Positions 1-64,000 of a stretch of DNA of 64,000 nt are shown here, piece after piece; positions within the stretch are counted from its first letter, which is position 1; every line of letters begins with the position of its first letter. The notes below the pieces were generated by a model. It was not told where the DNA came from, searched no databases, and saw only the letters and a program-made list of their open reading frames with translations. The position numbers and the translations under genes are program-made. The DNA lies in NCBI RefSeq assembly GCF_004342485.1, contig NZ_SMBU01000004.1:62001-126000 (forward strand), read 5' to 3'. This DNA is from Roseateles saccharophilus. GTDB taxonomy: Bacteria > Pseudomonadota > Gammaproteobacteria > Burkholderiales > Burkholderiaceae_C.

Positions 1-1609
1 CCAGGCGCTGGACGAGGCAGGCATTGCCCATCACGTCGTGGCCGACTGCATCGACATCGCCGACGAGCAGTGGCGCGCTGCCGCCGAGGGCGTGCTGCGC
101 GGCTCGCGCTGGGTCATCGTGCTCAAGCACCGCAGCGACGAGGCGCGCGCTTTCGGCATTGCGGCGAAGCAGAAGTATCGCCACTACGTCGTCTCCGACG
201 CGGCGCCGGTGCCGCAGGCACGGCCCGGCTCGCTGCTGGCCGCGCTGAAGGTCAGCGCGCCGTTGCCGACCTGGCTGGCCCGTCAGCTGGACGGTATCCG
301 CTGCGTCGCTAGCACCGAGGAAGGCTCGGGCACCGGCGGCGAATGGATCACGCCAGACGCCTACTACCGCGACGGCCGGGGCGGCCGCAGCGTGGCTATT
401 CCGGTGTCGGATCATCAGTTCGGCGCCAACGCCGTTGCGTCGCGTCGTGCGTCGCTGGAGGGTGAACTGGCCCGCATCGACAAGGAACTCACCGGTGTCG
501 CCAAGGCGCAGGCCGAGGTGGAGCGCCAGTTGAAGGATGCGCAGCGCGCCGCGCAGGGCCACAAGGCCGCCGCGGAGCTGTCCGAGCGGGCCGACGAATT
601 CGCCGAGGCGCGCGCGCGGCTGCCGGCGTTGAAGCAGGCACGAGCTGAGGCCAGCACGCGCATGACCAGCGTGGAGACCGAGCATGACCGGCTGCTGAAG
701 GCCTCCGGCGTGCACGAGCAGAACTACGAGCGTGCGCAGCGGGAACTGAAGGACGGCGAGGAACGCCAGGCCCGCACGGCACGTGAGCACGGCGAGCGGC
801 GCAAGGCCTTGCATGAGGCCGCGCGCGAATCCCGCGAGGCTGGCGCCAAATTCCCGCCGCGTTGGACCACCGCCATCGCGCTGCAAGCCTTGCGCAATGA
901 CTTCGAGAATGCCCGCCAGGCCCAGCTCCGCGCTGACCGCGTCGACCGCGAGCTCGCGGACGGCCTCTGGGAGACCGACACCACCGTCATCGACCGCCAC
1001 CTGCGCATGGAGATGCAGGTGCGCGAGGAGGAGACCCAGCTCGGCGACCGCCGCGCAAGTAACGCGCTGGCCGCCACGGCCGCGAGCAACGCCCGCGAGC
1101 GCTACATCGACGTGCTGCGCGCCACCGTGCGCCGCTACAAGAAGAACGTGGCCGAGCTGGGTGAACTGGCCGGTGTTGCTGCCGAGGCACAGTTGCCGCA
1201 TCTGGACAACGATGACACCGTGCTGGCCCAGGCCGGCCTGCACGTGAAGTTCAACTTCGACGGCAAGGGCGAGGTGGGCCTGAACGACGGCGAGGCCTCG
1301 GGCGGCCAGCAGGTGCTCAAGAGCCTGATCCTGCTCGTCGGCCTGATGAAGGACGACGAGACGCCCGGCGGCTTCGTCTTCATCGACGAGCCCTTCGCCC
1401 ACCTGGACGTGCGCAACATCCAGCTCGTCGGCCACTTCCTGCGCAGCACGCGGGCCCAGTACCTGCTCACCACGCCGATCACACACAACGTCGAGGTCTT
1501 CGAGCCCAGCGAGATCACGCTGATCACGAGCAAGAAGCCGCGCGGTGAACGCTGGGCGCCACCCATTGCCGTGCTGGCACGAAGGCCCGAGGTCAGCGAG
1601 TACGCATGA
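1..1609 (+). CDS. SMC/MukB-like ATPase, C-terminal part (Wadjet JetC-like), cut by left edge
   Basis: The frame is open to the left edge, so the N-terminal Walker A half lies outside the window; the GTG at 38 is probably internal. The visible part has a hinge-proximal globular segment, then a long charged coiled coil (roughly nt 430-1150), then the ATPase C-lobe: an SGGQQ signature near nt 1298, and Walker B plus D-loop (FVFIDEPFAHLD) near nt 1375-1410. This layout fits condensin-like or SbcC-like ATPases. The Toprim gene that follows with a 4-bp ATGA overlap makes Wadjet/MksB (plasmid-restricting condensin) the best reading. A stand-alone SbcC-type repair ATPase is the alternative. Confidence 0.7.
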   Translation, partial: QALDEAGIAHHVVADCIDIADEQWRAAAEGVLRGSRWVIVLKHRSDEARAFGIAAKQKYRHYVVSDAAPVPQARPGSLLAALKVSAPLPTWLARQLDGIRCVASTEEGSGTGGEWITPDAYYRDGRGGRSVAIPVSDHQFGANAVASRRASLEGELARIDKELTGVAKAQAEVERQLKDAQRAAQGHKAAAELSERADEFAEARARLPALKQARAEASTRMTSVETEHDRLLKASGVHEQNYERAQRELKDGEERQARTAREHGERRKALHEAARESREAGAKFPPRWTTAIALQALRNDFENARQAQLRADRVDRELADGLWETDTTVIDRHLRMEMQVREEETQLGDRRASNALAATAASNARERYIDVLRATVRRYKKNVAELGELAGVAAEAQLPHLDNDDTVLAQAGLHVKFNFDGKGEVGLNDGEASGGQQVLKSLILLVGLMKDDETPGGFVFIDEPFAHLDVRNIQLVGHFLRSTRAQYLLTTPITHNVEVFEPSEITLITSKKPRGERWAPPIAVLARRPEVSEYA

Positions 1610-2778
1610 GTGCCTGGCGCGAGCTGTCGGCCAACCGCTCGCGGCGGCATCTCGGCGCTGCCGAGCCGGTCTGGCCCGGCTCGCTTGCGCCGCTCGACGA
1701 GGACGAGAAGGCCTTGCTGCTCGACTGGCTGCGAGACAGCGCGGACACGCGCAAGTGGCAGGCCTTGCTGGAGACTGCGGGCACCGCTCGCATCGACCTG
1801 GCCGGCCGGCTGAGCGACAAGCTGTTGTCCAAGGGCATGGCCACCCGCAAGGAGACTTTCGAGCAAGGCCGATGGCGGCCGGCATTGCTGTGCTGGGTGG
1901 AGCTGGAGGCACTGCAGGCGGCGCTGGGCCTGCCCACGCGCAGCGCTCGTGATGCCCGGCGTGCGGCCTTGTCTGCCCGGCTTGAGGTCCTGATGGGCAA
2001 CGAACTCGTCGGCGAAGCCGCGCAAGCCCTGGCTGAGTCGGGCATGGCCACGGCCGCCGCCGAGGCGCGCGCGGCGCTGCTGGACGCGCTGCTCGGCTGG
2101 GTGGCCGATGGCGAGACCGGCCTGCGCCGCGACTTTGCGCTGCGGCTGGGCCACACCAAGGCCGTTGGTGATGGCGAATGGCAGTGGCTGGAGCGTCATT
2201 TCGACCTGCCTGCGCTGGGTATCGGCAGCTTTGCACCGCAGCTGACGCTTGCCGGCCAGCTCAGCCTGCACTGGGGTCAGGGGCTGCGGCTGGACATGGG
2301 CGTGGCGGCCTTCATCACGCTGCCCGTGGCGTCGATGGCGTCGCTTGAGAACGTCACGCCGCCCAGGCACTGGTGGCTGATCGAAGGTCGCGCCAGCTTC
2401 GAGAAGCAAGCTGCGCGTTGCGAGCCCGGCGTGGCGCTCGTCTGGATCGCCGGCAGGCCGACGCACGCCTGGGCCGCCGCGATGACCCGGTTGCTCCAAC
2501 TCGCACCGGCTCCGGCCGTCATCAGCGCCGACGCCGACCCCGCCGGTATCGAGATTGCGTTGTCGGCAGCCCAGCCCTGGAAAGCTGCTGGCTTGCCTTG
2601 GACCGCGACAGCGATGGAGCCCGAGAGATTGGACCGTCCGGGGCTGCAGCCATTAGGCCGCTACGACCTCGAAGTGCTTGCCCGCCTTGCCGAGCGTGCG
2701 CTGCCGCCCGAACTGGTCGCTTTGCGCGATGCGCTGAGCGAGCGCGGCGTGAAGGCCGAACAAGAGGGCTGGCTGTGA
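1606..2778 (+). CDS. Toprim-domain protein, JetD/MksG-like putative nuclease subunit
   Basis: 390 aa. The N-terminal 250 residues are helical and I do not recognise them. The C-terminal domain (about 250-350) has the Toprim acidic layout: Glu260 in WWLIEGRASF, then Asp309 and Asp311 in SADADPAG, like the DxDPxG loop of DUF2220/DUF2399 proteins. In Wadjet systems the Toprim subunit JetD cleaves DNA extruded by the JetABC motor. The start overlaps the stop of the ATPase gene (ATGA), as expected for stoichiometric subunits of one complex. Sequence divergence from canonical JetD looks large, so the subtype is uncertain; a topoisomerase VI-A/Spo11-like partner of an SMC protein is a related alternative. 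Confidence 0.62.
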   Translation: MSAWRELSANRSRRHLGAAEPVWPGSLAPLDEDEKALLLDWLRDSADTRKWQALLETAGTARIDLAGRLSDKLLSKGMATRKETFEQGRWRPALLCWVELEALQAALGLPTRSARDARRAALSARLEVLMGNELVGEAAQALAESGMATAAAEARAALLDALLGWVADGETGLRRDFALRLGHTKAVGDGEWQWLERHFDLPALGIGSFAPQLTLAGQLSLHWGQGLRLDMGVAAFITLPVASMASLENVTPPRHWWLIEGRASFEKQAARCEPGVALVWIAGRPTHAWAAAMTRLLQLAPAPAVISADADPAGIEIALSAAQPWKAAGLPWTATAMEPERLDRPGLQPLGRYDLEVLARLAERALPPELVALRDALSERGVKAEQEGWL

Positions 2779-3221
2779 AGGATGACTGGGACCACCCGTC
2801 CCCGTTCACGCTGTTGCTCTCGCCTGCGGCCGGGCACATCGACGGGTTGGGCCACACCAACAACGCGGTCTATGTGCAGTGGTGCGAGCAGGCGGGCTGG
2901 GCGCACTCGGAGGCGCTGGGCCTGTCGCTGGCCGACTACCGGCGCCTGGACCGCGCGATGGCCATCCGCGAGGGCCACTACGACTACCTGCTGCCGTCCT
3001 TCGAGGGCGAGGCCCTGGTGCTGGGCACCTGGCTGACGGCTAGCGATGGCCGGCTGACGATGGAGCGGCGCTTCCAACTGCGCCGCGCCAGCGACGGCAT
3101 CACGCTGGTGCGCGGGCGCTGGGTGTTGGTCTGCATTGCGATCAGCGACGGCAGACCGAAGCGCATGCCGGCTGAATTCCTGGGCATCTACGACGCGGCG
3201 GTGGTGCGGTCGGCCGGCTGA
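2775..3221 (+). CDS. Hotdog-fold acyl-CoA thioesterase (YbgC/FadM type)
   Basis: 148 aa. The GHIDGLGHTNNAVYVQWCEQ segment near the N terminus is the 4HBT/YbgC active-site signature (general form D.xGHvNNaxYxxxxE). These enzymes hydrolyse acyl-CoA thioesters in the cytoplasm. The GTG start (2775) overlaps the stop of the Toprim gene as GTGA, so it is probably translated by coupling from that operon. Substrate cannot be read from the sequence. Whether the link to the Wadjet-like genes is functional or only a shared transcript is unknown. Confidence 0.82.
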   Translation: MKDDWDHPSPFTLLLSPAAGHIDGLGHTNNAVYVQWCEQAGWAHSEALGLSLADYRRLDRAMAIREGHYDYLLPSFEGEALVLGTWLTASDGRLTMERRFQLRRASDGITLVRGRWVLVCIAISDGRPKRMPAEFLGIYDAAVVRSAG

Positions 3222-3226
3222 TGTGG

Positions 3227-3259
3227 TTGTATACGGTTTGTATATGAATCGTATATAGT
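3227..3259 (+). promoter_or_regulatory. Promoter/operator: three GTATAY repeats at exact 11-bp period
   Basis: GTATAC at 3229, GTATAT at 3240 and GTATAT at 3251 are spaced exactly 11 bp start to start, one helical turn, in otherwise GC-rich DNA. TATAGT (3254-3259) looks like a -10 box inside the last repeat. A transcript from it would begin about at the ATG (3266), so the mRNA may be leaderless; there is no Shine-Dalgarno in the 6 bases between. The phasing suggests a ribbon-helix-helix autoregulator site. Confidence 0.55.
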
Positions 3260-3265
3260 CCCGCC

Positions 3266-3514
3266 ATGGGAATCGTCAAAATCTCCGATCCGTTGCATGA
3301 GAGCCTGCGCATCGCCAGCCAGGCCTTGTCGCGTTCCATCAATGCCCAGGCCGAGCACTGGATGCGCATCGGCCTGCTGGCCGAGCTGCATCCGCTGCTG
3401 AACCACAGCGAGCTGTGCCAGTTGCTGATCCGCGCCGAGCAGGAGGGCGGGCTGGACCTGGCGCGCCTGGCCGGCTGGGCTCAGCCCGCCAAGGCCAAGG
3501 GGGCCCGCGCATGA
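3266..3514 (+). CDS. ParD-like small protein (ribbon-helix-helix antitoxin family)
   Basis: 82 aa. It starts MGIVKISDPLHESLRIAS, a short beta strand followed by two helices as in the ParD_like family (PF11903 type). Members commonly lie next to a type I methionine aminopeptidase in proteobacteria, and here the gene overlaps map by ATGA. No ParE-type toxin gene is adjacent, so a classical toxin-antitoxin role is not supported. A role as DNA-binding autoregulator of the map transcript fits the phased repeats just upstream. Confidence 0.75.
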   Translation: MGIVKISDPLHESLRIASQALSRSINAQAEHWMRIGLLAELHPLLNHSELCQLLIRAEQEGGLDLARLAGWAQPAKAKGARA

Positions 3515-4302
3515 AGAGCCTCAAGCTGCGCAGCCCCGAGGAAGTCGCCAGGGCCCGCGAGGCCGGCCACCTCATTGCCGAGGTGCTGGCCATGCTCAAG
3601 CCCCATGTGGTGCCCGGCGTGACGACCGAGGCGCTGGACGACCTCTGCCGCGACTACATCGTCAATACGCTGAAGTGCATCCCGTCCAACGTCGGCTACC
3701 ACGGCTTTCCGAAGACGGCCTGCATCTCGCCCAACCACGTCGTCTGCCACGGCATCCCGAGCAAGGACAAGACGCTGAAGAAGGGCGATATCGTCAATGT
3801 CGACGTGACGCTCACGAAGGACGGCTGGTTCGGCGACAGCAGCCGCATGTTCATCGTCGGCGAGACCAATGTGCTGGCGCGCCGGCTGGTGACGACGACC
3901 TACGAGGCGCTGCGCGCTGGCATCCGCCAGGTGCGCCCGGGGGCGACGCTGGGCGACGTGGGCCATGCCATCCAGAAGGTCGCGCATGCGGCCGGCTTCA
4001 GCGTCGTGCGCGAGTACGGCGGCCACGGCATCGGCGACGTCTATCACGACGAGCCGCATGTGAACCATTTCGGCCGGCCGGGCGAAGGGCTCAGGCTGCA
4101 GGAGGGCATGATCTTCACGATCGAGCCCATGATCAACGCCGGCGGCGCCGCCATCCGCGAGCTGAATGACGGCTGGACGGTGGTGACCAAGGACCGCTCG
4201 CTGTCCGCGCAGTGGGAGCACATGGTCACCGTGACCAAGGATGGCTTCGAGATCCTGACGCCCTGGCCCGACGGCCTCGGCGACTATCCGGCCATCGATT
4301 GA
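3511..4302 (+). CDS. map: Type I methionine aminopeptidase
   Basis: 263 aa cytosolic metallopeptidase that removes the initiator methionine. All five metal ligands of the M24 pita-bread fold are readable: Asp98 (VNVDVT), Asp109 (FGDSS), His172 (GGHGIG), Glu205 (TIEPM) and Glu236 (WEHMV). The C-terminal tail is of normal length. The start is fixed by the ATGA overlap with the ParD-like gene and the conserved opening (SPEEVARAREAG). Burkholderiales often carry more than one map; this copy belongs to the ParD-linked type. Confidence 0.95.
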   Translation: MKSLKLRSPEEVARAREAGHLIAEVLAMLKPHVVPGVTTEALDDLCRDYIVNTLKCIPSNVGYHGFPKTACISPNHVVCHGIPSKDKTLKKGDIVNVDVTLTKDGWFGDSSRMFIVGETNVLARRLVTTTYEALRAGIRQVRPGATLGDVGHAIQKVAHAAGFSVVREYGGHGIGDVYHDEPHVNHFGRPGEGLRLQEGMIFTIEPMINAGGAAIRELNDGWTVVTKDRSLSAQWEHMVTVTKDGFEILTPWPDGLGDYPAID

Positions 4303-4307
4303 GTCCG

Positions 4308-4322
4308 GGCCGCCGGGCGGCC
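4308..4322. terminator. Short GC hairpin between convergent genes
   Basis: GGCCGC-CGG-GCGGCC lies in the 19-bp gap between convergent map and the nuclease gene. There is no T-run, so it may only be a transcript-end stabiliser or part of a bidirectional terminator. Confidence 0.35.
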
Positions 4323-5233
4323 TACTTGAAGGCCTCGTTGAGCAGATTGGCCAGACGCACACCGGCCTTGGCGAGGGCCTCCTTGGCCACGGGCAGGGCG
4401 CGGGCGGCGTACTGGGCGTCCAGCACTTCGCCGACGCCGCCGTGGTCGTCGACGAAGGTCTTCTCGCCGCTGAAGTTGTAGGCCGTGTCCTTGGCCCTGG
4501 CGTTGGACTCGCCGGCCCAGTCCTCGATCGATCCGCTCGACCAGAGCGCGACGTTCTGCGCCGTGATGAGCTTGGCGACCGCCGCTGCGGCGACGGGCAC
4601 GGTGCTGCCGAGCTTCTGGACCAGCTGGGTGTCCCAGTAGGCATGCAGATTGCCTTGGGCCTTGGACGGAGGGGCTTCGATGGCGACGCCGTTGCCGCCC
4701 TTGTCATGATGGTCGGACGAATGCAGCGGCTGGTGGATGTCGCCGACGAAATGCATGATGAACTTCAGCGCCAGCGTCTTCTCGGCCGTGGGCGTCGCCG
4801 GGTCGGCGAGTTCCTGTTTGAACTGCACCAGCTTGTCGACGACGCAGGCGTCGGCCTGGCCCTGGCTGGCCGGCGTGCCCGCGGGCAGCGCCGGGCGGCC
4901 GAAGCAGGCCTGGTCCAGCGTGCCGCCGTCGATCTCGATGTCGACGAAATGCCACTGGTGGGTGGCGTTGTAGTGCACGTGGGTGGTGTTGCGGTCGGAG
5001 TCGCGGAATTTGTCGGCCCAGGTCGCGCGGCTGACGAAGTCGGGCTTGGTGAGGGCGTCCTTGTCCTGGGCCAGCAGCGCGTCCACCGCCTTCTTCGCCT
5101 TGGGCGTCAGGCGCTGGTAGGCGAGGGTGCCGACGATCTCATGCCCCGCGTCGCCCCAGGCGAAGGCGGCGGCCGGGGCGGCGAGCAGCGTGGCGGCCAG
5201 CAGGCCGGTGGCGAGATTCGGACGAAGTTGCAT
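4322..5233 (-). CDS. Secreted S1/P1-type zinc nuclease
   Basis: 303 aa. The first 25 residues form a signal peptide ending AAAFA; the mature protein would begin with Trp26 in AWGDAGHEIVG. In S1/P1 nucleases the N-terminal Trp binds zinc through its amino group, so the predicted cleavage site is functionally telling. Further ligands are visible: His31, and the downstream HFVGDIHQPLH block. The enzyme should hydrolyse single-stranded DNA/RNA and 3'-nucleotides in the periplasm or outside. I chose the ATG at 5233 because a GGAGA Shine-Dalgarno precedes it and it gives the signal peptide; a longer open frame to 5332 does not. Confidence 0.92.
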   Translation of the reverse strand: MQLRPNLATGLLAATLLAAPAAAFAWGDAGHEIVGTLAYQRLTPKAKKAVDALLAQDKDALTKPDFVSRATWADKFRDSDRNTTHVHYNATHQWHFVDIEIDGGTLDQACFGRPALPAGTPASQGQADACVVDKLVQFKQELADPATPTAEKTLALKFIMHFVGDIHQPLHSSDHHDKGGNGVAIEAPPSKAQGNLHAYWDTQLVQKLGSTVPVAAAAVAKLITAQNVALWSSGSIEDWAGESNARAKDTAYNFSGEKTFVDDHGGVGEVLDAQYAARALPVAKEALAKAGVRLANLLNEAFK

Positions 5234-5359
5234 GACGGTTCTCCGAGGCAGGTGGGAGGTGCGGCCAGTGTTGTCGCCGTTCGTGACCGCGCAAAGACCT
5301 AGCTTGGCCACTGGCGTGCCGGTCTTCAGCAAGCTTGTGGATGCTCGCCCGAACTGGCT

Positions 5360-5776
5360 TCAGGCCAGCGCCGTCATCCGCTCCACCAGCACGCAGCGCA
5401 CCCATTTGCGCGCGGTGATCTGCGCGGTTTGCGTGCGCAGGAATTCCTCGGCCTCGGAGTTGGACGATTCGAACTCGAAGCCACCGAGCTGCACCAGCTG
5501 GCTCAGCGGCCGGTTCCAGACGCGGCGCACGGCCGCGCTGAACAGCGGCACGCCCTCGTCCTCGCCGAGCAGCAGGCGCAGCTCGTAATGCTGGGCATCC
5601 AGCTCGGGATCCGCCGCCGCGAGGATCTGCAGGCCGGCCTCGCTGAGGTTGACGACGACACCACCACGCGCCTCCGCCAGCCCCTGCGGCTTGATGACCC
5701 AGACCGGCAACTGCTCGTGCTCGGCAGGCACCAGGAAGAACTCGACGCGGGGGAAGCGGCGTTGGTCGACGGACAT
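5360..5776 (-). CDS. PilZ-domain protein (putative c-di-GMP receptor)
   Basis: 138 aa. The two PilZ signatures are present: QRRFPR near the N terminus (RxxxR) and NLSEAG about 50 residues later (D/NxSxxG). These bind cyclic di-GMP. The remaining beta-barrel sequence (LFSAAVRRVWNRP) is typical. The protein has no membrane segment and acts in the cytoplasm. The start at 5776 (MSVDQRRFPR) is preferred over an upstream in-frame Met because it places the motif close to the N terminus, as in single-domain PilZ proteins. The window also has a GGDEF/EAL protein near 9-12 kb. Confidence 0.85.
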   Translation of the reverse strand: MSVDQRRFPRVEFFLVPAEHEQLPVWVIKPQGLAEARGGVVVNLSEAGLQILAAADPELDAQHYELRLLLGEDEGVPLFSAAVRRVWNRPLSQLVQLGGFEFESSNSEAEEFLRTQTAQITARKWVRCVLVERMTALA

Positions 5777-5837
5777 GGCGGGGATCGAGCGTCGTTGAGG
5801 ATGCCCGATCAAACCAGCCCCGCGTGACAGGGCCTTG

Positions 5838-6560
5838 TCAGACCGACAGCAGCTCGACTTCGAACAGCAGCGTCGCGTTGGGCGGGATCACGCCGCCGGC
5901 GCCATGCGCGCCATAGCCCAGCTCGGGCGGCAGCACCAGCATGCGCGTGCCGCCCACCTTCATGCCCTGCACGCCCTCGTCCCAACCCTGGATGACCTCG
6001 CCGCCGCCGAGGCGGAACTTGAAGGGTTGGCCGCGGTCCTTGCTGGAGTCGAACTTCTTGCCGCGCATGCCGTCCTTGTAGAGCCAGCCGGTGTAGTGCA
6101 CAGCCACGCGCTGGCCCTTGAGGCCTTCAGCGCCTTCGCCGACGACGCGGTCCTCGTACTGCAGGCCGCTGGCCGTCGTCTGCAGGTCCAGCTCGACGGG
6201 CTCGGGGCCGCCGGCCAGGCCGAGCAACTCGACCTCGAAGCACAGCGTCGCATTCGGCGGGATGACGCCGCCGGCGCCGCGTGCGCCATAGCCGAGCTGG
6301 GCCGGGATGATCAGCGTGCGCTTGCCGCCGATCAGCATGCCCTGCACGCCCTCGTCCCAGCCGCGGATGACCAAGCCGGCGCCGAGCTCGAACTCGAAGG
6401 GGTCGCCGCGGTCCAGGCTGGAGTCGAACTTGGTCGTCCGGGCGCCATCGACCCAGAGCCAGCCGGTGTAGTGCACGGTGACGTCATGGCCGGCCTGGGC
6501 CTGCTTGCCGTCGCCGACGACGCTGTCTTCGAACTGCAGGCCGCTGGGCGTGGTGTTCAT
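5838..6560 (-). CDS. Tandem two-domain FKBP-type peptidyl-prolyl isomerase
   Basis: 240 aa made of two consecutive FKBP domains (about 1-115 and 120-240). Each has the same landmarks: VHYTGWL, KFDSS.DRG.PF.F, GWDEGVQGM and GYGA.GAGGVIPPNATL.FEVELL. Most small bacterial FKBPs have one domain of this length, so this is an internal duplication. There is no signal peptide, so it is predicted cytosolic. It would catalyse cis-trans proline isomerisation and may act as a chaperone. The start at MNTTPSGLQFEDS (6560) is chosen because it matches the usual FKBP opening; the frame is open further upstream without homology. Confidence 0.92.
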   Translation of the reverse strand: MNTTPSGLQFEDSVVGDGKQAQAGHDVTVHYTGWLWVDGARTTKFDSSLDRGDPFEFELGAGLVIRGWDEGVQGMLIGGKRTLIIPAQLGYGARGAGGVIPPNATLCFEVELLGLAGGPEPVELDLQTTASGLQYEDRVVGEGAEGLKGQRVAVHYTGWLYKDGMRGKKFDSSKDRGQPFKFRLGGGEVIQGWDEGVQGMKVGGTRMLVLPPELGYGAHGAGGVIPPNATLLFEVELLSV

Positions 6561-6727
6561 GGGGGTGTCCTTGAGCTGTTTGACAAAGGCGGCATTGTCG
6601 CCGCCGGGCCGCGGCTGGAGTGCCCCCGGAGCCCTGCTGGACGGCAGACGCCCGAATCGATCCTTTTCAGACACAGGCCGGATGCGCAGAATCCGCCCGC
6701 GCATCCCGAACATCACAAGGAGACAAC

Positions 6728-8050
6728 ATGGACGCCACCTTCACACGGCAGGGCATGGCCGCCGCGCTGCTTGCAGGCATGACGCTGCTGGCCCAGGCCC
6801 AGACCGCCCCCAAGCTGCCTTCGGCTGCGGAGACCGATCCGGCCAGGCTGGGCTGGATGGTGGGTTCGCCGCCGCCCGCCGAGAAGATGTTGCACTTTGC
6901 CGATGGCAGCCATGCCAAGTTCCCGCAGTTCCGCTGGAGCTTCGCCAACTGGCGCCAGTTCATGCCGTCCACTGACGTCTGGCGCGGCGATGGCGGGCCG
7001 CGCCGCCTGGAGCGCGCCGAGCGCGGCGACATCGACGGCATCAGCTTCGTGCCGCTGGGGCAGAGCGAGCCTATGACCTGGGCGCAGTCCCTGCAGGCCA
7101 ATTACACGGACGCCATCGTCGTGCTGCACAAGGGCCGGGTGGTCTACGAGAAGTACAACGGCGTGATGACGCCGCACACGGCTCACATGGCGATGTCCGT
7201 CACCAAGTCCGCCTTCGGGCTGCTGGGCGCCATGCTGGTCAACGAGGGCAGGATCGACGAGACGGCCCTGGTCACCCGCTATGTGCCCGAGCTCAAGGAC
7301 AGCGCCTGGGGCGATGCCACGGTGCGCCAGGTGCTGGACATGACGGTGGGGGTCAAGTACTCCGAGGCCTATGCCGACCCCAAGGCGGAGATCTGGGACC
7401 ATGTCCGTGCCAACGGCGTGCTGCCCAAGCCGCCCGGCTACACGGGGCCGGCATCGTCCTATGCCTTCCTGCAGAGCCTGCGCAAGGAGGGCGAGCATGG
7501 ACAGGCCTTCGCCTACAAGACGGTCAACAGCGACGTGTTGGGCTGGATCATCAAGCGCGTCACCGGCAAGGGCGTGGGCGAGCTGCTGTCCGAGCGCATC
7601 TGGCAGAAGCTCGGCGCCGAGGAGGACGCCTACATGCTGGTGGACCCGGACGGCGTGGATTTCGCCGGCGGCGGCCTGAACGCCACGACGCGCGACCTGG
7701 CCCGCCTGGGCGAGATGATGCGTCTGGGCGGCCAGTACAACGGCCAGCAGATCGTGCCCAAGGCCGTCGTCGACGACATCCAGCGCGGCGGCCGCAAGTC
7801 CGACTTCGAGAAGGCCGGCTACAAAACCCTGCCGGGCGGCAGCTACCGCGACATGTGGTGGGTGCTGCACAACGAGGACGGCGCGTTCGCGGCGCGTGGC
7901 ATCCACGGCCAGACCCTCTACATCGACCCCAAGGCCGAGATGGTGGTGGCGCGCTTCGCCTCCTTCCCGATGGCGGCCAATGCCTTCAACGACCCGACCT
8001 CGCTGCCGGCCTTCCAGGCCCTGGCCAGGCATCTGATGGCCTCGCACTGA
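6728..8050 (+). CDS. Exported serine hydrolase of beta-lactamase (class C/NylB) fold
   Basis: 440 aa. A signal peptide (about 24 residues ending AQAQ) is followed by a beta-lactamase/transpeptidase-like fold: nucleophile motif SVTK (SxxK), a YKTVNSD block in place of YxN, and GIHGQ near the C terminus corresponding to the KTG/HxG strand. Spacing and the HGQTLYIDP segment resemble 6-aminohexanoate-dimer hydrolase and EstB-like esterases more than true AmpC. The start is supported by AAGGAG 6 bases upstream. Substrate is not predictable; antibiotic resistance is not implied. Confidence 0.85.
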   Translation: MDATFTRQGMAAALLAGMTLLAQAQTAPKLPSAAETDPARLGWMVGSPPPAEKMLHFADGSHAKFPQFRWSFANWRQFMPSTDVWRGDGGPRRLERAERGDIDGISFVPLGQSEPMTWAQSLQANYTDAIVVLHKGRVVYEKYNGVMTPHTAHMAMSVTKSAFGLLGAMLVNEGRIDETALVTRYVPELKDSAWGDATVRQVLDMTVGVKYSEAYADPKAEIWDHVRANGVLPKPPGYTGPASSYAFLQSLRKEGEHGQAFAYKTVNSDVLGWIIKRVTGKGVGELLSERIWQKLGAEEDAYMLVDPDGVDFAGGGLNATTRDLARLGEMMRLGGQYNGQQIVPKAVVDDIQRGGRKSDFEKAGYKTLPGGSYRDMWWVLHNEDGAFAARGIHGQTLYIDPKAEMVVARFASFPMAANAFNDPTSLPAFQALARHLMASH

Positions 8051-8374
8051 TTCATCCGCGCGCCTCTGCCATCGAGGCGCGGACCTCGGGCGAGGGGGCG
8101 GTGGCCGTGTCGCTGAACCTGCGCTGGTCGGTCAGGGAGCCGGCCTAGGCCATCGACGACGCGCAGATGGGCGTCCTGCCCGCGGACGGCCCCTTCCTGG
8201 CGTCGGTGCCGCGGTTGCAGGCGCAAGCCCCGATGCGCTGGCCGCCGTCGTGTACCTGCGCGCCCCGCACATGAATCCACGGTGAATTGGCGGGCTAAGA
8301 GACGGCATACCGCAGGATTGACGAACTAGGGGGGCGCCTAGCATGGCCTTGCTTTATCAACCGAGCCGCCAGCA
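8051..8374. other. 324-bp region with no recognised gene
   Basis: Nothing convincing is coded here. The plus frame after the hydrolase stop reads an open segment until a TAG near 8147 and then continues without an obvious start, which could be a decayed gene remnant. Near the right end there is a TTGACG hexamer (8318-8323) and a CTAGG-N6-CCTAG dyad (8326-8341) upstream of the FeeM-like gene, which could be promoter/operator elements. None of this is strong. Confidence 0.35.
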
Positions 8375-9163
8375 ATGACATCCAGCCGAGTCCTGCGCCC
8401 CCGCAATGTTCGCGAGGCGCGCCTGCCCTTCACCGTGAGCATCGCGTCGGCAGAGCAAATGCCGGCTGTGAGCCAACTGCGTGCCAGTGCCTATGGCCGG
8501 CATCTGCCGGCCATGGCCGAGGTGCTGGCGCAGCCGGAATCGGCCGATTCCACCTTCGGCTGCGAGGTGATCGTTGCCACGTCCAAACTGGACGGGTCGG
8601 TGCTCGGTACGCTGCGCACCCACTCCAACGTGGTGGATCCCCTGCCCCTGGAGGCCGCGGTGGACATCCAGCAGGCCTTCAATGGCGAGCGGCTGGTCGA
8701 GGCCACGCGGCTGTGCGTGGGGCATGGCACTTCGGCCTCGCTGGTGCGCAACGCGCTGTTCAAGGCCCTGTTCCTGTACGCCGAGGAGCAGAACATCGAC
8801 TGGCTGGTGGCGGGTGGGCGCAGGCCGGTGGACACGATCTACGACCGGTTGCTGTTCACCGACATCCTGGAGCCCGGCGTCTACTATCCACTGCCCTACG
8901 CGGCCAATATTCCGCACCGGATCATGCGTTTGCCAGTGGCTCAGGCACAAGACCTCTGGTCGGCCCAGGGGCACCCGCTGTACAGCTTCATGATCGAAAC
9001 CTTTCATCCCGACATCGATCTGAGTGGAGCCCGTGACCTTAGCGCCATCGACTGGCGCCAGGTCTGCCCTCCTTCTGCCCTGCCGGGTTTCCCGGCGGCT
9101 GCGGCCAACCCGGGATGGCGGGCTACGCCGGCACGGATCGAGCCGCTGCTCCTGAGTCAGTGA
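8375..9163 (+). CDS. FeeM-like N-acyl amino acid synthase / GNAT-fold acyltransferase
   Basis: 262 aa, cytoplasmic. The order of blocks, an N-terminal QLRASAYG segment, GTLRTHSN, then VEATRLCVG and a domain with LVAGGRRPVDTIYDRLLF, resembles the FeeM catalytic core, an acyl-homoserine-lactone-synthase-like GNAT fold that uses acyl-ACP to acylate amino acids. Relatives are found with PEP-CTERM/exosortase systems. The last 7 bp overlap tail to tail with the stop of the GGDEF/EAL gene, so transcription of the two could interfere. An uncharacterised GNAT family is the alternative. Confidence 0.62.
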   Translation: MTSSRVLRPRNVREARLPFTVSIASAEQMPAVSQLRASAYGRHLPAMAEVLAQPESADSTFGCEVIVATSKLDGSVLGTLRTHSNVVDPLPLEAAVDIQQAFNGERLVEATRLCVGHGTSASLVRNALFKALFLYAEEQNIDWLVAGGRRPVDTIYDRLLFTDILEPGVYYPLPYAANIPHRIMRLPVAQAQDLWSAQGHPLYSFMIETFHPDIDLSGARDLSAIDWRQVCPPSALPGFPAAAANPGWRATPARIEPLLLSQ

Positions 9164-12096
9164 AGCATTGGTTCGGCCGCGGCGGTGCCCGGCGCCGCCT
9201 GGCGCGAGACCAGCGTCGGCCGTGACTGCAAGGAACGCACGTACTGGGCCACGTCGGCATCCTGGATGAAGTCGGCCGACGAGGACGCCGCCAGGATCTG
9301 TTCGGGCATCACGGGCTTGCTGATGGCCCAGCCCTGGGCATAGTCCACGCCCGCGTCGACCAGGGCCTTCAGGATGGGCAGGTCCTCGACGTATTCGCCG
9401 ATGGACTTCATCCCCAGGTTGGCCGACAGCCCGCCCAGCGCACCCAGGATGGCCATCGCGGCCGGGTTGCTCGTCACGTCGCGCACCAGCGAGCCGTCGA
9501 GCTTGAGTGCGTCGACGGTCATGCCCTTCAGGTAGCCGAAAGAGGAATAGCCGGCACCGAAATCGTCCAGCGCCACCTTGACGCCCAGCGCGCCGGCGCG
9601 CTCGATGAAGCGCTGCATATGGGCAAGGTCGGTGAGGGCGACGGTCTCGGTGATCTCGATGCACAGGCGTTTGGCGACGTCGCCGTGGGCCTCCAGCAAC
9701 GCGAACAGATCCTCGATGAAGACCACGTCGTTCAGCGAGCCGCCAGACAGGTTGACGCCGATGAACTGCGTGTTGGGCAGTCGGGCCTGGTGGGTTTCCA
9801 GCCAGGCGAGCACCGTGGAGATGACCCAGCGGTCGATGATGGCCGTCTTGCCGTGGGCTTCGGCCGCCTCGATGACGACCTGGGCCGGCAGTGTCTCGCC
9901 GCTGGGCTTGCGCATGCGGATCAGCACCTCGAAGTTGAGGCTGTCGAACGGGCGGTGCAGCGACAACTCGGGCTGCATTACCAGGAACAGGCCTTCGGGC
10001 GTGCGGTCGTGCTCCAGGCAGTTGATGAGTTCCAGCTCTTCCTTGTGGGTCTTGAAGAACTTGTCCTCGCCCGCCATGACCAGCAGGCGGTCCGTGCCCG
10101 GGCGCTTCTTGGCCATGCGGCACAGCGTGTCGGCGGCCGACACGACGGCCTTCATGCCCTGGCTGGCCAGCCACTGGGTGCTGACCAGGCCGGCGGAGAC
10201 GCTCAGCGCGAACTGCTGGTTTTCGATCTTGAATGGCGCCGTGGAGATCAGCGCGCAGATGTTCTGGCAGACGATGCGGGCCTGCGCGAGTTCGGTCGTC
10301 ACGAAGGCGAGCACGAATTCGTCGCCGCCGACCCGGGCCAGCAGGGCATTGGCCGGCAGCTGCGAGCGGATGCGCTCGCAGACCTGCAGGAGCACGGCGT
10401 CGCCGGCGTTGTGCCCGTAGAGGTCGTTGATCAGCTTGAAGCGGTCCAGGTCCAGATAGGCCAGCGCGGTGACGCGCTCCACGCTGCGCTCGAAGGAGCG
10501 CGTCAGGCCGCGCAGGTTCAGGCACTCGGTCAGCGGGTCGTGGTTGACCAGGAACTCGAGCCGGTTGGCGGAGCGGACGCGGTCGGTGATGTCCTGCAGC
10601 GAGCATTCGATCAGGCCGGCACGCGAGGACGAGGCGCGCAGCAGGAACCAGCGCTCGACCGACCCGCCGTAGCGGATGCGCACCTGCTGGTCGAACTGGT
10701 CGCCATCCTCGCCCAGGTTGGCCAGCGCCAGCGCGACCTGGTTTTCGAAGATCATGTTGACATCCAGCGGGCCCGCATAGTCGGCCTGCGCCAGCATGGC
10801 CCGGAAGGCCGGGTTGCAGCTCAGCACTCGCAGTTTCTCGTCCACCGAGAACAGGCCGACCGGCGAATCGTCGTAGGCGGCCTTCAGCGTGCGTTGGGCT
10901 GCCTCGCGCTGCAGGCGGTCCTGGCGCATGTGCTCGGCCAGCGCGGCCGTGGTGAACAACGCCGAGGCCAGGGCCGCAGTGACGCTGTTCAGCCCACCCA
11001 ACAGAAAGCGGTAACCAGTGGCGGCCGCGACGACCTCGGTAAGGCTGGCGACCAGGGTTACCAGAGTTGAGACGACGTACCACATGGCGGTGCGCGAGTG
11101 GACCTTGCGCAGGATCAGGTAGAGCCAAGGGGTGGTCAGCACCGCGACAATGGTGGTCGCGACCCAGACAAATGGCAGGAAGTGCTCGAAGGGCAGGGCC
11201 GCGCACAGCAGCGCGATCAGGATTGCAAAGACGCGCAGCGTGGTCAGCAGCCATCCTCCACCCAGTTGCTTGAGCTCCTGTTTGAACAGCAGCCCAAGCA
11301 CGGCGATCGTGCAGCAGAAATACAGCGCGACGGTCCATTGCCGAACCGGAATGAGCAGTTCAAGCGGAATCGGCACGCCGATGAAACTCAGGTCTGAACC
11401 CTCGGACAGCAGGGCCATGCGCATGCTGACGAACAGCCAGCCGACGAAGGCCCAGTAGAGCTTGTTGAGGTTGATGGCGGCGGTCAGCACCATCGAGATG
11501 GCGAGCAGGCCGAAGCCGGCCTCGATCATCGTCGCGTTGCGCTTGTGCTGGGCGTTGGCGGCGTCGGCGACGGCCTGGGTCCAGCGTTCGGCACTGATCT
11601 TGGCGGGGCCGCGGAACTCGGAGCGGCACAGCAGCGATGCATGCCGGGCCTGGGGCTCCAGCCTGACGATAAAGCCGCCCTGCAGGTTGCCGATGGCCCC
11701 GCTGGTGTCGCTGCGGCTGGCCTGGCCCAGTGGCGCGAGTGTGGCGGCGTCCCAGCAAGCCAGGTTCATGGCATGCCGGGAGGGCAGGCCCACTCCCCAG
11801 GCCGAGTCGTGATCGGGCGCGTCCGCCTCGATGCGATACCAGAAGGGGCGCGTCGACAGTTGCGTCGACACGGAGCGGGCGGTTCCGGCACCGGCCAGCA
11901 AAGCCAGCGCCTGGGCAGGCAGGGTGTCCGCGGCCGGCGCTTCGCGGGCCGCGACGGGCACTGGCTGGCCGCTCAGCGGTTCGGCCGTGCCCAGCTGCCA
12001 CAGCATGACCAGGCCGACGACGACCAGCACCACCGCCGGAAAGATCCGGACGGCGAAGGCGTCGAAGATGGACTCAAGCCGGTTGAACTGGGGCAT
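9157..12096 (-). CDS. 7TM-PAS-GGDEF-EAL cyclic di-GMP signalling protein
   Basis: 979 aa. An N-terminal TM helix and periplasmic domain (to about 190) are followed by seven hydrophobic segments (about 190-385, 7TMR-DISM-like), a PAS domain (about 405-525, DSPVGLFSVDE), GGDEF (about 530-690) and EAL (about 705-950). The diguanylate cyclase site is intact (RVGGDEF, about residue 588). In the phosphodiesterase domain the EAL motif reads EVL (FEVLIRM, about 722), but the metal-binding Glu, the NLSG and ITET blocks and DDFGAGYSS (about 842) are kept, so activity is possible. It would set local c-di-GMP in response to a periplasmic or membrane signal. Confidence 0.93.
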   Translation of the reverse strand: MPQFNRLESIFDAFAVRIFPAVVLVVVGLVMLWQLGTAEPLSGQPVPVAAREAPAADTLPAQALALLAGAGTARSVSTQLSTRPFWYRIEADAPDHDSAWGVGLPSRHAMNLACWDAATLAPLGQASRSDTSGAIGNLQGGFIVRLEPQARHASLLCRSEFRGPAKISAERWTQAVADAANAQHKRNATMIEAGFGLLAISMVLTAAINLNKLYWAFVGWLFVSMRMALLSEGSDLSFIGVPIPLELLIPVRQWTVALYFCCTIAVLGLLFKQELKQLGGGWLLTTLRVFAILIALLCAALPFEHFLPFVWVATTIVAVLTTPWLYLILRKVHSRTAMWYVVSTLVTLVASLTEVVAAATGYRFLLGGLNSVTAALASALFTTAALAEHMRQDRLQREAAQRTLKAAYDDSPVGLFSVDEKLRVLSCNPAFRAMLAQADYAGPLDVNMIFENQVALALANLGEDGDQFDQQVRIRYGGSVERWFLLRASSSRAGLIECSLQDITDRVRSANRLEFLVNHDPLTECLNLRGLTRSFERSVERVTALAYLDLDRFKLINDLYGHNAGDAVLLQVCERIRSQLPANALLARVGGDEFVLAFVTTELAQARIVCQNICALISTAPFKIENQQFALSVSAGLVSTQWLASQGMKAVVSAADTLCRMAKKRPGTDRLLVMAGEDKFFKTHKEELELINCLEHDRTPEGLFLVMQPELSLHRPFDSLNFEVLIRMRKPSGETLPAQVVIEAAEAHGKTAIIDRWVISTVLAWLETHQARLPNTQFIGVNLSGGSLNDVVFIEDLFALLEAHGDVAKRLCIEITETVALTDLAHMQRFIERAGALGVKVALDDFGAGYSSFGYLKGMTVDALKLDGSLVRDVTSNPAAMAILGALGGLSANLGMKSIGEYVEDLPILKALVDAGVDYAQGWAISKPVMPEQILAASSSADFIQDADVAQYVRSLQSRPTLVSRQAAPGTAAAEPMLH

Positions 12097-12239
12097 GGAG
12101 GGCGTTACGCCTGGACATGTCGGCCTCGCACCATATCGGCATGGCGGCTAACGGCCGAGCAGGTGGGCGCCGGATGGCAGGCGACAACGTGACGAATTGC
12201 GCGCAAGTCGGGGTTTCCCGAGGTAGCTGGCCGATGGTG

Positions 12240-13106
12240 TCAGGCCGAACCTGCCCGTACCGTCCAGGCATGGGCCCGCCACTGTCCGACGGCGGCGGCT
12301 AGCAGAGTGGTGCTGTCGTCGACCTGCAGGCCCAGGCGCTCGGCCGCCTCGCGCAGCCGTGCCATCGGGTCGCGCAGGTCCAGCGCCGCGGCGCCGTTCT
12401 GCTTGGACAGCTTGTGCCCGTCCGCGGCCAGCACCAGTGGCGTGTGCAGATAGCGCGGCGTGGGCAGGCCGAGCGCGCGTTGCAGCGCGATCTGGCGCGG
12501 CGTGTTGTCGGCCAGGTCCTCGCCGCGCACGATGTCGGTGATGCCCTGCTCGGCATCGTCGACGACGACGGCCAACTGGTAGGCCCAGAGGCCGTCGGCG
12601 CGCTTGAGCACGAAGTCGCCGACCTCGGCTGCCAGGTCCTGCGTCTGCGGCCCAAGCCGGCGGTCGGTCCAGTCGATCCGGCCATCGACCCGAAAGCGCC
12701 AGGCGCGCACCGGCCGGCCATTCGTGCCGTGGCGGCAGGTGCCCGTATAGACGAGTTCACCGTGCCTGGGACGCGGCCCCGCGGCGGCCGCGATCTCGGC
12801 GCGTGTGCAGGCACAGCCATAGGCATGGCCGCTGGCGATGAGGCGGTCCAGCGCCAGCTGGTAGAGGGCGCCGCGGCGCGACTGCCAGACGGGGCGCTCG
12901 TCGGGGTGCAGGCCTAGCGCTGCGAGCTGGCCGAGGATGACCTGATCCATGCCTGGCGGGCAGCGCGGGCCGTCGACGTCCTCGACGCGCACCAGCCATT
13001 GGCCGCCCTGGGCGCGCGCGTCCAGCCAGCTCGCCAGCGCCGCGACCAGCGAGCCGGCATGCAGAGGGCCGGTGGGCGAGGGTGCGAACCTTCCCCGATA
13101 GGTCAA
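12240..13106 (-). CDS. gluQRS: Glutamyl-Q tRNA(Asp) synthetase
   Basis: 288 aa, a truncated GluRS catalytic domain without an anticodon-binding domain. The HIGH-type motif is [11 protein letters not shown] and the KMSKS-type loop is HKLSKQNG; the CACTR..YTGTC cysteines form the zinc-binding region. It attaches glutamate to queuosine at the wobble position of tRNA-Asp. The likely start is TTG at 13106 ([13 protein letters not shown]), overlapping the LysR stop as TTGA and preceded by GAGGGG; no ATG or GTG lies near. The coupling to an upstream LysR gene is unusual. Confidence 0.9.
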
Positions 13107-14071
13107 AGCAGCAGCCCCTCGTGCTGTTCCACCAGCGCCTTGCAGGTCGTGTCGTTGCGCAGCTTCTCCAGCCACCAGGCCAGCGCCTTGCCGGGCGCGT
13201 GGCCGGTGTCGCGCCAGGCGTAGTACATCGTGCCGGAGCGCAGGCCTTCATAGGTGGCCTTGTGCACCAGGCGGCCGGCCTCGATGTGCCGGCGCACCAT
13301 CGAGACGGGCACAGAGCCGCAGCCCAGGCCGCGCAGCAAGCCTTCAACCTTGGAGGCCAGCGAGGGCAGGGTCAGTACGTCCTGCCCAGGCAGCACGCCG
13401 ATGGTGATGGGCTGCATCTGGCGCGCACTGTCGGCCACCGTGATGATGCGGTGTTCGGCGATCTGCGCCGCCGCCAGCGGCTCGGGCGCCTCGGCCAGCG
13501 GATGATGGGGCGCCACGCAGAAGGCGAACTCCATCGGCCCCAGCGGCGCGGTCTGGATGGCCGGGCTGGGCGTGCGGGCCGGCACGCCGATGGCGATGTC
13601 GGCCTGGCCGCTCAGCAGCGCCTCCCAGGTGCCGGCCAGCACCTCCACGCGCAGCTTGAGCCGGGTCGGCGGCGGGCTGCCGTCGTCGGTCTTCTCAGCG
13701 TAGAAGGCCTCCATCAAGTCGAAAAGGGCGCGGCGGGCGATGGCGTCGTCCACGGCCAGCGTCAGCTCGCTCTCCCAGCCGGTGGCGATGCGGCGCACCC
13801 GGTTGGCCACGGCGTCCAGCTCCTGCAGCAGGCGCCGCCCTTCGTGCAGCAGTTCCTGGCCGGCGCTGGTCAGCACGGCCTGGCGCGAGCTGCGGTCGAA
13901 CAGCAGCACGTCCAGCGCATCCTCCAGCTGGCGCACGGAATAGGTCAACGCCGAAGGCACGCGGCCCATCTCGCGCGCGGCGGCGGCAAAGCTGCCGGTG
14001 CGGGCGATGGTGTCCATCATGGCCAGCGCCTCGGGCGTCAGTGCGCGGCGTTTTTCGTGGGAGGGCGACAT
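13103..14071 (-). CDS. LysR-family transcriptional regulator
   Basis: 322 aa. The N-terminal winged helix-turn-helix is clear ([20 protein letters not shown], then [12 protein letters not shown]), followed by an effector-binding periplasmic-binding-like domain. It is divergent from the pirin and WrbA-like genes across 337 bp, the classic LysR layout, so those are its probable targets. A quinone or electrophile signal would be consistent but is not shown. Its stop overlaps the TTG start of gluQRS. Confidence 0.9.
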
Positions 14072-14408
14072 CCTAGACGCGACGTTTGGGCGTGCCCGAG
14101 TGGGCTGCGATGGCGCGTGCCGGCAAGGCGCGAGGACGCTGCGGGCTCAGGCCCGCGAGGAGGAGCAACGCAGCCGGCGCACGCCAGTGCGGCGCAATCG
14201 GGCGCGCAGCGCTGCTGCCTGAGGCGATGCGTTTGCCGTGAAAGGTGTTCTGCGATGAAGGCATCAGGTGCGAGCGCTGGGAAGCGGTCAGCCGTTGTAT
14301 CTAGGATTTGTTCAGTCTATTTGAATGGTGCCCTCAGCGCCGGCTGATCGATGGTGGCAGGGGCGGCTCCTACATTGGCTGCACTGACGCAAGAAAAGGA
14401 GCCCGACC
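14072..14408. promoter_or_regulatory. 337-bp divergent intergenic region, LysR/pirin
   Basis: No credible gene. Most of it is GC-rich, but an AT-richer island at about 14290-14335 (GTTGTATCTAGGATTTG and onward) is the best location for the divergent promoters and LysR boxes. The pirin gene has AAAAGGAG as its ribosome-binding site just upstream of 14409. I could not fix a unique T-N11-A site. Confidence 0.4.
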
Positions 14409-15131
<723 letters not shown>

Positions 15132-15164
15132 AACCTTTTCCACCCACTTCAGAGGAAATCCTCC

Positions 15165-15725
15165 ATGAGCAAGATCGTCGTTCTCTATCACTCCGGTTAC
15201 GGTCACACCAAGAAGGTCGCCGAGGCCGTTGCCGGCGCCGCTGGCGCGCAGTTGATGCCCGTCGATGCCGAGGGCAATATCTCCGAGGCCGACTGGGCGG
15301 CGCTGGCCGCGGCCGACGCCATCATCTTCGGCACGCCGACCTATATGGGCGGCCCGAGCTGGCAGTTCAAGAAGGTGGCCGACGCCAGCAGCAAGCCCTG
15401 GTACAGCCAGGTCTGGAAGGACAAGATCGCGGCCGGCTTCACGAACTCGGCCACGCTCAACGGCGACAAGCAGGGCACGATGCAGTACCTGCACACGCTG
15501 AGCCAGCAGCACAGCATGATCTGGGTGGGCACCGGCATCAAGGCGCCCAACCACAAGGCCGCCACGCGCGACGATGTCAACAATCTGGGCGGCTATGCCG
15601 GCCTGATCACGCAGACGCCCAGCGACGCCTCGGCCGAGGAAATGGTGCCCGGCGACATCGCAACGGCCAAGGCCTTCGGCGAGCGCGTGAAGGCGGTCGT
15701 CGACCGCTGGGCCCGGTCGGCCTAA
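15165..15725 (+). CDS. Flavodoxin-family NAD(P)H:quinone oxidoreductase (WrbA-like)
   Basis: 186 aa. The N-terminal FMN phosphate loop is HSGYGHTKKVAE, followed by FGTPTYMGG and the FTNSATLNGDKQ loop; together they make a flavodoxin-like fold close to WrbA but shorter than WrbA's usual 198 residues. It would reduce quinones with two electrons in the cytoplasm. AGAGGAAA is the ribosome-binding site. Its 3' end overlaps the convergent DUF1501 gene by 4 bp. Confidence 0.87.
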   Translation: MSKIVVLYHSGYGHTKKVAEAVAGAAGAQLMPVDAEGNISEADWAALAAADAIIFGTPTYMGGPSWQFKKVADASSKPWYSQVWKDKIAAGFTNSATLNGDKQGTMQYLHTLSQQHSMIWVGTGIKAPNHKAATRDDVNNLGGYAGLITQTPSDASAEEMVPGDIATAKAFGERVKAVVDRWARSA

Positions 15726-16918
15726 ACCAAGCCGATATCGCGCGAGCTGGCCCCAGGGAAGACCGTGGCCAGTTGCGCGTCGTTCAGGCCGTAGATGCGC
15801 TTGAACAAACCGCCGAACAGCGCGCGGTATTCGTTGAGCACCGGCCAGTCACGGTTCTGGAACAGCGTGGCGGCCTTGACCTCCACCTGTTCGCCGGCGA
15901 TGCGCCCGCCCTTCACGCCGCCGCCCAGCACCCAGTAGGCGCTGCCGTGGCCATGGTCGGTGCCGCGGTTGCCGTTCTCGCGGAAGGTGCGGCCGAACTC
16001 GCTGACGACGACGACGACGGTGTTGGCCCACTGCGGCCCCATCTCGTCGGCGAACAGCGCCAGACCCTTGCCCAGCTCACCGAGCTTGGTCGCAAGCTGG
16101 CCGTTGGCGCCGCCTTCGCCGACATGCGTGTCCCAGCCGCCGATGTCGATGAAGCCCAGCGTCACGCGTTCGCGCATCAGCCGCGCGACGCGCCGCGCCT
16201 CCAGCGCGAAGCCCTTGGCCGCGATGGCGTTGCGGCTGGCGGCCTCCATCTCGCCGGCCATCTCGCGGCTGACCTCGTCGCGCACCTCGAAGCCGCCGCT
16301 GACCGTGCCGGCCAGCTTGGTTCCGGCATACATGGCGGCGATGGTCTGCGCCTGGCTCGCGCTGATGGCCGGCTTGCCCAGGTCGCGCAGCGCCTGGTTG
16401 GCCACCGGCAGGCTGCCGCGCAGGATCAGCGGCACCTGGTCGGTGAAGGCCATCGCCTCCAGATGCGAGCTGCCGGCCGAGCCCGCGCCCAGCACGCCGG
16501 CCAGGCGGTTCATGAAGCCGCTGCGGAAGTCCCTCGAAGCATCGTCGGGCTGGCCCAGCTCGATGTGGTCCTGGGTCTCGAAATGGCTGCGTGTCGTGTC
16601 GTGCGTGCCGGCAAAGGGTACGAAGGCGGCCTGGCCCTTGAGCCACAGCGGGTGGATGCTGTCCGCCAGGGCCGGCGCCAGGCCCCAGGCGGCGTCCAGC
16701 GGCAGGGCTTGGGCCTTGGCGATGGCGATGTTGGGCCGGGCCTCGTAGTAGAAGCTCGACGCCGTGGGCACCAGCAGGTTGGCCGCGTCATAGGCGCCGC
16801 GCAGGAAGACGACGAGCACGCGCGGCGTCTCGGGCCAGGGCGCGGGCACGGCGGCCCAGAGTTGCATCGGCGGTGCGGCGGCGCCCAGGCCGAGCTGGAG
16901 CAGGTTGCGGCGTTTCAT
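15722..16918 (-). CDS. DUF1501 family exported protein
   Basis: 398 aa. It starts MKRRNLLQLGLGAAA, a twin-arginine-like signal. The body has the DUF1501 landmarks VVFLRGAYDAANLLVP, GTHDTTRSHFETQDHIELG, IDIGGWDTH and SEFGRTFRENGNRGTDHGHG. The fold is alkaline phosphatase/sulfatase-like with the His/Asp residues kept, but no activity is established for the family. It begins 4 bp after the end of the DUF1800 gene on the same strand; such pairs occur together widely, which suggests a shared periplasmic function. Confidence 0.88.
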   Translation of the reverse strand: MKRRNLLQLGLGAAAPPMQLWAAVPAPWPETPRVLVVFLRGAYDAANLLVPTASSFYYEARPNIAIAKAQALPLDAAWGLAPALADSIHPLWLKGQAAFVPFAGTHDTTRSHFETQDHIELGQPDDASRDFRSGFMNRLAGVLGAGSAGSSHLEAMAFTDQVPLILRGSLPVANQALRDLGKPAISASQAQTIAAMYAGTKLAGTVSGGFEVRDEVSREMAGEMEAASRNAIAAKGFALEARRVARLMRERVTLGFIDIGGWDTHVGEGGANGQLATKLGELGKGLALFADEMGPQWANTVVVVVSEFGRTFRENGNRGTDHGHGSAYWVLGGGVKGGRIAGEQVEVKAATLFQNRDWPVLNEYRALFGGLFKRIYGLNDAQLATVFPGASSRDIGLV

Positions 16919-16922
16919 CGGT

Positions 16923-18446
16923 TCACCTGTTCATCAGTTCCGGAGAGGCGAGCAGGAAGGTGTTCCATTCCTGCGGCGATGCGGCCTGGCCCAGGGCCTG
17001 CTTCGTGGCGGCGGCCAGGCGCGGCGCGATGCCGTCGTAATAGAGCGGGTTGGCCAGCTGCGGGAAGGCGGGGCGATCCTGCTTCTCGCCTTCGATCTTG
17101 AACAGGCCGGCGCTGCCGCTGCCGATCGCGCGGGCGATCTCGAAGCGCGTCGTCATCTGGCCCGGGCCGGCCCAGGCGTTCTCGTCCAGCGGGTAGCCAT
17201 CGGGCGTCTGGCGGTTGTAGGGCGCCTGGCCGAGACGGTAGAGCCAGCCGATCATCGGGCCCGTGTTCAGCACCACCTTGTCGGCATAGGCCAGCCGAAC
17301 GGCCGAGACGACGTAGTGGGTCGGGTCCTTGAACTTGTGGCCGAGAGAGGCCTCGAACTCGGGCGAGGCGACCATGGTGCGCATCACCTCGACGATGCGG
17401 CCGTCGGTCTGCAGCCAGCGCGCGGCCATGCGCTCCACCAGGGCCGGCGGCGGCTCGTCGGCGACGAAATACTGGGCCAGCTGGCGCGACACGAAGCGTG
17501 CCGTGCTCGGGTGGCGGGCCAGCAGGTCCAGCACCTGGTCCAGCTCCGCATAGCCGCGGCCCTTCACGCTGATGCCGAGCAGTTGCTTGTCCCCGAAATC
17601 ATGGCGCGCGGGGTTGAACTCCATCAACCCGTCGCGCCGGTACAGCGCCTCCTGCGCCGGCTTGAGTTTCGGGCGGTTGTCCGTCAGGTTCACGCCCAGC
17701 CCGGTCAGCACGCGGGCCAGCTCCTGCACGTCGCGCTGGCTGTAGCCGCCGTTGATGCCCAGCGTGTGCAGCTCCAGCAGCTCGCGGGCGTAGTTCTCGT
17801 TGATGTGGTTGGCGGCGTTCTGCTCGTTGTCGAGGTAGCGCAGCATGGCCGGATGGTGGGCCGTATAGCCCAGCAGGTCGCGAAACCTGCCGAGGGCCCG
17901 TTCCCGCAGGCCCTGCTCGTAGTCGCCCACCATCACGCGCAGGTTGGCCTTGTACTGGTGCACGTTGAAGTGGTTGAACCAGAACCAGGCCAGCTGCTCC
18001 TGCACCTGGTTGGGCGAGTAGAGCGCGTTCAGCAGCGCGCGTGCGGAGGCCTCGCGGGCCAGCTTGCTCAGCGCCTGCTGGTAGTCCTTCTGCGCGGCGG
18101 CCTTGGCCGTGTCGTCGGCCTGCGCGTCGGCGGCCTTGCGCTGGGCCTCCAGCGACTGCACCAGCGGCACCAGGGCCTGCTGGCTGACGCCCAGCGCCTG
18201 GATCTGCGCCTGCGCGGCCTCGGGCAGGCGGGCGGGCGTGGGCGGTGCGAGCTGGGCATCCAGCCACGCGGTGCGGCCCTGGGCACGCACCGCGGCCAGG
18301 TCGGAGGCGCTGGCGCCCCAGCTCAGGCGGTCCAGCCAGAGCGTGTCGGCCGCGGCGCTGGTTGGCACCCTGGGTGGCGGCGGGCTGGCACAGCCGGCGG
18401 CCAAGACGAGGGCGCCAGCCCAGAACAGCAGATGGGGTTTCACCAT
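16923..18446 (-). CDS. DUF1800 family lipoprotein
   Basis: 507 aa. The N terminus MVKPHLLFWAGALVLAAGC is a lipoprotein signal with a lipobox Cys. DUF1800 features follow: LDRLSWGAS near the start, WFWFNHFNVH, and ENYARELLELHTLGINGGY. The function is unknown; partners are DUF1501 proteins as here. The frame stays open further upstream, but the chosen ATG (18446) gives the signal peptide. It is divergent from the binding-like protein at 18582. Confidence 0.88.
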   Translation of the reverse strand: MVKPHLLFWAGALVLAAGCASPPPPRVPTSAAADTLWLDRLSWGASASDLAAVRAQGRTAWLDAQLAPPTPARLPEAAQAQIQALGVSQQALVPLVQSLEAQRKAADAQADDTAKAAAQKDYQQALSKLAREASARALLNALYSPNQVQEQLAWFWFNHFNVHQYKANLRVMVGDYEQGLRERALGRFRDLLGYTAHHPAMLRYLDNEQNAANHINENYARELLELHTLGINGGYSQRDVQELARVLTGLGVNLTDNRPKLKPAQEALYRRDGLMEFNPARHDFGDKQLLGISVKGRGYAELDQVLDLLARHPSTARFVSRQLAQYFVADEPPPALVERMAARWLQTDGRIVEVMRTMVASPEFEASLGHKFKDPTHYVVSAVRLAYADKVVLNTGPMIGWLYRLGQAPYNRQTPDGYPLDENAWAGPGQMTTRFEIARAIGSGSAGLFKIEGEKQDRPAFPQLANPLYYDGIAPRLAAATKQALGQAASPQEWNTFLLASPELMNR

Positions 18447-18581
18447 GAGGCCTCGCGTCGGTGTTCGGCGTTCAACGCTCGTCCGCGGGCATCGTTGACC
18501 CCGGACGGCTTTGCGCAAGCTTGTGATCGGTCCGCATGATCGTGCCTTGTTGTCCATCGAAATTGACGTTAAGGTTTCTGC

Positions 18582-19412
18582 ATGCAAAGCAGACTCCGAA
18601 TCCCGCGCCGGATCGGGCGGATGCTGGCGCTGGCTTGCGCCGCAGGGCTGTGGGTTTCGGGCGCGGTGGCTGGCTGCTCGCGTGTGATCGAGGTGCCGGT
18701 CTCCCCCGCGGGCCGGCTGGTGATCGTCGAGGACGAGCGCGTCGAAGGTGTGCTGCCGGAACTGCTGCGCGAGCAGGGCGCGCTGATCGGCTGCCAGTTC
18801 CGCTTCCGCGTCGTGCCACGGGCGCGCGCCGCGCAGGCGGTGTTCAAGTCGCAGATGGGCGACATCTACCTGCCGGCCATGCGCCAGCCCGAACGCGATG
18901 CCACCCATCTATTCCTGGCGCTCATCCACCAGAGCCTGGCGGTGGCGACCGAGCGTGCACATGCACCGGTGCCGGCGGACCTCAATAAGCTGCTGGCCGA
19001 CAAGGGGCTGCGCGGCATCTTCGTGCGCGGCTATTACTTCGGAGCCGCCTACGGCGACTTCGTCGAGCGGCTGCTGGCCGACAAGCGCGCCGACATCGTG
19101 CCGGACATCGAGGCCGTGAGCCGCATGCTGCACGCCGGGCGGGCCGACTTCACGCTGCTGCCCTTTGTGACCGGCCAGGGTGCGCTGGACCTGTCACCGC
19201 GCACACCCTTGTCGCAGACGGCCTTCCGCATCGAGGCCCTGGAAGCCGAGCCGCTGATGGAGAACGGGGTCTACCTGTCCCGGCGCAATCTCGAGGCGGC
19301 CGATCTGGTGCTGCTGACGCAGATGTTCGAGCGGGCGCAGGCCGAGGGCGCCGTCCGTCGCGCCTATCTGCGCCACTATCCCGCGGAACTGGTCGAGCGC
19401 CTGCGCTTCTGA
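18582..19412 (+). CDS. Periplasmic substrate-binding-like protein (family 3 type)
   Basis: 276 aa with a signal peptide of about 30 residues (ending AVAG/C). The remainder looks like an SBP_bac_3-type two-lobe domain: VEGVLPELLREQGA, FRFRVVPRARAAQAVFKSQMGDIYLPAM, GVYLSRRN. No ABC permease or ATPase gene is next to it, so it is an orphan binding protein, possibly a sensor or a degenerate relative. It lies between the divergent DUF1800 gene and the convergent CysB-type gene, 20 bp from the latter. Confidence 0.72.
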   Translation: MQSRLRIPRRIGRMLALACAAGLWVSGAVAGCSRVIEVPVSPAGRLVIVEDERVEGVLPELLREQGALIGCQFRFRVVPRARAAQAVFKSQMGDIYLPAMRQPERDATHLFLALIHQSLAVATERAHAPVPADLNKLLADKGLRGIFVRGYYFGAAYGDFVERLLADKRADIVPDIEAVSRMLHAGRADFTLLPFVTGQGALDLSPRTPLSQTAFRIEALEAEPLMENGVYLSRRNLEAADLVLLTQMFERAQAEGAVRRAYLRHYPAELVERLRF

Positions 19413-19432
19413 GGCGGCTGCGCTGGCCGGGC

Positions 19433-20398
19433 TCAGGCGGCCTTGCGCCAGGCCTGGTCCGATTCGTCTTCGGGTGCCTGATGGCGGGCCGCGTCGACCA
19501 CATCGCGGCCCAGCGGCGAGGCGAAGGTCTGGATGAACTCGTAGACATAGTCGCGCAGGAAGGCGCCGCGGCGCACCGCCAGGCGCGTCATGTTGTCCGC
19601 GAACAGATGGCGGGCGTCGAGGGCGCGCAGGTGGCGGTCGCGCTCCTCGTCGAAGGCGATGGCCGCGACGATGCCCACGCCCAGGCCCAGTTCCACATAG
19701 GTCTTGATGACGTCGGCGTCCATCGCGCTGAGCACGATCTGGGGCGTCAGCCGAGCCGCGGCGAAGGCCTCGTCGATGTGGGAGCGGCCGGTGTAGCCGG
19801 GCTCGTAGGTGACGATGGGGAACTGGGCCAGGCGCGCCAGCGTCAGCGGCTCGCGGCTGCTGGCCAGCGGGTGATCGGGCGGCACGACGACGGCATGCGT
19901 CCAGCGGTAGCAGGGCAGGGCGACCAGCTCGGGATATTGGGCCAGCGCCTCGGTCGCGATGCCCACGTCGGCCTCGCCGTCGAGCAGCAGGCGCGCGATC
20001 TGCTGCGGCGAGCCCTGCTGCAGGTGCAGGCTCACGTCGGGGTGATGGGCGCGGAAGTCGCGCACGGCCGGCGGCAGCGCATAGCGGGCCTGGCTGTGCG
20101 TGGCGGCGATGCGCAGCCGGCCGCTGCCGGCGCTGGCGAAGTCGTCGGCCGCGCGCTTCAGGTTCTCGGCCTCCAGCAGCAGGCGTTCGATGACGGGCAG
20201 CACCTGCGCGCCCGGCTCGGTCAGGCCCGTGAGGCGCTTGCCGACGCGCACGAAGAGCTCGATGCCGAGTTCTTCTTCAAGTTCGCGGATCTGGCGGCTG
20301 ACGCCGGGCTGGGAGGTGTGCAGGGCCTGGGCCACCTCGGTCAGGTTGAAGCCGCGGCGCTGGGCCTCGCGGACGGAGCGGAGCTGCTGGAAGTTCAT
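19433..20398 (-). CDS. cysB: CysB/Cbl-type LysR regulator of sulfur assimilation
   Basis: 321 aa. The start MNFQQLRSVREAQRRGFNLTEVAQAL and the SQPGVSRQIRELEEELGIELF helix-turn-helix are diagnostic of CysB/Cbl. The effector domain (RIAATHSQARYALPP) binds N-acetylserine, sulfate or APS in known members. It sits on the same strand just downstream of the sulfate transport genes. Whether it is CysB proper or Cbl cannot be settled here. Confidence 0.9.
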   Translation of the reverse strand: MNFQQLRSVREAQRRGFNLTEVAQALHTSQPGVSRQIRELEEELGIELFVRVGKRLTGLTEPGAQVLPVIERLLLEAENLKRAADDFASAGSGRLRIAATHSQARYALPPAVRDFRAHHPDVSLHLQQGSPQQIARLLLDGEADVGIATEALAQYPELVALPCYRWTHAVVVPPDHPLASSREPLTLARLAQFPIVTYEPGYTGRSHIDEAFAAARLTPQIVLSAMDADVIKTYVELGLGVGIVAAIAFDEERDRHLRALDARHLFADNMTRLAVRRGAFLRDYVYEFIQTFASPLGRDVVDAARHQAPEDESDQAWRKAA

Positions 20399-20494
20399 GC
20401 GCGGCGATTCTGCGAACGGCGCGGCCGTTTGTCGTCGAACCATTCGCCATATCGTTATGCGTTCGGCAGATCTGGCCTCGAAGCGGACGCCGGG

Positions 20495-21085
20495 TCAGGT
20501 CGCGAACCCCCACTCGCTGAACTCCGCATGGCGCGGCCTTGCCTCGGCCGCGGCGCGCGCACGCGCGGCCTCCACCCAGCTCTTGGCCAGCGGAAACGGC
20601 CCGAAGCCGGCCTCGGCATTGATGTGGCCGACGTTGCCCAGGTTGCTGTAGCTCGCGCCCCAGCGGTGGGCCCAGCGCGCGGCGCTGGCGGCGCTCATCC
20701 ACGGGTCGGTGCTGCTGGCGATGAGACGCGAGCGACGCGGCAGGCGCTGGTGGGGCAGGGCCTCTGCGATACCGAACTTGTCGGGCTCGGCCGGCGCGAC
20801 GAACAGCGCCTCGCGGATGGGCGAACCGGGCCGGTCGGCCAGGTGGCGGGCCAGAGCCAGGCAGCCGAAGCTGTGCGCCACGGCCAGCCATTCGCCGCCG
20901 TCGCCGGCCACCTCCAGCGTGCGCTGGATGCGCTCGGCCCAGCGCTCCAGCTCGGGGCGGCTCGGGTCGCGCTGGGTGACGCGGCGGGCGTCGCGGTACT
21001 GGCCCTGCAGCCAGGTCTGCCAATGGGCCGGGCCGCTGTCGTGCAGGCCCGGGATGATGAGGACGCGCGGCGACTGGTAAGCCAT
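20495..21085 (-). CDS. RBBP9/YdeN-like alpha/beta hydrolase
   Basis: 196 aa. The N-terminal VLIIPGLHDSGPAHWQTWLQ is the RBBP9/YdeN signature, and AVAHSFGCLA holds the nucleophile Ser (variant of GxSxG). Asp in STDPWM and His in GNVGHINAEAG complete the triad. It is a small cytosolic serine hydrolase with unknown substrate. It lies between the Mop protein and CysB-type genes downstream of the sulfate transporter. The start at 21085 opens with the conserved motif; upstream in-frame codons have no homology. Confidence 0.87.
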   Translation of the reverse strand: MAYQSPRVLIIPGLHDSGPAHWQTWLQGQYRDARRVTQRDPSRPELERWAERIQRTLEVAGDGGEWLAVAHSFGCLALARHLADRPGSPIREALFVAPAEPDKFGIAEALPHQRLPRRSRLIASSTDPWMSAASAARWAHRWGASYSNLGNVGHINAEAGFGPFPLAKSWVEAARARAAAEARPRHAEFSEWGFAT

Positions 21086-21095
21086 GGCCGGCGCC

Positions 21096-21314
21096 TCAGA
21101 GCGTCGCGATGGACACTTCGGTCGACTTGACGAGGGCGACGACCTCTCGGCCGACCTCCAGGCCGAGGTCCTTGACCGAGCGCGTCGTGATGACGGAGGT
21201 GACGACGTCGCCGCTGCGCGTGACGACATCGACCTCGGACACGACCGGCCCTTCGACGATGTCCTTGATCGTGCCGCGGAACTGGTTGCGGACGTTGATG
21301 GCGGTGATGCTCAT
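21096..21314 (-). CDS. Small molybdate-binding (Mop/TOBE) protein
   Basis: 72 aa, a single Mop domain: MSITAINVRNQFRGTIKDIV followed by VSEVDVVTRSGDVVTSVITTRSV and VALVKSTEVSIA. Such molbindins assemble into hexamers that store molybdate or tungstate. Here it stands in the sulfate-uptake cluster rather than in the mod cluster at 32-35 kb; sulfate and molybdate are chemical analogues, so a role in oxyanion homeostasis is plausible but unproven. Confidence 0.88.
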   Translation of the reverse strand: MSITAINVRNQFRGTIKDIVEGPVVSEVDVVTRSGDVVTSVITTRSVKDLGLEVGREVVALVKSTEVSIATL

Positions 21315-21410
21315 GAAGGCTCCAGCAAGAGGTGATGTGGAGCCAGTGTGCTCAGCCCGCCCGCGGCGGGGAAGGAAGCAATCCTCAGCAGCGCATGCGC
21401 GCGCCGAATA

Positions 21411-21674
21411 TCAGTGCCGCCGCGGTTTGGGTTTGGCGGCGGCGGCGGGAGTGCGCAGGGCCTGGCAGTCGATGACGAGCCCATCGGGCGTGGGGTTGTC
21501 GATGCAGGCTTCGTAGCCGGCGTTGGCGCGCTGGGCCGGCCCGGCAGCGGGCGGGTCGAAGCGCAAGGGCGCCTGCTTGTGCGCCTTGGGGGCGGCGACA
21601 GCCGGCTGAAGCATGGCGCCGAGGCCGAGCAGCAAGGCGGCGGCGCGCAGCCGCGAAGTGGCGAAACCGGGCAT
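21411..21674 (-). CDS. Small secreted protein of unknown function
   Basis: 87 aa. An N-terminal signal peptide (MPGFATSRLRAAALLLGLGA, cleavage after VAA) is followed by a short basic/proline-rich protein with two cysteines (YEACIDNP and IDCQAL), which could form one disulfide. GGGAG sits 6 bases before the ATG at 21674, which decides against the in-frame ATG at 21680. I do not recognise a family. The gene lies between cysA and the Mop gene. Confidence 0.62.
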   Translation of the reverse strand: MPGFATSRLRAAALLLGLGAMLQPAVAAPKAHKQAPLRFDPPAAGPAQRANAGYEACIDNPTPDGLVIDCQALRTPAAAAKPKPRRH

Positions 21675-21816
21675 GGGCATCTCCCTGCCGGCTTTTTCTT
21701 CGGTGGCGGCCCGTGCCGGCGGCGGGCGCCAATGGCGCAAGCCTAGGTGAGGCCGTCGCGGCTTGCCGGCCGGCCTCATCAGTGTTGATGAGACCGCTTG
21801 ACATGAAAGTTAGGGG

Positions 21817-22875
21817 TCAGATGCCAGCGCCGGCCTCGAACAGGCTGAGCCGCTGAGCGCTGAGCTTCACGCGCTGGCCACTGTGCAGGCGCAGCGCCTC
21901 GGCCTGGTCGCGCGTCAGCTCGGCCTCGAGGGGCTGGCCGTCGGGGCCGATGAGTTCGACGCGGGCACTGGCACCAAAGGCCAGCACGCGCTCCACCGTG
22001 GCCGCGAGGCCGGGGGCGGCCTCGTCGGTCTGGATCTGCAGCTCGTGCGGCCGGGCGTAGGCCAGCACCTCGCCGCCGCCGTGGGCACCGTCGTGCGGCA
22101 GCTGGTGCTCGCCCATGTGCAGCACGCCGCCGTGGGCGCGGCCGACGAAGCGGTTGGCCGCACCGAGGAAGCCGTAGACGAAGGGCGTGGCCGGGCGCTC
22201 GTAGACCTCCAGCGGCGTGCCGACCTGCTCGACGCGGCCGTGGTCCATCAGCACGATGCGGTCGGCCACCTCCAGAGCCTCGTCCTGGTCATGGGTGACG
22301 AAGATGCTGGTGATGTGCAGCTCGTCGTGCAGGCGGCGCAGCCAGCGTCGCAGCTCCTTGCGCACCTTGGCGTCGAGTGCGCCGAAGGGCTCGTCCAGCA
22401 GCAGCACGCGCGGCTCCACGGCCAGGGCGCGGGCCAGCGCGATGCGCTGGCGCTGGCCGCCGCTGAGCTGGGGCGGGTAGCGCTCGGCCAGCCAGTCCAG
22501 CTGCACGAGCTGCAGCAGCTCGGTGACGCGTTTCTTGATCTCGGCTTCGCTCGGCCTGTGCTTGCGCGGCTTCACGCGCAGGCCGAAGGCGACGTTGTCG
22601 AACACCGTCATGTGACGGAACAGCGCGTAGTGCTGGAAGACGAAGCCGACCTGGCGCTCGCGCACATGGGTGTCGGAGGCATCCTGGCCGTCCAGCAGCA
22701 CGCGGCCGCTGTCGGCCTGTTCCAGCCCGGCGATGACGCGCAGCAGCGTGGTCTTGCCGCAGCCCGAGGGGCCGAGCAGGGCCACCAGTTCGCCGCTGGG
22801 AAAGTCCAGCGACACGTCGCCCAGCGCGGTGAAGCCGCCGAAGCTCTTGTGGATGTTTTGGACCTGGATTCCCAT
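21817..22875 (-). CDS. cysA: Sulfate/thiosulfate ABC transporter ATP-binding protein
   Basis: 352 aa. Walker [13 protein letters not shown]-loop FVFQHYALF, signature [15 protein letters not shown], Walker [13 protein letters not shown] and switch [13 protein letters not shown] are all intact. A C-terminal TOBE-type regulatory region (about 240-352) is present. It couples ATP hydrolysis to import through CysT/CysW. Its ATG shares one base with the cysW stop (TGATG), fixing the start. Confidence 0.95.
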
Positions 22876-23750
22876 CACGCTTCCTTGGCCGACTGGCTGG
22901 CACGCCACTCGATGAATTGCTTGATCACCAGTGTCACCAGCGCCAGCAGCGCGAGGATGGACGCGACCGCAAAGGCCGCGGCGAACTGGTATTCGTTGTA
23001 GAGGATCTCGACCTGCAGCGGCAGCGTGTTGGTGAGGCCGCGCACGTGGCCGGACACGACGGACACCGCGCCGAACTCGCCCATCGCGCGCGCATTGCAC
23101 AGGATGACGCCGTAGAGCAGACCCCACTTGATGTTGGGCAGGGTCACGCGGCAAAAGGTCTGCCAGCCGCTGGCGCCGAGCACGGTGGCGGCCTCCTCCT
23201 CGTCGCGGCCCTGGGCCTGCATCAGCGGGATCAGCTCGCGGGCGATGAAGGGGAAGGTCACGAACACGGTGGCCAGCACGATGCCTGGCACGGCGAAGAC
23301 GATCTTCAGGTCGTGGTCCTGCAGCCAGGGCCCGAGCCAGCCCTGGGCGCCGAACAGCAGCACATACATCAGGCCCGCGACGACGGGCGAGACCGAGAAG
23401 GGCAGGTCGATGAAGGTGATGAGCAGCTGCTTGGCCGCAAAGTCGTGCTTGGCAATGAGCCAGGCCGCGCTGACGCCGAACACCAGGTTCAGCGGCACGG
23501 CGATGGCGGCGGCCAGCAGCGTGAGCTTGAGGGCCGACAGCGTCTCCGCGTCGGCCAGCGACGCGAAATAGACCTCCCAGCCCTTGCGCAGCGCCTCGGT
23601 GAAGACGGCGACCAGCGGCAGCAGCAGGAAGAGGCCGAAGAAGCCCAGGCCCAGGGCCAGCAGCAGCCAGCGCACCGCGCGGCTTTCGCGCGTGGCGGGG
23701 TTGGCCTGGTAGTTCGGGCGGCTGCGGGAGATCGACAGCGCCGTACTCAA
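22875..23750 (-). CDS. cysW: Sulfate ABC transporter permease CysW
   Basis: 291 aa inner-membrane permease with six hydrophobic segments and the EAA loop ([22 protein letters not shown]). The [12 protein letters not shown] segment is typical of CysW. The probable start is TTG at 23750, overlapping the cysT stop as TTGA; there is no ATG before the conserved N terminus. CysW pairs with CysT to form the channel. Confidence 0.93.
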
Positions 23751-24571
23751 CGGACACCTCGCCTGGAACTCCAGCCCTGCAGCAGGTTGATGGCCAGCAG
23801 CAGCACGAAGCTGAAGACCAGCATGACGACGGCGATGGCTGTGGCGCCGACGTAGTCGTACTGCTCGAGCTTGGAGATGATCATCAGCGGCGTGATCTCG
23901 CTGACCAGCGGGATGTTGCCGGCGATGAAGATGACAGAGCCGTACTCGCCGACGGCGCGCGCGAAGGCCAGCGCGAAGCCGGTCAGCAGGGCCGGCAGCA
24001 GCGTGGGCAGCACGACGAAGCGGAAGGTCGTCCAGCGCTGCGCGCCGAGGGAGGCGGCCGCTTCTTCCAGCTCGGTCTCCATGTCCTCCAGCACCGGTTG
24101 CACCGTGCGGACGATGAAGGGCAGGCCGATGAAGATCAGCGCCAGCAGCACGCCCAGCGGCGTGAAGGCGATCTTGATGTCGTGCGGGGCGAGCAGCGCG
24201 CCGAGCCAGCCGTTGGGTGCATACAGCGCCGTCAGCGCGATGCCGGCCACGGCCGTGGGCAGGGCGAAGGGCAGGTCGATCAACGCGTCGACCAGCTTGC
24301 GGCCGGGGAAGTCGTAGCGCACCAGGCACCAGGCCAGGATGAGGCCGAACACGAGGTTGATGCCCGCGGCCAGCAGCGAGGCGCCGAAGCTCAGCCGGTA
24401 GGACGCCAGCACCCGCGGCGACGTGGCCGCGGCCCAGAAAGCGTCGAAGCCATGGCCGGCGGACTTGATGAAGACCGCGGCCAGCGGGATCAGCACCAGC
24501 AGCGACAGGTAGAACAGCGTGAAGCCCAGTGTGGGCGCGAAGCCAGGAAGGACCCTTCGACGAATCGGCAT
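23747..24571 (-). CDS. cysT: Sulfate ABC transporter permease CysT (CysU)
   Basis: 274 aa inner-membrane permease, about six hydrophobic segments, EAA loop [23 protein letters not shown], and the CysT hallmark [14 protein letters not shown]. The start ATG shares its first base with the end of the binding protein gene (24571), so the sbp-cysT-cysW-cysA genes are tightly coupled in one operon. Confidence 0.95.
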
Positions 24572-25581
24572 CAGCGCTTGATCCCGGCCACGATCTGGTC
24601 GTAAATGCCGCCGTCCGCGAAATGGGTCTTGCTGACCCTGGCCCAGCCGCCCAGCGTCTTGTCGACCGTGAACAGCCTGATGTTGGCGAAGCGTGCGGCG
24701 TGCTTCTTGAACACGGCCGGGTCGCGCGGGCGAAAGTTGTTCTTCGCGATGATTTCCTGGGCCTCGGGGCTCCAGTGGAAGTCGAGGTAGGCCTTGGCCA
24801 GCGCGGCCGTGCCGTGCCTGTTGGCGACCTTGTCGACCAGGGCCACGGGCGCCTCGGTCTCGATGGAGATGCTGGGGTTGACCTGCTCGAACTGGCCCTT
24901 GCCGAACTCGTTCTCGATCAGCTCGACCTCGCCCTCGAAGGTGACCAGCACGTCGCCGATGCCCCGCTGCGTGAAGGTGGTGGTGGCGCCGCGGCCGCCG
25001 CCGTCCAGCACCGGCACGTTGGCGAAGATCTTGCCGACCAGTTCGCGGGCCTGGGCCTCGCTGCCGCCGCTGGCGATGACGCTGCCCCAGGCGGCCAGAT
25101 AGCCGTAGCGGCCGTTGCCGGTGACCTTGGGGTTGGGGATGATGACCTGCACGCCGGGGCGGGCCAGGTCGCTCCAGTCCTTGATGCCCTTGGGGTTGCC
25201 CTTGCGCACAAGGAAGAGCATCGTCGACGAATAGGGCGCCGCGCCATTCGGGAAGCGGTTGCGCCAGTCGGTGCCCGTGAGGCCGGCGCTGGCGAGCTGG
25301 TCCACGTCGGTGGCCTGGTTCATCGTGACGACGTCGGCCTCCAGGCCGCCGATGACGGCGCCGATCTGCTTGCTGGAGCCGCCGTGGCTCTGGTTGACCG
25401 TGACCGGCTGGCCCTTGGCCTTCTGCGCGGCGACGAACGCCGGGTTGATCTGTTTGTAGAGCTCGCGGGCGACGTCGTAGGAGACGTTCAGCAGCGCCGG
25501 GTCGGCGGCCAGCGCGGGCAGGGCGGTGGCCGAGGCGATCAGGGCCAGCAGGGCGCGGCGGCGGGGCAGGGAGAAGGGCAT
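24571..25581 (-). CDS. sbp: Periplasmic sulfate-binding protein
   Basis: 336 aa. Signal peptide of about 25 residues (ending LPALA). Conserved sulfate-binding landmarks: NVSYDVARELY, NQSHGGSSKQ, GLEADVVTMNQATD, PNPKVTGNGRYGYLAAWG. These residues chelate sulfate by hydrogen bonds in Sbp/CysP. It is the first gene of the operon. It could be called CysP or Sbp; specificity between sulfate and thiosulfate cannot be read. Confidence 0.94.
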   Translation of the reverse strand: MPFSLPRRRALLALIASATALPALAADPALLNVSYDVARELYKQINPAFVAAQKAKGQPVTVNQSHGGSSKQIGAVIGGLEADVVTMNQATDVDQLASAGLTGTDWRNRFPNGAAPYSSTMLFLVRKGNPKGIKDWSDLARPGVQVIIPNPKVTGNGRYGYLAAWGSVIASGGSEAQARELVGKIFANVPVLDGGGRGATTTFTQRGIGDVLVTFEGEVELIENEFGKGQFEQVNPSISIETEAPVALVDKVANRHGTAALAKAYLDFHWSPEAQEIIAKNNFRPRDPAVFKKHAARFANIRLFTVDKTLGGWARVSKTHFADGGIYDQIVAGIKR

Positions 25582-25620
25582 GGCGGGGCCGTCGGATGAA
25601 CGAAAGCCGCGAGGGTGCCC

Positions 25621-25665
25621 AAACTCCCTTATTCGAGGAACGACAGTTTTCTTATTTCCTTATGC
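25621..25665 (-). promoter_or_regulatory. AT-rich promoter region of the sulfate operon, putative CysB sites
   Basis: An AT-rich island upstream of sbp holds three CTTAT repeats on the plus strand (25628, 25651, 25659), read as ATAAG on the coding strand. CysB sites are loose AT-rich half-sites of this type. The last of these bases run into the 3' end of the dehydrogenase gene, so the promoter is squeezed into about 80 bp. Confidence 0.45.
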
Positions 25666-27240
25666 GAGAGCCCGCTCGGTCCAGAGCCCGTCCACGCAGC
25701 GTTGCACGCCGGCCGGGTTGGCGTCGCGCAGCTCGATGGGCAGGCGGTCGTCGCGCAGGTTGTCATAACTCTGCAGTTGCGCGAAGCGGCGGATGGCGCC
25801 TGGCATGCCCACCGCGCTGAAGCCGGCGTGGCTGGTGCTAGGGTAGGGGCCGCCATGCTGCTGGGCCGCGCTGACGGAGACGCCGGTGGGCCATTTGTCG
25901 GCAATGAGGCGGCCCACGCGCGGGCGCAGGGCCGCGGCGACGGCTGCCCAAGCCGCGTCGTCGCTGCCGTCCGCGGCGGCGTGCAGCGTGCCGGTCAGGT
26001 TGCCGTCGAAGCTGCGGGCCAGCGCCACCGCTTCGTCCGTGCCGCTGAACCGCACCAGCAGCGAGACGGGGCCGAAGGCCTCCTGCTGCAGGGCGCCCGC
26101 CCGGGCGAGGAAGCTGGCGGCGTCCACCTCCAGCAGCGTGGGCGCGTAGCGCGAGCCGGGGCCGGCCGTGTCGGCCGCGCCGCCGGCCACGCGCGCACCG
26201 GCGCCGCGCAGCGCCTGCACGGCGTTGGCGAGATGGCCCTGCACGCCGGCCGAGAACAGCACCATGGGCGCGGCGGCGGCGAACTTCTGCGCGGCCTGGG
26301 CGACGAAGGCGTCGCCGTCTGCACCCGTGGGCACCAGCACGATGCCGGGGTTGGTGCAGAACTGGCCGCTGCCGAGCGTGCAGGAGGCGAAGAAGTCCTG
26401 GGCCAGTGCCGCGCCGCGCTCGCGCAGCGCGCCGGGCAGCAGGAAGACCGGGTTCACGCTGGACATCTCGGCATAGATCGGGATGCCCGAGGCGTCGGCC
26501 GCCGCCTTCAGTGCCAGGCCGGCGCCGCGGCTGCCGGTGAAGCCGATCGCGCCGATGCGCCGGTCGCCGGCCAGGCGCAGCCCGAGCGCCGGCTCCACGT
26601 CGTAGAACATCTGCACGGTTGCGGCCGGCAGGCCGCTGGCCAGGGCGGCGACGTGGGCCAGTTCGGCGAGCCGCCGGCTCGTGGCCGGGTGCGAGGGATG
26701 GGCCTTGGCGATGACAGGGTTGCGCGCCGCGATGGCCGAGGCGAAGTCGCTGCCGGCCACCGCATTGAAGGCGAGCGGGAAGTTGTTGGGCCCGAGCACC
26801 AGCACCGGCTTGTGCAGCGGCGCGAAATGCGAGCGCAGGCCGGCCCGGGTGTCGATGACGGGATGGGTCCAGGCGTGGCTGCGCACGGCCTGCGCGGCCT
26901 GGCGCAGCTGGCCGGTGGTGCGCGGCAGCTCGACGTCGGCCAGGCGCGGCGCGACCGGCAGCGCGGTTTCCTCGTGCGCGCCGGCGACCAGCGCGTCCTT
27001 GGCGGCGTCGATGGCGTCGGCGTAGGCCTCCAGGAAGGCGGCGATGCGTTCGGGCGGCGTGGCCGCCAGCGCGTCGGCGGCCTGGGCGGCGGCGGCCACC
27101 ATCTGCTCGATGTCGGCCGCGCCGGAGCGCGGGAAGGCCGGGGCCAAGGCTTCGCCGTTGGCCGGGTTTACGGCGCGGAACTGGCCGAAGGGCGTGCCGG
27201 CTTGCCAGCGGCCGGCCAGCAGGATGGGTTCTGTCGTCAT
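25660..27240 (-). CDS. Alpha-ketoglutarate semialdehyde dehydrogenase (2,5-dioxovalerate dehydrogenase)
   Basis: 526 aa aldehyde dehydrogenase. Landmarks: GPNNFPLAFNAVAG (cofactor/anion site), GFTGSRGAGLAL, EMSSVNPVFLLPGAL with the catalytic Glu, and GSGQFCTNPG with the nucleophile Cys. The NPVFLLPGAL and DNLRDDRLP segments are typical of the hydroxyproline/sugar-acid type that oxidises 2-oxoglutarate semialdehyde to 2-oxoglutarate. It is the last step of the hydroxyproline pathway encoded beside it. A hairpin with a T-run precedes it. Confidence 0.9.
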   Translation of the reverse strand: MTTEPILLAGRWQAGTPFGQFRAVNPANGEALAPAFPRSGAADIEQMVAAAAQAADALAATPPERIAAFLEAYADAIDAAKDALVAGAHEETALPVAPRLADVELPRTTGQLRQAAQAVRSHAWTHPVIDTRAGLRSHFAPLHKPVLVLGPNNFPLAFNAVAGSDFASAIAARNPVIAKAHPSHPATSRRLAELAHVAALASGLPAATVQMFYDVEPALGLRLAGDRRIGAIGFTGSRGAGLALKAAADASGIPIYAEMSSVNPVFLLPGALRERGAALAQDFFASCTLGSGQFCTNPGIVLVPTGADGDAFVAQAAQKFAAAAPMVLFSAGVQGHLANAVQALRGAGARVAGGAADTAGPGSRYAPTLLEVDAASFLARAGALQQEAFGPVSLLVRFSGTDEAVALARSFDGNLTGTLHAAADGSDDAAWAAVAAALRPRVGRLIADKWPTGVSVSAAQQHGGPYPSTSHAGFSAVGMPGAIRRFAQLQSYDNLRDDRLPIELRDANPAGVQRCVDGLWTERALA

Positions 27241-27266
27241 GGGTGTTTTCAGCTTGGCTTGAAGTG

Positions 27267-27298
27267 GAAAAGCCCCCGGCGCGGTAGCGCGAGGGGCT
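27267..27298 (-). terminator. Intercistronic hairpin with T-tract between deaminase and dehydrogenase genes
   Basis: AGCCCC (27271-27276) pairs with GGGGCT (27293-27298), and inner CGCG pairs extend the stem. On the minus strand it is followed by TTTT, so it looks like an intrinsic terminator or attenuator inside the operon. It could lower expression of the dehydrogenase relative to the upstream genes. Confidence 0.55.
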
Positions 27299-27323
27299 GG
27301 TGCTGTCCGGCCGCGGGGCCGGG

Positions 27324-28229
27324 TCAGAGCGTGGGGCGGGTCTGGATCGCGTGGTCGATCTGGCGCAGCGCCTCGGCGCGCTCGGCGCCCTCGACGACAT
27401 AGCGCGGCGCGCGCACGCGCTCGCTGCCCTTGCCCACGCGCTCCTGCATCAGCTTGATGAGCTGCACGAACTTCGGCACCGTGTCCATGCGCAGCAGCGG
27501 CAGATGCCAGGCGTAGAGGGGCATCGCGGCGTTCGTGCCCTTTTTGAGCGCGACGTTGAACAGCGCGACCGACTCGGCCGGGAAGGCGTTGACGACGCCG
27601 GCGATCCAGCCGGTCGCTCCCATCGCGATGCCTTCGACGATGGCGTCGTCCATGCCCACCATCAGGACCAGGCGGTCGCCGATCAGCGCGCGGATGCCGG
27701 CGAAGCGGCGGATGTCGCCGGACGATTCCTTCACCGCCTGCAGCAGCGGGAACTCGGCCGCCAGCTCGGCGATCTGCTCGGGCTTGAAGTCGGTCTTGTA
27801 GGCGGGCGGGTTGTTGTAGAGCAGGGTCGGCAGCGCGGTGGCGCGCAGCACGGCCTTGATGTGGCCGCCCATCTCGTGCCAGTCGGTCGAGTAGACATAG
27901 GGCGGCAGCACCATGAGGCCATGGGCGCCGAGACCCTCGCATTCGCGGGCCAGGCGGACGGCTTCGTCGGTGGACAGCGCGGCGATGCCCGGGATGACCG
28001 CGGCGCGGCGGCCGATGGCCTGCACCAGCGTCTTCACGATGGCCAGCTTCTCGTCGAAGGACAGCGTGGCGCCTTCGCCCAGCGAGCCCAGCGGCACGAT
28101 GCCGGTGCAGCCGGCGTCGATCATCTCGATGGCATGGCGGGCGAGGAAGTCGTGGTCGACGCTGCCGTCGGTCTTGAAGGGCGTGGTGATGGCCGGCACG
28201 ACGCCGCGCCAGAAGTTGGCTTTGCTCAT
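27324..28229 (-). CDS. Delta1-pyrroline-4-hydroxy-2-carboxylate deaminase (DHDPS family)
   Basis: 301 aa TIM barrel of the DapA/NAL family. The Schiff-base Lys is Lys167 (AVKESSGD) and the catalytic Tyr is Tyr138 (YNNPP); the pyruvate-type loop reads LGSLGEGATLS. Context points to the hydroxyproline pathway enzyme that deaminates pyrroline-4-hydroxy-2-carboxylate to 2-oxoglutarate semialdehyde, not lysine biosynthesis DapA. Confidence 0.87.
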   Translation of the reverse strand: MSKANFWRGVVPAITTPFKTDGSVDHDFLARHAIEMIDAGCTGIVPLGSLGEGATLSFDEKLAIVKTLVQAIGRRAAVIPGIAALSTDEAVRLARECEGLGAHGLMVLPPYVYSTDWHEMGGHIKAVLRATALPTLLYNNPPAYKTDFKPEQIAELAAEFPLLQAVKESSGDIRRFAGIRALIGDRLVLMVGMDDAIVEGIAMGATGWIAGVVNAFPAESVALFNVALKKGTNAAMPLYAWHLPLLRMDTVPKFVQLIKLMQERVGKGSERVRAPRYVVEGAERAEALRQIDHAIQTRPTL

Positions 28230-28265
28230 GGTGGTGGGGTGGGAGAGAAAGGGGAAAAAACGAAT

Positions 28266-29210
28266 TCAGCGGGCGACGATGCCCCAGGCGAAGGGGTCGT
28301 CGCCCTCGATCAGCAGCCGGCCTTCGCCCGAGAGATGGGCGCGGCCGGTGATGCGCGGCCGGACACGGCCGTTCTCGGCGAGCGTGTAGCTGCCCTCGAA
28401 CAGGCTGCCGATGAGGCTTTCCATGCGGAAGACCTCGCCCGGCGCCAGCCTGCCGTCCGCGGCCAGGCAGGCGAGCTTGGCCGACAGGCCGGTGCCGCAG
28501 GGCGAGCGGTCATAGGCCAGGCCGGGGCACAGCACGAAGTTGCGTGCGTCGTGGGCCAGGTCGACGGGCGCGGCGTTGAGCTCGATGTGGTCGATCTCGG
28601 CGCCGTTCGCACCTGTGATGCCGGCCGCCGTCAGCGCGTCGCGGATGGCGGCGGTGTAGGTGGTCAGCTCGCGCCAGTGGGCATAGCCCAGCGGCAGCGG
28701 GCAGTCGTTGCTGATGAAGAACCAGTTGCCGCCCCAGGCCACGTCGCCGCGCACGCGGCCGTGGCCCGGCACGTCCACCTCGACGCCCGCCGCATGCCGG
28801 TAGCTGTCGACATTGGCGATGCTGACCCGGCCGTCGGCGTGCAGCTCGGCGCTCACCGTGCCGACCGGCGTGTCGATGGCATGCACGCCGGGGGTGATGC
28901 GGCCAAGGTGGGCCAGCGTGCGCACGAGGCCGATGGTGCCGTGGCCGCACATGCCCAGGGCGCCGACGTTGTTGAAGAAGATCACCGACGCGACCGAACC
29001 TGCGTTCTCGGGCGGCAGCAGCAGCGCGCCCACCATGGTGTCGGAGCCGCGCGGCTCGCAGGCGATGGCGCTGCGCCAGCGGTCGTGCTCGCGCAGCAGC
29101 GCGGCGCGGCGCTCGGCCAGGCTGCCGTGGTCCATGCCGGGCAGGGGCGACAACACCACACGGGTCGGTTCGCCGCCGGTGTGGGAGTCGATGTAGTCGA
29201 TCTGATGCAT
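28266..29210 (-). CDS. 4-hydroxyproline epimerase
   Basis: 314 aa proline racemase family. Both catalytic cysteines are present: Cys88 (GMCGHGTIG) and Cys238 (SPCGTG), as in the two-base epimerases that convert trans-4-hydroxy-L-proline to cis-4-hydroxy-D-proline; the dehydratase relatives have Thr/Ser instead of the first Cys. HTGGEPTR opens the protein. The start at 29210 ([13 protein letters not shown]) is preferred; an in-frame ATG at 29222 adds four residues. No clear Shine-Dalgarno is seen. Confidence 0.9.
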
Positions 29211-29305
29211 GGCGGGCAGCATCGCGCCAAAGCCCGGCGGCGTCTAGCCGGGATCGCGCCATGCACATGCGGAAGTCGGCACAAACGAAAGGGCCGGCTC
29301 TGCCT

Positions 29306-30049
29306 ATGATTCGCTTCATGATTCAGCCCCGGCCCACCCAGGTCGACGCCGACCAGCTGCAGTGCCTGCTGGACATGCTGCCGGCCACCGTGTTCTTCAT
29401 CAAGGATCTGCACGGCCGCTACACGCACGCCAACATGACGCTGGTGCGGCGGCTGGGCCTGTCGCGCCGGGAGGACGTCGTCGGGCGCACGCCCATCGAG
29501 GTCTTCCCGCAGCGGCTGGGCGATGCCTATGCCTCGCAGGACCGCCGTGTGCTCGCCGGCCATGCCATCGCCAGCCAGCTGGAGGTCCATCTCTTCCCCA
29601 ACCGCGGCTCCGGCTGGTGCCTGACCCACAAGACCCCGCTGCGCGACGAGCAGGGCGGCGAGATCGTCGGCCTGATGGGCGTTTCCCACGATCTGCAGCA
29701 GCCGGACGGCCGCCACCCCGGCTTCGCGCGCCTGCGCCGCGTGCTGGACCACATGGAGGCGCACTATGGCGAGCCGGTGCGCATGCAGGCGCTCGCCGAT
29801 CTGGCGGGGCTGTCGCTGTCGCAGCTCGAGCGCCAGTTCCACCGCGTCTTCCACCTGACGCCGCAGCAGTGGCTGACCCGGCTGCGCATCGAGGCCGCGA
29901 TGGCGTTGCTGCGCGGCCGCGACAGCATCGCCTCCATCGGCCTGAGCTGCGGCTTCAGCGACCAGAGCGCCTTCAGCCGCCAGTTCAAGGCCTCGGTCGG
30001 CGCCACGCCGCGGGACTATCGGCGCCTCGTCGCCGCGGCCGGCGTCTGA
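29306..30049 (+). CDS. PAS-AraC family transcriptional regulator of the hydroxyproline cluster
   Basis: 247 aa. N-terminal PAS domain (about 15-130: LLDMLPATVFFIKDLHGRY) and C-terminal AraC double helix-turn-helix (about 145-240: LADLAGLSLSQLERQFHRVF, then SIASIGLSCGFSDQSAFSRQ). It is divergent from the epimerase gene and upstream of the dehydrogenase and peptidase genes, so it probably activates both arms. Start is uncertain between 29306 and the in-frame ATG at 29318. Confidence 0.88.
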   Translation: MIRFMIQPRPTQVDADQLQCLLDMLPATVFFIKDLHGRYTHANMTLVRRLGLSRREDVVGRTPIEVFPQRLGDAYASQDRRVLAGHAIASQLEVHLFPNRGSGWCLTHKTPLRDEQGGEIVGLMGVSHDLQQPDGRHPGFARLRRVLDHMEAHYGEPVRMQALADLAGLSLSQLERQFHRVFHLTPQQWLTRLRIEAAMALLRGRDSIASIGLSCGFSDQSAFSRQFKASVGATPRDYRRLVAAAGV

Positions 30050-30156
30050 GCCCGCCGATTTCCAAAAACCAGATGCGGATAACGGCATAGCCGAACGACC
30101 GTCCCAGGCCTAGCATCGCGGCCAGTTCCCAAACCCCTTTGCCACCGTCCCCTCCC

Positions 30157-31398
30157 GTGTCTTCTCCTTCAGCAACAGCCCTGGTCATCGGTGGCGGCGT
30201 CATCGGCCGTGCCTGCTCGCTCGCCCTGCAGCGTGGCGGCTGGCGCACGACCCTGGTCGATCCCGAGTCCGCCGAGATGGCGCCCTCCTGGGGCAATGCC
30301 GGCCACATCGCCACCGAGCAGGTGGCGCCGCTGGCCTCGCTGGCCACGCTACGCAGCGCGCCGCGCCGTTGGCATGGCTTCGGCGGCCCGCTGGACCTGC
30401 GCCAGCCGCTGCGCCAGGCCGGCTGGGTGGCGCGCTATCTGCGGGCCTGCCGCCCCGCGCGCTTCGAGGCCGGGCGCCTGGCCCTGCGCGGCCTGCTGGC
30501 CGAATCGCTGCCGGCCTGGCGGCGGCTGGCCCAGGCCCTGGACGCCCCCGGGCTGCTGCTGGAGCAGGGTCATTGGGTGTGCTGGGAAAGCGAAGCCAGT
30601 GCGCGGCAGGGGCAGGCGGCATGGCGCAGCGCAGACATCGGCACGGCCCGCTGCGCGGCGCTGCCGGCGGCCGGGCTCGAGGCCTTGCAGGCGCGGCTGG
30701 CCGTGCCGCTGGCCGCGCGCCTCGCGTTCGAGAACACCGCGCAGATCGCCGACCTGCCCGCGCTCGCGCAGCGGCTCGGCGACGCGTTCGCGCAGGCCGG
30801 CGGTACGCTGCGCCGCGCCCGGGTGCAGGCGCTGCAGCGCGATGGCCGCCGTGCCCATGCCGTCACCGACGCGGGCGAGCGGCTGGATGCCGACCTCATC
30901 CTCGTCTGCGCCGGTGTGCGCTCGCGGGCGCTGATGGCCGGCCTGGGCCTGGCCGCGCCGCTGATCGCCGAGCGCGGCTACCACCTGCAATGGGCCGAGC
31001 ACGACTGGCCGGAGCTGCCGCCCGTGGTGTTCGAGGACCGTTCGATGATCGTCACGCGCTTTGCCGGCGGCCTGCGAGCGGCGGGCTTCGTCGAGTACGC
31101 CAGCCTGGATGCGCCGCCCGACCCACGCAAATGGGCGCGGCTGCGCCGCCATGTGGCAGAGCTCGGCCTGCCGGTCCGGGGCGAGCCCGTACCCTGGTTC
31201 GGCGCCCGCCCGACCCTACCCGACTACCTGCCGGCGCTCGGCCGCAGCGCCCGCTTCGACAACCTCGCCTATGCCTTCGGCCACCAGCACCTGGGCCTGA
31301 CGCTGGCCGCCATCAGCGGCGAACTGATCGCCGGGCTGTGCGCGGGCGGTCCCGTTGCGCTGCCGCTGGCGCCTTTCGACCTCGAACGCTTTTCCTGA
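30157..31398 (+). CDS. FAD-dependent D-amino acid (cis-4-hydroxy-D-proline) dehydrogenase
   Basis: 413 aa. The dinucleotide-binding motif ALVIGGGVIGRACSLAL lies at the N terminus; the C-terminal GHQHLGLTLAAISGELIA binds FAD as in DadA/DAO proteins. In this cluster it should oxidise cis-4-hydroxy-D-proline to the pyrroline. The chosen start is GTG at 30157 (SSPSATALVIGGG); the in-frame TTG at 30139 is possible. It is soluble without a signal peptide. Confidence 0.88.
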   Translation: MSSPSATALVIGGGVIGRACSLALQRGGWRTTLVDPESAEMAPSWGNAGHIATEQVAPLASLATLRSAPRRWHGFGGPLDLRQPLRQAGWVARYLRACRPARFEAGRLALRGLLAESLPAWRRLAQALDAPGLLLEQGHWVCWESEASARQGQAAWRSADIGTARCAALPAAGLEALQARLAVPLAARLAFENTAQIADLPALAQRLGDAFAQAGGTLRRARVQALQRDGRRAHAVTDAGERLDADLILVCAGVRSRALMAGLGLAAPLIAERGYHLQWAEHDWPELPPVVFEDRSMIVTRFAGGLRAAGFVEYASLDAPPDPRKWARLRRHVAELGLPVRGEPVPWFGARPTLPDYLPALGRSARFDNLAYAFGHQHLGLTLAAISGELIAGLCAGGPVALPLAPFDLERFS

Positions 31399-31411
31399 TC
31401 CGGAGACTCCC

Positions 31412-32620
31412 ATGAACAAGCAGATCGGCCACCTCACGCTCGCGCAGGCGCAGGCGCTGCTGGCCTCGCCCTTGCCCGGCCGCCCCGCCGCCATTTCCGC
31501 CGCGGAGTACGCCGCCCGCATCGCCCAGGCGCGTGCGTTGATGCGCGAGGCCGGCGTCGATGCGTTGCTCGTCACCGCGGGCCAGTCGCTGCGCTATTTC
31601 ACCGGCATCGCCTGGGGCGCGAGCGAACGCCTGGTCGCGCTGCTGCTGACCGCCGAGGGTGAGCCGCTGCTGATCGCGCCGGCCTTCGAGGAGGGCTCGC
31701 TGGACGCGGTGCTGCGCATCCCGGCGGCGAAGCGGCTGTGGCAGGAGCACCAGGACCCACATGCGCTGGTGGCAGTGGCGATGGCCGAGCGCGGCGCGCG
31801 CCGGCTGGCGCTGGACCCGGAGGCGGCGTTCCGCGTCTCGACCGGGCTGCGCCGGCACCTGGCCGTCGACGCGCTCGTCGATGCCCAGCCCATCATCGAC
31901 GGCTGCCGCATGTGCAAGTCCGCCGCCGAGCTGGCGCTGATGCAGCATGCCTGCGACATCACGCTGCAGGTGCAGCGGCTGGCCGCCGGCATTGCGCGCG
32001 AAGACATTGGCAGCGACGAACTGGTGCGCTTCATCGACCAGGCCCATCGCGCGCTGGGTGCGGACGGCGGCTCCACCTTCTGCATCGTGCAGTTCGGCCA
32101 CGCGACGGCCTATCCGCATGGCATTCCCGGCGTGCAGCATCTGAAGCCGGGCGAGCTGGTGCTTATCGACACCGGCTGCAGCATCGAGGGCTACAACTCC
32201 GACGTGACCCGCACCTGGATCTTCGGTGAGGCGGACGAGGAGCAGCGGCGCATCTGGGCGCTGGAGCGCGCCGCCCAGCAGGCGGCCTTCGACGCGGTGC
32301 GCCCCGGCGTGCGCTGCGAGGCGGTAGACCAGGCCGCGCGCGACGTGCTGGAGGCCGCCGGCCTCGGCCCCGACTACCGCCTGCCCGGCCTGCCGCACCG
32401 CACCGGCCACGGCTGCGGCCTGGCCATCCACGAGGCGCCTTATCTGGTGCGCGGCAATGCGCAGCGGCTGGCGCCGGGCATGTGCTGCAGCAACGAGCCG
32501 ATGATCGTCGTGCCGGGCCGTTTCGGCGTGCGGCTGGAGGATCACTTCCACGTCACCGAAGGCGGCGCGCAGTGGTTCACGCCGCCGTCGGTGGCGATCG
32601 ACCAGCCGTTCAGCTCCTAA
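31412..32620 (+). CDS. M24 family Xaa-Pro peptidase
   Basis: 402 aa. N-terminal creatinase-like domain (LVTAGQSLRYFTGIAWG) followed by the pita-bread metallopeptidase: IDTGCSIEGYNSDVTRTW (two Asp), HRTGHGCGLAIHE (His) and NEPM, LEDHFHV (two Glu). It cleaves before proline or hydroxyproline in peptides, so it would feed the hydroxyproline pathway. CGGAGA is the ribosome-binding site. It follows the dehydrogenase by 13 bp and overlaps the convergent modE gene by 11 bp. Confidence 0.9.
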   Translation: MNKQIGHLTLAQAQALLASPLPGRPAAISAAEYAARIAQARALMREAGVDALLVTAGQSLRYFTGIAWGASERLVALLLTAEGEPLLIAPAFEEGSLDAVLRIPAAKRLWQEHQDPHALVAVAMAERGARRLALDPEAAFRVSTGLRRHLAVDALVDAQPIIDGCRMCKSAAELALMQHACDITLQVQRLAAGIAREDIGSDELVRFIDQAHRALGADGGSTFCIVQFGHATAYPHGIPGVQHLKPGELVLIDTGCSIEGYNSDVTRTWIFGEADEEQRRIWALERAAQQAAFDAVRPGVRCEAVDQAARDVLEAAGLGPDYRLPGLPHRTGHGCGLAIHEAPYLVRGNAQRLAPGMCCSNEPMIVVPGRFGVRLEDHFHVTEGGAQWFTPPSVAIDQPFSS

Positions 32621-33407
32621 CCGCCAGCATCACAGCGTAGGCCTTGAACACTGCAGTAGCCGGCTGGCCGACGGCCAGGCCCAGCGCATCGACCGCGTCG
32701 TTGGTGACGCTGGCCGTGATGACGGCGCCGCCCGGCAGCGTCAGGCCGACGAGGCTGGAGACGGCGCCGCGCTGCACGCGCGAGACGGTGCCGGCCAGCT
32801 GGTTGCGGGCCGACAGCCGGTAGCCGCCGAAGTCCGTCACCAGCACGACTTCGCTGGACTTGACCAGGGCCAGCGCCTCCTTGCCGGTCTGCACCTGCAG
32901 TTCCTGGGCGGCCAGCGTCGTCAGCGAAGCGGTGATGGCCTGGCCACCGTCCAGTGCGACGCGCACCGTCGTCGTGGCGGGGCCGGGGTTCACGCCGGCG
33001 ATGCGGCCGTGGAACTGGTTGCGCGCGGTGGTTTTCATGCTCATCCTCTTCAGCAGGGCAGCAAGGCCCGGTTGTTCGTTCAGCCAGGCCTCCTGCTCGC
33101 CCAGGAAGCCGGCGAGGCGCGACTGCAGGCCGCGCCAGCCGGCCAGCAGGGCCGCGCCCTCGGCGGTCAGCCGCGTGCCGCCGCCGCCGCGGCCGCCGGT
33201 GGCCGTCTCGACCAGCGGCGCATGCGTCAGCGCGCCGGCCGCGTCCAGCACCAGCCAGGCGCCCTTGTAGCTGTAGCCGGCGGCGCGGGCGGCCTTCTGC
33301 AGCGAGCCGGTCAGGGCCAGCGCTGCGAGCAGGTCGAAGAAGCGGCCGTCGAGCCGCCCGGCTAGGCGCAGCTCGCCCTGCAGCAGGGGCTGGTCCTGGG
33401 CCTTCAT
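32610..33407 (-). CDS. modE: Molybdate-responsive regulator ModE with two Mop domains
   Basis: 265 aa. N-terminal winged helix (GRFFDLLAALALTGSLQKAA, YSYKGAWLVLDAAG) and a di-Mop ligand-binding C terminus: repeat 1 about 125-190 (ARNQFHGRIAGV), repeat 2 about 198-262 (ARNQLAGTVSRV). It represses modABC when molybdate is bound. It lies downstream of modC with an ATGA overlap, so it is part of the operon. A matching palindrome lies before modB. Confidence 0.93.
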   Translation of the reverse strand: MKAQDQPLLQGELRLAGRLDGRFFDLLAALALTGSLQKAARAAGYSYKGAWLVLDAAGALTHAPLVETATGGRGGGGTRLTAEGAALLAGWRGLQSRLAGFLGEQEAWLNEQPGLAALLKRMSMKTTARNQFHGRIAGVNPGPATTTVRVALDGGQAITASLTTLAAQELQVQTGKEALALVKSSEVVLVTDFGGYRLSARNQLAGTVSRVQRGAVSSLVGLTLPGGAVITASVTNDAVDALGLAVGQPATAVFKAYAVMLAVRS

Positions 33408-34114
33408 GACCGGCGTTCCAGCGCCGCGCGCAGGTCCGGGTCGCCGGCGCGCAGGCTTTGCTGCAGGCCGCCGCCATCGAGCATGAAGACCTCGTCGGCC
33501 AGCGCCATCACGTCGTCCGGGTCGTGGCTGACGATGACGGCGGGAATGCCCAGGCGCCGTTGCAGGTCGCGCAGCTCGGCGCGCAGCTCGCGGCGCAGCG
33601 TCGTGTGCAGGGCCGCGAAGGGCTCGTCCAGCAGTAGTACCTGCGGCCTGCAGGCCAGGGCCCGCGCCAGCGCCACGCGCTGCTGCTGGCCGCCGGACAG
33701 CGTGGCCGGCCGGCTGCGCGCCATCGCGCCCAGGCCGAAGGACTCGATCAGCGCGTCCACCCGTGCCGCATCCTCGGGCGCGAGGCGCCGCCGCCAGCTC
33801 GTCAGGCCGAAGGCGATGTTGTCGCGCACGCTGAGGTGGGGGAAGAGGGCGTACTGCTGGAACAGATAGCCCACGCCGCGCGCCTCCGGGGGCAGGCAGA
33901 CGCCGGCGGCCGTGTCCAGCAGCGTGCGGCCGTCCAGGCGCACATGGCCGGCGCGCACCGGCAGCAGCCCGGCCATGGCCTGCAGCGTCAGCGACTTGCC
34001 GGCACCCGAGGGGCCGTACAGCGCGATGAAGGGCGCATCGGTGGCGAAGGCGATGTCGAGGTCGAAGCGACGGCGCGCGTCGCTGACCGAGAGCTGGAGG
34101 CGGACGTCGATCAA
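33404..34114 (-). CDS. modC: Molybdate ABC transporter ATPase, short form without TOBE domain
   Basis: 236 aa; typical ModC is about 350. The ATPase domain is complete: Walker A YGPSGAGKS, Q-loop YLFQQYALF, signature LSGGQQQRVALARAL, Walker [12 protein letters not shown], switch VSHDPDDVMALAD. The regulatory Mop/TOBE domain is absent. The D-loop reads AALHTT where most ABC proteins have an ALD Asp, so this Asp is replaced by His. It is coupled by ATGA to modA. Confidence 0.9.
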   Translation of the reverse strand: MIDVRLQLSVSDARRRFDLDIAFATDAPFIALYGPSGAGKSLTLQAMAGLLPVRAGHVRLDGRTLLDTAAGVCLPPEARGVGYLFQQYALFPHLSVRDNIAFGLTSWRRRLAPEDAARVDALIESFGLGAMARSRPATLSGGQQQRVALARALACRPQVLLLDEPFAALHTTLRRELRAELRDLQRRLGIPAVIVSHDPDDVMALADEVFMLDGGGLQQSLRAGDPDLRAALERRS

Positions 34115-34857
34115 GGTCTGCCGAAGCCGTACTTGGCGAGGATGGCCTGCGCCTCGGCGCTGCCGAGGAAGGCGACGAAGTCCCGGGCCAGCGCGGCCTG
34201 CTTGCTGTCGGCGATGACGGCGACGGGATAGGTCACCGGCGTGTGCCCACCGACCGTCAGCGCGATGCGCACCCTGTCCTTCAGCAGTTCGGCATCGGTG
34301 CGATAGACGAAGCCGGCCTCGACCTCGCCGCGCGAGACATAGTCCAGCACCTGGCGCACGTTTTCCGCGAATACGAGCTTCGGCGCCAGGCCGGCCCAGA
34401 GCTGTGCGCCTTCCAGCGCCTGCTGCGTGTAGCGGCCCACCGGCACGGAAGCCGGCTTGCCGACGGCGATGCGCCTGACCTCGGCCCGGCCCAGGTCGGC
34501 CAGGGCCGCGACGCCAGGCCCGCCATGGGCCGGCGCGATCAGCACGAGGGTGTTGCTGGCGAAGTCGCGCCGCGTGTCGGCGGCGACGAGCTTCTGCGCC
34601 GCGCCGCGGTTCATCGTCTCCTGGTCGGCGCTGGCGAAGACGTCCACCGGCGCGCCCTGGACGATCTGCTGCAGCAGCACGCCCGAGGCGGCGAAGTTGA
34701 AGCGCAGGCTCGCACCGGGCCGGCCGGCCTCGAAGCGCGGGCCGATCTCCTTGAAGGCGTCGGTCAGGCTGGCGGCGGCCGAGACAGTCAGCTGCTGGGC
34801 GCAGGCCAGCAGGGGCAGGGCGGCGAGAGACAGGGCGAGCAGCAGGCGTTTCTTCAT
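34111..34857 (-). CDS. modA: Periplasmic molybdate-binding protein
   Basis: 248 aa. Signal peptide of about 21 residues (ending LACA) and the ModA opening LTVSAAASLTDAFKEIGPRFE; further motifs FNFAASGVLLQQIVQGAPVDVFASAD and YVSRGEVEAGFVYRTDA. It binds molybdate or tungstate and delivers it to ModB. Start at 34857 overlaps modB by ATGA. Confidence 0.94.
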   Translation of the reverse strand: MKKRLLLALSLAALPLLACAQQLTVSAAASLTDAFKEIGPRFEAGRPGASLRFNFAASGVLLQQIVQGAPVDVFASADQETMNRGAAQKLVAADTRRDFASNTLVLIAPAHGGPGVAALADLGRAEVRRIAVGKPASVPVGRYTQQALEGAQLWAGLAPKLVFAENVRQVLDYVSRGEVEAGFVYRTDAELLKDRVRIALTVGGHTPVTYPVAVIADSKQAALARDFVAFLGSAEAQAILAKYGFGRP

Positions 34858-35537
34858 GACGGCGAGCGTTGCAGATAGCGGTTGGACAGCACCAGGACGG
34901 CCACCGAGATGGCCGACACGACGAGGGCGAGCACCAGGGCCAGATCGTCGCGGCCGGCCTGCACGGCGTCGTAGATGGCCATCGAGGCGGTCTGGGTCTG
35001 GCCGGGGATGGAGCCGGCCACCATCAGCGAGGCGCCGAACTCGCCCATCGCACGGGCGAAGGCCAGCAGCGTGCCGGCCAGGATGCCGGGCCAGGCCAGC
35101 GGAAGCGTCACGCGCATGAAAGTGCTCCAGCGCGACTGGCGCAGCGTGCGCGCGGCGGCCTCGAGGCTGCGGTCCACCTGGGCGAAGGCGCTGCTGGCGC
35201 CCTTGAGCACCAGCGGCACCGCGACCAGCGTGGACGCGACGATGGCACCGTGCCAGTTGAAGATGATGGAGTAGTCGAAGTGCTCGCGCAACCAGCCGCC
35301 CACGGCGCCATGCCGGCCCATCAGCACCAGGATGCCGTAGCCCAGCACGGTGGGCGGCAGCACCAGCGGCAGCATGCAGACGGCCTCCAGCAGGCCACGG
35401 CCGGGCAGGCGTGTGCGCGCGAACAACCAGCCCAGGGCCACGCCCAGCAGCAGGGCCAGGCCGGTCGCGACGACGGCCACGCGCAGCGTCAGCGTCAGCG
35501 GCGCGGCATCGAACTGGGTCCAGAGGTCGGTGGGCAT
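34854..35537 (-). CDS. modB: Molybdate ABC transporter permease
   Basis: 227 aa with five to six hydrophobic segments, PLVLPPTVLGYGIL, and the EAA loop region [49 protein letters not shown] is diagnostic of ModB. It is the first gene of the modBACE operon and its start lies 6 bp from the ModE palindrome. Confidence 0.94.
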   Translation of the reverse strand: MPTDLWTQFDAAPLTLTLRVAVVATGLALLLGVALGWLFARTRLPGRGLLEAVCMLPLVLPPTVLGYGILVLMGRHGAVGGWLREHFDYSIIFNWHGAIVASTLVAVPLVLKGASSAFAQVDRSLEAAARTLRQSRWSTFMRVTLPLAWPGILAGTLLAFARAMGEFGASLMVAGSIPGQTQTASMAIYDAVQAGRDDLALVLALVVSAISVAVLVLSNRYLQRSPS

Positions 35538-35542
35538 GGGTC

Positions 35543-35566
35543 CGTAATGTAATCAACTACATCACG
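35543..35566. promoter_or_regulatory. ModE-type operator
   Basis: CGTAATGTA-N6-TACATCACG: the 9-bp arms match in 8 positions, with the centre ATCAAC. The half-site resembles the known ModE consensus (CGnTATATA-type arms with a short central spacer). It is placed between divergent modB and the DedA-rhodanese gene, 6 bp from the modB start codon, as expected for repression by Mo-ModE. Confidence 0.72.
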
Positions 35567-35616
35567 ATGGACTGCCGCCAGCCGGGACAAGGGCCTGCGG
35601 CTATCCTCGCTGCGCC

Positions 35617-36552
35617 ATGGACCTGCTCACCGACCTCTTCTCCCACCACGGCCTCATCGCCGTCGCCCTCGCCGTGCTGGTCGAGCAGCTCGGCGCGCCG
35701 CTGCCGTCCACGCCGGTGCTGATGCTGGCCGGGGTCGAGTCGGCGCTGCGGGACGGTTTCGCGCTGCGCGCCTTCGCTGTCGCGACGCTGGCGGCGCTGG
35801 CGGCCAACGGGCTGTGGTTCTGGGCCGGCCGGCGCCTGGGCCGGCGCGTGCTGGCCACGCTGTGCCGCATCTCCATCTCGCCGGACAGCTGCGTGCGCCA
35901 GAACGAGGCCAGCTTCGCGCGCCGTGGTGTGGCGACGCTGGTCATCGCCAAGTTCGTGCCGGGCCTGTCCATCCTCGCGCCGCCGCTGGCCGGCGCCCTG
36001 GGCATGCCGGCGCGGCGCTTCCTCGGCTGGAACCTGCTCGGCTCGGCGCTGTGGGCCGGTGCGGCCATCGGCGTCGGCCGTGCCTTCCACGAGCAGATCG
36101 ACGCGTTGCTGCGCATGCTGGGCCAGCTCGGCAGCGCGGCGCTGGTGCTGGCGGGCGTCGCGCTGCTGGCCTATATCGGCTGGCGCCTGTGGCGGCGCGC
36201 CTTGGTCAGGCGCGAGCTGGCGGGCTTCGAGCGCCTGGGCCCGGCCGAGGCCGCGGCCCTGCTGGGCGAGCGCGGCGACATCGTCTTCGTCGACGTGCGC
36301 GCCTGCTCGCCCGAGATGCCGCTGCCAAGCCGCATCCCCGGTGCCCGTCACCTGGACCTCGGCGCCCTCAGCGATGCGGCGCTCGCCGGCTGGCCGCAGG
36401 GCGCCGAATTCATTACCTACTGCGCCTGCCCCAACGACGCCTCGGCGGTGCGCGCGGCGCTGTGGCTGAAGCGCCAGGGCCGCCAGGCCCGCGTGCTGCG
36501 CGGCGGCATCGAGGCCTGGACGTCGGCCGGCCTGGCCCTCGAAGCGGGCTGA
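35617..36552 (+). CDS. DedA-family membrane protein fused to a rhodanese domain
   Basis: 311 aa. Residues 1-195 are a DedA/VTT membrane domain with about five hydrophobic segments (VEQLGAPLPSTPVL; RRGVATLVIAKFVPG). Residues about 205-311 are a rhodanese domain (VFVDVRAC..IPGARHLDL) with the active loop YCACPNDASAVRA, Cys269 or Cys271 as candidate nucleophile. DedA proteins support membrane lipid and proton-motive-force homeostasis; rhodaneses move sulfane sulfur. It is divergent from modB across the ModE site. Confidence 0.88.
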   Translation: MDLLTDLFSHHGLIAVALAVLVEQLGAPLPSTPVLMLAGVESALRDGFALRAFAVATLAALAANGLWFWAGRRLGRRVLATLCRISISPDSCVRQNEASFARRGVATLVIAKFVPGLSILAPPLAGALGMPARRFLGWNLLGSALWAGAAIGVGRAFHEQIDALLRMLGQLGSAALVLAGVALLAYIGWRLWRRALVRRELAGFERLGPAEAAALLGERGDIVFVDVRACSPEMPLPSRIPGARHLDLGALSDAALAGWPQGAEFITYCACPNDASAVRAALWLKRQGRQARVLRGGIEAWTSAGLALEAG

Positions 36553-36562
36553 ACCCACTGGC

Positions 36563-36598
36563 TTGCTTTAAAGCTAGTGTTAACCCTATAATCGGGTT
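36563..36598 (+). promoter_or_regulatory. Near-consensus sigma70 promoter of the DUF3563 gene
   Basis: TTGCTT (36563-36568), an 18-bp spacer and a perfect TATAAT (36587-36592). The -10 is flanked by AACCC (36582-36586) and GGGTT (36594-36598), a 5-bp inverted repeat that could be an operator. Perfect -10 boxes are rare in such GC-rich DNA, so strong expression is likely. Confidence 0.68.
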
Positions 36599-36639
36599 TA
36601 CCCTAGTGAAAGCAAAGCGGCCACGAGCCCGAAAGCCAA

Positions 36640-36816
36640 ATGGAACTGATCCAGAACCTCTTCTCCTCGCTGCGCGACGCGCTGACCGTGCAGACCCAGA
36701 CGGACATCGACGAGCGCTATCTGTCCGACGCGGTCGACCATGTCGACCTGGAGCGCCGCATCGCCAGCCAGGCCCGCGCCTACATGGCGATGGCCCCGAT
36801 GAATATCGGCCGCTGA
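36640..36816 (+). CDS. DUF3563-family small protein
   Basis: 58 aa: MELIQNLFSSLRDALTVQ, then DERYLSDAVDHVDLERRIAS, which matches the DUF3563 pattern (xxYLxxAVDxxDLExR). The family is nearly confined to Burkholderiales and is often strongly expressed under stress; its function is not known to me. No signal or TM segment. A strong promoter stands upstream and a terminator downstream, so it is a monocistronic unit. Confidence 0.85.
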   Translation: MELIQNLFSSLRDALTVQTQTDIDERYLSDAVDHVDLERRIASQARAYMAMAPMNIGR

Positions 36817-36866
36817 ACGGCCCGGCGGCAATGGCCGCCACCCAATGCGTGCTTCCGACACGCCAG

Positions 36867-36906
36867 ACGCCCGTAGACGCTGCCGCGCTCGACGGGCGTT
36901 TTTGTT
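36867..36906 (+). terminator. Intrinsic terminator after the DUF3563 gene
   Basis: ACGCCCGT (36867-36874) pairs perfectly with ACGGGCGT (36892-36899) around a 17-nt loop, followed by TTTTGTT. It lies between the DUF3563 gene and dusA on the same strand. Confidence 0.8.
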
Positions 36907-36961
36907 CTCAGGCTAAAGTGCCGGCCCCGAGCCGACTGGCGCGGCCTCCCGAAGTTCGCAA

Positions 36962-37960
36962 GTGACCAGCAAATCCCCAAGCCCCTGGCGCCTTTCCGTC
37001 GCACCGATGATGGACTGGACTACAGCGGATTGCCGCTATCTGCACCGCCTCATCACCCGCCATACGCTGCTCTACACCGAGATGGTGACGACAGGCGCGC
37101 TGCTGCATGGCGACCAGGGCCGTCACCTCGACTTCAATGCCGAGGAACATCCGGTCGCGCTGCAGCTCGGCGGCAGCGAGCCCGAGGACCTGGCCGCCTG
37201 CGCGAGGCTGGCCGAGCGCTGGGGTTATGACGAGGTCAACCTGAACTGCGGCTGCCCGAGCGAGCGCGTGCAGAAGGGCGCCTTCGGCGCCTGCCTGATG
37301 GCCGAGCCGCAACTGGTGGCCGACTGCGTGAAGGCCATGCGCGACGCGACCGCGCTGCCCGTCACCGTCAAGCACCGCATCGGTATCGACAGGATCGAGA
37401 GCTACGACTTCGTGCGCGACTTCGTCGGCAGCGTGGCCGCGGCCGGCTGTGAGGTCTTCATCGTCCACGCCCGCAATGCCTGGCTGCAGGGACTGTCGCC
37501 CAAGGAGAACCGCGAGATCCCGCCGCTGCGCTACGAGCTGGTGGCGCGGCTCAAGCGGGAATTTCCGCAGCTGACCATCGCCGTCAACGGCGGCCTGAAG
37601 ACGCCCGACGAGATCGCCGCACAGCTCGAACTGCTGGACGGCGTCATGGTCGGCCGCGAGGCCTACCACGAGCCCTGGAGCATGGTGCAGTGGGACTCGC
37701 GCTTCTTCGGCCAGCCCGATCCCGCGGCGTCGCGCGAGCAGGTCGAGGCGGCGTGGCTGGACTATCTCGACCGCGTGCATGCCTCGGGCCGCTCCTGGGC
37801 GCATGCGATGCGCCACGCGCTGGGCCTGTGGAACGGCACGCCCGGCGCGCGGCGCTGGCGCCAGGTCTGGAGCGACCACCGGCTCAAGGCCCTGCCGCCG
37901 CGCGAGGTCGCCCGCCAGGCGACGGCCGCCCGCCTGTCAGGCGCCGCCGTCGCCGCCTGA
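36962..37960 (+). CDS. dusA: tRNA-dihydrouridine(20/20a) synthase
   Basis: 332 aa flavoenzyme. Typical Dus blocks: [42 protein letters not shown] with the active Cys, VKHRIGID, and VNGGLKT. It reduces uridine 20/20a in tRNA. The start is GTG at 36962 ([19 protein letters not shown]). Its 3' end overlaps convergent cusA by 24 bp. Confidence 0.94.
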
Positions 37961-40900
37961 GCGCTGCCGCCCGCGGCGGTGCAGCAGATACCAGGCCGCC
38001 GGGATGACCAGCATGCTGAGCAGCGGCGCCGTCACCATGCCGCCCACCATGGGCGCGGCGATGCGCGTCATGACCTCGGAGCCTGTGCCATGGCCGAGCA
38101 GGATGGGCAGCAGGCCGGCCATCACCACCGCCACCGTCATGGCCTTGGGCCGCACGCGCATCACCGCGCCTTCGCGGATGGCCGCGAGCAGCGTCGCTTC
38201 GTCGTCCGGCGCGCCGGCGGCCAGGCGCTGCCGCCAGGCGTTCTGCAGATAGACCAGCATCACGACGCCGAACTCGGCCGCGACGCCGGCCAGCGCGATG
38301 AAGCCCACGGCCGTCGCGACCGAGATGGCGTGACCTAGCGCCCAGACGAGCCAGAAGCCGCCGACCAGCGAGAACGGCACCGCGGCCATGACCAGCACCG
38401 CATCGCCTGCCGCGCGGAACAGCACATAGAGCAGCACGAAGATGATGACCAGCGTGACCGGCACGACCAGCTTCAGTCGCTCGGTGGCCCGCTCGAGGTA
38501 TTCGAACTGGCCGGACCAGGACAGCGCATAGCCGGCGGGCAGGGCGACCTCCCTGGCCACCACCGCCTGCATCGCATGCACCACCGAGCGCAGGTCGCGG
38601 CCGCGCACGTCGACATAGACCCAGCCGGACAGGCGGGCGTTCTCACTGCGCAGCATCGGCGGCCCCTGCGCGACGGAGATGCGGGCCACGTCCTGCAGCA
38701 GCAGCGTTGCGCCCTTGTCCGTCACGAAGGGCAGCTGGCGCAGGCCCGCCAGTGAATCGCGCAGCTCGCGCGGGTAGCGCACGTTGACCGGGAAGCGCTC
38801 GCGGCCCTGGATGACCTCGCCGACGTTGTCGCCGCCGATGGCCGTGGCGACGACGGCCTGCACGTCGGCCACCGACAGCCCGTAGCGGGCCGCCGCCTGC
38901 CGGTCCACGTCCACGTCGACATAGCTGCCGCCGGTCAGGCGCTCGGCCAGCGCCGAGGACACGCCGGGAACACCGCGGACGGCCGCCTCGATCTGCGCCG
39001 CGAGGCGGTCGATGGTGGCCAGGTCCGTGCCCGCGACCTTGATGCCGACGGGGCTCTTGATGCCCGTGGCCAGCATGTCGATGCGGTTGCGGATCGGCGG
39101 CACCCAGACGTTGGACAGGCCGGGCACCTTGACGATGCGGTCCAGCTCCTCGACGAGCTTCTCCGGCGTCATACCGGGGCGCCACTGCTCGCGCGGCTTG
39201 AACTGGATGGTGGTCTCGAACATTTCCAGCGGCGCGGGGTCGGTGGCCGTGTCGGCCCGCCCGGCCTTGCCGAACACGCGCGCCACTTCGGGCAGCATCT
39301 TGATGAGGCGGTCCGTCTGCTGCAGCAGCTCGGCGGCCTTGGACACCGGCAGGCCCGGCAGGGCCGAGGGCATATAGAGTAGGTCGCCCTCGTCCAGCGG
39401 CGGCATGAACTCGCCGCCCAGGCGCGCGACGGGCAGGGCGGTGACGGCCAGCACCAGGGCCGCGACTCCCAGCGTGGCCTTGGGGAAGCGCAGCGCCGCC
39501 TCCAGCGCCGGCCGGTAGACGGCGATGAGCCAGCGGTTGACCGGGTTCACCGTTTCCTTCGGGATGTGCCCGCGGATCAGATAGCCCATCAGCACCGGAA
39601 CCAGCGTGACCGATAGCCCGGCGGCGGCGGCCATCGCATAGGTCTTGGTGAGGGCCAGCGGCGAGAACAGCCGCCCCTCCTGGGCTTCGAGCGTGAACAC
39701 CGGCAGGAAGGACAGCGTGATGACCAGCAACGAGAAAAACAGCGCCGGCCCCACCTCGACCGCCGCCCGCGTGACCAGCTCCCAGCGCTCGGCCAGTGCG
39801 GGCGGGTGCCCGTGCTCGACCTCGAAATGCTCCAGATGCCGGTGCGTCGCCTCCACCAGCACGACCGAGGCGTCCACCATCGCGCCCAGCGCGATGGCCA
39901 CGCCGCCCAGCGACAGGATGTTGGCGCTGACGCCCTGCCAGTGCATCACGATGAAGGCCGTCAGCACGCCCACCGGCAGCGTCACGACAGCCACCAGCGC
40001 GGAGCGCAGATGGAACAGGAAGACCGCGCAGACCAGGGCGACGACGATGAACTCCTCGGCGAGCTTCTCGCGCAGGTTGTCCACGGCGCGGTCGATGAGC
40101 CTGGAGCGGTCATAGGTCTCGACCACCTCGACACCCGGGGGCAGGCTGGGCCTGAGCGCCTCCAGCCTGGCCTTGACCGCCGCGATGGCGGCCCGCGCGT
40201 TCTTGCCCGAGCGCATGACGACCACGCCGCCGGCGACCTCGCCCTCGCCATCCAGCTCGGCGATGCCGCGGCGCATCTCCGGCCCCAGCTGCACCGTCGC
40301 GACGTCGCGCAGCAGCACGGGCGTCGCCCCGCTCACGGCCAGCGGGATGGCGCGGAAGTCGTCCAGCGACTTCAGGAAGCCGTTGGATCTCACCATGTAC
40401 TCCGTTTCGCCCAGCTCCAGCACCGAGCCGCCGCTGGACTGGTTGGCCCGGCGCAACGCGTCGATGACGGTGGACTGCGGCATGCCGAGGGCACGCATGC
40501 GGTCGGGGTCGAGCACCACCTGGTACTGGCGCACCATGCCGCCGATGCTGGCCACCTCGGCGACGTCCGGCACGGTCTTCAGCTCGAACTTCAGGAACCA
40601 GTCGTTCAGCGCGCGCAGCTGGCCGATGTCGGCGCGGCCCGTGCGGTCGACCAGCGCGTATTCATAGACCCAGCCGACGCCGGTGGCATCCGGCCCCAGC
40701 GCCGCCGTCGCGCCCTCGGGCAGCCGGCCCTGCACCTGGTTCAGGTACTCCACCACGCGCGAACGGGCCCAGTAGGGATCGGTGCCGTCGTCGAACAGGA
40801 TATAGACGAAGGAGTCGCCGAAGAAGGAGTAGCCGCGCACCGTCCGCGCGCCCGGCACGCTGAGCATGGTGGTGGTGAGCGGGTAGGTGACGAGGTCCTC

Positions 40901-41083
40901 GACGACCTGGGGCGGCTTGCCGGCGTAGGTCGTGCGCACGATGACCTGCACGTCGCTCAGGTCGGGCAGGGCGTCCACCGGCGTGCGCGCCGCCGACCAC
41001 AGCCCGGCGGCGGTGAGCAGGGCGGTGGCCAGCAGCACCAGCAGCCGGTTGGTGATGGACCAGCGGATCAGCGCGGCGATCAT
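37937..41083 (-). CDS. cusA: CusA/CzcA-type heavy-metal RND efflux pump
   Basis: 1048 aa inner-membrane proton antiporter with 12 TM segments, [13 protein letters not shown] at the N terminus, and the HME-RND segment [24 protein letters not shown]. The gene order cusC-cusB-cusA and the neighbouring CusF, MCO and cueR support Cu(I)/Ag(I) as substrate instead of Zn/Co/Cd. It is the last gene of the copper operon. Confidence 0.92.
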
Positions 41084-42312
41084 GGCTTGGCCTCCGGCCG
41101 GGCTGGCGACATCGCGCCCAGCACCGACTTCAGCCGCGCCTCGGAGTCGATGAGGAACTGGCCGCTGACGACCACCTCGTCGCCTTCGGTCAGGCCGTCC
41201 AGCACCTCGAGCCGGTCGCCCAGGTCAAGGCCCAGCTTCAGCTCGCGGGGCTCGAAGGCCGCGCCGCTCCGGCGGGCAATGGCGACGGCACGTGTGCCGG
41301 TGCGGATGACGGCCTCGGCCGGAACCAGCAGCCGCGTGCTCGGCGCGCCGGCGATCTGCAGGCGCAGCAGCATGCCGGGCAGCAGCTGGCCACCGCGGTT
41401 GTCCACCTCGAAGCGGGCCTGCAGCGTGCGCGTGCTGGCGTTGACCTGGGGCAGGATCTCCTGCAGCGTGCCGCTGAACACCTGCGCGGCATCGGCCTGC
41501 AGCGAGGCCCCGACCTTCTGGCCGCGGGCCAGCCGAACTGCCTGGGCCTCCGGGATCTCGGCCACGGCCCAGACCTTGTCCAGGCCGGCGATGCGGAACA
41601 GCGTCATGCCGGGCGACACCTGCATGCCCTCACGCACGCCGAGGTCAGTGACCACGCCGCTGGCCGGCGCGTTCAGCGTGAAGCGCGCCTCCGCCACGCC
41701 GCTCTCTTCGCTCTGGCGCACGAGGCCGTCGGGGAGGGACAGGGCCCGCATGCGCTCGCGCGCCGCGGCGATCAGCTCGGGCGCCGCGCCGGCGCGCTTG
41801 AGCGCCAGCAGCTCATTCTGCGGCGCCAGCCATTCGGGCGCGAAGACGGTGGCCAGGGCCTGACCCTTGCGCACCTGCTCCATAGTCGCTCGGACGGACA
41901 GTTTTTCGACATAGCCGGCAACTCGGGTCTGCACGGCAACGCCCAGGCGTTCATCGAACTGCACCGTGCCGACGGCGGCTATCGCGGGGCTGACCTCGGT
42001 GCGCGTGACGGCCGCGGTGCGCAGGCCCAGGTTCTGCTGCACCGTGGGGCTGATCTTCACGCCGCCGCCGTCGCCGGCCTCGTCGGCGTAGACGGGCACG
42101 AGCTGCATGTCCATGAAGGGCGACTTGCCGGGCTTGTCGAAGCGCGCGCCGGGCACCATGGGGTCCTGCCAGTACAACGGTTTGCGCTCGGCCGGCGCAG
42201 CTGCCGCGGCAGCGGGTTCGTGATGCCCGGAAGCGCGGCCCGCGAGAAAGCCCGCGGCGGCCAGCAGGGCGCCGGCCGCGGCCAGCGAGATGACGAGGGT
42301 TGCGCGCTTCAT
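41080..42312 (-). CDS. cusB: CusB-type periplasmic adaptor
   Basis: 410 aa. An N-terminal signal/anchor is followed by a heavy-metal-binding segment [24 protein letters not shown] (given here as YWQDPM ... MDMQLVPVY), Met-rich as in CusB. Then come the lipoyl/barrel-sandwich region ([14 protein letters not shown]) and beta-barrel domains. It links CusA to CusC and hands over metal from CusF. ATGA overlaps on both sides. Confidence 0.92.
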
Positions 42313-43541
42313 CGTGCGTCTCCCGGCAAGAGTGGCTTGAAACTGAGCTGGGCCTGCGCCCGGGCGAGATCGCGCTGCAGCGCGAGCAGCTTGCGCTGCA
42401 CGTCGACCTCGGCGCGCCGCGCCTCGAAGAGCATCGACAGCGGCAACTGGTTGGAGCGGTAGGCCGCGAGGGCCGCAGCGCTGCGCTGCCTTGTGGGCAG
42501 CGCGACGGTGCTGCGGTAGCGGTCTATGCGCTGCTGGAGGCGGCTGGCGTCGCTGGCCAGCGCCTGGTAGTCGGCGGCGGCGGCGCGGGCAGCCTCGGCC
42601 AGCTCGGCCTCGGCCTTGTCCACCAGGGCCAGGCGGGCGGCGGTCTCGCGGTCCTGACGCTGGCCGGGCGCGATCTGCAACGGGATGCTGACGCCGACGG
42701 AGAAGAGGTCGGCATTGCCGTTGCGCTGGCCATAGGACAGCTCCCAGGTCCAGTTGGGCCTGCGCTCGCTGGCGGCGACGGCCGCGGCCTCCCGCGCCGC
42801 GTCGACCTCGCGCCGCAGCGCGACGACGGCGGGGTGGCGCTGCAGATAGTCCGGCTCGGCGGGCGGGGCCAAGGCCGGCGGCGCTGCCAGGCCGTCGGGC
42901 AGGAAGCCCACCCAGCGGCTCAGGCCGACCATGGCCGCGGCCTGCTGCTGGCGGGCTTCCTCGCTCTCGTCAGCGGCGACACCGCTGGCGGCGGCGAGCT
43001 GCAGCACCTCGACGCTGCCGCTGGCTGCCGCGGCGAGGCGGGCCTGCGCGGTCGCCTGCTCCTCGTTCAGGCGGTCCTCGGTCTGCGCCGTCAGCTTCAG
43101 CGCTTCGCCGGCGTACCAGGCGTCCAGATAGGCCAGCGCCACCTGCAGCCGGGCATCGGCCTCGGCGGCGTGGGCCTGCACGGCCTCGCGTTCGAGCGTC
43201 GCGCGGGCCGCGTGCTCGCGGGCGGCGCGCTTGGCCGCGGATAGCCATTCCTGGCTGATGCCGATGCGCTTCATCGTCATCGGCTCGCGCGTCGTGCTGA
43301 AGCGGTCGGGGCCGGTGGCGGGCAGGTTGTCGATGCCGGCTCGCAGCATCGGGTCGGGCAGCTGGCCGGCGGCCTGGGCCAGCTCGGCGGCGCTGGTGGC
43401 CGCGGCGCGGCCCGCGCGGGCGGCTTCGGAGCGTTGGGCGGCCAGGCTCAGCGCGTGGTCGAAGGAAAGGGGTTCTGCCGCAGCCAGCGTGGGCAGAAGG
43501 GCGGCAGCCAGCGCGGCAGCGCGCAGCAATATCGTCGACAT
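42309..43541 (-). CDS. cusC: CusC-type TolC-family outer-membrane protein
   Basis: 410 aa. Signal peptide (about 22 residues ending LAAA) then two outer-membrane-efflux-protein repeats rich in long Ala/Arg/Gln helices (ARAGRAAATSAAELAQAAGQ; LALVDKAEAELAEAARAAAA). There is no lipobox Cys, unlike E. coli CusC. It forms the outer duct of the Cus pump. ATGA overlap with cusB. Confidence 0.87.
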   Translation of the reverse strand: MSTILLRAAALAAALLPTLAAAEPLSFDHALSLAAQRSEAARAGRAAATSAAELAQAAGQLPDPMLRAGIDNLPATGPDRFSTTREPMTMKRIGISQEWLSAAKRAAREHAARATLEREAVQAHAAEADARLQVALAYLDAWYAGEALKLTAQTEDRLNEEQATAQARLAAAASGSVEVLQLAAASGVAADESEEARQQQAAAMVGLSRWVGFLPDGLAAPPALAPPAEPDYLQRHPAVVALRREVDAAREAAAVAASERRPNWTWELSYGQRNGNADLFSVGVSIPLQIAPGQRQDRETAARLALVDKAEAELAEAARAAAADYQALASDASRLQQRIDRYRSTVALPTRQRSAAALAAYRSNQLPLSMLFEARRAEVDVQRKLLALQRDLARAQAQLSFKPLLPGDAR

Positions 43542-43613
43542 GGGAACTCCGCGAACGAACGGAACATGGCCGGGCGGGCAGGCCGCACCGGCACCGATCA
43601 GTCGGCGGAGGGG

Positions 43614-43994
43614 TCAGACCCGGAGTCTGAGCGTGGACAGGAACAGCGGGTCGGGCGGCGGGCGCAACTCGGCCTGGGCGGCGGGCACCACGGCCGGGGC
43701 TGCCGCGCCGTCGTCACGCACCAGCGGCAGCGCCAGCATCTGGATCAGGGCCGGCAGCGAGACCGTGGGCAGCTTTGCCGTCTCGAAGGTCTTGCCCGGG
43801 TCGGCCGCATGCTGGTGGCATAGCGCCGGCTGCTGCGCGTCCATGTCGTCGCAGGGCATGCCGGCCATGGCCGCCATCGCGGCCGGGTCGGCCTGCTGCG
43901 GGCAGACATAACTCGCCAGCGCCAGCTGCGAGAACAGCAGCGACAGCAGCACGAATAAGGTGGTGCCCAGGCGATGGAGGCGGCGGCGGGACAT
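43614..43994 (-). CDS. Small secreted Met/Cys/His protein in copper operon
   Basis: 126 aa. A signal peptide (ending QLALA) is followed by YVCPQQ, then a run with three Met and further Cys and His residues (MAGMPCDDMDAQQPALCHQH). Three Cys, two His and several Met within about 40 residues suit Cu(I) or Ag(I) binding. The tail is Pro/Ala-rich. It lies between cusF and cusC on the same strand. I do not recognise a named family; small copper-locus proteins like the one at 47765 are the closest likeness. Confidence 0.65.
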   Translation of the reverse strand: MSRRRLHRLGTTLFVLLSLLFSQLALASYVCPQQADPAAMAAMAGMPCDDMDAQQPALCHQHAADPGKTFETAKLPTVSLPALIQMLALPLVRDDGAAAPAVVPAAQAELRPPPDPLFLSTLRLRV

Positions 43995-44042
43995 GACGGG
44001 TGCGAGTCTAGTGTTGGCGGGCTGCTGCGGCCTTGACCCGCC

Positions 44043-44381
44043 TCAATGGGCCGGCTCGATGGCCGTCACCGTGAAGGCGCCGTTCGCGCGCTCGGCGGTG
44101 AACCTGACTTCGTCGCCCTCCTTGAGCCCGTCGAGCATCTTCGGGTCGGCGACCCTGAAGACCATCGTCATGGCTGGCATGCCGAGGTTCTCCAGCGGCC
44201 CGTGGCGCAGCGTCAGCTTGCCCTGCGCCCTGTCGATCTTGCGGACCTCGCCTTCGCTTCGCGGCGCTGCCGTGGCAGCGGTCGGGTGGGAGGCGGGGAC
44301 CGTCTGCGCCTGGGCGCCGCTGGCCATGGCGAGCGCGGCGGCGGCGAGGAAGTGGACGAGTTTCATCGAGGGCTTCTTCAT
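44043..44381 (-). CDS. cusF: CusF-like periplasmic copper/silver chaperone
   Basis: 112 aa. Signal peptide then the CusF beta-barrel signature: GEVRKIDRAQGKLTLRHGPL, LGMPAMTMVFRV, LKEGDEVRFTAE. The two Met and the His of GPLENLGMPAMTM are the Cu(I)/Ag(I) ligands in the family. It shuttles metal to CusB. The ATG at 44381 overlaps the cupredoxin stop (ATGA); an alternative start at 44366 would give MKLVHFLAAAA. Confidence 0.9.
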   Translation of the reverse strand: MKKPSMKLVHFLAAAALAMASGAQAQTVPASHPTAATAAPRSEGEVRKIDRAQGKLTLRHGPLENLGMPAMTMVFRVADPKMLDGLKEGDEVRFTAERANGAFTVTAIEPAH

Positions 44382-44869
44382 TTGACGCTCAGCTTGCCGA
44401 CCATGCCGGCTTCGAAGTGCCCGGGCTGCAGGCAGGCGAACTGGAACTCGCCGGGCTGGGTGAACTGCGAGACGATCTCGCCCTTGCGGCCCGGCTTGAC
44501 GTGGGCCATGTTCGCGTCGGAGTGCTCCATCTCGGGGAACTTCTTCATCAGCTCGGCGTGCTCGGCGAGGGCCTTGCTGGTGCCGAGAACCATCTCGTGC
44601 AGCACCTTGCCGCCGTTGTGCACGACGAACCTGACGGTCTCGCCGCGCTTGATGACGAGGTTGGCCGGCGTGAAACGCATGTTGTCGTTCATGTCGACCT
44701 TGATGGTGCGCGTCACCTTGGCGGGGTCGCCTTCCTGGCCGAAGTCGGTGGCCTCGACCTTGGCGGCGTCGAACTTGTGCGGCTTGGCGTGCGCCTCGTC
44801 GCCATGGGCGAAGGCGCTGGATGAGGCGGCCAGCAGCGCGGCCAGGCCCAGGGTTTGCAGTGTCTTCAT
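44378..44869 (-). CDS. Cupredoxin (type 1 copper) exported protein
   Basis: 163 aa. Signal peptide (ending SSAFA, then HGDEAHAKPHK His-rich). The type 1 copper ligands are readable: His in KVLHEMVLG, then Cys, His and Met in FACLQPGHFEAGMVG. It may serve as electron donor for the multicopper oxidase encoded upstream, or as periplasmic copper carrier. Start at 44869 is the first Met with a signal peptide. Confidence 0.9.
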   Translation of the reverse strand: MKTLQTLGLAALLAASSSAFAHGDEAHAKPHKFDAAKVEATDFGQEGDPAKVTRTIKVDMNDNMRFTPANLVIKRGETVRFVVHNGGKVLHEMVLGTSKALAEHAELMKKFPEMEHSDANMAHVKPGRKGEIVSQFTQPGEFQFACLQPGHFEAGMVGKLSVK

Positions 44870-44880
44870 GGAATGCTCCT

Positions 44881-46248
44881 TCAATGGCCGTGCTGGCCAT
44901 CGGGTTTGCGGACCTGCAGGGTGCCGGCGTCGCTCGCCGTCGATGCGGCGCGTGCGGGCTCGGGCAGTTCGGCGCTGTATTCGTTGGCGAGGGTGCCGAC
45001 CGGATGCTTGTAGGGGCCGGGGTCGCCGTAGTCGCCGCGCTTGAGGTCGTCGCGCACCTTGACGACGCTGAACATGCCGCCCATGCCCACGGGGCCGAAG
45101 GGGCCGGTGCCGGTCATCATCGGCAGCGTGTTGTCCGGGATGGGCATCTCCATCTCGGCCATGTCGTGCATGCCCTTGTCGCCCATGACCATGTAGTCGG
45201 GCATCAGCCTGGTGATCTTGCGGGCGACGTCCGTGTGGTCGACGCCGATCATCGTCGGCACGCCATGGCCCATCGCGTTCATCGTGTGATGGCTCTTGTG
45301 GCAGTGGATGGCCCAGTCGCCGGCGACGGCATCGAACTCGAAGGCCCGCATCTGGCCCACAGCGACGTCGGTCGTCACCTCCGGCCAGCGCGCGCTCTTC
45401 GGCACCCAGCCGCCGTCGGTGCCCGTCACCTCGAAGTGCGGCCCGTGCATGTGGATGGGGTGGTTGGTCATCGTCAGGTTGCCGACGCGGATGCGCACCC
45501 GCTCGCCGCTGCGGGCGACGAAGGGGTCTATGCCGGGAAAGGCCCGGCTGTTCCAGGTCCACAGGTTGAAGTCCAGCATCGTGTTGACGCGCGGCGTCGC
45601 GCTGCCGGGCTCCACGTCGTAGGCGTTCAGGATGAAACCGTAGTCGCGGTCGACGCGGTACTGCCGCGGGTCCCTGGGATGGATGATGAACAGGCCCATC
45701 ATGCCCATCGCCATCTGCACCATCTCGTCGGCATGCGGGTGGTACATATGCGTGCCCGGCTTCTGCAGCAGGAACTCGTACATGAAGGTCTTGCCCACGG
45801 CGATGGGGGGCTGGGTCAGGCCGGTGACGCCATCCATGCCCGAAGGCACCAGCACGCCGTGCCAGTGCACGCTGGTGACCTCGGGCAGCTTGTTGGTCAC
45901 GAAGATGCGGATGCGGTCGCCCTCGACACCCTCGATGGTGGGGCCGGGGCTGGAGCCGTTGTAGCCCCAGAGCCTGGCCTTCATGCCCGGCGCGATCTCG
46001 CGCACGACCGGTTCGGCGACGAGGTGGAACTCCTTGACGCCGTCCTTCATGCGCCAGGGCAGGGACCAGCCGTTCAGCGTCACCAGCGGGTTGAAGGGGC
46101 GGCCGTTGGGCGGCGGCGGTGGGACCAGGGTCTGCGCCGAGGTCTGGATGACGGCCTCAGGCAGCGACGCGGCGCCGACGCGGCTGACGGCGGCTGCGCC
46201 GAGAAAGCTGGCGCCCGCCGTCTTGAAGAAACTTCTGCGGTTGCTCAT
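44881..46248 (-). CDS. Tat-exported multicopper oxidase
   Basis: 455 aa. SNRRSFFKTAG near the N terminus is a twin-arginine signal. All four copper-binding blocks are present: HWHG, HPHADEM, HPIHMHG and HCHKSHHTM. It likely oxidises Cu(I) to less toxic Cu(II) in the periplasm, like CueO or CopA-type oxidases. It carries a Met-rich stretch near residue 370 (KGMHDMAEMEMPIP), a feature of cuprous oxidases. AAGGAA precedes the start. Confidence 0.92.
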   Translation of the reverse strand: MSNRRSFFKTAGASFLGAAAVSRVGAASLPEAVIQTSAQTLVPPPPPNGRPFNPLVTLNGWSLPWRMKDGVKEFHLVAEPVVREIAPGMKARLWGYNGSSPGPTIEGVEGDRIRIFVTNKLPEVTSVHWHGVLVPSGMDGVTGLTQPPIAVGKTFMYEFLLQKPGTHMYHPHADEMVQMAMGMMGLFIIHPRDPRQYRVDRDYGFILNAYDVEPGSATPRVNTMLDFNLWTWNSRAFPGIDPFVARSGERVRIRVGNLTMTNHPIHMHGPHFEVTGTDGGWVPKSARWPEVTTDVAVGQMRAFEFDAVAGDWAIHCHKSHHTMNAMGHGVPTMIGVDHTDVARKITRLMPDYMVMGDKGMHDMAEMEMPIPDNTLPMMTGTGPFGPVGMGGMFSVVKVRDDLKRGDYGDPGPYKHPVGTLANEYSAELPEPARAASTASDAGTLQVRKPDGQHGH

Positions 46249-46259
46249 TTCGTGTTCCT

Positions 46260-47663
46260 TCAGTGCGCGGCCGGGGCGGCGGGGGCGGCCTTGGCGGGGC
46301 CCATGGCCGGCGCGGTGCCGGGGGAGTGCCCGGTCAGCGCCGTCTGCAGCTCGGTTTCGGCCAGCCAGTAGTCGCGCTGGGCCTCGATGGCGGCGGCCAC
46401 GGTCGTGACCTGCTCGCGGGCATCGGCCAGCAGCTCGAACACGCTGGCGAGCATGCCGTTGTAGCGCAGCAGGTTCTCGTCGGAGATGCGCTTGCGCAGC
46501 GGCACAACCTCGTCGCGGTAATGCCGGGCCAGTTCGAAGGCCGTGCGATAGGCCGAGTAGGCCTCGCGCACTTCGGACTGCGCGTTCACGGCGACCTCCG
46601 CGGTGCGGTGGACGGCCTGCATATAGACCGCCTCGGCGCGCGCCGTGCGGGCGGTGCCGAAGTCGAACAACGGCAGCTCGAGCCTGATCTCGTAGCCGTT
46701 GCGTCGCGGCTCGCCGGCCTGGCTCTTGTTGGCATAGCCGGCCTCCAGCACGTTGATAAAGCGCGTGCCGCGGGTCAGGCCCAGCGAGCGCGCCGTGGCC
46801 TCGGCGTTGCGCTTGGCCATCAGCACGTCCAGGCGCTTGTCGAGGGCGATCTGCTCGGTGTCCTTCGGTTCGAGCGGCGTCTTGGGCAGCTCGGGCAGGT
46901 GTTCTGGGAGCTTGAAGGCCAGATGCGCGCCCGACAGGCCCAGGGCCCGCACCAGCCGCTCGCGCGCGGCCACGGCCTGGTGGCGCGCGCGCGCCAGGTT
47001 GGCCGTCGCGTCGGCCTGGAAGGCCTGCTCGCGCATCTGCGCGAGCTTGCTGAAGTTGCCGGCCTGCAGCATGCGCTGCGCCAGTTCGCTGGAGGCGTCG
47101 GCCGCCTCCTTGACCTGCTCGTAGTAGCCGACGAGGTCCTGCGCGGCCACCGCGCCGAAGAAGGCGCTGCGCGCCTCGGCGGCCACACCTACCGCATCGG
47201 ACGCGGCCTGGAGCTGGGCCTGCTCGAACTGCCGCTGCGCGACCTCGCTGGCGACGGGCAGGGTCAGCAGGCCGAGCAGGTCGAACATCACCGAGCGGTC
47301 GATCTCGGTGCTGCCATGGCCGCCCAGGTGGCCGAAGCTGATCGACGGGTTGGCCAGCCGGCCGGCGCGCACGCGCTCGGCCTCGGCGATGCCGAGCTCG
47401 GCGAAGCTGGCCTGCATGCCGCGGTTGTTCAGCAGCGCGACCTCCACCGCGCTGTCCGCGGCGAGGGGCTGCCGGAGCAATTCGGCGACCCGCGCGGCGG
47501 CCGCGCCGACGTCGGCCTCCGAGCGTTGCAGGCCGACGCCATGGCCGGTGCGCTCATGCGTCAGTTCGGAGACCTTGGCGGCGCCTCCATCGGGCGTGAA
47601 TGAGGCGCAGCCGGCCAGCAGCAGGGCCGCCAAGGGGGCAAGCCCGGGGAATGACTTGTTCAT
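46260..47663 (-). CDS. Second TolC-family outer-membrane lipoprotein
   Basis: 467 aa. The signal MNKSFPGLAPLAALLLAGC has a lipobox Cys, as in CusC-type proteins. Two OEP repeats follow (LLNNRGMQASFAELGIAEAE; YEIRLELPLFDFGTARTARA). The C-terminal tail is Ala/Pro-rich. A second TolC-like protein apart from that at 42309 in one copper operon is unusual; it may serve the oxidase/cupredoxin module or be the main Cus partner. Confidence 0.88.
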   Translation of the reverse strand: MNKSFPGLAPLAALLLAGCASFTPDGGAAKVSELTHERTGHGVGLQRSEADVGAAAARVAELLRQPLAADSAVEVALLNNRGMQASFAELGIAEAERVRAGRLANPSISFGHLGGHGSTEIDRSVMFDLLGLLTLPVASEVAQRQFEQAQLQAASDAVGVAAEARSAFFGAVAAQDLVGYYEQVKEAADASSELAQRMLQAGNFSKLAQMREQAFQADATANLARARHQAVAARERLVRALGLSGAHLAFKLPEHLPELPKTPLEPKDTEQIALDKRLDVLMAKRNAEATARSLGLTRGTRFINVLEAGYANKSQAGEPRRNGYEIRLELPLFDFGTARTARAEAVYMQAVHRTAEVAVNAQSEVREAYSAYRTAFELARHYRDEVVPLRKRISDENLLRYNGMLASVFELLADAREQVTTVAAAIEAQRDYWLAETELQTALTGHSPGTAPAMGPAKAAPAAPAAH

Positions 47664-47738
47664 CGTTAGAAACCATCAGGGTCGGCGGCCTGGCGATGCC
47701 GGAGCCGCAGGACGCTCGCGGCGCGCGCGAGCCCACAC

Positions 47739-47757
47739 GGGCCTCCCGCGGAGGCCC
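47739..47757 (-). repeat. Perfect hairpin upstream of the TolC-family lipoprotein gene
   Basis: GGGCCTCC-CGC-GGAGGCCC in the 101-bp gap between the first and second genes of the copper operon. There is no T-tract, so it is more likely an mRNA stabiliser or partial attenuator than a terminator. Confidence 0.4.
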
Positions 47758-47764
47758 TGCGGCG

Positions 47765-48112
47765 TCAGAAGCTTCGGGGTGGGCGTTCCTGGCCGTCCGA
47801 CAGGAAGCTCGGCGCCGGCGTCGGGAACTCCGGGAACTTGACGGCCGGCAGGGCTGCCGGCTCAGGCAGCCGAGGCGCGTCGCTCGCCAGCGGGGTGAGG
47901 GCGCAGAAAGCCGAGCACATATTGCACTTGTCCGGGCTGCCGTGGCCGTCGTGGTGATCGGTGCCGGCATGTGCATGGGCATGCGTTGCCGATGCGTGCA
48001 TGCCCTGCTGCCCGGCGCCCTCGACCGGGCACAGCATGGTGGCCGCCACCGCGCCCCGGAGGGGCAGCAGCAGGGCCAGCAGCAGCAGGAAGCAGAGTCG
48101 GATGGTCTTCAC
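47765..48112 (-). CDS. Small secreted Cys/His-rich protein, first gene of the copper operon
   Basis: 115 aa. Signal peptide TIRLCFLLLLALLLPLRGA, then MLCPVEG, a His-rich run (THAHAHAGTDHHDGHG) and CNMCSAFCAL. It resembles the DUF2946-type small proteins found in copper resistance loci, and could bind copper in the periplasm. GTG at 48112 gives the best signal; GTG at 48127 is also possible. Its promoter is the CueR-type site 40 bp upstream. Confidence 0.7.
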   Translation of the reverse strand: MKTIRLCFLLLLALLLPLRGAVAATMLCPVEGAGQQGMHASATHAHAHAGTDHHDGHGSPDKCNMCSAFCALTPLASDAPRLPEPAALPAVKFPEFPTPAPSFLSDGQERPPRSF

Positions 48113-48151
48113 GGGCAGGCGCGGCACGGGTGCACACGGGTCAGGCGGCGC

Positions 48152-48182
48152 ATCCTAAACCTTGCCGCCGTGGCAAGGTCAA
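48152..48182 (-). promoter_or_regulatory. CueR-type promoter for the leftward copper operon
   Basis: On the minus strand: TTGACC, a 19-bp spacer, TAGGAT. The spacer region holds the perfect dyad ACCTTGCC-N5-GGCAAGGT. The 19-bp spacing and the dyad between -35 and -10 are the signature of MerR-family activation. It serves the gene at 47765 and those downstream. Confidence 0.82.
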
Positions 48183-48200
48183 GCGGGTGCTGGCTCGGGT

Positions 48201-48668
48201 TCAGCCCGCCACCTTGCGCGCTGGCCGCCCCGGGCGCAGCCCCGCCGCCTGGCCATGCGAGGCATGCGGCAGGGCCGGAGCCTCCTGGGCGAGCGTGTCG
48301 ATGATGGGGCAGTCAGGGCGATCGTCGCCATGGCAGCAGTGCACGAGGTGTTCCAGTGTGGCCTTCATCGCCTGCAGCTCCTTCAGCTTCTCGCCGAGCT
48401 CCAGCAGGTGGGCCTGGGCGAGGGCGCGCACCTGCCGGCTGGGCCGCTTGCGGTTCTGCCACAGGCCCAGCAGCTCGCGGATCTGCTCGATGGAGAAGCC
48501 CAGGTCGCGCGACTGGCGGATGAAGCGCAGCGTCGTGACCTCCTTGTCGGTGTACTGCCGGTAGCCCGATTCCGTGCGCGCGGGCTCGGGGAAGAGGCCG
48601 ACGCTCTCGTAATGGCGGATCATCTTGGCCGAGACGCCCGCGGCCTTGGCCGCTTCACCAATGTTCAT
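48201..48668 (-). CDS. cueR: Copper-responsive MerR-family activator CueR
   Basis: 155 aa. N-terminal MerR helix-turn-helix ([19 protein letters not shown], then [20 protein letters not shown]) and C-terminal metal loop [12 protein letters not shown] with Cys112 and Cys120, as in E. coli CueR, which senses Cu(I) with two thiols. A further 30-residue tail is unusual. It overlaps copA (ATGA), so it is cotranscribed with it. It probably controls all three promoters nearby. Confidence 0.93.
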
Positions 48669-51076
48669 GCCTGCCCCCCTTGCGTTGCGGCACTGCCGTG
48701 CCAGTGCCTCAGTGCCAGCGCGTTGACGACGACGCTGACGCTGCTGAAGGCCATCGCGGCGCCGGCGATGACCGGGTTCAGCAGGCCCAGCGCAGCCAGC
48801 GGGATGCCCAGCACGTTGTAGCCGAAGGCCCAGAACAGGCCCTGCTTGATCTTGGAATAGGTGCGGCGCGAGACCTCCAGCGAGTCCGCCACCAGGCGCG
48901 GGTCGCCGCGCATCAGCGTGACGCCGGCGGTCTCGGTCGCAACGTCGGCGCCGCCGGCCATCGCGTAGGACACCGACGCGGCCGCGAGCGCCGGGCCGTC
49001 GTTCAGGCCGTCGCCGACAAAGGCTACCACCTCGCCGGCGTCGCGCAGCTGCGTGACGATGGCGGCCTTGTCGCCGGGCAGGACCTCGGCGCGGACCTCG
49101 TCGATGCCCAGCTGCTGCGCGACGGCCTGGGCCGCGCCGCGGTTGTCGCCGGTCAGCATCACGGTGCGTATGCCCAGCTCATGCAGCCGCGCGACGCCCG
49201 CGCGGGCGCCGGCCTTGACCGTGTCGCCGAAGGCCAGCAGGCCCAGCACGCGGCGGCTCTCGCCCTCGGTGGCCATCAGCCAGGACACCGTGCGGCCTTC
49301 GCGTTCGAGCTGCTGCGCGGCATCCAGCGTCGCACCGGCGTCCAGCCCCAGCTCCTTCAACAGCCGCGTGCTGCCCAGAGCCAGCTTGAGGCCCTGCACA
49401 ACGCCTTCCACGCCCCGGCCCGCCAGCGCCTTGACCTGTCCGGCCTCGGGCACCGGCAATCCCGCCTCGCGGGTCTTGTCCATGACGGCAACGGCCAGCG
49501 GGTGGCTGCTCGACTGCTGCAACGCCGCAGCGAGGGCCAGCACGTCCTCGCGGCTGGAAGCGCCGGCCGGCACCACGGCCGCGAGCGCCGGCTTGCCCTC
49601 GGTCAGCGTGCCTGTCTTGTCGAAGGCGACGACGGTGACGGCATGTGCGAGCTCCAGCGCCTGCGCGTCCTTGATGAGGATGCCGTGGCGGGCGGCCACG
49701 CCGGTGCCGGCCATGATGGCGGCCGGCGTGGCCAGGCCCAGCGCGCAGGGGCAGGCGATGACGAGCACGGACACCGCGTTGATGAGGGCGTTCTCCCAGT
49801 TGCCGGCCAGCGCCAGCCATGCCAGGAAGGTCAGCAGCGCCGCGCCCAGCACGAAGGGCACGAACACGGCGCTGACGCGGTCGACGGTGCGCTGGATGGG
49901 CGCCTTGGCGGCCTGGGCCGACTCCACCATGCGGATGATGCGGGCCAGCGTCGTCTCGGCGCCGATGGCAGTGGTGCGCAGCGTCAGCAGCCCTTCGGCA
50001 TTGATCGCGCCGCCGGTCACCTTGTCGCCCGCCGAGCGCGCCACCGGCAGGCTCTCGCCGGTGATGAGGGATTCGTCGACGTGGCTGCGTCCGTCGATGA
50101 TTTCTCCGTCCACGGCGACGCGGTCGCCGGGGCGGACGATGACGAGGTCGCCGACGCGCACTTGCTCCACCGGGATGTCGGATTCCACGCCGTCGCGGCG
50201 CACCCGGGCCGTCGTCGGCCGCAGCGCGTTCAGCGCGCGGATGGCGTCGGTGGTCTGGTGCTTGGCGCGCTGCTCCAGCCATTTGCCCAGCAGCACCAGG
50301 CTGATGACGGCGGCCGAGCCTTCGAAGTAGAGATGGGGCATGCCCTGAGCCGCCGGCCTGAGCAGCAGGTAGACGGACAGGCCGTAGGCCGCCGACGTGC
50401 CCAGGGCCACGAGCAGGTCCATATTGCCGGCCTTGGCCAGCACCGCCTTCCAGCCGGAACGGTAGAAGCGCCAGCCCAGCCAGAACTGTACCGGCGTCGC
50501 CAGCGCGAGCTGCAGCCAGCCGTCAAGCATCCAGTGCAGGCCGAATAGCTGCAGCAGCATCGGCAGCACCAGCGGCAGCGTGAACGCGCCGCTGGCCGCC
50601 ACCGGCCACCAGTCGGGAGCGCGGCGGGGCTGCGGCTCGTCCTGCAGCTCGCTGGCCGTGTAGCCCGCCTTGACGATGGCGGCCTTCAGCGCCGCCACCG
50701 GCACCGTCGACAGCGCCTGCACGGTCGCCCTCTCGGTGGCCAGGTTGACCGAGGCGCTTGAAACGCCGGGCAGCTTCAGCAGCGCCTTCTCCACGCGACC
50801 CACGCAGGACGCGCAGGTCATGCCGCCGACCTGCAGCACCGTCTCGGTCGTCGCGACGTCATAGCCCGCCTTGCGCACGGCTGCGGTGAGCATGGCCGTA
50901 TTGACCGAGGCATCGACATCGACCGAGGCCTCCTCGGTGGCGGGGTTGACGCTGGCCGACTGCACGCCGGGCACGGCCCTCAGCGTCTTCTCGACCCGCA
51001 GCACGCAGGATGCGCAGGTCATGCCGGTCACATGCAGCCGGATGTCCCGCCGGTTCGGGATTGCAGCGATGTTCAT
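48665..51076 (-). CDS. copA: Copper-exporting P1B-type ATPase CopA
   Basis: 803 aa. Two N-terminal heavy-metal domains (CASC at Cys21/24 and Cys88/91), eight TM segments, the membrane CPC motif ([13 protein letters not shown]), the phosphorylation site [10 protein letters not shown] and hinge [10 protein letters not shown]. The typical P1B-1 Cu(I) exporter. Its promoter is the left-facing CueR-type site at 51103-51133, and cueR is coupled downstream. Confidence 0.95.
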
Positions 51077-51102
51077 GGATCCCTCAGATGTCCGATGCCG
51101 GC

Positions 51103-51133
51103 ATCATCAAGCTTCCCACGTTGGCAAGGTCAA
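51103..51133 (-). promoter_or_regulatory. CueR-type promoter for copA
   Basis: On the minus strand: TTGACC, 19-bp spacer, GATGAT. The dyad is imperfect (ACCTTGCC-N5-GGGAAGCT). It is placed 27 bp upstream of the copA start. Confidence 0.72.
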
Positions 51134-51183
51134 GAAGGGTATTGATTTGCGTCATGACTTGGGTGAATTCCTTGTCGAGGGTA

Positions 51184-51214
51184 TTGACCTTACCCCTGTG
51201 GGATGGCTGAAAGT
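51184..51214 (+). promoter_or_regulatory. CueR-type promoter for copZ
   Basis: TTGACC, exactly 19 bp, then GAAAGT on the plus strand, with a weak dyad ACCTTACC-N5-GGGATGGC. It faces away from the copA promoter about 50 bp to its left, giving a divergent pair for exporter and chaperone. Confidence 0.65.
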
Positions 51215-51249
51215 CCATTCATCGACAACCCCGTCCCCAGGAGGACAGC

Positions 51250-51507
51250 ATGATTGCCTTCGAAGTCAACGACATGAGCTGTGGCCACTGCGTCGGCGCC
51301 ATCACCGAGGCGCTGAAGGCCGTCGACAGGGATGCCAGGGTGGAGATCGACCTGGCCCAGCATCGCGTGCAAGTCGAATCCGGCAGCGCCGGCGCCGAGC
51401 AACTGGCCGAGGCGATCAGGGGCGCGGGCTACAGCCCGGTGCCGGTGGCGCCGGCCGCCGGGCCCGCGGCTGCGGGTGGAGGCAGTTGCTGCGGCTGCCG
51501 GCGCTGA
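51250..51507 (+). CDS. copZ: CopZ-like copper chaperone with cysteine tail
   Basis: 85 aa. A single HMA domain with the metal motif MSCGHC (Cys11, Cys14). The C terminus carries a Gly/Ala linker ending CCGC (residues 80-83), not usual for CopZ, which could be a second metal site or docking tail. CopZ delivers Cu(I) to CopA. It is divergent from copA with its own CueR-type promoter and AGGAGG ribosome site. Confidence 0.88.
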   Translation: MIAFEVNDMSCGHCVGAITEALKAVDRDARVEIDLAQHRVQVESGSAGAEQLAEAIRGAGYSPVPVAPAAGPAAAGGGSCCGCRR

Positions 51508-51620
51508 GCGCCGCGCCATCCCGGGCCTGGCACATCAAGGCTTGACCCAGCGCGACACTGGGCATTGGTGGCCTACGCATAGTTCGGCCCGCGAGGACGG
51601 CAGGACATCAGGAGGCCAAC

Positions 51621-52235
51621 ATGAGCAGATCGCATTGGGAAGAGGTCTATGGCAGCAAGGCGGCCGACGCCGTCAGCTGGTACGCGCCCCACCTCGACGA
51701 GTCGCTGGGCTATATCCGCCGCACGGGCATTGCCGCCGATGCCGCCATCATCGACGTGGGCGGCGGCGAGGCCACCCTCGTCGATGACCTGCTGGGCGCC
51801 GGCTATTCGGACGTCACGGTGCTGGACATCTCGGCGCGGGCGCTGGAGGTCTGCCGCGCGCGCCTGGCCGGGCGGGCCGCCCAGGCGAAGTGGCTCGCGG
51901 CCGACGTGCTGGTGCACGACTTCGCGCCGCGCTCGGTCGACGTCTGGCACGACCGGGCCGTCTTCCACTTCCTGACCGAGCCGGCACAACGGCAGCGCTA
52001 CGTCGCGCAGGTGCTGAGGGCGCTGAAGCCGGGCGGCTACGCCATCGTCGGCACCTTCGGCCCGCAGGGCCCCACGCAATGCAGCGGCCTGCCCGTCGCG
52101 CGCTATTCCTCAGAGTCCCTGCACGACGAGTTCGGCAACCCCTTCCAGCTGATCGACCACTCGACCTCCCTGCACACGACGCCCTGGGGCGCGACGCAGC
52201 AGTTCGTCTACTGCTACTGCAGGCGCGAGCACTGA
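51621..52235 (+). CDS. Class I SAM-dependent methyltransferase
   Basis: 204 aa. The SAM-binding loop is IIDVGGGEATLVDDLL, motif II is VTVLDIS, and the post-SAM region FHFLTEP/ALKPGGYAIVGTFGP is typical. The opening HWEEVYGSKAADAVSWYAPH is a distinctive family signature. The substrate is unknown. It lies between copZ and the nickel/cobalt exporter; no operon link is clear. Confidence 0.82.
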   Translation: MSRSHWEEVYGSKAADAVSWYAPHLDESLGYIRRTGIAADAAIIDVGGGEATLVDDLLGAGYSDVTVLDISARALEVCRARLAGRAAQAKWLAADVLVHDFAPRSVDVWHDRAVFHFLTEPAQRQRYVAQVLRALKPGGYAIVGTFGPQGPTQCSGLPVARYSSESLHDEFGNPFQLIDHSTSLHTTPWGATQQFVYCYCRREH

Positions 52236-52241
52236 TGCAGA

Positions 52242-53318
52242 TCAGCCCAGGCTGCGCAGGCCCTGGTAGCTCACATACAAACCGACCAGCACGATGAGGG
52301 CACCCGAGAAATAGGGCGCCTTGCGCGCGAATTCGCCGAAGCCGCTCCAGCGCCTGGACACATGCTTGACGCTGAGGGCCGCCATCGCGCCCGACGCGAC
52401 CATGGTCGCGGCCAGGCCGATGCTGAAGCACAGCACCAGGGCCGCGCCCAGCGTGAACTGCTTGAGCTGCAGGCACAGCAGCAGCACGGTGATCGAGGCT
52501 GGGCAGGGGATCAGGCCGCCGGTCAGGCCGAAGACGATGATCTGGCCCGTCGTCACCTGGCGGTTGGCGAAGCGGCGCTTGATGTCGTTGGCATGGGCGC
52601 GCTCGTGGGCGTCCTGGTATTCGAGGTCGCCGACCTCCAGGCCTTCGTGGTCGTGGCCATGCTCGCTGAAGCTCAGGTCGTAGTCGTGGCTGTGGCCGGC
52701 ATGGCCCAGGCTCAGCCGCAGCTCGAATTCATGCGGCTCGGGAATCTCGTCGACCGACTCCAGGAAGCCGTCGCGGGCCGCGAAGCGGAAGCGCTGGACA
52801 ACGCCATCGGGCCGCGTGGTCGAGACCTCGACGTCGCCGGCCGCCCAGGCATGGCCTTTTTCCGTGCGCAACCGGAAGCGCGGCGGCACGTCGGCCTCGA
52901 AGATCTCCAGCGTGACGACGCCATGCCCCGTGTCCACGCGCTGCGAGCCGTCGTGGGCGTGGTCATGATGGTGGCCGTGCTGGTCGCGCCAGGTGCGCCA
53001 CAGCATCCAGGCCGCCACGGCGATGATCAGCACGCCCGACGCGAGCTGGAAATAGGGCTCGCTGGCCTCCGCATTCCAGTTGCGGCCGAAGTAGAGCCCG
53101 GCCAGCGCCACCAGCCAGACCACCGCCGTGTGCGACAGCGTGGCCGACAGGCCCAGCAGCACGGCCTGGGTCAGCGTGCCGCGGATCGCGATGATGAAGG
53201 CCGCCATCATCGTCTTGGAGTGGCCCGGCTCCAGGCCGTGCAAGGTGCCCAGCAGGATGGCACTGGGCACGAAGAGCCAGGCGTTGCCTTGCTGGAGCAG
53301 TGCTGCGAAATCGGTCAT
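52242..53318 (-). CDS. rcnA: Nickel/cobalt exporter of the RcnA/NicO family
   Basis: 358 aa inner-membrane protein. TM regions hold LGTLHGLEPGHSKTMMAAFI and GLTGGLIPCPASITVLLLCL, the NicO hallmarks. Between TM3 and TM4 is a long loop (about 110-245) with His-rich ends (HGHHHDHAHD; HGHDHEG) enclosing a beta-rich insert. It exports Ni/Co. It is divergent from rcnR with two RcnR-type sites between. Confidence 0.9.
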   Translation of the reverse strand: MTDFAALLQQGNAWLFVPSAILLGTLHGLEPGHSKTMMAAFIIAIRGTLTQAVLLGLSATLSHTAVVWLVALAGLYFGRNWNAEASEPYFQLASGVLIIAVAAWMLWRTWRDQHGHHHDHAHDGSQRVDTGHGVVTLEIFEADVPPRFRLRTEKGHAWAAGDVEVSTTRPDGVVQRFRFAARDGFLESVDEIPEPHEFELRLSLGHAGHSHDYDLSFSEHGHDHEGLEVGDLEYQDAHERAHANDIKRRFANRQVTTGQIIVFGLTGGLIPCPASITVLLLCLQLKQFTLGAALVLCFSIGLAATMVASGAMAALSVKHVSRRWSGFGEFARKAPYFSGALIVLVGLYVSYQGLRSLG

Positions 53319-53345
53319 GAGCGGCGTCGGAAATCAGTTTTCTGG

Positions 53346-53382
53346 TACTCTACCCCAGTACCTTGTGGTACTCCACCCAGTA
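53346..53382. promoter_or_regulatory. Two RcnR-type operators between rcnA and rcnR
   Basis: TACT-CTACCCC-AGTA (53346-53360) and TACT-CCACCC-AGTA (53369-53382), matching the RcnR layout of TACT and AGTA ends around a run of C on one strand (G on the other). They stand between the two divergent start codons. Confidence 0.75.
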
Positions 53383-53401
53383 CCTTGCCTCAAGCTGAAA
53401 C

Positions 53402-53683
53402 ATGACTCACACCGTCCATGGCCAGAAAAGCCTGCTGGCGCGCGTGCGCCGCATCAAGGGCCAGGCCGATGCGCTGGAGCGGCTGATCGAGGCCGGCCAG
53501 GAACTGGACTGCGGCAAGGTGCTGCAGCAGATCGCCGCCATCCGCGGCGCCGTGGCGGGCCTGATGGCCGAGGTGCTGGAAGGCCATCTGCGCGAACATG
53601 TGGCGGCCGAGAACATCACGACCGAACAGCGCCATGAGGAGATCGAGGAAGTCGTTTCTGTGCTGCGCACCTATCTGAAGTAG
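53402..53683 (+). CDS. rcnR: RcnR-type Ni/Co repressor (CsoR/FrmR family)
   Basis: 93 aa all-helical. The nickel/cobalt ligands of RcnR are present with a 2-residue shift: His3, Cys37 (LDCGK), His62 and His66. His near the N terminus separates RcnR from CsoR (Cu) and FrmR (formaldehyde). It represses the divergent rcnA until metal binds. Confidence 0.88.
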   Translation: MTHTVHGQKSLLARVRRIKGQADALERLIEAGQELDCGKVLQQIAAIRGAVAGLMAEVLEGHLREHVAAENITTEQRHEEIEEVVSVLRTYLK

Positions 53684-53772
53684 CCGTTGCTTCGCCGCCC
53701 ACGGCGCGCCGCGAACGCGCCGCCCGAGTCGGGGAAACTCGTGGCAGCCCTGCGTTCCTCGTGCTGCCCCAG

Positions 53773-54378
53773 ATGACCCCGACCCACACGAAAGACTTCT
53801 TCGACGACCCCGACATCGGCCCCGTGCTGCCGCCCGGCGAGCCGCTGTGGAGCCATGGCTTCGACACGGCCCTTGGGCGCTGCGGCGTGGTCTGGAGCGG
53901 GCAGGGCATCGTCGCCTCGCTGCTGCCTGAGGCCACGCCCGCGCGCCTACGGCGCCGCCACCCGACGGCCCGCGAGGTGGCGGAGCTGCCGCCCGCCATC
54001 GCCCGTGTCGTCGAGGGCATACGCGCGCTGCTCGCCGGCGAGGCGCATGACCTCAGCGACGTCGTCCTCGACGAGCGCGGCATTCCCGAGTTCCGCCGCC
54101 AGGTGCATGCGCTGACCCGCGCCATCCCGCCGGGCCAGACCCGCACCTATGGCGAGATCGCCGCCGCCCTGGGCCAGCCCGGCGCCGCGCGCGCGGTGGG
54201 CCGGGCCGAAGGCGAGAACCCCTTCCCGCCCATCGTGCCCTGCCATCGCGTGATGGGCGCGGGCGGCGAGCCCACCGGCTTCTCGGCGCCCGGCGGCATC
54301 GAGACCAAGCGGCGCATGCTGCTCATCGAGGCGCGTGCCGCGGGCCAGCTGGCGGGGGACCAGCAGGCCCTGTTCTGA
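53773..54378 (+). CDS. ogt: Methylated-DNA-[protein]-cysteine S-methyltransferase
   Basis: 201 aa suicide DNA repair protein. Active-site motif PCHRVM with the acceptor Cys, preceded by RTYGEIAAALGQPGAARAVGRA (recognition helix, Arg finger). Removes alkyl groups from O6-guanine. GTG at 53761 would add four residues; ATG at 53773 is preferred. It precedes rhlE by 21 bp. Confidence 0.92.
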   Translation: MTPTHTKDFFDDPDIGPVLPPGEPLWSHGFDTALGRCGVVWSGQGIVASLLPEATPARLRRRHPTAREVAELPPAIARVVEGIRALLAGEAHDLSDVVLDERGIPEFRRQVHALTRAIPPGQTRTYGEIAAALGQPGAARAVGRAEGENPFPPIVPCHRVMGAGGEPTGFSAPGGIETKRRMLLIEARAAGQLAGDQQALF

Positions 54379-54399
54379 TCGGACCGCGACAATCGCGGC

Positions 54400-55653
54400 A
54401 TGTCTTTCTCATCCCTGGGCCTCTCGCCCGCCCTGCTGCGCGCCGTGCGCACGCTGGGCTATCACGCGCCCACCGCGGTGCAGTCGGCCGCGCTGCCACC
54501 GGCGCTGGCGGGCGCCGATGTGCTCGCACTGGCGCAGACCGGCTCCGGCAAGACGGCCGCCTTCGCGCTGCCGCTTCTGCAGCGCCTGGTCGCGACGCCG
54601 CCGCGGCCGGGGCCGCGCGCCCTGGTGCTCGCACCCACGCGCGAGCTGGCCAAGCAGACGGCCGAGTTGCTGCGCGAACTGGCGGCCACGTTGCTGCACC
54701 GCCCCAAGGTCGCGCTGGCTTTCGGCGGCGTGTCCATCAACCCGCAGCTGATGGCGCTGCGCGGCGGCTGCGACGTGATGGTGGCCACACCCGGCCGCCT
54801 GCTCGACCTGCTGGACCACAACGGCCTGACGCTCGCCGGCGTGCAATGCCTGGTGCTCGACGAAGCCGACCGGCTGCTGAGCCAGGGCTTTGCCGACGAG
54901 TTGCAACGCCTGCTCGCGCTGCTGCCGGCGCAGCGCCAGTCGCTGCTGTTCTCCGCCACCTTCCCGCCGGCCGTGGAGGCGCTGGCCGCCCAACTGCTGC
55001 GCGAGCCCGTGTGCATCCGCATCGAAGAGACGCCGCCGCAGATCACGCAGCGGGCCATCCAGCTCGACCGCGCCCAGCGCCTGCCGGCCCTGCGGCAGCT
55101 GCTGAAGAGCGAGGGTTGGGCGCGCTGCCTGGTCTTCGTGGCCAGCCGCTACACGGCCGAGCTGGTGTCGGACAAGCTCTTCGCCCACGGTTTCAAGGCC
55201 GGGCTGCTGCATGGCGAGCTGAGCCAGGGCGCGCGCCGCGACGTGCTGGCGGCGCTGAAGGCGGGCTCGGTCGAGGTGCTGGTGGCCACCGACGTCGCCG
55301 CGCGTGGCCTGCATGTCGATGCGCTGGATGCCGTAGTCAACTACGAGCTGCCGCGCTCGGCGGCCGACTACACCCACCGCATCGGCCGCACCGGCCGCGC
55401 GGGCGCCAGCGGCGTGGCCATCAGCTTCATCTGCGCGGACAGCGCCGAGAACGCCGAGAGCCATTTCCGCCTGATCGAGAAACGCCAGGGCCAGCGCGTG
55501 CCGCGCGAGCGCCTGGACGGCCTCGAGCCGCAGGCCGTGGCGACCGAGGCCCAGGCCACGGGCGGCATCAAGAGCACGACGCGCAAGAGCAAGAAGGACA
55601 AGCTGCGCGAAGCCGCAGCCAAGGCAGCAGGGGCTTCCCAAGATGGGCATTGA
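54400..55653 (+). CDS. rhlE: DEAD-box RNA helicase (RhlE type)
   Basis: 417 aa. Motif I AQTGSGKT, Ia PTRELAKQ, II LDEADRLL, III FSATFP, V ATDVAARGLH, VI HRIGRTGRAG. The basic C-terminal tail (TTRKSKKDKLREAA) is typical of RhlE-like helicases in ribosome and RNA turnover. The stop overlaps the CYTH gene by 11 bp. Confidence 0.93.
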   Translation: MSFSSLGLSPALLRAVRTLGYHAPTAVQSAALPPALAGADVLALAQTGSGKTAAFALPLLQRLVATPPRPGPRALVLAPTRELAKQTAELLRELAATLLHRPKVALAFGGVSINPQLMALRGGCDVMVATPGRLLDLLDHNGLTLAGVQCLVLDEADRLLSQGFADELQRLLALLPAQRQSLLFSATFPPAVEALAAQLLREPVCIRIEETPPQITQRAIQLDRAQRLPALRQLLKSEGWARCLVFVASRYTAELVSDKLFAHGFKAGLLHGELSQGARRDVLAALKAGSVEVLVATDVAARGLHVDALDAVVNYELPRSAADYTHRIGRTGRAGASGVAISFICADSAENAESHFRLIEKRQGQRVPRERLDGLEPQAVATEAQATGGIKSTTRKSKKDKLREAAAKAAGASQDGH

Positions 55654-56125
55654 GATCGAACGCAAATTCCTCGTCGCCGGCGACGGCTGGCGCCGGCAGG
55701 CCACCACGCAGACCCGCTTCAGCCAGGGCTATCTGAGCCGCGACCCGGCGCGCGCGGTGCGCGTGCGCATCGCCGGCGAGCGGGCCTTCCTGACCATCAA
55801 GGGCGCGACGACCGGCGCCACGCGCGCCGAGTTCGAATACGAAGTACCCGTGGCGGATGCCGCGCAGCTGCTGGCGATGAGCGACGGCCCGGTCGTCGAG
55901 AAGATCCGCCATCTCTGCCCGCACGCGGGCATGACCTGGGAGGTGGACGAGTTCCTGGGCGCCAATGCCGGGCTCATCGTCGCCGAGATCGAGCTGGAGT
56001 CCGAGGGCCAGGCCTTCGCGCGCCCGGCCTGGCTGGGCGGGGAGGTCACCGGCGATGCGCGCTATGTGAATGCGAACCTGGCCGTGCATCCCTTCACGAG
56101 CTGGGGCAAGAATCCGCGGCCATGA
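55643..56125 (+). CDS. CYTH domain protein
   Basis: 160 aa. MGIEIERKFLV holds the EIERKF motif of the CYTH triphosphate tunnel, and KGATTGATRAEFEYEVP and EIELESEGQAF complete the acidic/basic barrel. Family members hydrolyse tripolyphosphate, ThTP or make cAMP; here the short single-domain form suggests a tripolyphosphatase-type (YgiF-like N domain). Overlaps rhlE by 11 bp and nikR by ATGA. Confidence 0.9.
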   Translation: MGIEIERKFLVAGDGWRRQATTQTRFSQGYLSRDPARAVRVRIAGERAFLTIKGATTGATRAEFEYEVPVADAAQLLAMSDGPVVEKIRHLCPHAGMTWEVDEFLGANAGLIVAEIELESEGQAFARPAWLGGEVTGDARYVNANLAVHPFTSWGKNPRP

Positions 56126-56604
56126 AACGCCTCACCATCTCCCTGGACGACGACCTGGCCGACGCCTTCGAGGCCCTGGTGCGGGCGCGCGGCTACGAGA
56201 ACCGTTCGGAGGCCTTCCGCGACCTGCTGCGCCAGGACCTGGGCAATGTGCGCCTGCGCGACCGCCCGGACGAGCCCTGCATCGCGACGCTGAGCTATGT
56301 CTACAACCACCACCAGCGCCAACTCGCCTCGCGACTGGCCGACTTCCAACACAAGTACCACGACCTGACGGTCTCGACGACGCATGTGCACCTTGACCAC
56401 GAGCACTGCCTGGAGACCGTCATCCTGCGCGGCCGCACGGATGCGGTGCAGGCCTTTGCCGACACCGTGATGGCCCAGCCCGGTGTCACCCACGGCAGCC
56501 TGCACCGCGTGCCCGTCGTGAGCCACCATGCCCACGGCCACAGCCATATGGAGCCGGCCACCACCCGGCCCGCGGACGACAGGCGCCCACGCCGCGCTCG
56601 CTGA
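56122..56604 (+). CDS. nikR: Nickel-responsive regulator NikR
   Basis: 160 aa. N-terminal ribbon-helix-helix (RLTISLDDDLADAFEALVRA, NRSEAFRDLLR) and C-terminal ACT-like metal domain. The nickel site is complete: His77, His88, His90 and Cys96 (HVHLDHEHC), each one residue later than E. coli. A His-rich tail (SHHAHGHSH) follows. It should bind the operators before the downstream receptor gene. Confidence 0.93.
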   Translation: MKRLTISLDDDLADAFEALVRARGYENRSEAFRDLLRQDLGNVRLRDRPDEPCIATLSYVYNHHQRQLASRLADFQHKYHDLTVSTTHVHLDHEHCLETVILRGRTDAVQAFADTVMAQPGVTHGSLHRVPVVSHHAHGHSHMEPATTRPADDRRPRRAR

Positions 56605-56701
56605 GGCACTGCAAGCGGCGCTGCCGTTTCGATCGGCACGCCCGCTGCCGCGCAGGCAGCCGATGCCCACCCCTCTCCCGGACGGCCTGGGCACATTTCT
56701 T

Positions 56702-56728
56702 GTAAGACGGTTTTCTGGAACTTCATAC
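56702..56728 (+). promoter_or_regulatory. NikR-like operator, distal copy
   Basis: GTAAGA-N15-TCATAC, near-palindromic (5 of 6 positions in the arms). E. coli NikR binds GTATGA-N16-TCATAC. The copy lies 87 bp upstream of the second and has the same internal spacing. Confidence 0.6.
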
Positions 56729-56788
56729 CGAGCGACAGCGCCTGCGCCGAGGAGTGCGGCCTGCCGCATCCGGGTGCCCCACTGGTCC

Positions 56789-56815
56789 GTAAGAAGTTCC
56801 GAGCCGGATTCATAC
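56789..56815 (+). promoter_or_regulatory. NikR-like operator, proximal copy
   Basis: GTAAGA-N15-TCATAC again, 23 bp before the receptor start codon. Two identical arm pairs with the same spacing in a 233-bp gene-free stretch are unlikely by chance. An AGGGG ribosome site follows. Confidence 0.62.
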
Positions 56816-56837
56816 GAATGACAGGGGAGCCGCCAGC

Positions 56838-58946
56838 ATGCCGTCCATGAACTTCCAGTTCCTGCCTCTCGCGCTCCTGGCCCTGCTGGCCCTGCTGCCG
56901 CCCGCCCTGCAGGGCCAGGAGCTGCTAGCCGCTGCCGAGCCGCTGGAGCGCGTGGAGGTCAGTGGCCACCACTACGACAACGCCATCGGCAGCTCAGATG
57001 CCGCTTCGCAGGGCGTTGTCCGCGCCGAGTTGCTGAAGGTCCGGCCGCTGCTGCGCCCCGGCGAGGTGCTCGAAACCGTGCCGGGCCTGGTCGTCACCCA
57101 GCATTCGGGTGACGGCAAGGCCAACCAGTACTTCCTGCGCGGCTTCAACCTCGACCACGGCACGGACTTCGCCACCACCGTCAACGGCATGCCGGTGAAC
57201 ATGCCGACGAATGCCCATGGCCAGGGGTATTCGGACCTGAACTTTCTGATTCCCGAACTGGTCGACCGCATCGACTACCGCAAGGGGCCTTACTTCGCGA
57301 AGAACGGCGACTTCAGCGCCGCCGGCTCGGCCGACGTCGCCTACCGCACGACGCTGGAGGCACCCTTTGCCCAGGCCACCCTCGGTGGCGAGGGCTACAG
57401 GCGCCTGCTGGGGGCGGGCAGTGCGGCAGTGGCGGGTGGCAACACCCTGCTCGGTGCCCTGGAGGTCATGCGCGACGACGGCCCCTGGACGCTGAAGGAG
57501 GGCTTGCGCCGCACGAACGGCCTGCTGACGCTCGCGGGCGGCAGCAGCGCGGCGGGCTGGTCCACTTCGCTGATGGGCTATGACGCGCATTGGACATCCA
57601 CCGACCAGGTGCCCCAGCGGCTGATCTCGGCCGGCAGCTACCTGGGCCGGCCTTTTGGCCGCTTCGACGCCGTCGACCCCAGCGACGGTGGCCAGTCCTC
57701 TCGGGCCAGCCTGTCGGCCGAGTGGCACGACACGGACGCGGGCGGCGCACGTACCCAGGTCTCGGGCTTTGCGCTGCACGATGCGCTGAAGCTGTTCTCG
57801 AACTTCACCTACCGGATGGACCGCCCGGAGACGGGCGACCAGTTCTCCCAGTCCGATGACCGCAACGTGTTTGGGCTGCAGGCTTCGCGCAGCTTCGACC
57901 ACGGCTGGGGGCCGTTCGCTGCACGCAGCGAGGTCGGCCTGCAGTGGCGCCATGACCGCATCCATGTCGGCCTGTTCGACACCCAGGATCGGCAGCTCAT
58001 CGCCACGACGCGGGTGGACGATGTGCGTGAAACCCTGCTGGCGGCCTACGCGCAGACGGCCGTCGAGTTCACGCCCTGGCTGCGCGGCCTGTTCGGCCTG
58101 CGGGCCGACCGTGTCGATGCCCATGTGGACAGCCTGCTGGAGCCCCGCAACACCGGGTCGGCCGGCAAGGCGCTGCTGTCGCCCAAGCTGTCCCTGGTGC
58201 TCGGGCCCTGGAGCCGGACCGAGTTCTTCGTCAACACCGGCAGCGGCTTCCACAGCAACGACGCCCGCGGCATGACCACGACGGCCGACCCCAAGACGGG
58301 CGAGGCGCAGCAGCGCGTACCGGGCCTGGTGCGGGCGCGCGGCTCGGAGCTGGGCCTGCGCACCGAGATCGTTCCCGGCCTGCAGAGCTCGCTGGCGCTG
58401 TGGCGGCTCGATTTCGCGTCGGAGCTGACCTACTCGGGCGACGCGGGCACCACCGCCGCCAACGGCCCGAGCCGCCGCTACGGCCTGGAGTGGAACAACC
58501 ACTGGGTGCCGCAGCCCTGGCTGCTGCTGGACCTGGACCTGGCGTGGACGCACGCCCGCTTCAAGGACAACGAGTCGGACGGCATCACCACCGGGCCCTT
58601 CGTGCCGAACTCGGTGGACCGGGTCTTCACGGGAACCGTCACCTTGAAGGATCTCGGCCCCTGGACCGTGAGCCTGACCGAGCGCTATATCGGCGCCGGC
58701 GCCCTCACGGCGGACAACAGCGTCCGCTCCAGCGCATCGCTGGTGAGCAATCTGCGCGTGAGCCGCAAGTTCTCGACGGGGACCACGCTGTCGCTGGACG
58801 TGCTGAACCTGTTCGACCGCCGCTACAACGACATCGAGTACGACTACGCCACCCAGCTCAAGGGCGAGGCCGCGCCGGTCAACGACAAGGTTGTCCACCC
58901 GGGCGAGCCGCGCACGGTGAGGTTGACGCTGAGGCAGGCGTTCTGA
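56838..58946 (+). CDS. TonB-dependent outer-membrane receptor, probably nickel uptake
   Basis: 702 aa. Signal peptide (about 26 residues), a plug domain (LRPGEVLETVPGLVVTQHSG, NQYFLRGFNLDHGTDFATTV) and a 22-strand barrel ending in Phe. A TonB box-like ERVEVSG follows the signal. The barrel C terminus LTLRQAF is typical. The NikR gene and two NikR-like operators just upstream argue for a nickel (or nickel-chelate) receptor; another metal complex is possible. Confidence 0.88.
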   Translation: MPSMNFQFLPLALLALLALLPPALQGQELLAAAEPLERVEVSGHHYDNAIGSSDAASQGVVRAELLKVRPLLRPGEVLETVPGLVVTQHSGDGKANQYFLRGFNLDHGTDFATTVNGMPVNMPTNAHGQGYSDLNFLIPELVDRIDYRKGPYFAKNGDFSAAGSADVAYRTTLEAPFAQATLGGEGYRRLLGAGSAAVAGGNTLLGALEVMRDDGPWTLKEGLRRTNGLLTLAGGSSAAGWSTSLMGYDAHWTSTDQVPQRLISAGSYLGRPFGRFDAVDPSDGGQSSRASLSAEWHDTDAGGARTQVSGFALHDALKLFSNFTYRMDRPETGDQFSQSDDRNVFGLQASRSFDHGWGPFAARSEVGLQWRHDRIHVGLFDTQDRQLIATTRVDDVRETLLAAYAQTAVEFTPWLRGLFGLRADRVDAHVDSLLEPRNTGSAGKALLSPKLSLVLGPWSRTEFFVNTGSGFHSNDARGMTTTADPKTGEAQQRVPGLVRARGSELGLRTEIVPGLQSSLALWRLDFASELTYSGDAGTTAANGPSRRYGLEWNNHWVPQPWLLLDLDLAWTHARFKDNESDGITTGPFVPNSVDRVFTGTVTLKDLGPWTVSLTERYIGAGALTADNSVRSSASLVSNLRVSRKFSTGTTLSLDVLNLFDRRYNDIEYDYATQLKGEAAPVNDKVVHPGEPRTVRLTLRQAF

Positions 58947-58964
58947 CGGGACGGAGCGGCGCAG

Positions 58965-60239
58965 CTATCGGGCGTGGCTTGTCGCTGCGCCGGCCTGCGG
59001 TGCCCAGCCGTCGGTCAGCGTGTTCAGGAAGGCCAGCAGGTCCTCGATGTCGGCCGCGTCCAGCGGCGGCGCCTCACCCGGCTTGCGGCCGAAGGGCGGC
59101 GTCGCGATGACGTTGCCGCGGTAGCGTGCCGGCAGGTCGTCGAACTTGCGCACCTGGCCGTCGCGGCCCTTGGGGTACCAGCGCGCGGGCTCGGTGTCGC
59201 GCCGGGCGTAGAACTCCAGCACCTCGCGCAGCGTGTGGAAGACGCCGTTGTGGAAGAAGGCCCGGCGCGTGGCGACATTGCGCAGCGTCGGCGTCTTGAA
59301 GCGGCCGCAGAACTCGTCCCGGTCGGCCAGGCCGCGGCGGCCGTTGGCGCACAGGCCGAGGTCGTAGTGGGCCGCGTCGCGGTTGGCGCGCAGCGCGCGG
59401 TTGCGCGGCACGCCCAGGGCCGCGTAGGCCGAGTCGGTGAAGCGCGGGAAGGCGCCGCCCGAGCCCAGGCTGCTCGGGTGGCAGCTGGCGCAATTGCCCT
59501 TGGCCGGGTCGTTGAAGACGGCGAGGCCGCGCGCCTCTTCGGGCGCCAGCGTGGCTTGGTGGCGCAGCACGGCGTCGTATTTGCTCGTGTAGGGATAGAA
59601 GTCCGGCGCGCTCTGCTGGAAGACCTCCAGCGCCGCGGCCAGCCAGCGGGCGACGTGCTCGGGTTCGTCGAAGACGCGCTCGCCAGGGCCGCTGAAGGCC
59701 ACCTCGAACTCGCGCGCATAGGGCGAGCGCTGCACGCGCGCCGCCAGCTGGGCCGGGTTGGCATTGCCGAACTCGTGGCGGGCGAACAGCGGGATCAGGG
59801 CCTGCTCGCGCGGCGTGTCGACGCTGCCGTCCCAGGTCAGCGCGCCCGTCGGGCCGCCGTCCTCGCCGTGGCCGTCCTCGTCGTCGATGAAGTGGTCGGT
59901 GAAGGGGATGGTGGTGACCAGGTAGCGCAGCGTCGGCGCGGCGCGCGTGCCCATCTGGTCCATGTGCCGGCCGCCGCGCTGGGCGGACAGCGCATTGGGT
60001 GGGCCGAAGGCATGGGCCGGATCGTGGCAGCTCGCACAGGACAGGCGTCCCGAGCTCGACAGGCCGGGGTCGAAAAAAATCTTGCGACCCAGCTCGGTCA
60101 TCTGCTCCAGGCTGGGCCGGCCGTCGAAGACCCGCGGGCCGTAGCCCGGCAGCCGCTCGCCCGCGCCCGCCGTCTCGCAGACGAAGGCGGGCAGCGCGAG
60201 CAGCAGGCCCAGGCCGGCAGCGCGCAGGCGCGCGATCAC
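58965..60239 (-). CDS. MauG/CcpA-type diheme cytochrome c peroxidase
   Basis: 424 aa. Signal peptide, then two CxxCH heme sites (CASCH at the GRLSCASCHDPAHAFGPP block and CASCH in GNCASCHPSSLG). KTPTLRNVATRRAFFHNGVF is the family signature around the second heme. It acts in the periplasm, either reducing peroxide or oxidising a protein substrate. ATGA overlap with the PEP-CTERM gene upstream. Confidence 0.92.
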   Translation of the reverse strand: MIARLRAAGLGLLLALPAFVCETAGAGERLPGYGPRVFDGRPSLEQMTELGRKIFFDPGLSSSGRLSCASCHDPAHAFGPPNALSAQRGGRHMDQMGTRAAPTLRYLVTTIPFTDHFIDDEDGHGEDGGPTGALTWDGSVDTPREQALIPLFARHEFGNANPAQLAARVQRSPYAREFEVAFSGPGERVFDEPEHVARWLAAALEVFQQSAPDFYPYTSKYDAVLRHQATLAPEEARGLAVFNDPAKGNCASCHPSSLGSGGAFPRFTDSAYAALGVPRNRALRANRDAAHYDLGLCANGRRGLADRDEFCGRFKTPTLRNVATRRAFFHNGVFHTLREVLEFYARRDTEPARWYPKGRDGQVRKFDDLPARYRGNVIATPPFGRKPGEAPPLDAADIEDLLAFLNTLTDGWAPQAGAATSHAR

Positions 60240-60856
60240 GCGCGGCGGCGGCGCAGCAGGCCCAGGGCCATCGCGCCCGTGGCGAACAGCAGGGCCGAGG
60301 CCGGCTCGGGCACGGCGGAGACGGCGTTGACGGTCACGCGCAGCGTGTCGCCGGTGAAGGCGCTCACGCCGCTGCCGTCGTACTGCAGGAAGCTGGGCGA
60401 GCCGATGGCCGCCTGACCTGCGACGAGGCCGCTGGAGCCGGTGGTGCCGAACAGGCCGGAGCCGAACACGACGGCGTACTGGCCGGGCTGCAGCACGGTG
60501 TTGAGCGCGACGGACTGGTCGCCGCCGGTGGGCGTGAAAACGGCCTCGGCGACGACATTGGCCGACAGCTGGCCCTGCAGGCCGCCGTTGCCATCCAGCT
60601 TCACGATGGCGCCGAAGATGTTGTTGCCGTCGCCATATTGCGTGAAGTTGCCGCCGATGGCGCTGACCGCCTCGGCCTGGCTCACCGTGAAGCCGGCGCC
60701 GAGGAAGCGGGTGGCGTCGATGTAGTAGTCGCCGTTGGCGACGGACTCGTCGACGAAGCTGGCGGATTCGTAGAAGGGGGCGGCGACGACGGCGTGGGCG
60801 CCGGCGGCCAGCGTCAGGGCCGCAGCGGCGGCGGCGGTGCGGAGCAGGGCTTGCAT
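60236..60856 (-). CDS. PEP-CTERM sorting-signal protein
   Basis: 206 aa. N-terminal signal peptide and C-terminal PEP-CTERM tripartite anchor: VPEPASALL, a hydrophobic helix and RRRRA. Exosortase EpsH/XrtA would cleave it and move it to the surface or matrix. The body is beta-rich, Gly/Ser/Thr-rich, low in Cys. No exosortase gene is in this window. Cotranscribed with the peroxidase. Confidence 0.92.
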   Translation of the reverse strand: MQALLRTAAAAAALTLAAGAHAVVAAPFYESASFVDESVANGDYYIDATRFLGAGFTVSQAEAVSAIGGNFTQYGDGNNIFGAIVKLDGNGGLQGQLSANVVAEAVFTPTGGDQSVALNTVLQPGQYAVVFGSGLFGTTGSSGLVAGQAAIGSPSFLQYDGSGVSAFTGDTLRVTVNAVSAVPEPASALLFATGAMALGLLRRRRA

Positions 60857-60881
60857 GGGGTTCTCCTCGGAAGGGTGTTGC

Positions 60882-62531
60882 TCAGTGCGCCAGCGTCAGC
60901 GCGTTGGTCAGGTCGCCCAGCGGCTTGCCGGTGGCGGCCTGCACGGCGGCGTCGCGCGCGGCCAGGCCGGGCAGCACGGGCAGGGCCCAGCGGCGGGTCA
61001 CGAGGCGCAGCACGGAGGCGGTGTCGTAGGTGGTGTGGTCGACGAAGCCCTTCTTGGCGAAGGGCGAGATGACCATCGCCGGGATGCGGGTGCCGGGGCC
61101 GATCAGGTCGCCCTTGGGCGGCGCGACATGGTCGAACTGGCCGCCGAATTCGTCATAGGTGACGACGACGACCATATGGCCCCATTGCGGGCTGGCCTGC
61201 AGCGCGCGAATGGTGTTGACGATCTCGGTGTCGCCATCGGTCACGTTGGCATAGCCGGGGTGCTGGTTCTGCTGGCCGATGGGCTTGTAGAAAGTCACGG
61301 CGGGCAGGGCGCCGGCGGCGGCGTCGGCATAGAGGTCGGCGCGGTCCTTCAGGTGCGCTGCGCGCTCGGCCGGGTGGGCCACCGGGTCCATCGACGCGTA
61401 GTAGTTGAAGGGCTGGTGGTGAGCCTGGAAGTCGCCGTGCGTGGCGTCCGCGGTGCCGAAGCTGTTGGCGTTGTAGATGGTGCTGCTGCTGCCGAAGCTG
61501 CTGGTGCTGCTGTTGTAGGGATAGGGGTTGGCCGAGGCTGCGGCCCAGCCGCCCGAGTACCAGGCCCAGCCCACACCGGCGTTGCTCAGCAGGTCGCCGA
61601 TGGTGGTCTGGGTCTGTGGCGGCAGCGTGGTCGCAGCGGCAGGGTTGGCAAAGAGCGGGTTCATGCCGCTGTTGTCGACCGGTTTGTTGCCGCTGGGCTG
61701 GAAGGCCGGTTGCATGGTGTTGACGGCGCGGTAGCCGTCACCGGCGCCGAAGTAGTCCAGCGGCGCGATGTTGCCGGTGGTCAGCGCGGTGGCACCGTTC
61801 AGGGCCGAGGCCTTCTGGCTGGTCTTGGCGAGCAGCTGGGGTACGCCGTTGGCCGGCGTGGTCAGCGTGTTGATCGACATGCCGTTGGCTGCGACGGTGG
61901 CGGCCGGCACCGTCGGCGCGCAGGCGCAGATCAGGTACTGGTGGTTCAGGAAGGAGCCGCCCCAGGCGGCCTGGAAGAAGTTGTCGGCCAGGGTGTACTG
62001 CCGGGCTAGGGCCCACAGCGCCGTCTTGCTGCCGTCGAAATAGCCCATCACCGTGCCGCCGGAATCGCCCCAGGCGACGAACTGGTTGTTGTGGCCGCCG
62101 TTGGCCTGCATCTGGTTCTCGAAGAAGCGGTGATACAGGTCGCGCGTGATGATGGCGTTGGACAGCGTGCCGTAGCCGAAGTTGTTGCTGGCGCTGTCGA
62201 TCTGGAAGGGCGCGTTCGGCCAGACGTTGGTGGTCTGGGCCTGGCTGACGACGGGCGACTGGCCGGCGGCGGTCAGGCCGCCCCAGGCCGGGGGCAGCAC
62301 GGGCAGCACGGTGCTGCCGTCGCGGTCCACCTGCTTGATGGCCTTGGCAGCGGCGGTGTTCAGGCCGTTGGCGCCGGGGTAGGTGCCGAAGAGGTTGTCG
62401 AAGCTGCGGTTTTCCGCATAGATGACGACGACGGTCTGGATGGCGTCCAGGCCGGCCGGCGTGGACTGGGCGTGAGCCTGGGTGGCCAGTGCGGCCGCGA
62501 GGGCCAGGGGGGCAAGCATGAAGCGGCGCAT
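60882..62531 (-). CDS. Exported phosphoesterase (AcpA/phospholipase C type)
   Basis: 549 aa. Signal peptide (MRRFMLAPLALAAALATQAHA) then VVVIYAENRSFDNLFGTYPG, the metal/nucleophile opening of the PF04185 phosphoesterase family, and TYDEFGGQFDHVAPP. AcpA-like acid phosphatases and phospholipases C share it. AAGGA 6 bases before the ATG at 62531 selects it over the ATG at 62537. Located directly upstream of the PEP-CTERM gene, 25 bp apart. Confidence 0.9.
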   Translation of the reverse strand: MRRFMLAPLALAAALATQAHAQSTPAGLDAIQTVVVIYAENRSFDNLFGTYPGANGLNTAAAKAIKQVDRDGSTVLPVLPPAWGGLTAAGQSPVVSQAQTTNVWPNAPFQIDSASNNFGYGTLSNAIITRDLYHRFFENQMQANGGHNNQFVAWGDSGGTVMGYFDGSKTALWALARQYTLADNFFQAAWGGSFLNHQYLICACAPTVPAATVAANGMSINTLTTPANGVPQLLAKTSQKASALNGATALTTGNIAPLDYFGAGDGYRAVNTMQPAFQPSGNKPVDNSGMNPLFANPAAATTLPPQTQTTIGDLLSNAGVGWAWYSGGWAAASANPYPYNSSTSSFGSSSTIYNANSFGTADATHGDFQAHHQPFNYYASMDPVAHPAERAAHLKDRADLYADAAAGALPAVTFYKPIGQQNQHPGYANVTDGDTEIVNTIRALQASPQWGHMVVVVTYDEFGGQFDHVAPPKGDLIGPGTRIPAMVISPFAKKGFVDHTTYDTASVLRLVTRRWALPVLPGLAARDAAVQAATGKPLGDLTNALTLAH

Positions 62532-62623
62532 GGGCATCCTTCGGGCGGGTTGCGTGATGAATGCCACGGATTCTTCGGTTCTTCCGTGACCGCTCTGTGG
62601 CTCCGGACCACGCCAGACGGACA

Positions 62624-62648
62624 AAAGGGCTGCACGCGGCAGCCCTTT
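62624..62648 (-). terminator. Intrinsic terminator after rdgC
   Basis: AAAGGGCTGC-ACGCG-GCAGCCCTTT, a 10-bp perfect stem. On the minus strand it ends in TTTT, so it terminates rdgC; the A/T ends on both sides make it potentially bidirectional. Confidence 0.82.
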
Positions 62649-62684
62649 CGGCGGTGTTGGATGCGGCCCCGGAGGGCCGGCCCG

Positions 62685-63665
62685 TTACCAGGGCGGCGCG
62701 TCGCCGAGGGCTTCCTCGGCCGTCGGCTGGGGCAGGGCGGCCGGCACGGGGGCCGGCGCGGCACCGGCGGCGAAGTCGTGCTCGCCGCCCAGGCCCTCGA
62801 TCAGTGCCGGGATCAGCCGGCCCAGCTCGCCGGTGGCCAGGGCCAGGTCGGCGTCGAAGGCCTCGTCGCCGCTGGTCTCCGCGCGACCCTCGAAGGCCAG
62901 GTCCAGGAAGCTGATCTTCTTGATCGCGAAGCCCTCGGTCAGCGTGAAGGCGACGCGCCCCTGCCAGCTCAGCGCCAGGCGCGTGGGCATCTTGCCGCTG
63001 GTCAGATGGGCGCGCACCTCGTCGATGTCCAGCGGGTGGCGCGCATAGCGCACGACGGGCTTCTGCTCGTCGCTACCCTTGAGCTCGCACTCGCGCTCGA
63101 TCTGGAAGCCCTCGGGCGTCACGCCGTCCATCAACCACGCGGCCATCACGGCGGCGGGGCTCTCGGCGGTCTGCACGAGCTGCAGCGAGAGGCCGGGGCT
63201 GGCCTGGATCAGCAGCGTGATGACCTCGTCGGCGCGGCTGCTGGAGCCGGCGTCGACGAAGAGCAGGCCCTGCTGGGGCGCGATCCAGACCTGCGTGGCC
63301 GAGGTCTTGGTGAAGGCGCGCGGCAGCAGCTCGTGCTGGGCCTGCTCCTTCAGGTCCTTCTTGGCTTTCTTGCCGGGCTTGCGGCCGGTGGTTTCCTCGA
63401 TGTGCTCGGCCAGCTCGTCCACGCGCTCCTGCACGACGGAGGAGGGCAGCAGACGCACCTCGCGCTTGAGCTTGACGAGCCAGTGGCCGTCCACGACCTC
63501 GACGAGGGGCGCGTGCTCGATGCCGCGCGGCGGGGCCCAGCCCACGGCCAGCGGCTGCGTGGGCGCGCAGGGCAGGAAGGGCTCCTTGGCGAGCTGCTCG
63601 GCGAGCAGCTTGGCGTCGGCTGTCCAGCCTTCGCCGATGCGATAGGTGATGAGATTCTTGAACAA
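62685..63665 (-). CDS. rdgC: Recombination-associated protein RdgC
   Basis: 326 aa nucleoid DNA-binding protein that forms rings on DNA and modulates RecA. FKNLITYRIGEGW opens the protein, and LLPSSVVQERVDELAEHIEE and WIAPQQGLLFVDAGSSSRAD are conserved. The start is TTG at 63665, preceded by GGAG at a good distance; no ATG fits. Confidence 0.95.
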   Translation of the reverse strand: MFKNLITYRIGEGWTADAKLLAEQLAKEPFLPCAPTQPLAVGWAPPRGIEHAPLVEVVDGHWLVKLKREVRLLPSSVVQERVDELAEHIEETTGRKPGKKAKKDLKEQAQHELLPRAFTKTSATQVWIAPQQGLLFVDAGSSSRADEVITLLIQASPGLSLQLVQTAESPAAVMAAWLMDGVTPEGFQIERECELKGSDEQKPVVRYARHPLDIDEVRAHLTSGKMPTRLALSWQGRVAFTLTEGFAIKKISFLDLAFEGRAETSGDEAFDADLALATGELGRLIPALIEGLGGEHDFAAGAAPAPVPAALPQPTAEEALGDAPPW

Positions 63666-63688
63666 GGGATCGGACTCCAGACAAAGGC

Positions 63689-63711
63689 GAAGCCCGCCAG
63701 CGGCGGGCTTC
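63689..63711 (-). terminator. Perfect hairpin after the DsbA-family gene
   Basis: GAAGCCCGCC-AGC-GGCGGGCTTC in the gap before rdgC. On the minus strand it is followed by GCCTTTG, only a weak T-tract. Confidence 0.7.
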
Positions 63712-63748
63712 CTCGGGGTGCTGGGGTGGATTGTCTCAGGCTCGTCGC

Positions 63749-64000
63749 TCAGGCCGCCGCGGGCTCGGCCATCGCCTGGCGCAGCAGCTTCTCGAACACC
63801 TCGACCGACTGGCCGCCCTGGATCAGGTGGCGCTGCTCGACGACGATGGCCGGCACGGCGTGGATGCCCTGGGCCTGCACCTCGGCCTCGGCCGCCTCGA
63901 CTTCGGCCGCGTAGCGCTGGCCGGCCAGCAGTTCGCGCGCCTCGGCTTCCGGTAGGCCGGCGGCGGTGGCCAGGTCCAGCAGCACGGTGGGGTCGGACAC
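63749..64000 (-). CDS. DsbA-family oxidoreductase (FrnE-like), C-terminal part, cut by right edge
   Basis: 83 aa visible. AVPAIVVEQRHLIQGGQSVEVFEKLLRQ is the C-terminal thioredoxin-fold end of FrnE/2-hydroxychromene isomerase-type DsbA proteins (cis-Pro in HAVPAIV and the GGQ turn). The catalytic CxxC-like motif would lie beyond the edge. The GTG at 64000 is at the boundary and is probably not the true start. Confidence 0.8.
   Translation of the reverse strand: MSDPTVLLDLATAAGLPEAEARELLAGQRYAAEVEAAEAEVQAQGIHAVPAIVVEQRHLIQGGQSVEVFEKLLRQAMAEPAAA

What the first reader, a model, noticed from the sequence alone, without database searches (positions are those of the whole stretch)
1..2778. Divergent Wadjet-like module at the window edge
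A condensin/SMC-type ATPase with SGGQQ and DEPFAHLD motifs is coupled (ATGA) to a Toprim protein with Glu260/Asp309/Asp311. This is the JetC-JetD pair of Wadjet anti-plasmid defence, but both proteins look divergent from canonical members, so it may be a new subtype. The jetA and jetB genes should lie left of position 1.
Basis: partly seen in the sequence, partly recalled or inferred. Interest (0 to 1): 0.78.

Follow-up and report, generated by a model that had tools for sequence, protein, structure and literature searches.

The report
Wadjet-like condensin with dispensable nuclease
The window starts inside a four-gene bacterial DNA-looping machine with its own DNA-cutting partner, a distant relative of the Wadjet anti-plasmid system; in most of the related bacteria examined the cutter is missing while the looping part is kept intact, as if a defence machine had repeatedly turned into an ordinary chromosome organiser.

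Summary
The window opens inside an SMC gene (938 aa) that overlaps a Toprim gene (390 aa; Glu260, Asp309, Asp311 invariant in 31 of 31 family sequences). The predicted partners lie just upstream: a 437-aa kleisin (MukF-like fold, moderate support) and a 235-aa JetB-like KITE. So it is a complete jetABCD-like operon, far from the known models. The surprise is downstream of the SMC. Of 77 testable named loci found by their SMC, all have the KITE but only 22 the nuclease; of 46 KITE-carrying genomes among 300 of the order, 9 have it. Six relatives hold the three-gene core at the window operon's own site with the nuclease cleanly absent. The nuclease tree largely follows the SMC tree, so repeated loss seems likelier than repeated gain. 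Nuclease-free cores keep their ATPase motifs and purifying selection. In one genus all six species carry a nuclease-free core and lack Smc and ScpA. Best reading: a new Wadjet variant whose core does chromosome work and whose nuclease is optional. Plasmid defence by the window's operon is inferred, not shown.

The parts
1..1609 (+). 3' part of the SMC ATPase gene (JetC-like, 938 aa in all). The gene begins 1,207 bases left of window position 0 (L004:14793-17609). Left of it, also outside the window, lie the KITE gene (JetB-like, 235 aa, L004:14086-14793 = window -1914 to -1207) and the kleisin gene (JetA/MukF-like, 437 aa, L004:12776-14089 = window -3224 to -1911)
   Evidence: SMC; Walker A GPNGSGKT, signature SGGQQ, FIDEPFAHLD; hinge 374-594 matches the JetC hinge, hhalign E 3.9e-31. 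KITE; model (pLDDT 69) matches Wadjet JetB 8as8_C, Foldseek E 2.4e-6, and 8dk1_E, Z 13.3, 164 residues, rmsd 3.0; DUF4194 E 0.016, under cut-off. Kleisin; model (pLDDT 82) Foldseek best MukF, E 3.5e-3; VIA best MukF Z 12.8, 202 residues, rmsd 12.8, and Wadjet-II JetA Z 10.5, 128 residues, rmsd 2.8; no Pfam match over cut-off
1606..2778 (+). Toprim nuclease gene (JetD-like), 390 aa, overlapping the SMC stop codon
   Evidence: PADLOC JetD1 E 1.3e-9; hhalign to canonical JetD P 97.8, E 1e-12 over 323 columns
2775..3221 (+). neighbouring thioesterase-like gene (label by recall), overlapping the stop of the Toprim gene; in six relatives it directly overlaps the SMC stop instead

Best explanation
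A divergent JetABCD-type operon. The SMC, kleisin and KITE form an ATP-driven DNA loop-extruding complex; the Toprim protein is a metal-dependent nuclease that, as in Wadjet, would be switched on when the complex has reeled in a whole small circular DNA, and cut it (step inferred from Wadjet). The nuclease is a dispensable partner: the three-gene core has been kept without it in many lineages, with an intact ATPase, and there most likely works as an ordinary chromosome condensin (MksBEF/MukBEF-like), in one genus probably in place of Smc-ScpAB. Shown: operon, homologies, conserved catalytic residues, absence pattern, selection. Inferred: loop extrusion, cutting, anti-plasmid effect, condensin work, and loss rather than gain.
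For: Four overlapping genes. Toprim protein homologous to JetD; a family member (L201) passes Pfam JetD_C and DUF2399 cut-offs. SMC hinge JetC-like (weaker to Smc, and to E. coli MukB). KITE fold JetB, kleisin fold MukF. Nuclease in 22 of 77 testable named loci and in 9 of 46 KITE-carrying genomes out of 300. Six loci at the window operon's own site lack it, the thioesterase start there overlapping the SMC stop. One decayed copy, L038. 18 changes of presence on the 106-row SMC tree; 13 of 17 well-supported nuclease-tree splits also in the SMC tree, 1 in conflict with a well-supported one. SMC dN/dS 0.037-0.180 in 9 nuclease-free pairs against 0.042-0.145 in 7 nuclease-carrying pairs. Six of six species of one genus without Smc over cut-off and without ScpA, with intact core.
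Against: No experiment. Sequence profiles do not tie the kleisin to JetA or the KITE to JetB, and the kleisin fold match is only moderate. The best SMC tree puts the family next to Smc (support 96, quick search, long-branch warning), not JetC; the data do not reject a grouping with JetC (p 0.389). Parsimony does not give the direction of change: 18 gains or 24 losses. Kleisin dN/dS is higher in some nuclease-free pairs (up to 0.278, against at most 0.179 in nuclease-carrying pairs). A nuclease in trans is possible in some genomes: 5 of 15 nuclease-free KITE carriers seen in both searches have a canonical JetD_C match. MukBEF was not sought in the Smc-less genus, and 3 of its 6 species have a second KITE-like gene. 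A type III Wadjet in Cupriavidus necator showed no anti-plasmid effect when deleted (PMC12645576, passages).
Confidence: 0.7

Rival explanations
1. Plain Wadjet defence system: all four genes act only against plasmids, and nuclease-free loci are dead remnants on the way out.
For: Full operon with intact catalytic residues in the window; patchy presence, 9 of 20 genus genomes have the nuclease; kleisin somewhat relaxed in several nuclease-free pairs.
Against: Nuclease-free cores form clades of up to 20 rows, keep SGGQQ and FIDEPFAHLD in 74 of 74 and purifying selection on SMC and KITE; one genus lacks Smc but keeps the core.
Confidence: 0.12
2. The complex is a chromosome condensin throughout, and the Toprim protein helps with chromosome topology or repair rather than defence, much as Topo IV works with MukB.
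For: Same chromosomal site within the genus; 2 of 72,556 plasmid records match, each over about half of the SMC, while two canonical JetC queries found 20 and 23 records, 3 and 9 of them over 80% of the query (not corrected for how common each family is); no phage or viral-contig relative.
Against: The Toprim protein has no conserved tyrosine column, so re-ligation as by a topoisomerase is unlikely; it is often absent and evolves faster than its partners, as defence parts do; JetD/MksG homologues are nucleases (PMC10123090, passages).
Confidence: 0.13
3. The nuclease was gained repeatedly by an ancestral nuclease-free condensin, rather than lost.
For: 18 gains would suffice, against 24 losses.
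Against: Nuclease and SMC trees largely agree (13 of 17 supported splits shared, 1 conflict; 17 of 28 splits counting weak ones; distance correlation 0.86); the nuclease gene starts -13 to +17 bases from the SMC end in 21 of 21; a decayed copy exists.
Confidence: 0.2

Closest known systems
Wadjet type I (JetABCD; MksBEFG of Corynebacterium glutamicum)
   Same: Gene order kleisin-KITE-SMC-Toprim, JetC-type hinge, JetB-type KITE fold, JetD-type Toprim protein with acidic residues and no conserved tyrosine.
   Different: SMC 938 aa against 1123-1234 in nine canonical JetCs read here (a tenth, L036, may be cut); FIDEPFAHLD where ten canonical JetCs have DEAF; a clade of its own apart from the three JetC1 clades sampled; Toprim motif D-x-D-P-A-G in 9 of 9 against D-x-D-(T/E/F/Y)-x-G in 8 canonical JetDs; nuclease missing in most relatives examined.
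Wadjet type II (Neobacillus vireti JetABC structures 9qe0, 9qe1)
   Same: Kleisin model aligns with its JetA (Z 10.5, 128 residues, rmsd 2.8).
   Different: PADLOC JetD2 matches the Toprim protein only at E 0.0097; type II sequences were not compared further.
MksBEF (Pseudomonas) and MukBEF
   Same: Kleisin fold nearest MukF; nuclease-free members have the same three-gene make-up.
   Different: Match to E. coli MukB is confined to the signature and Walker B region, E 3.7e-6; Pseudomonas MksB was not compared. Here nuclease-carrying and nuclease-free forms alternate within one close family.
Smc-ScpAB
   Same: SMC ATPase with hinge; profile match E 8.2e-18; best tree joins the family to Smc, weakly founded.
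   Different: Hinge matches JetC more strongly; the host genome has a separate full-length Smc and ScpA.

Membership tests
Wadjet (JetABCD) | four-gene operon kleisin-KITE-SMC-Toprim | tested here: met
Wadjet (JetABCD) | JetC: SMC ATPase with JetC-type hinge | tested here: met
   hhalign E 3.9e-31 over the hinge
Wadjet (JetABCD) | JetC: full-length match to a JetC model, DEAF-type Walker B | tested here: not met
   best PADLOC JetC1 E 4.7e-23, best stretch 194-715 only, against E 0 over full length for canonical members; FIDEPFAHLD
Wadjet (JetABCD) | JetA: MukF-like kleisin | tested here: inconclusive
   fold: MukF ranks first but Foldseek E only 3.5e-3 and VIA Z 12.8 at rmsd 12.8, a level helical folds can reach by chance; sequence: no match to JetA profiles
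Wadjet (JetABCD) | JetB: KITE protein | tested here: met
   by fold; by sequence only DUF4194 E 0.016, under cut-off, and hhalign none
Wadjet (JetABCD) | JetD: Toprim protein, acidic residues, no catalytic tyrosine | tested here: met
Wadjet (JetABCD) | restricts plasmids, cuts circular DNA | not testable with these tools
   needs experiment
Wadjet (JetABCD) | kleisin-linked dimer of SMC dimers | not testable with these tools
   complexes could not be predicted here
MksBEF-type condensin (nuclease-free relatives) | SMC, kleisin and KITE without a nuclease, ATPase motifs intact | tested here: met
   55 of 77 testable named loci without nuclease; SGGQQ and FIDEPFAHLD in 74 of 74
MksBEF-type condensin (nuclease-free relatives) | acts on the chromosome | not testable with these tools
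   indirect only: genus without Smc and ScpA
SbcC/Rad50, RecN | no SMC hinge; no kleisin or KITE partner | tested here: not met
   hinge present, KITE partner present

The most novel reading that the evidence does not exclude
This family is the defence-to-housekeeping switch caught in the act: a Wadjet-derived SMC complex that sheds its plasmid-cutting nuclease again and again, each time leaving a working chromosome condensin, and that in one whole genus has taken over from Smc-ScpAB, as MukBEF apparently did once in an ancestor of the enterobacteria.
Probability: 0.45. Interest if true: 0.86.

Novelty: new variant of a known kind. Interest (0 to 1): 0.7.

Why it matters
How one kind of SMC complex can destroy plasmids while its near relatives organise chromosomes is an open question, and the review by Liu, Roisne-Hamelin and Gruber (PMC10586767; section on architecture and evolution read) only speculates that MukBEF and MksBEF have a history as defence systems. 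A family with many apparent nuclease losses, three of them between sister species whose SMCs are 92-97% identical, would make that step directly testable by deleting or swapping one gene. Its kleisin, KITE and Toprim proteins pass no Pfam or NCBIfam cut-off, so current annotation is likely to overlook it.

Tried and rejected
SbcC, Rad50 or RecN repair ATPase: rejected, because of the JetC-like hinge and the KITE partner. Topoisomerase or primase: the Toprim protein has no conserved tyrosine column and aligns with JetD over 323 columns. Alternative effectors in place of the nuclease: genes downstream of 18 nuclease-free loci are assorted; six share a protein that by recall of its start looks like an RNA methyltransferase, and two a glutamate 5-kinase. 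I found no common effector, but did not annotate every neighbour. Nuclease missed by a weak profile: a profile from 33 nuclease proteins found only one contig-cut gene (L046) and one decayed gene (L038) in 60 loci. Columns of the core that mark loss of the nuclease: only three, no clear interface.

Led nowhere: hhalign of kleisin and KITE against small canonical JetA and JetB alignments; profile searches of PDB sequences with Toprim, KITE and kleisin. Type III Wadjet was sought with one PADLOC model (PDLC00580), which gave only weak matches at 7.4e-7 or worse; type II gave one locus that I did not analyse. The SMC tree could not decide whether the family is nearer JetC or Smc. Whether the 11 genus genomes without a nuclease match hold a nuclease-free core was not searched. 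Literature: searches listed no paper whose title or shown abstract describes this family; Krishnan 2020 and Deep 2022 are not held, so an earlier mention there cannot be excluded.
Full report
What is there. The window is G000:C4:62001-126000. Fetching the left flank shows a run of four overlapping genes on the + strand: a 437-aa protein (window -3224 to -1911), a 235-aa protein (-1914 to -1207), a 938-aa SMC (-1207 to 1609) and a 390-aa Toprim protein (1606-2778).

What the parts are. The SMC has Walker A GPNGSGKT, signature SGGQQ and FIDEPFAHLD. Its hinge (374-594) matches the hinge of canonical JetC proteins (E 3.9e-31), more strongly than the SMC matches Smc (E 8.2e-18); E. coli MukB matches only around signature and Walker B (E 3.7e-6). 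PADLOC's JetC1 models match at best at E 4.7e-23, over arm and hinge, whereas canonical members score E 0 over their length. The Toprim protein aligns with canonical JetD over 323 columns (P 97.8, E 1e-12) and with PADLOC JetD1 at E 1.3e-9. It has no Pfam JetD and no NCBIfam match, but a family member, L201, passes Pfam's JetD_C and DUF2399 cut-offs. Glu260, Glu266, Asp309 and Asp311 are invariant in 31 of 31. Kleisin and KITE pass no Pfam or NCBIfam cut-off; PADLOC gives JetB1 E 0.078 for the KITE and nothing of Wadjet for the kleisin. The KITE model (pLDDT 69) matches Wadjet JetB first (Foldseek E 2.4e-6; Z 13.3 and 13.2, the next row at 8.9). The kleisin model (pLDDT 82) matches MukF first, but only at Foldseek E 3.5e-3 and Z 12.8 with rmsd 12.8, so its kleisin identity rests on moderate fold evidence plus gene order.

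A distinct branch. In a 39-row SMC tree the 22 family members form one clade, apart from three JetC1 clades, Smc and MukB. The best tree joins the family to Smc (support 96) with long-branch warnings; holding it with JetC is not rejected (AU p 0.389). The host genome also carries a second, more ordinary type I Wadjet operon on another contig (L148), and a full-length Smc and ScpA.

Where it occurs. Their titles are Burkholderiales (Roseateles, Pelomonas, Mitsuaria, Paucibacter, Aquabacterium, Herbaspirillum, Bordetella, Paraburkholderia and others) or unspecific, save one Methylotenera bin that falls among Pelomonas in the tree and is perhaps misassigned. Relatives beyond the best 80 were not seen. 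In the window's genus, 9 of 20 genomes have the nuclease; in the eight others the operon sits at the same site, with the shared flank upstream in 8 of 8 and downstream in 7 of 8, the eighth being cut by a contig end. The SMC is in 2 of 72,556 plasmid records, each over about half its length, against 20 and 23 records for two canonical JetC queries, of which 3 and 9 cover 80% or more (family abundance not corrected for). No match among 50,697 phage records, no relative in the viral contigs scanned.

The nuclease is usually absent. Among the 80 named loci, KITE was found in 80, kleisin in 78 and the SMC frame in 78, but the nuclease in 21; a second profile added L046, cut by the contig end. I left out L065, L073 and L100, which end too soon to judge. 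That leaves 22 with and 55 without, of 77; all 55 have at least 1,900 bases downstream. Searching 300 genomes of the order for KITE and then for the nuclease gave 46 KITE carriers, of which 9 have the nuclease anywhere in the genome at E 0.001 or better (only the 6 to 9 best candidates per genome are scored). Three genomes have a nuclease-profile match without KITE: G144 (2.9e-111; 87% complete) and two weak ones, G357 (2.0e-10) and G072 (2.8e-4). Of the 46, I fetched 20 loci, 18 of the 37 without and 2 of the 9 with a nuclease hit; all 20 have kleisin, KITE and SMC, and the 18 have no local nuclease. Six Pelomonas-like loci (L042-L045, L048, L072) hold the core at the window operon's own site, between the same dioxygenase and thioesterase genes, with the thioesterase start overlapping the SMC stop where the nuclease gene would be. 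In L038 the nuclease gene is decayed: pieces in two frames and a missing middle. A nuclease acting in trans is not excluded: of 15 nuclease-free KITE carriers that can be seen to have been in both searches, 5 have a canonical JetD_C match.

Loss rather than gain. On an 86-row SMC tree presence of the nuclease changes at least 14 times (13 forced by well-supported branches), and on 106 rows 18 times. Counts do not give direction: 24 losses or 18 gains. But the nuclease tree largely follows the SMC tree (13 of 17 supported splits shared, one in conflict inside the genus; 17 of 28 splits in all; distance correlation 0.86 on 29 rows, 0 of 2,000 permutations as high), and the nuclease gene starts within -13 to +17 bases of the SMC end in 21 of 21. 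I therefore favour an ancestral nuclease lost many times.

The nuclease-free core looks alive. SGGQQ and FIDEPFAHLD are kept in 74 of 74 nuclease-free SMCs; GPNGSGKT in 72 of 74, one of the others reading GQNGSGKT and one having an uncertain start. SMC dN/dS is 0.037-0.180 in nine nuclease-free pairs and 0.042-0.145 in seven nuclease-carrying pairs; KITE 0.034-0.207 and 0.077-0.272; kleisin 0.065-0.278 and 0.088-0.179, so the kleisin is somewhat looser in some nuclease-free pairs; the nuclease itself runs at 0.146-0.291. Of 46 KITE carriers, 42 have an Smc over cut-off; G431 has it in two pieces, G342 and G377 as fragments, and G075, a single-contig genome, has none. All six species of G075's genus lack Smc over cut-off and ScpA, and all six carry an intact family core with no nuclease hit in the 8.8-13 kb fetched. 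Whole-genome absence of the nuclease was tested for G075 only. Three of the six have a second, sub-threshold KITE-like gene beside a 455-aa gene, probably another Wadjet; that model misses the family's own KITE, so other KITEs could be missed too. MukBEF was not sought. The genus is unnamed in the data.

How it likely works. By homology with Wadjet (PMC10586767, outline, passages and section 7 read; PMC10123090, passages), the core extrudes DNA loops using ATP and the Toprim protein cuts circular DNA once extrusion is complete. In the window's genome the conserved residues are in place, so I expect plasmid restriction, with caution: a type III Wadjet in Cupriavidus necator had no such effect on deletion (PMC12645576, passages). 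In relatives without the nuclease the core should act as a condensin like MksBEF of Pseudomonas (PMC7485682, search listing with start of abstract only). Each functional step here is inference.

Novelty. Four-gene SMC-nuclease systems and nuclease-free MksBEF are both known. New, as far as seven literature searches and the libraries show, are this divergent family, the alternation of both forms within it, and a genus in which it coincides with absence of Smc-ScpA. Key papers that might mention it (Krishnan 2020, Deep 2022) could not be read.

Noticed in passing
L148:5698-12571 (G000:C56, same genome as the window): A second complete Wadjet type I operon (PADLOC JetC1 PDLC00507 E 0, JetD1 PDLC00527 E 1.6e-104) on a 21-kb contig of the same genome.
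   Followed up: partly
L193:2263-2946 and L195:2884-3540: Proteins of 227 and 218 aa with similar starts and no family match over cut-off sit between the kleisin and KITE genes in two genomes; possible extra subunit.
   Followed up: partly
L187:7555-8091 and L192:8087-8569: Acetyltransferase-like genes (label by recall of sequence) inside nuclease-free operons; L076 and L085 have 2.0-2.6 kb inserted between KITE and SMC genes.
   Followed up: no
window 1606-2778: Within the genus the nuclease gene is raised in dS as well as dN relative to its three neighbours (for example dS 0.59 against 0.35-0.39), suggesting exchange of nuclease alleles by recombination; the one conflict between nuclease and SMC trees is inside this genus.
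   Followed up: partly
L208, L209, L210: A second, sub-threshold KITE-like gene next to a 455-aa gene in three of six species of the Smc-less genus.
   Followed up: partly
L201:4676-5905: A nuclease of this family bridges to canonical JetD (JetD_C, DUF2399) and comes just under the cut-off of the TopoVIA/Spo11 Toprim model; useful link sequence.
   Followed up: no
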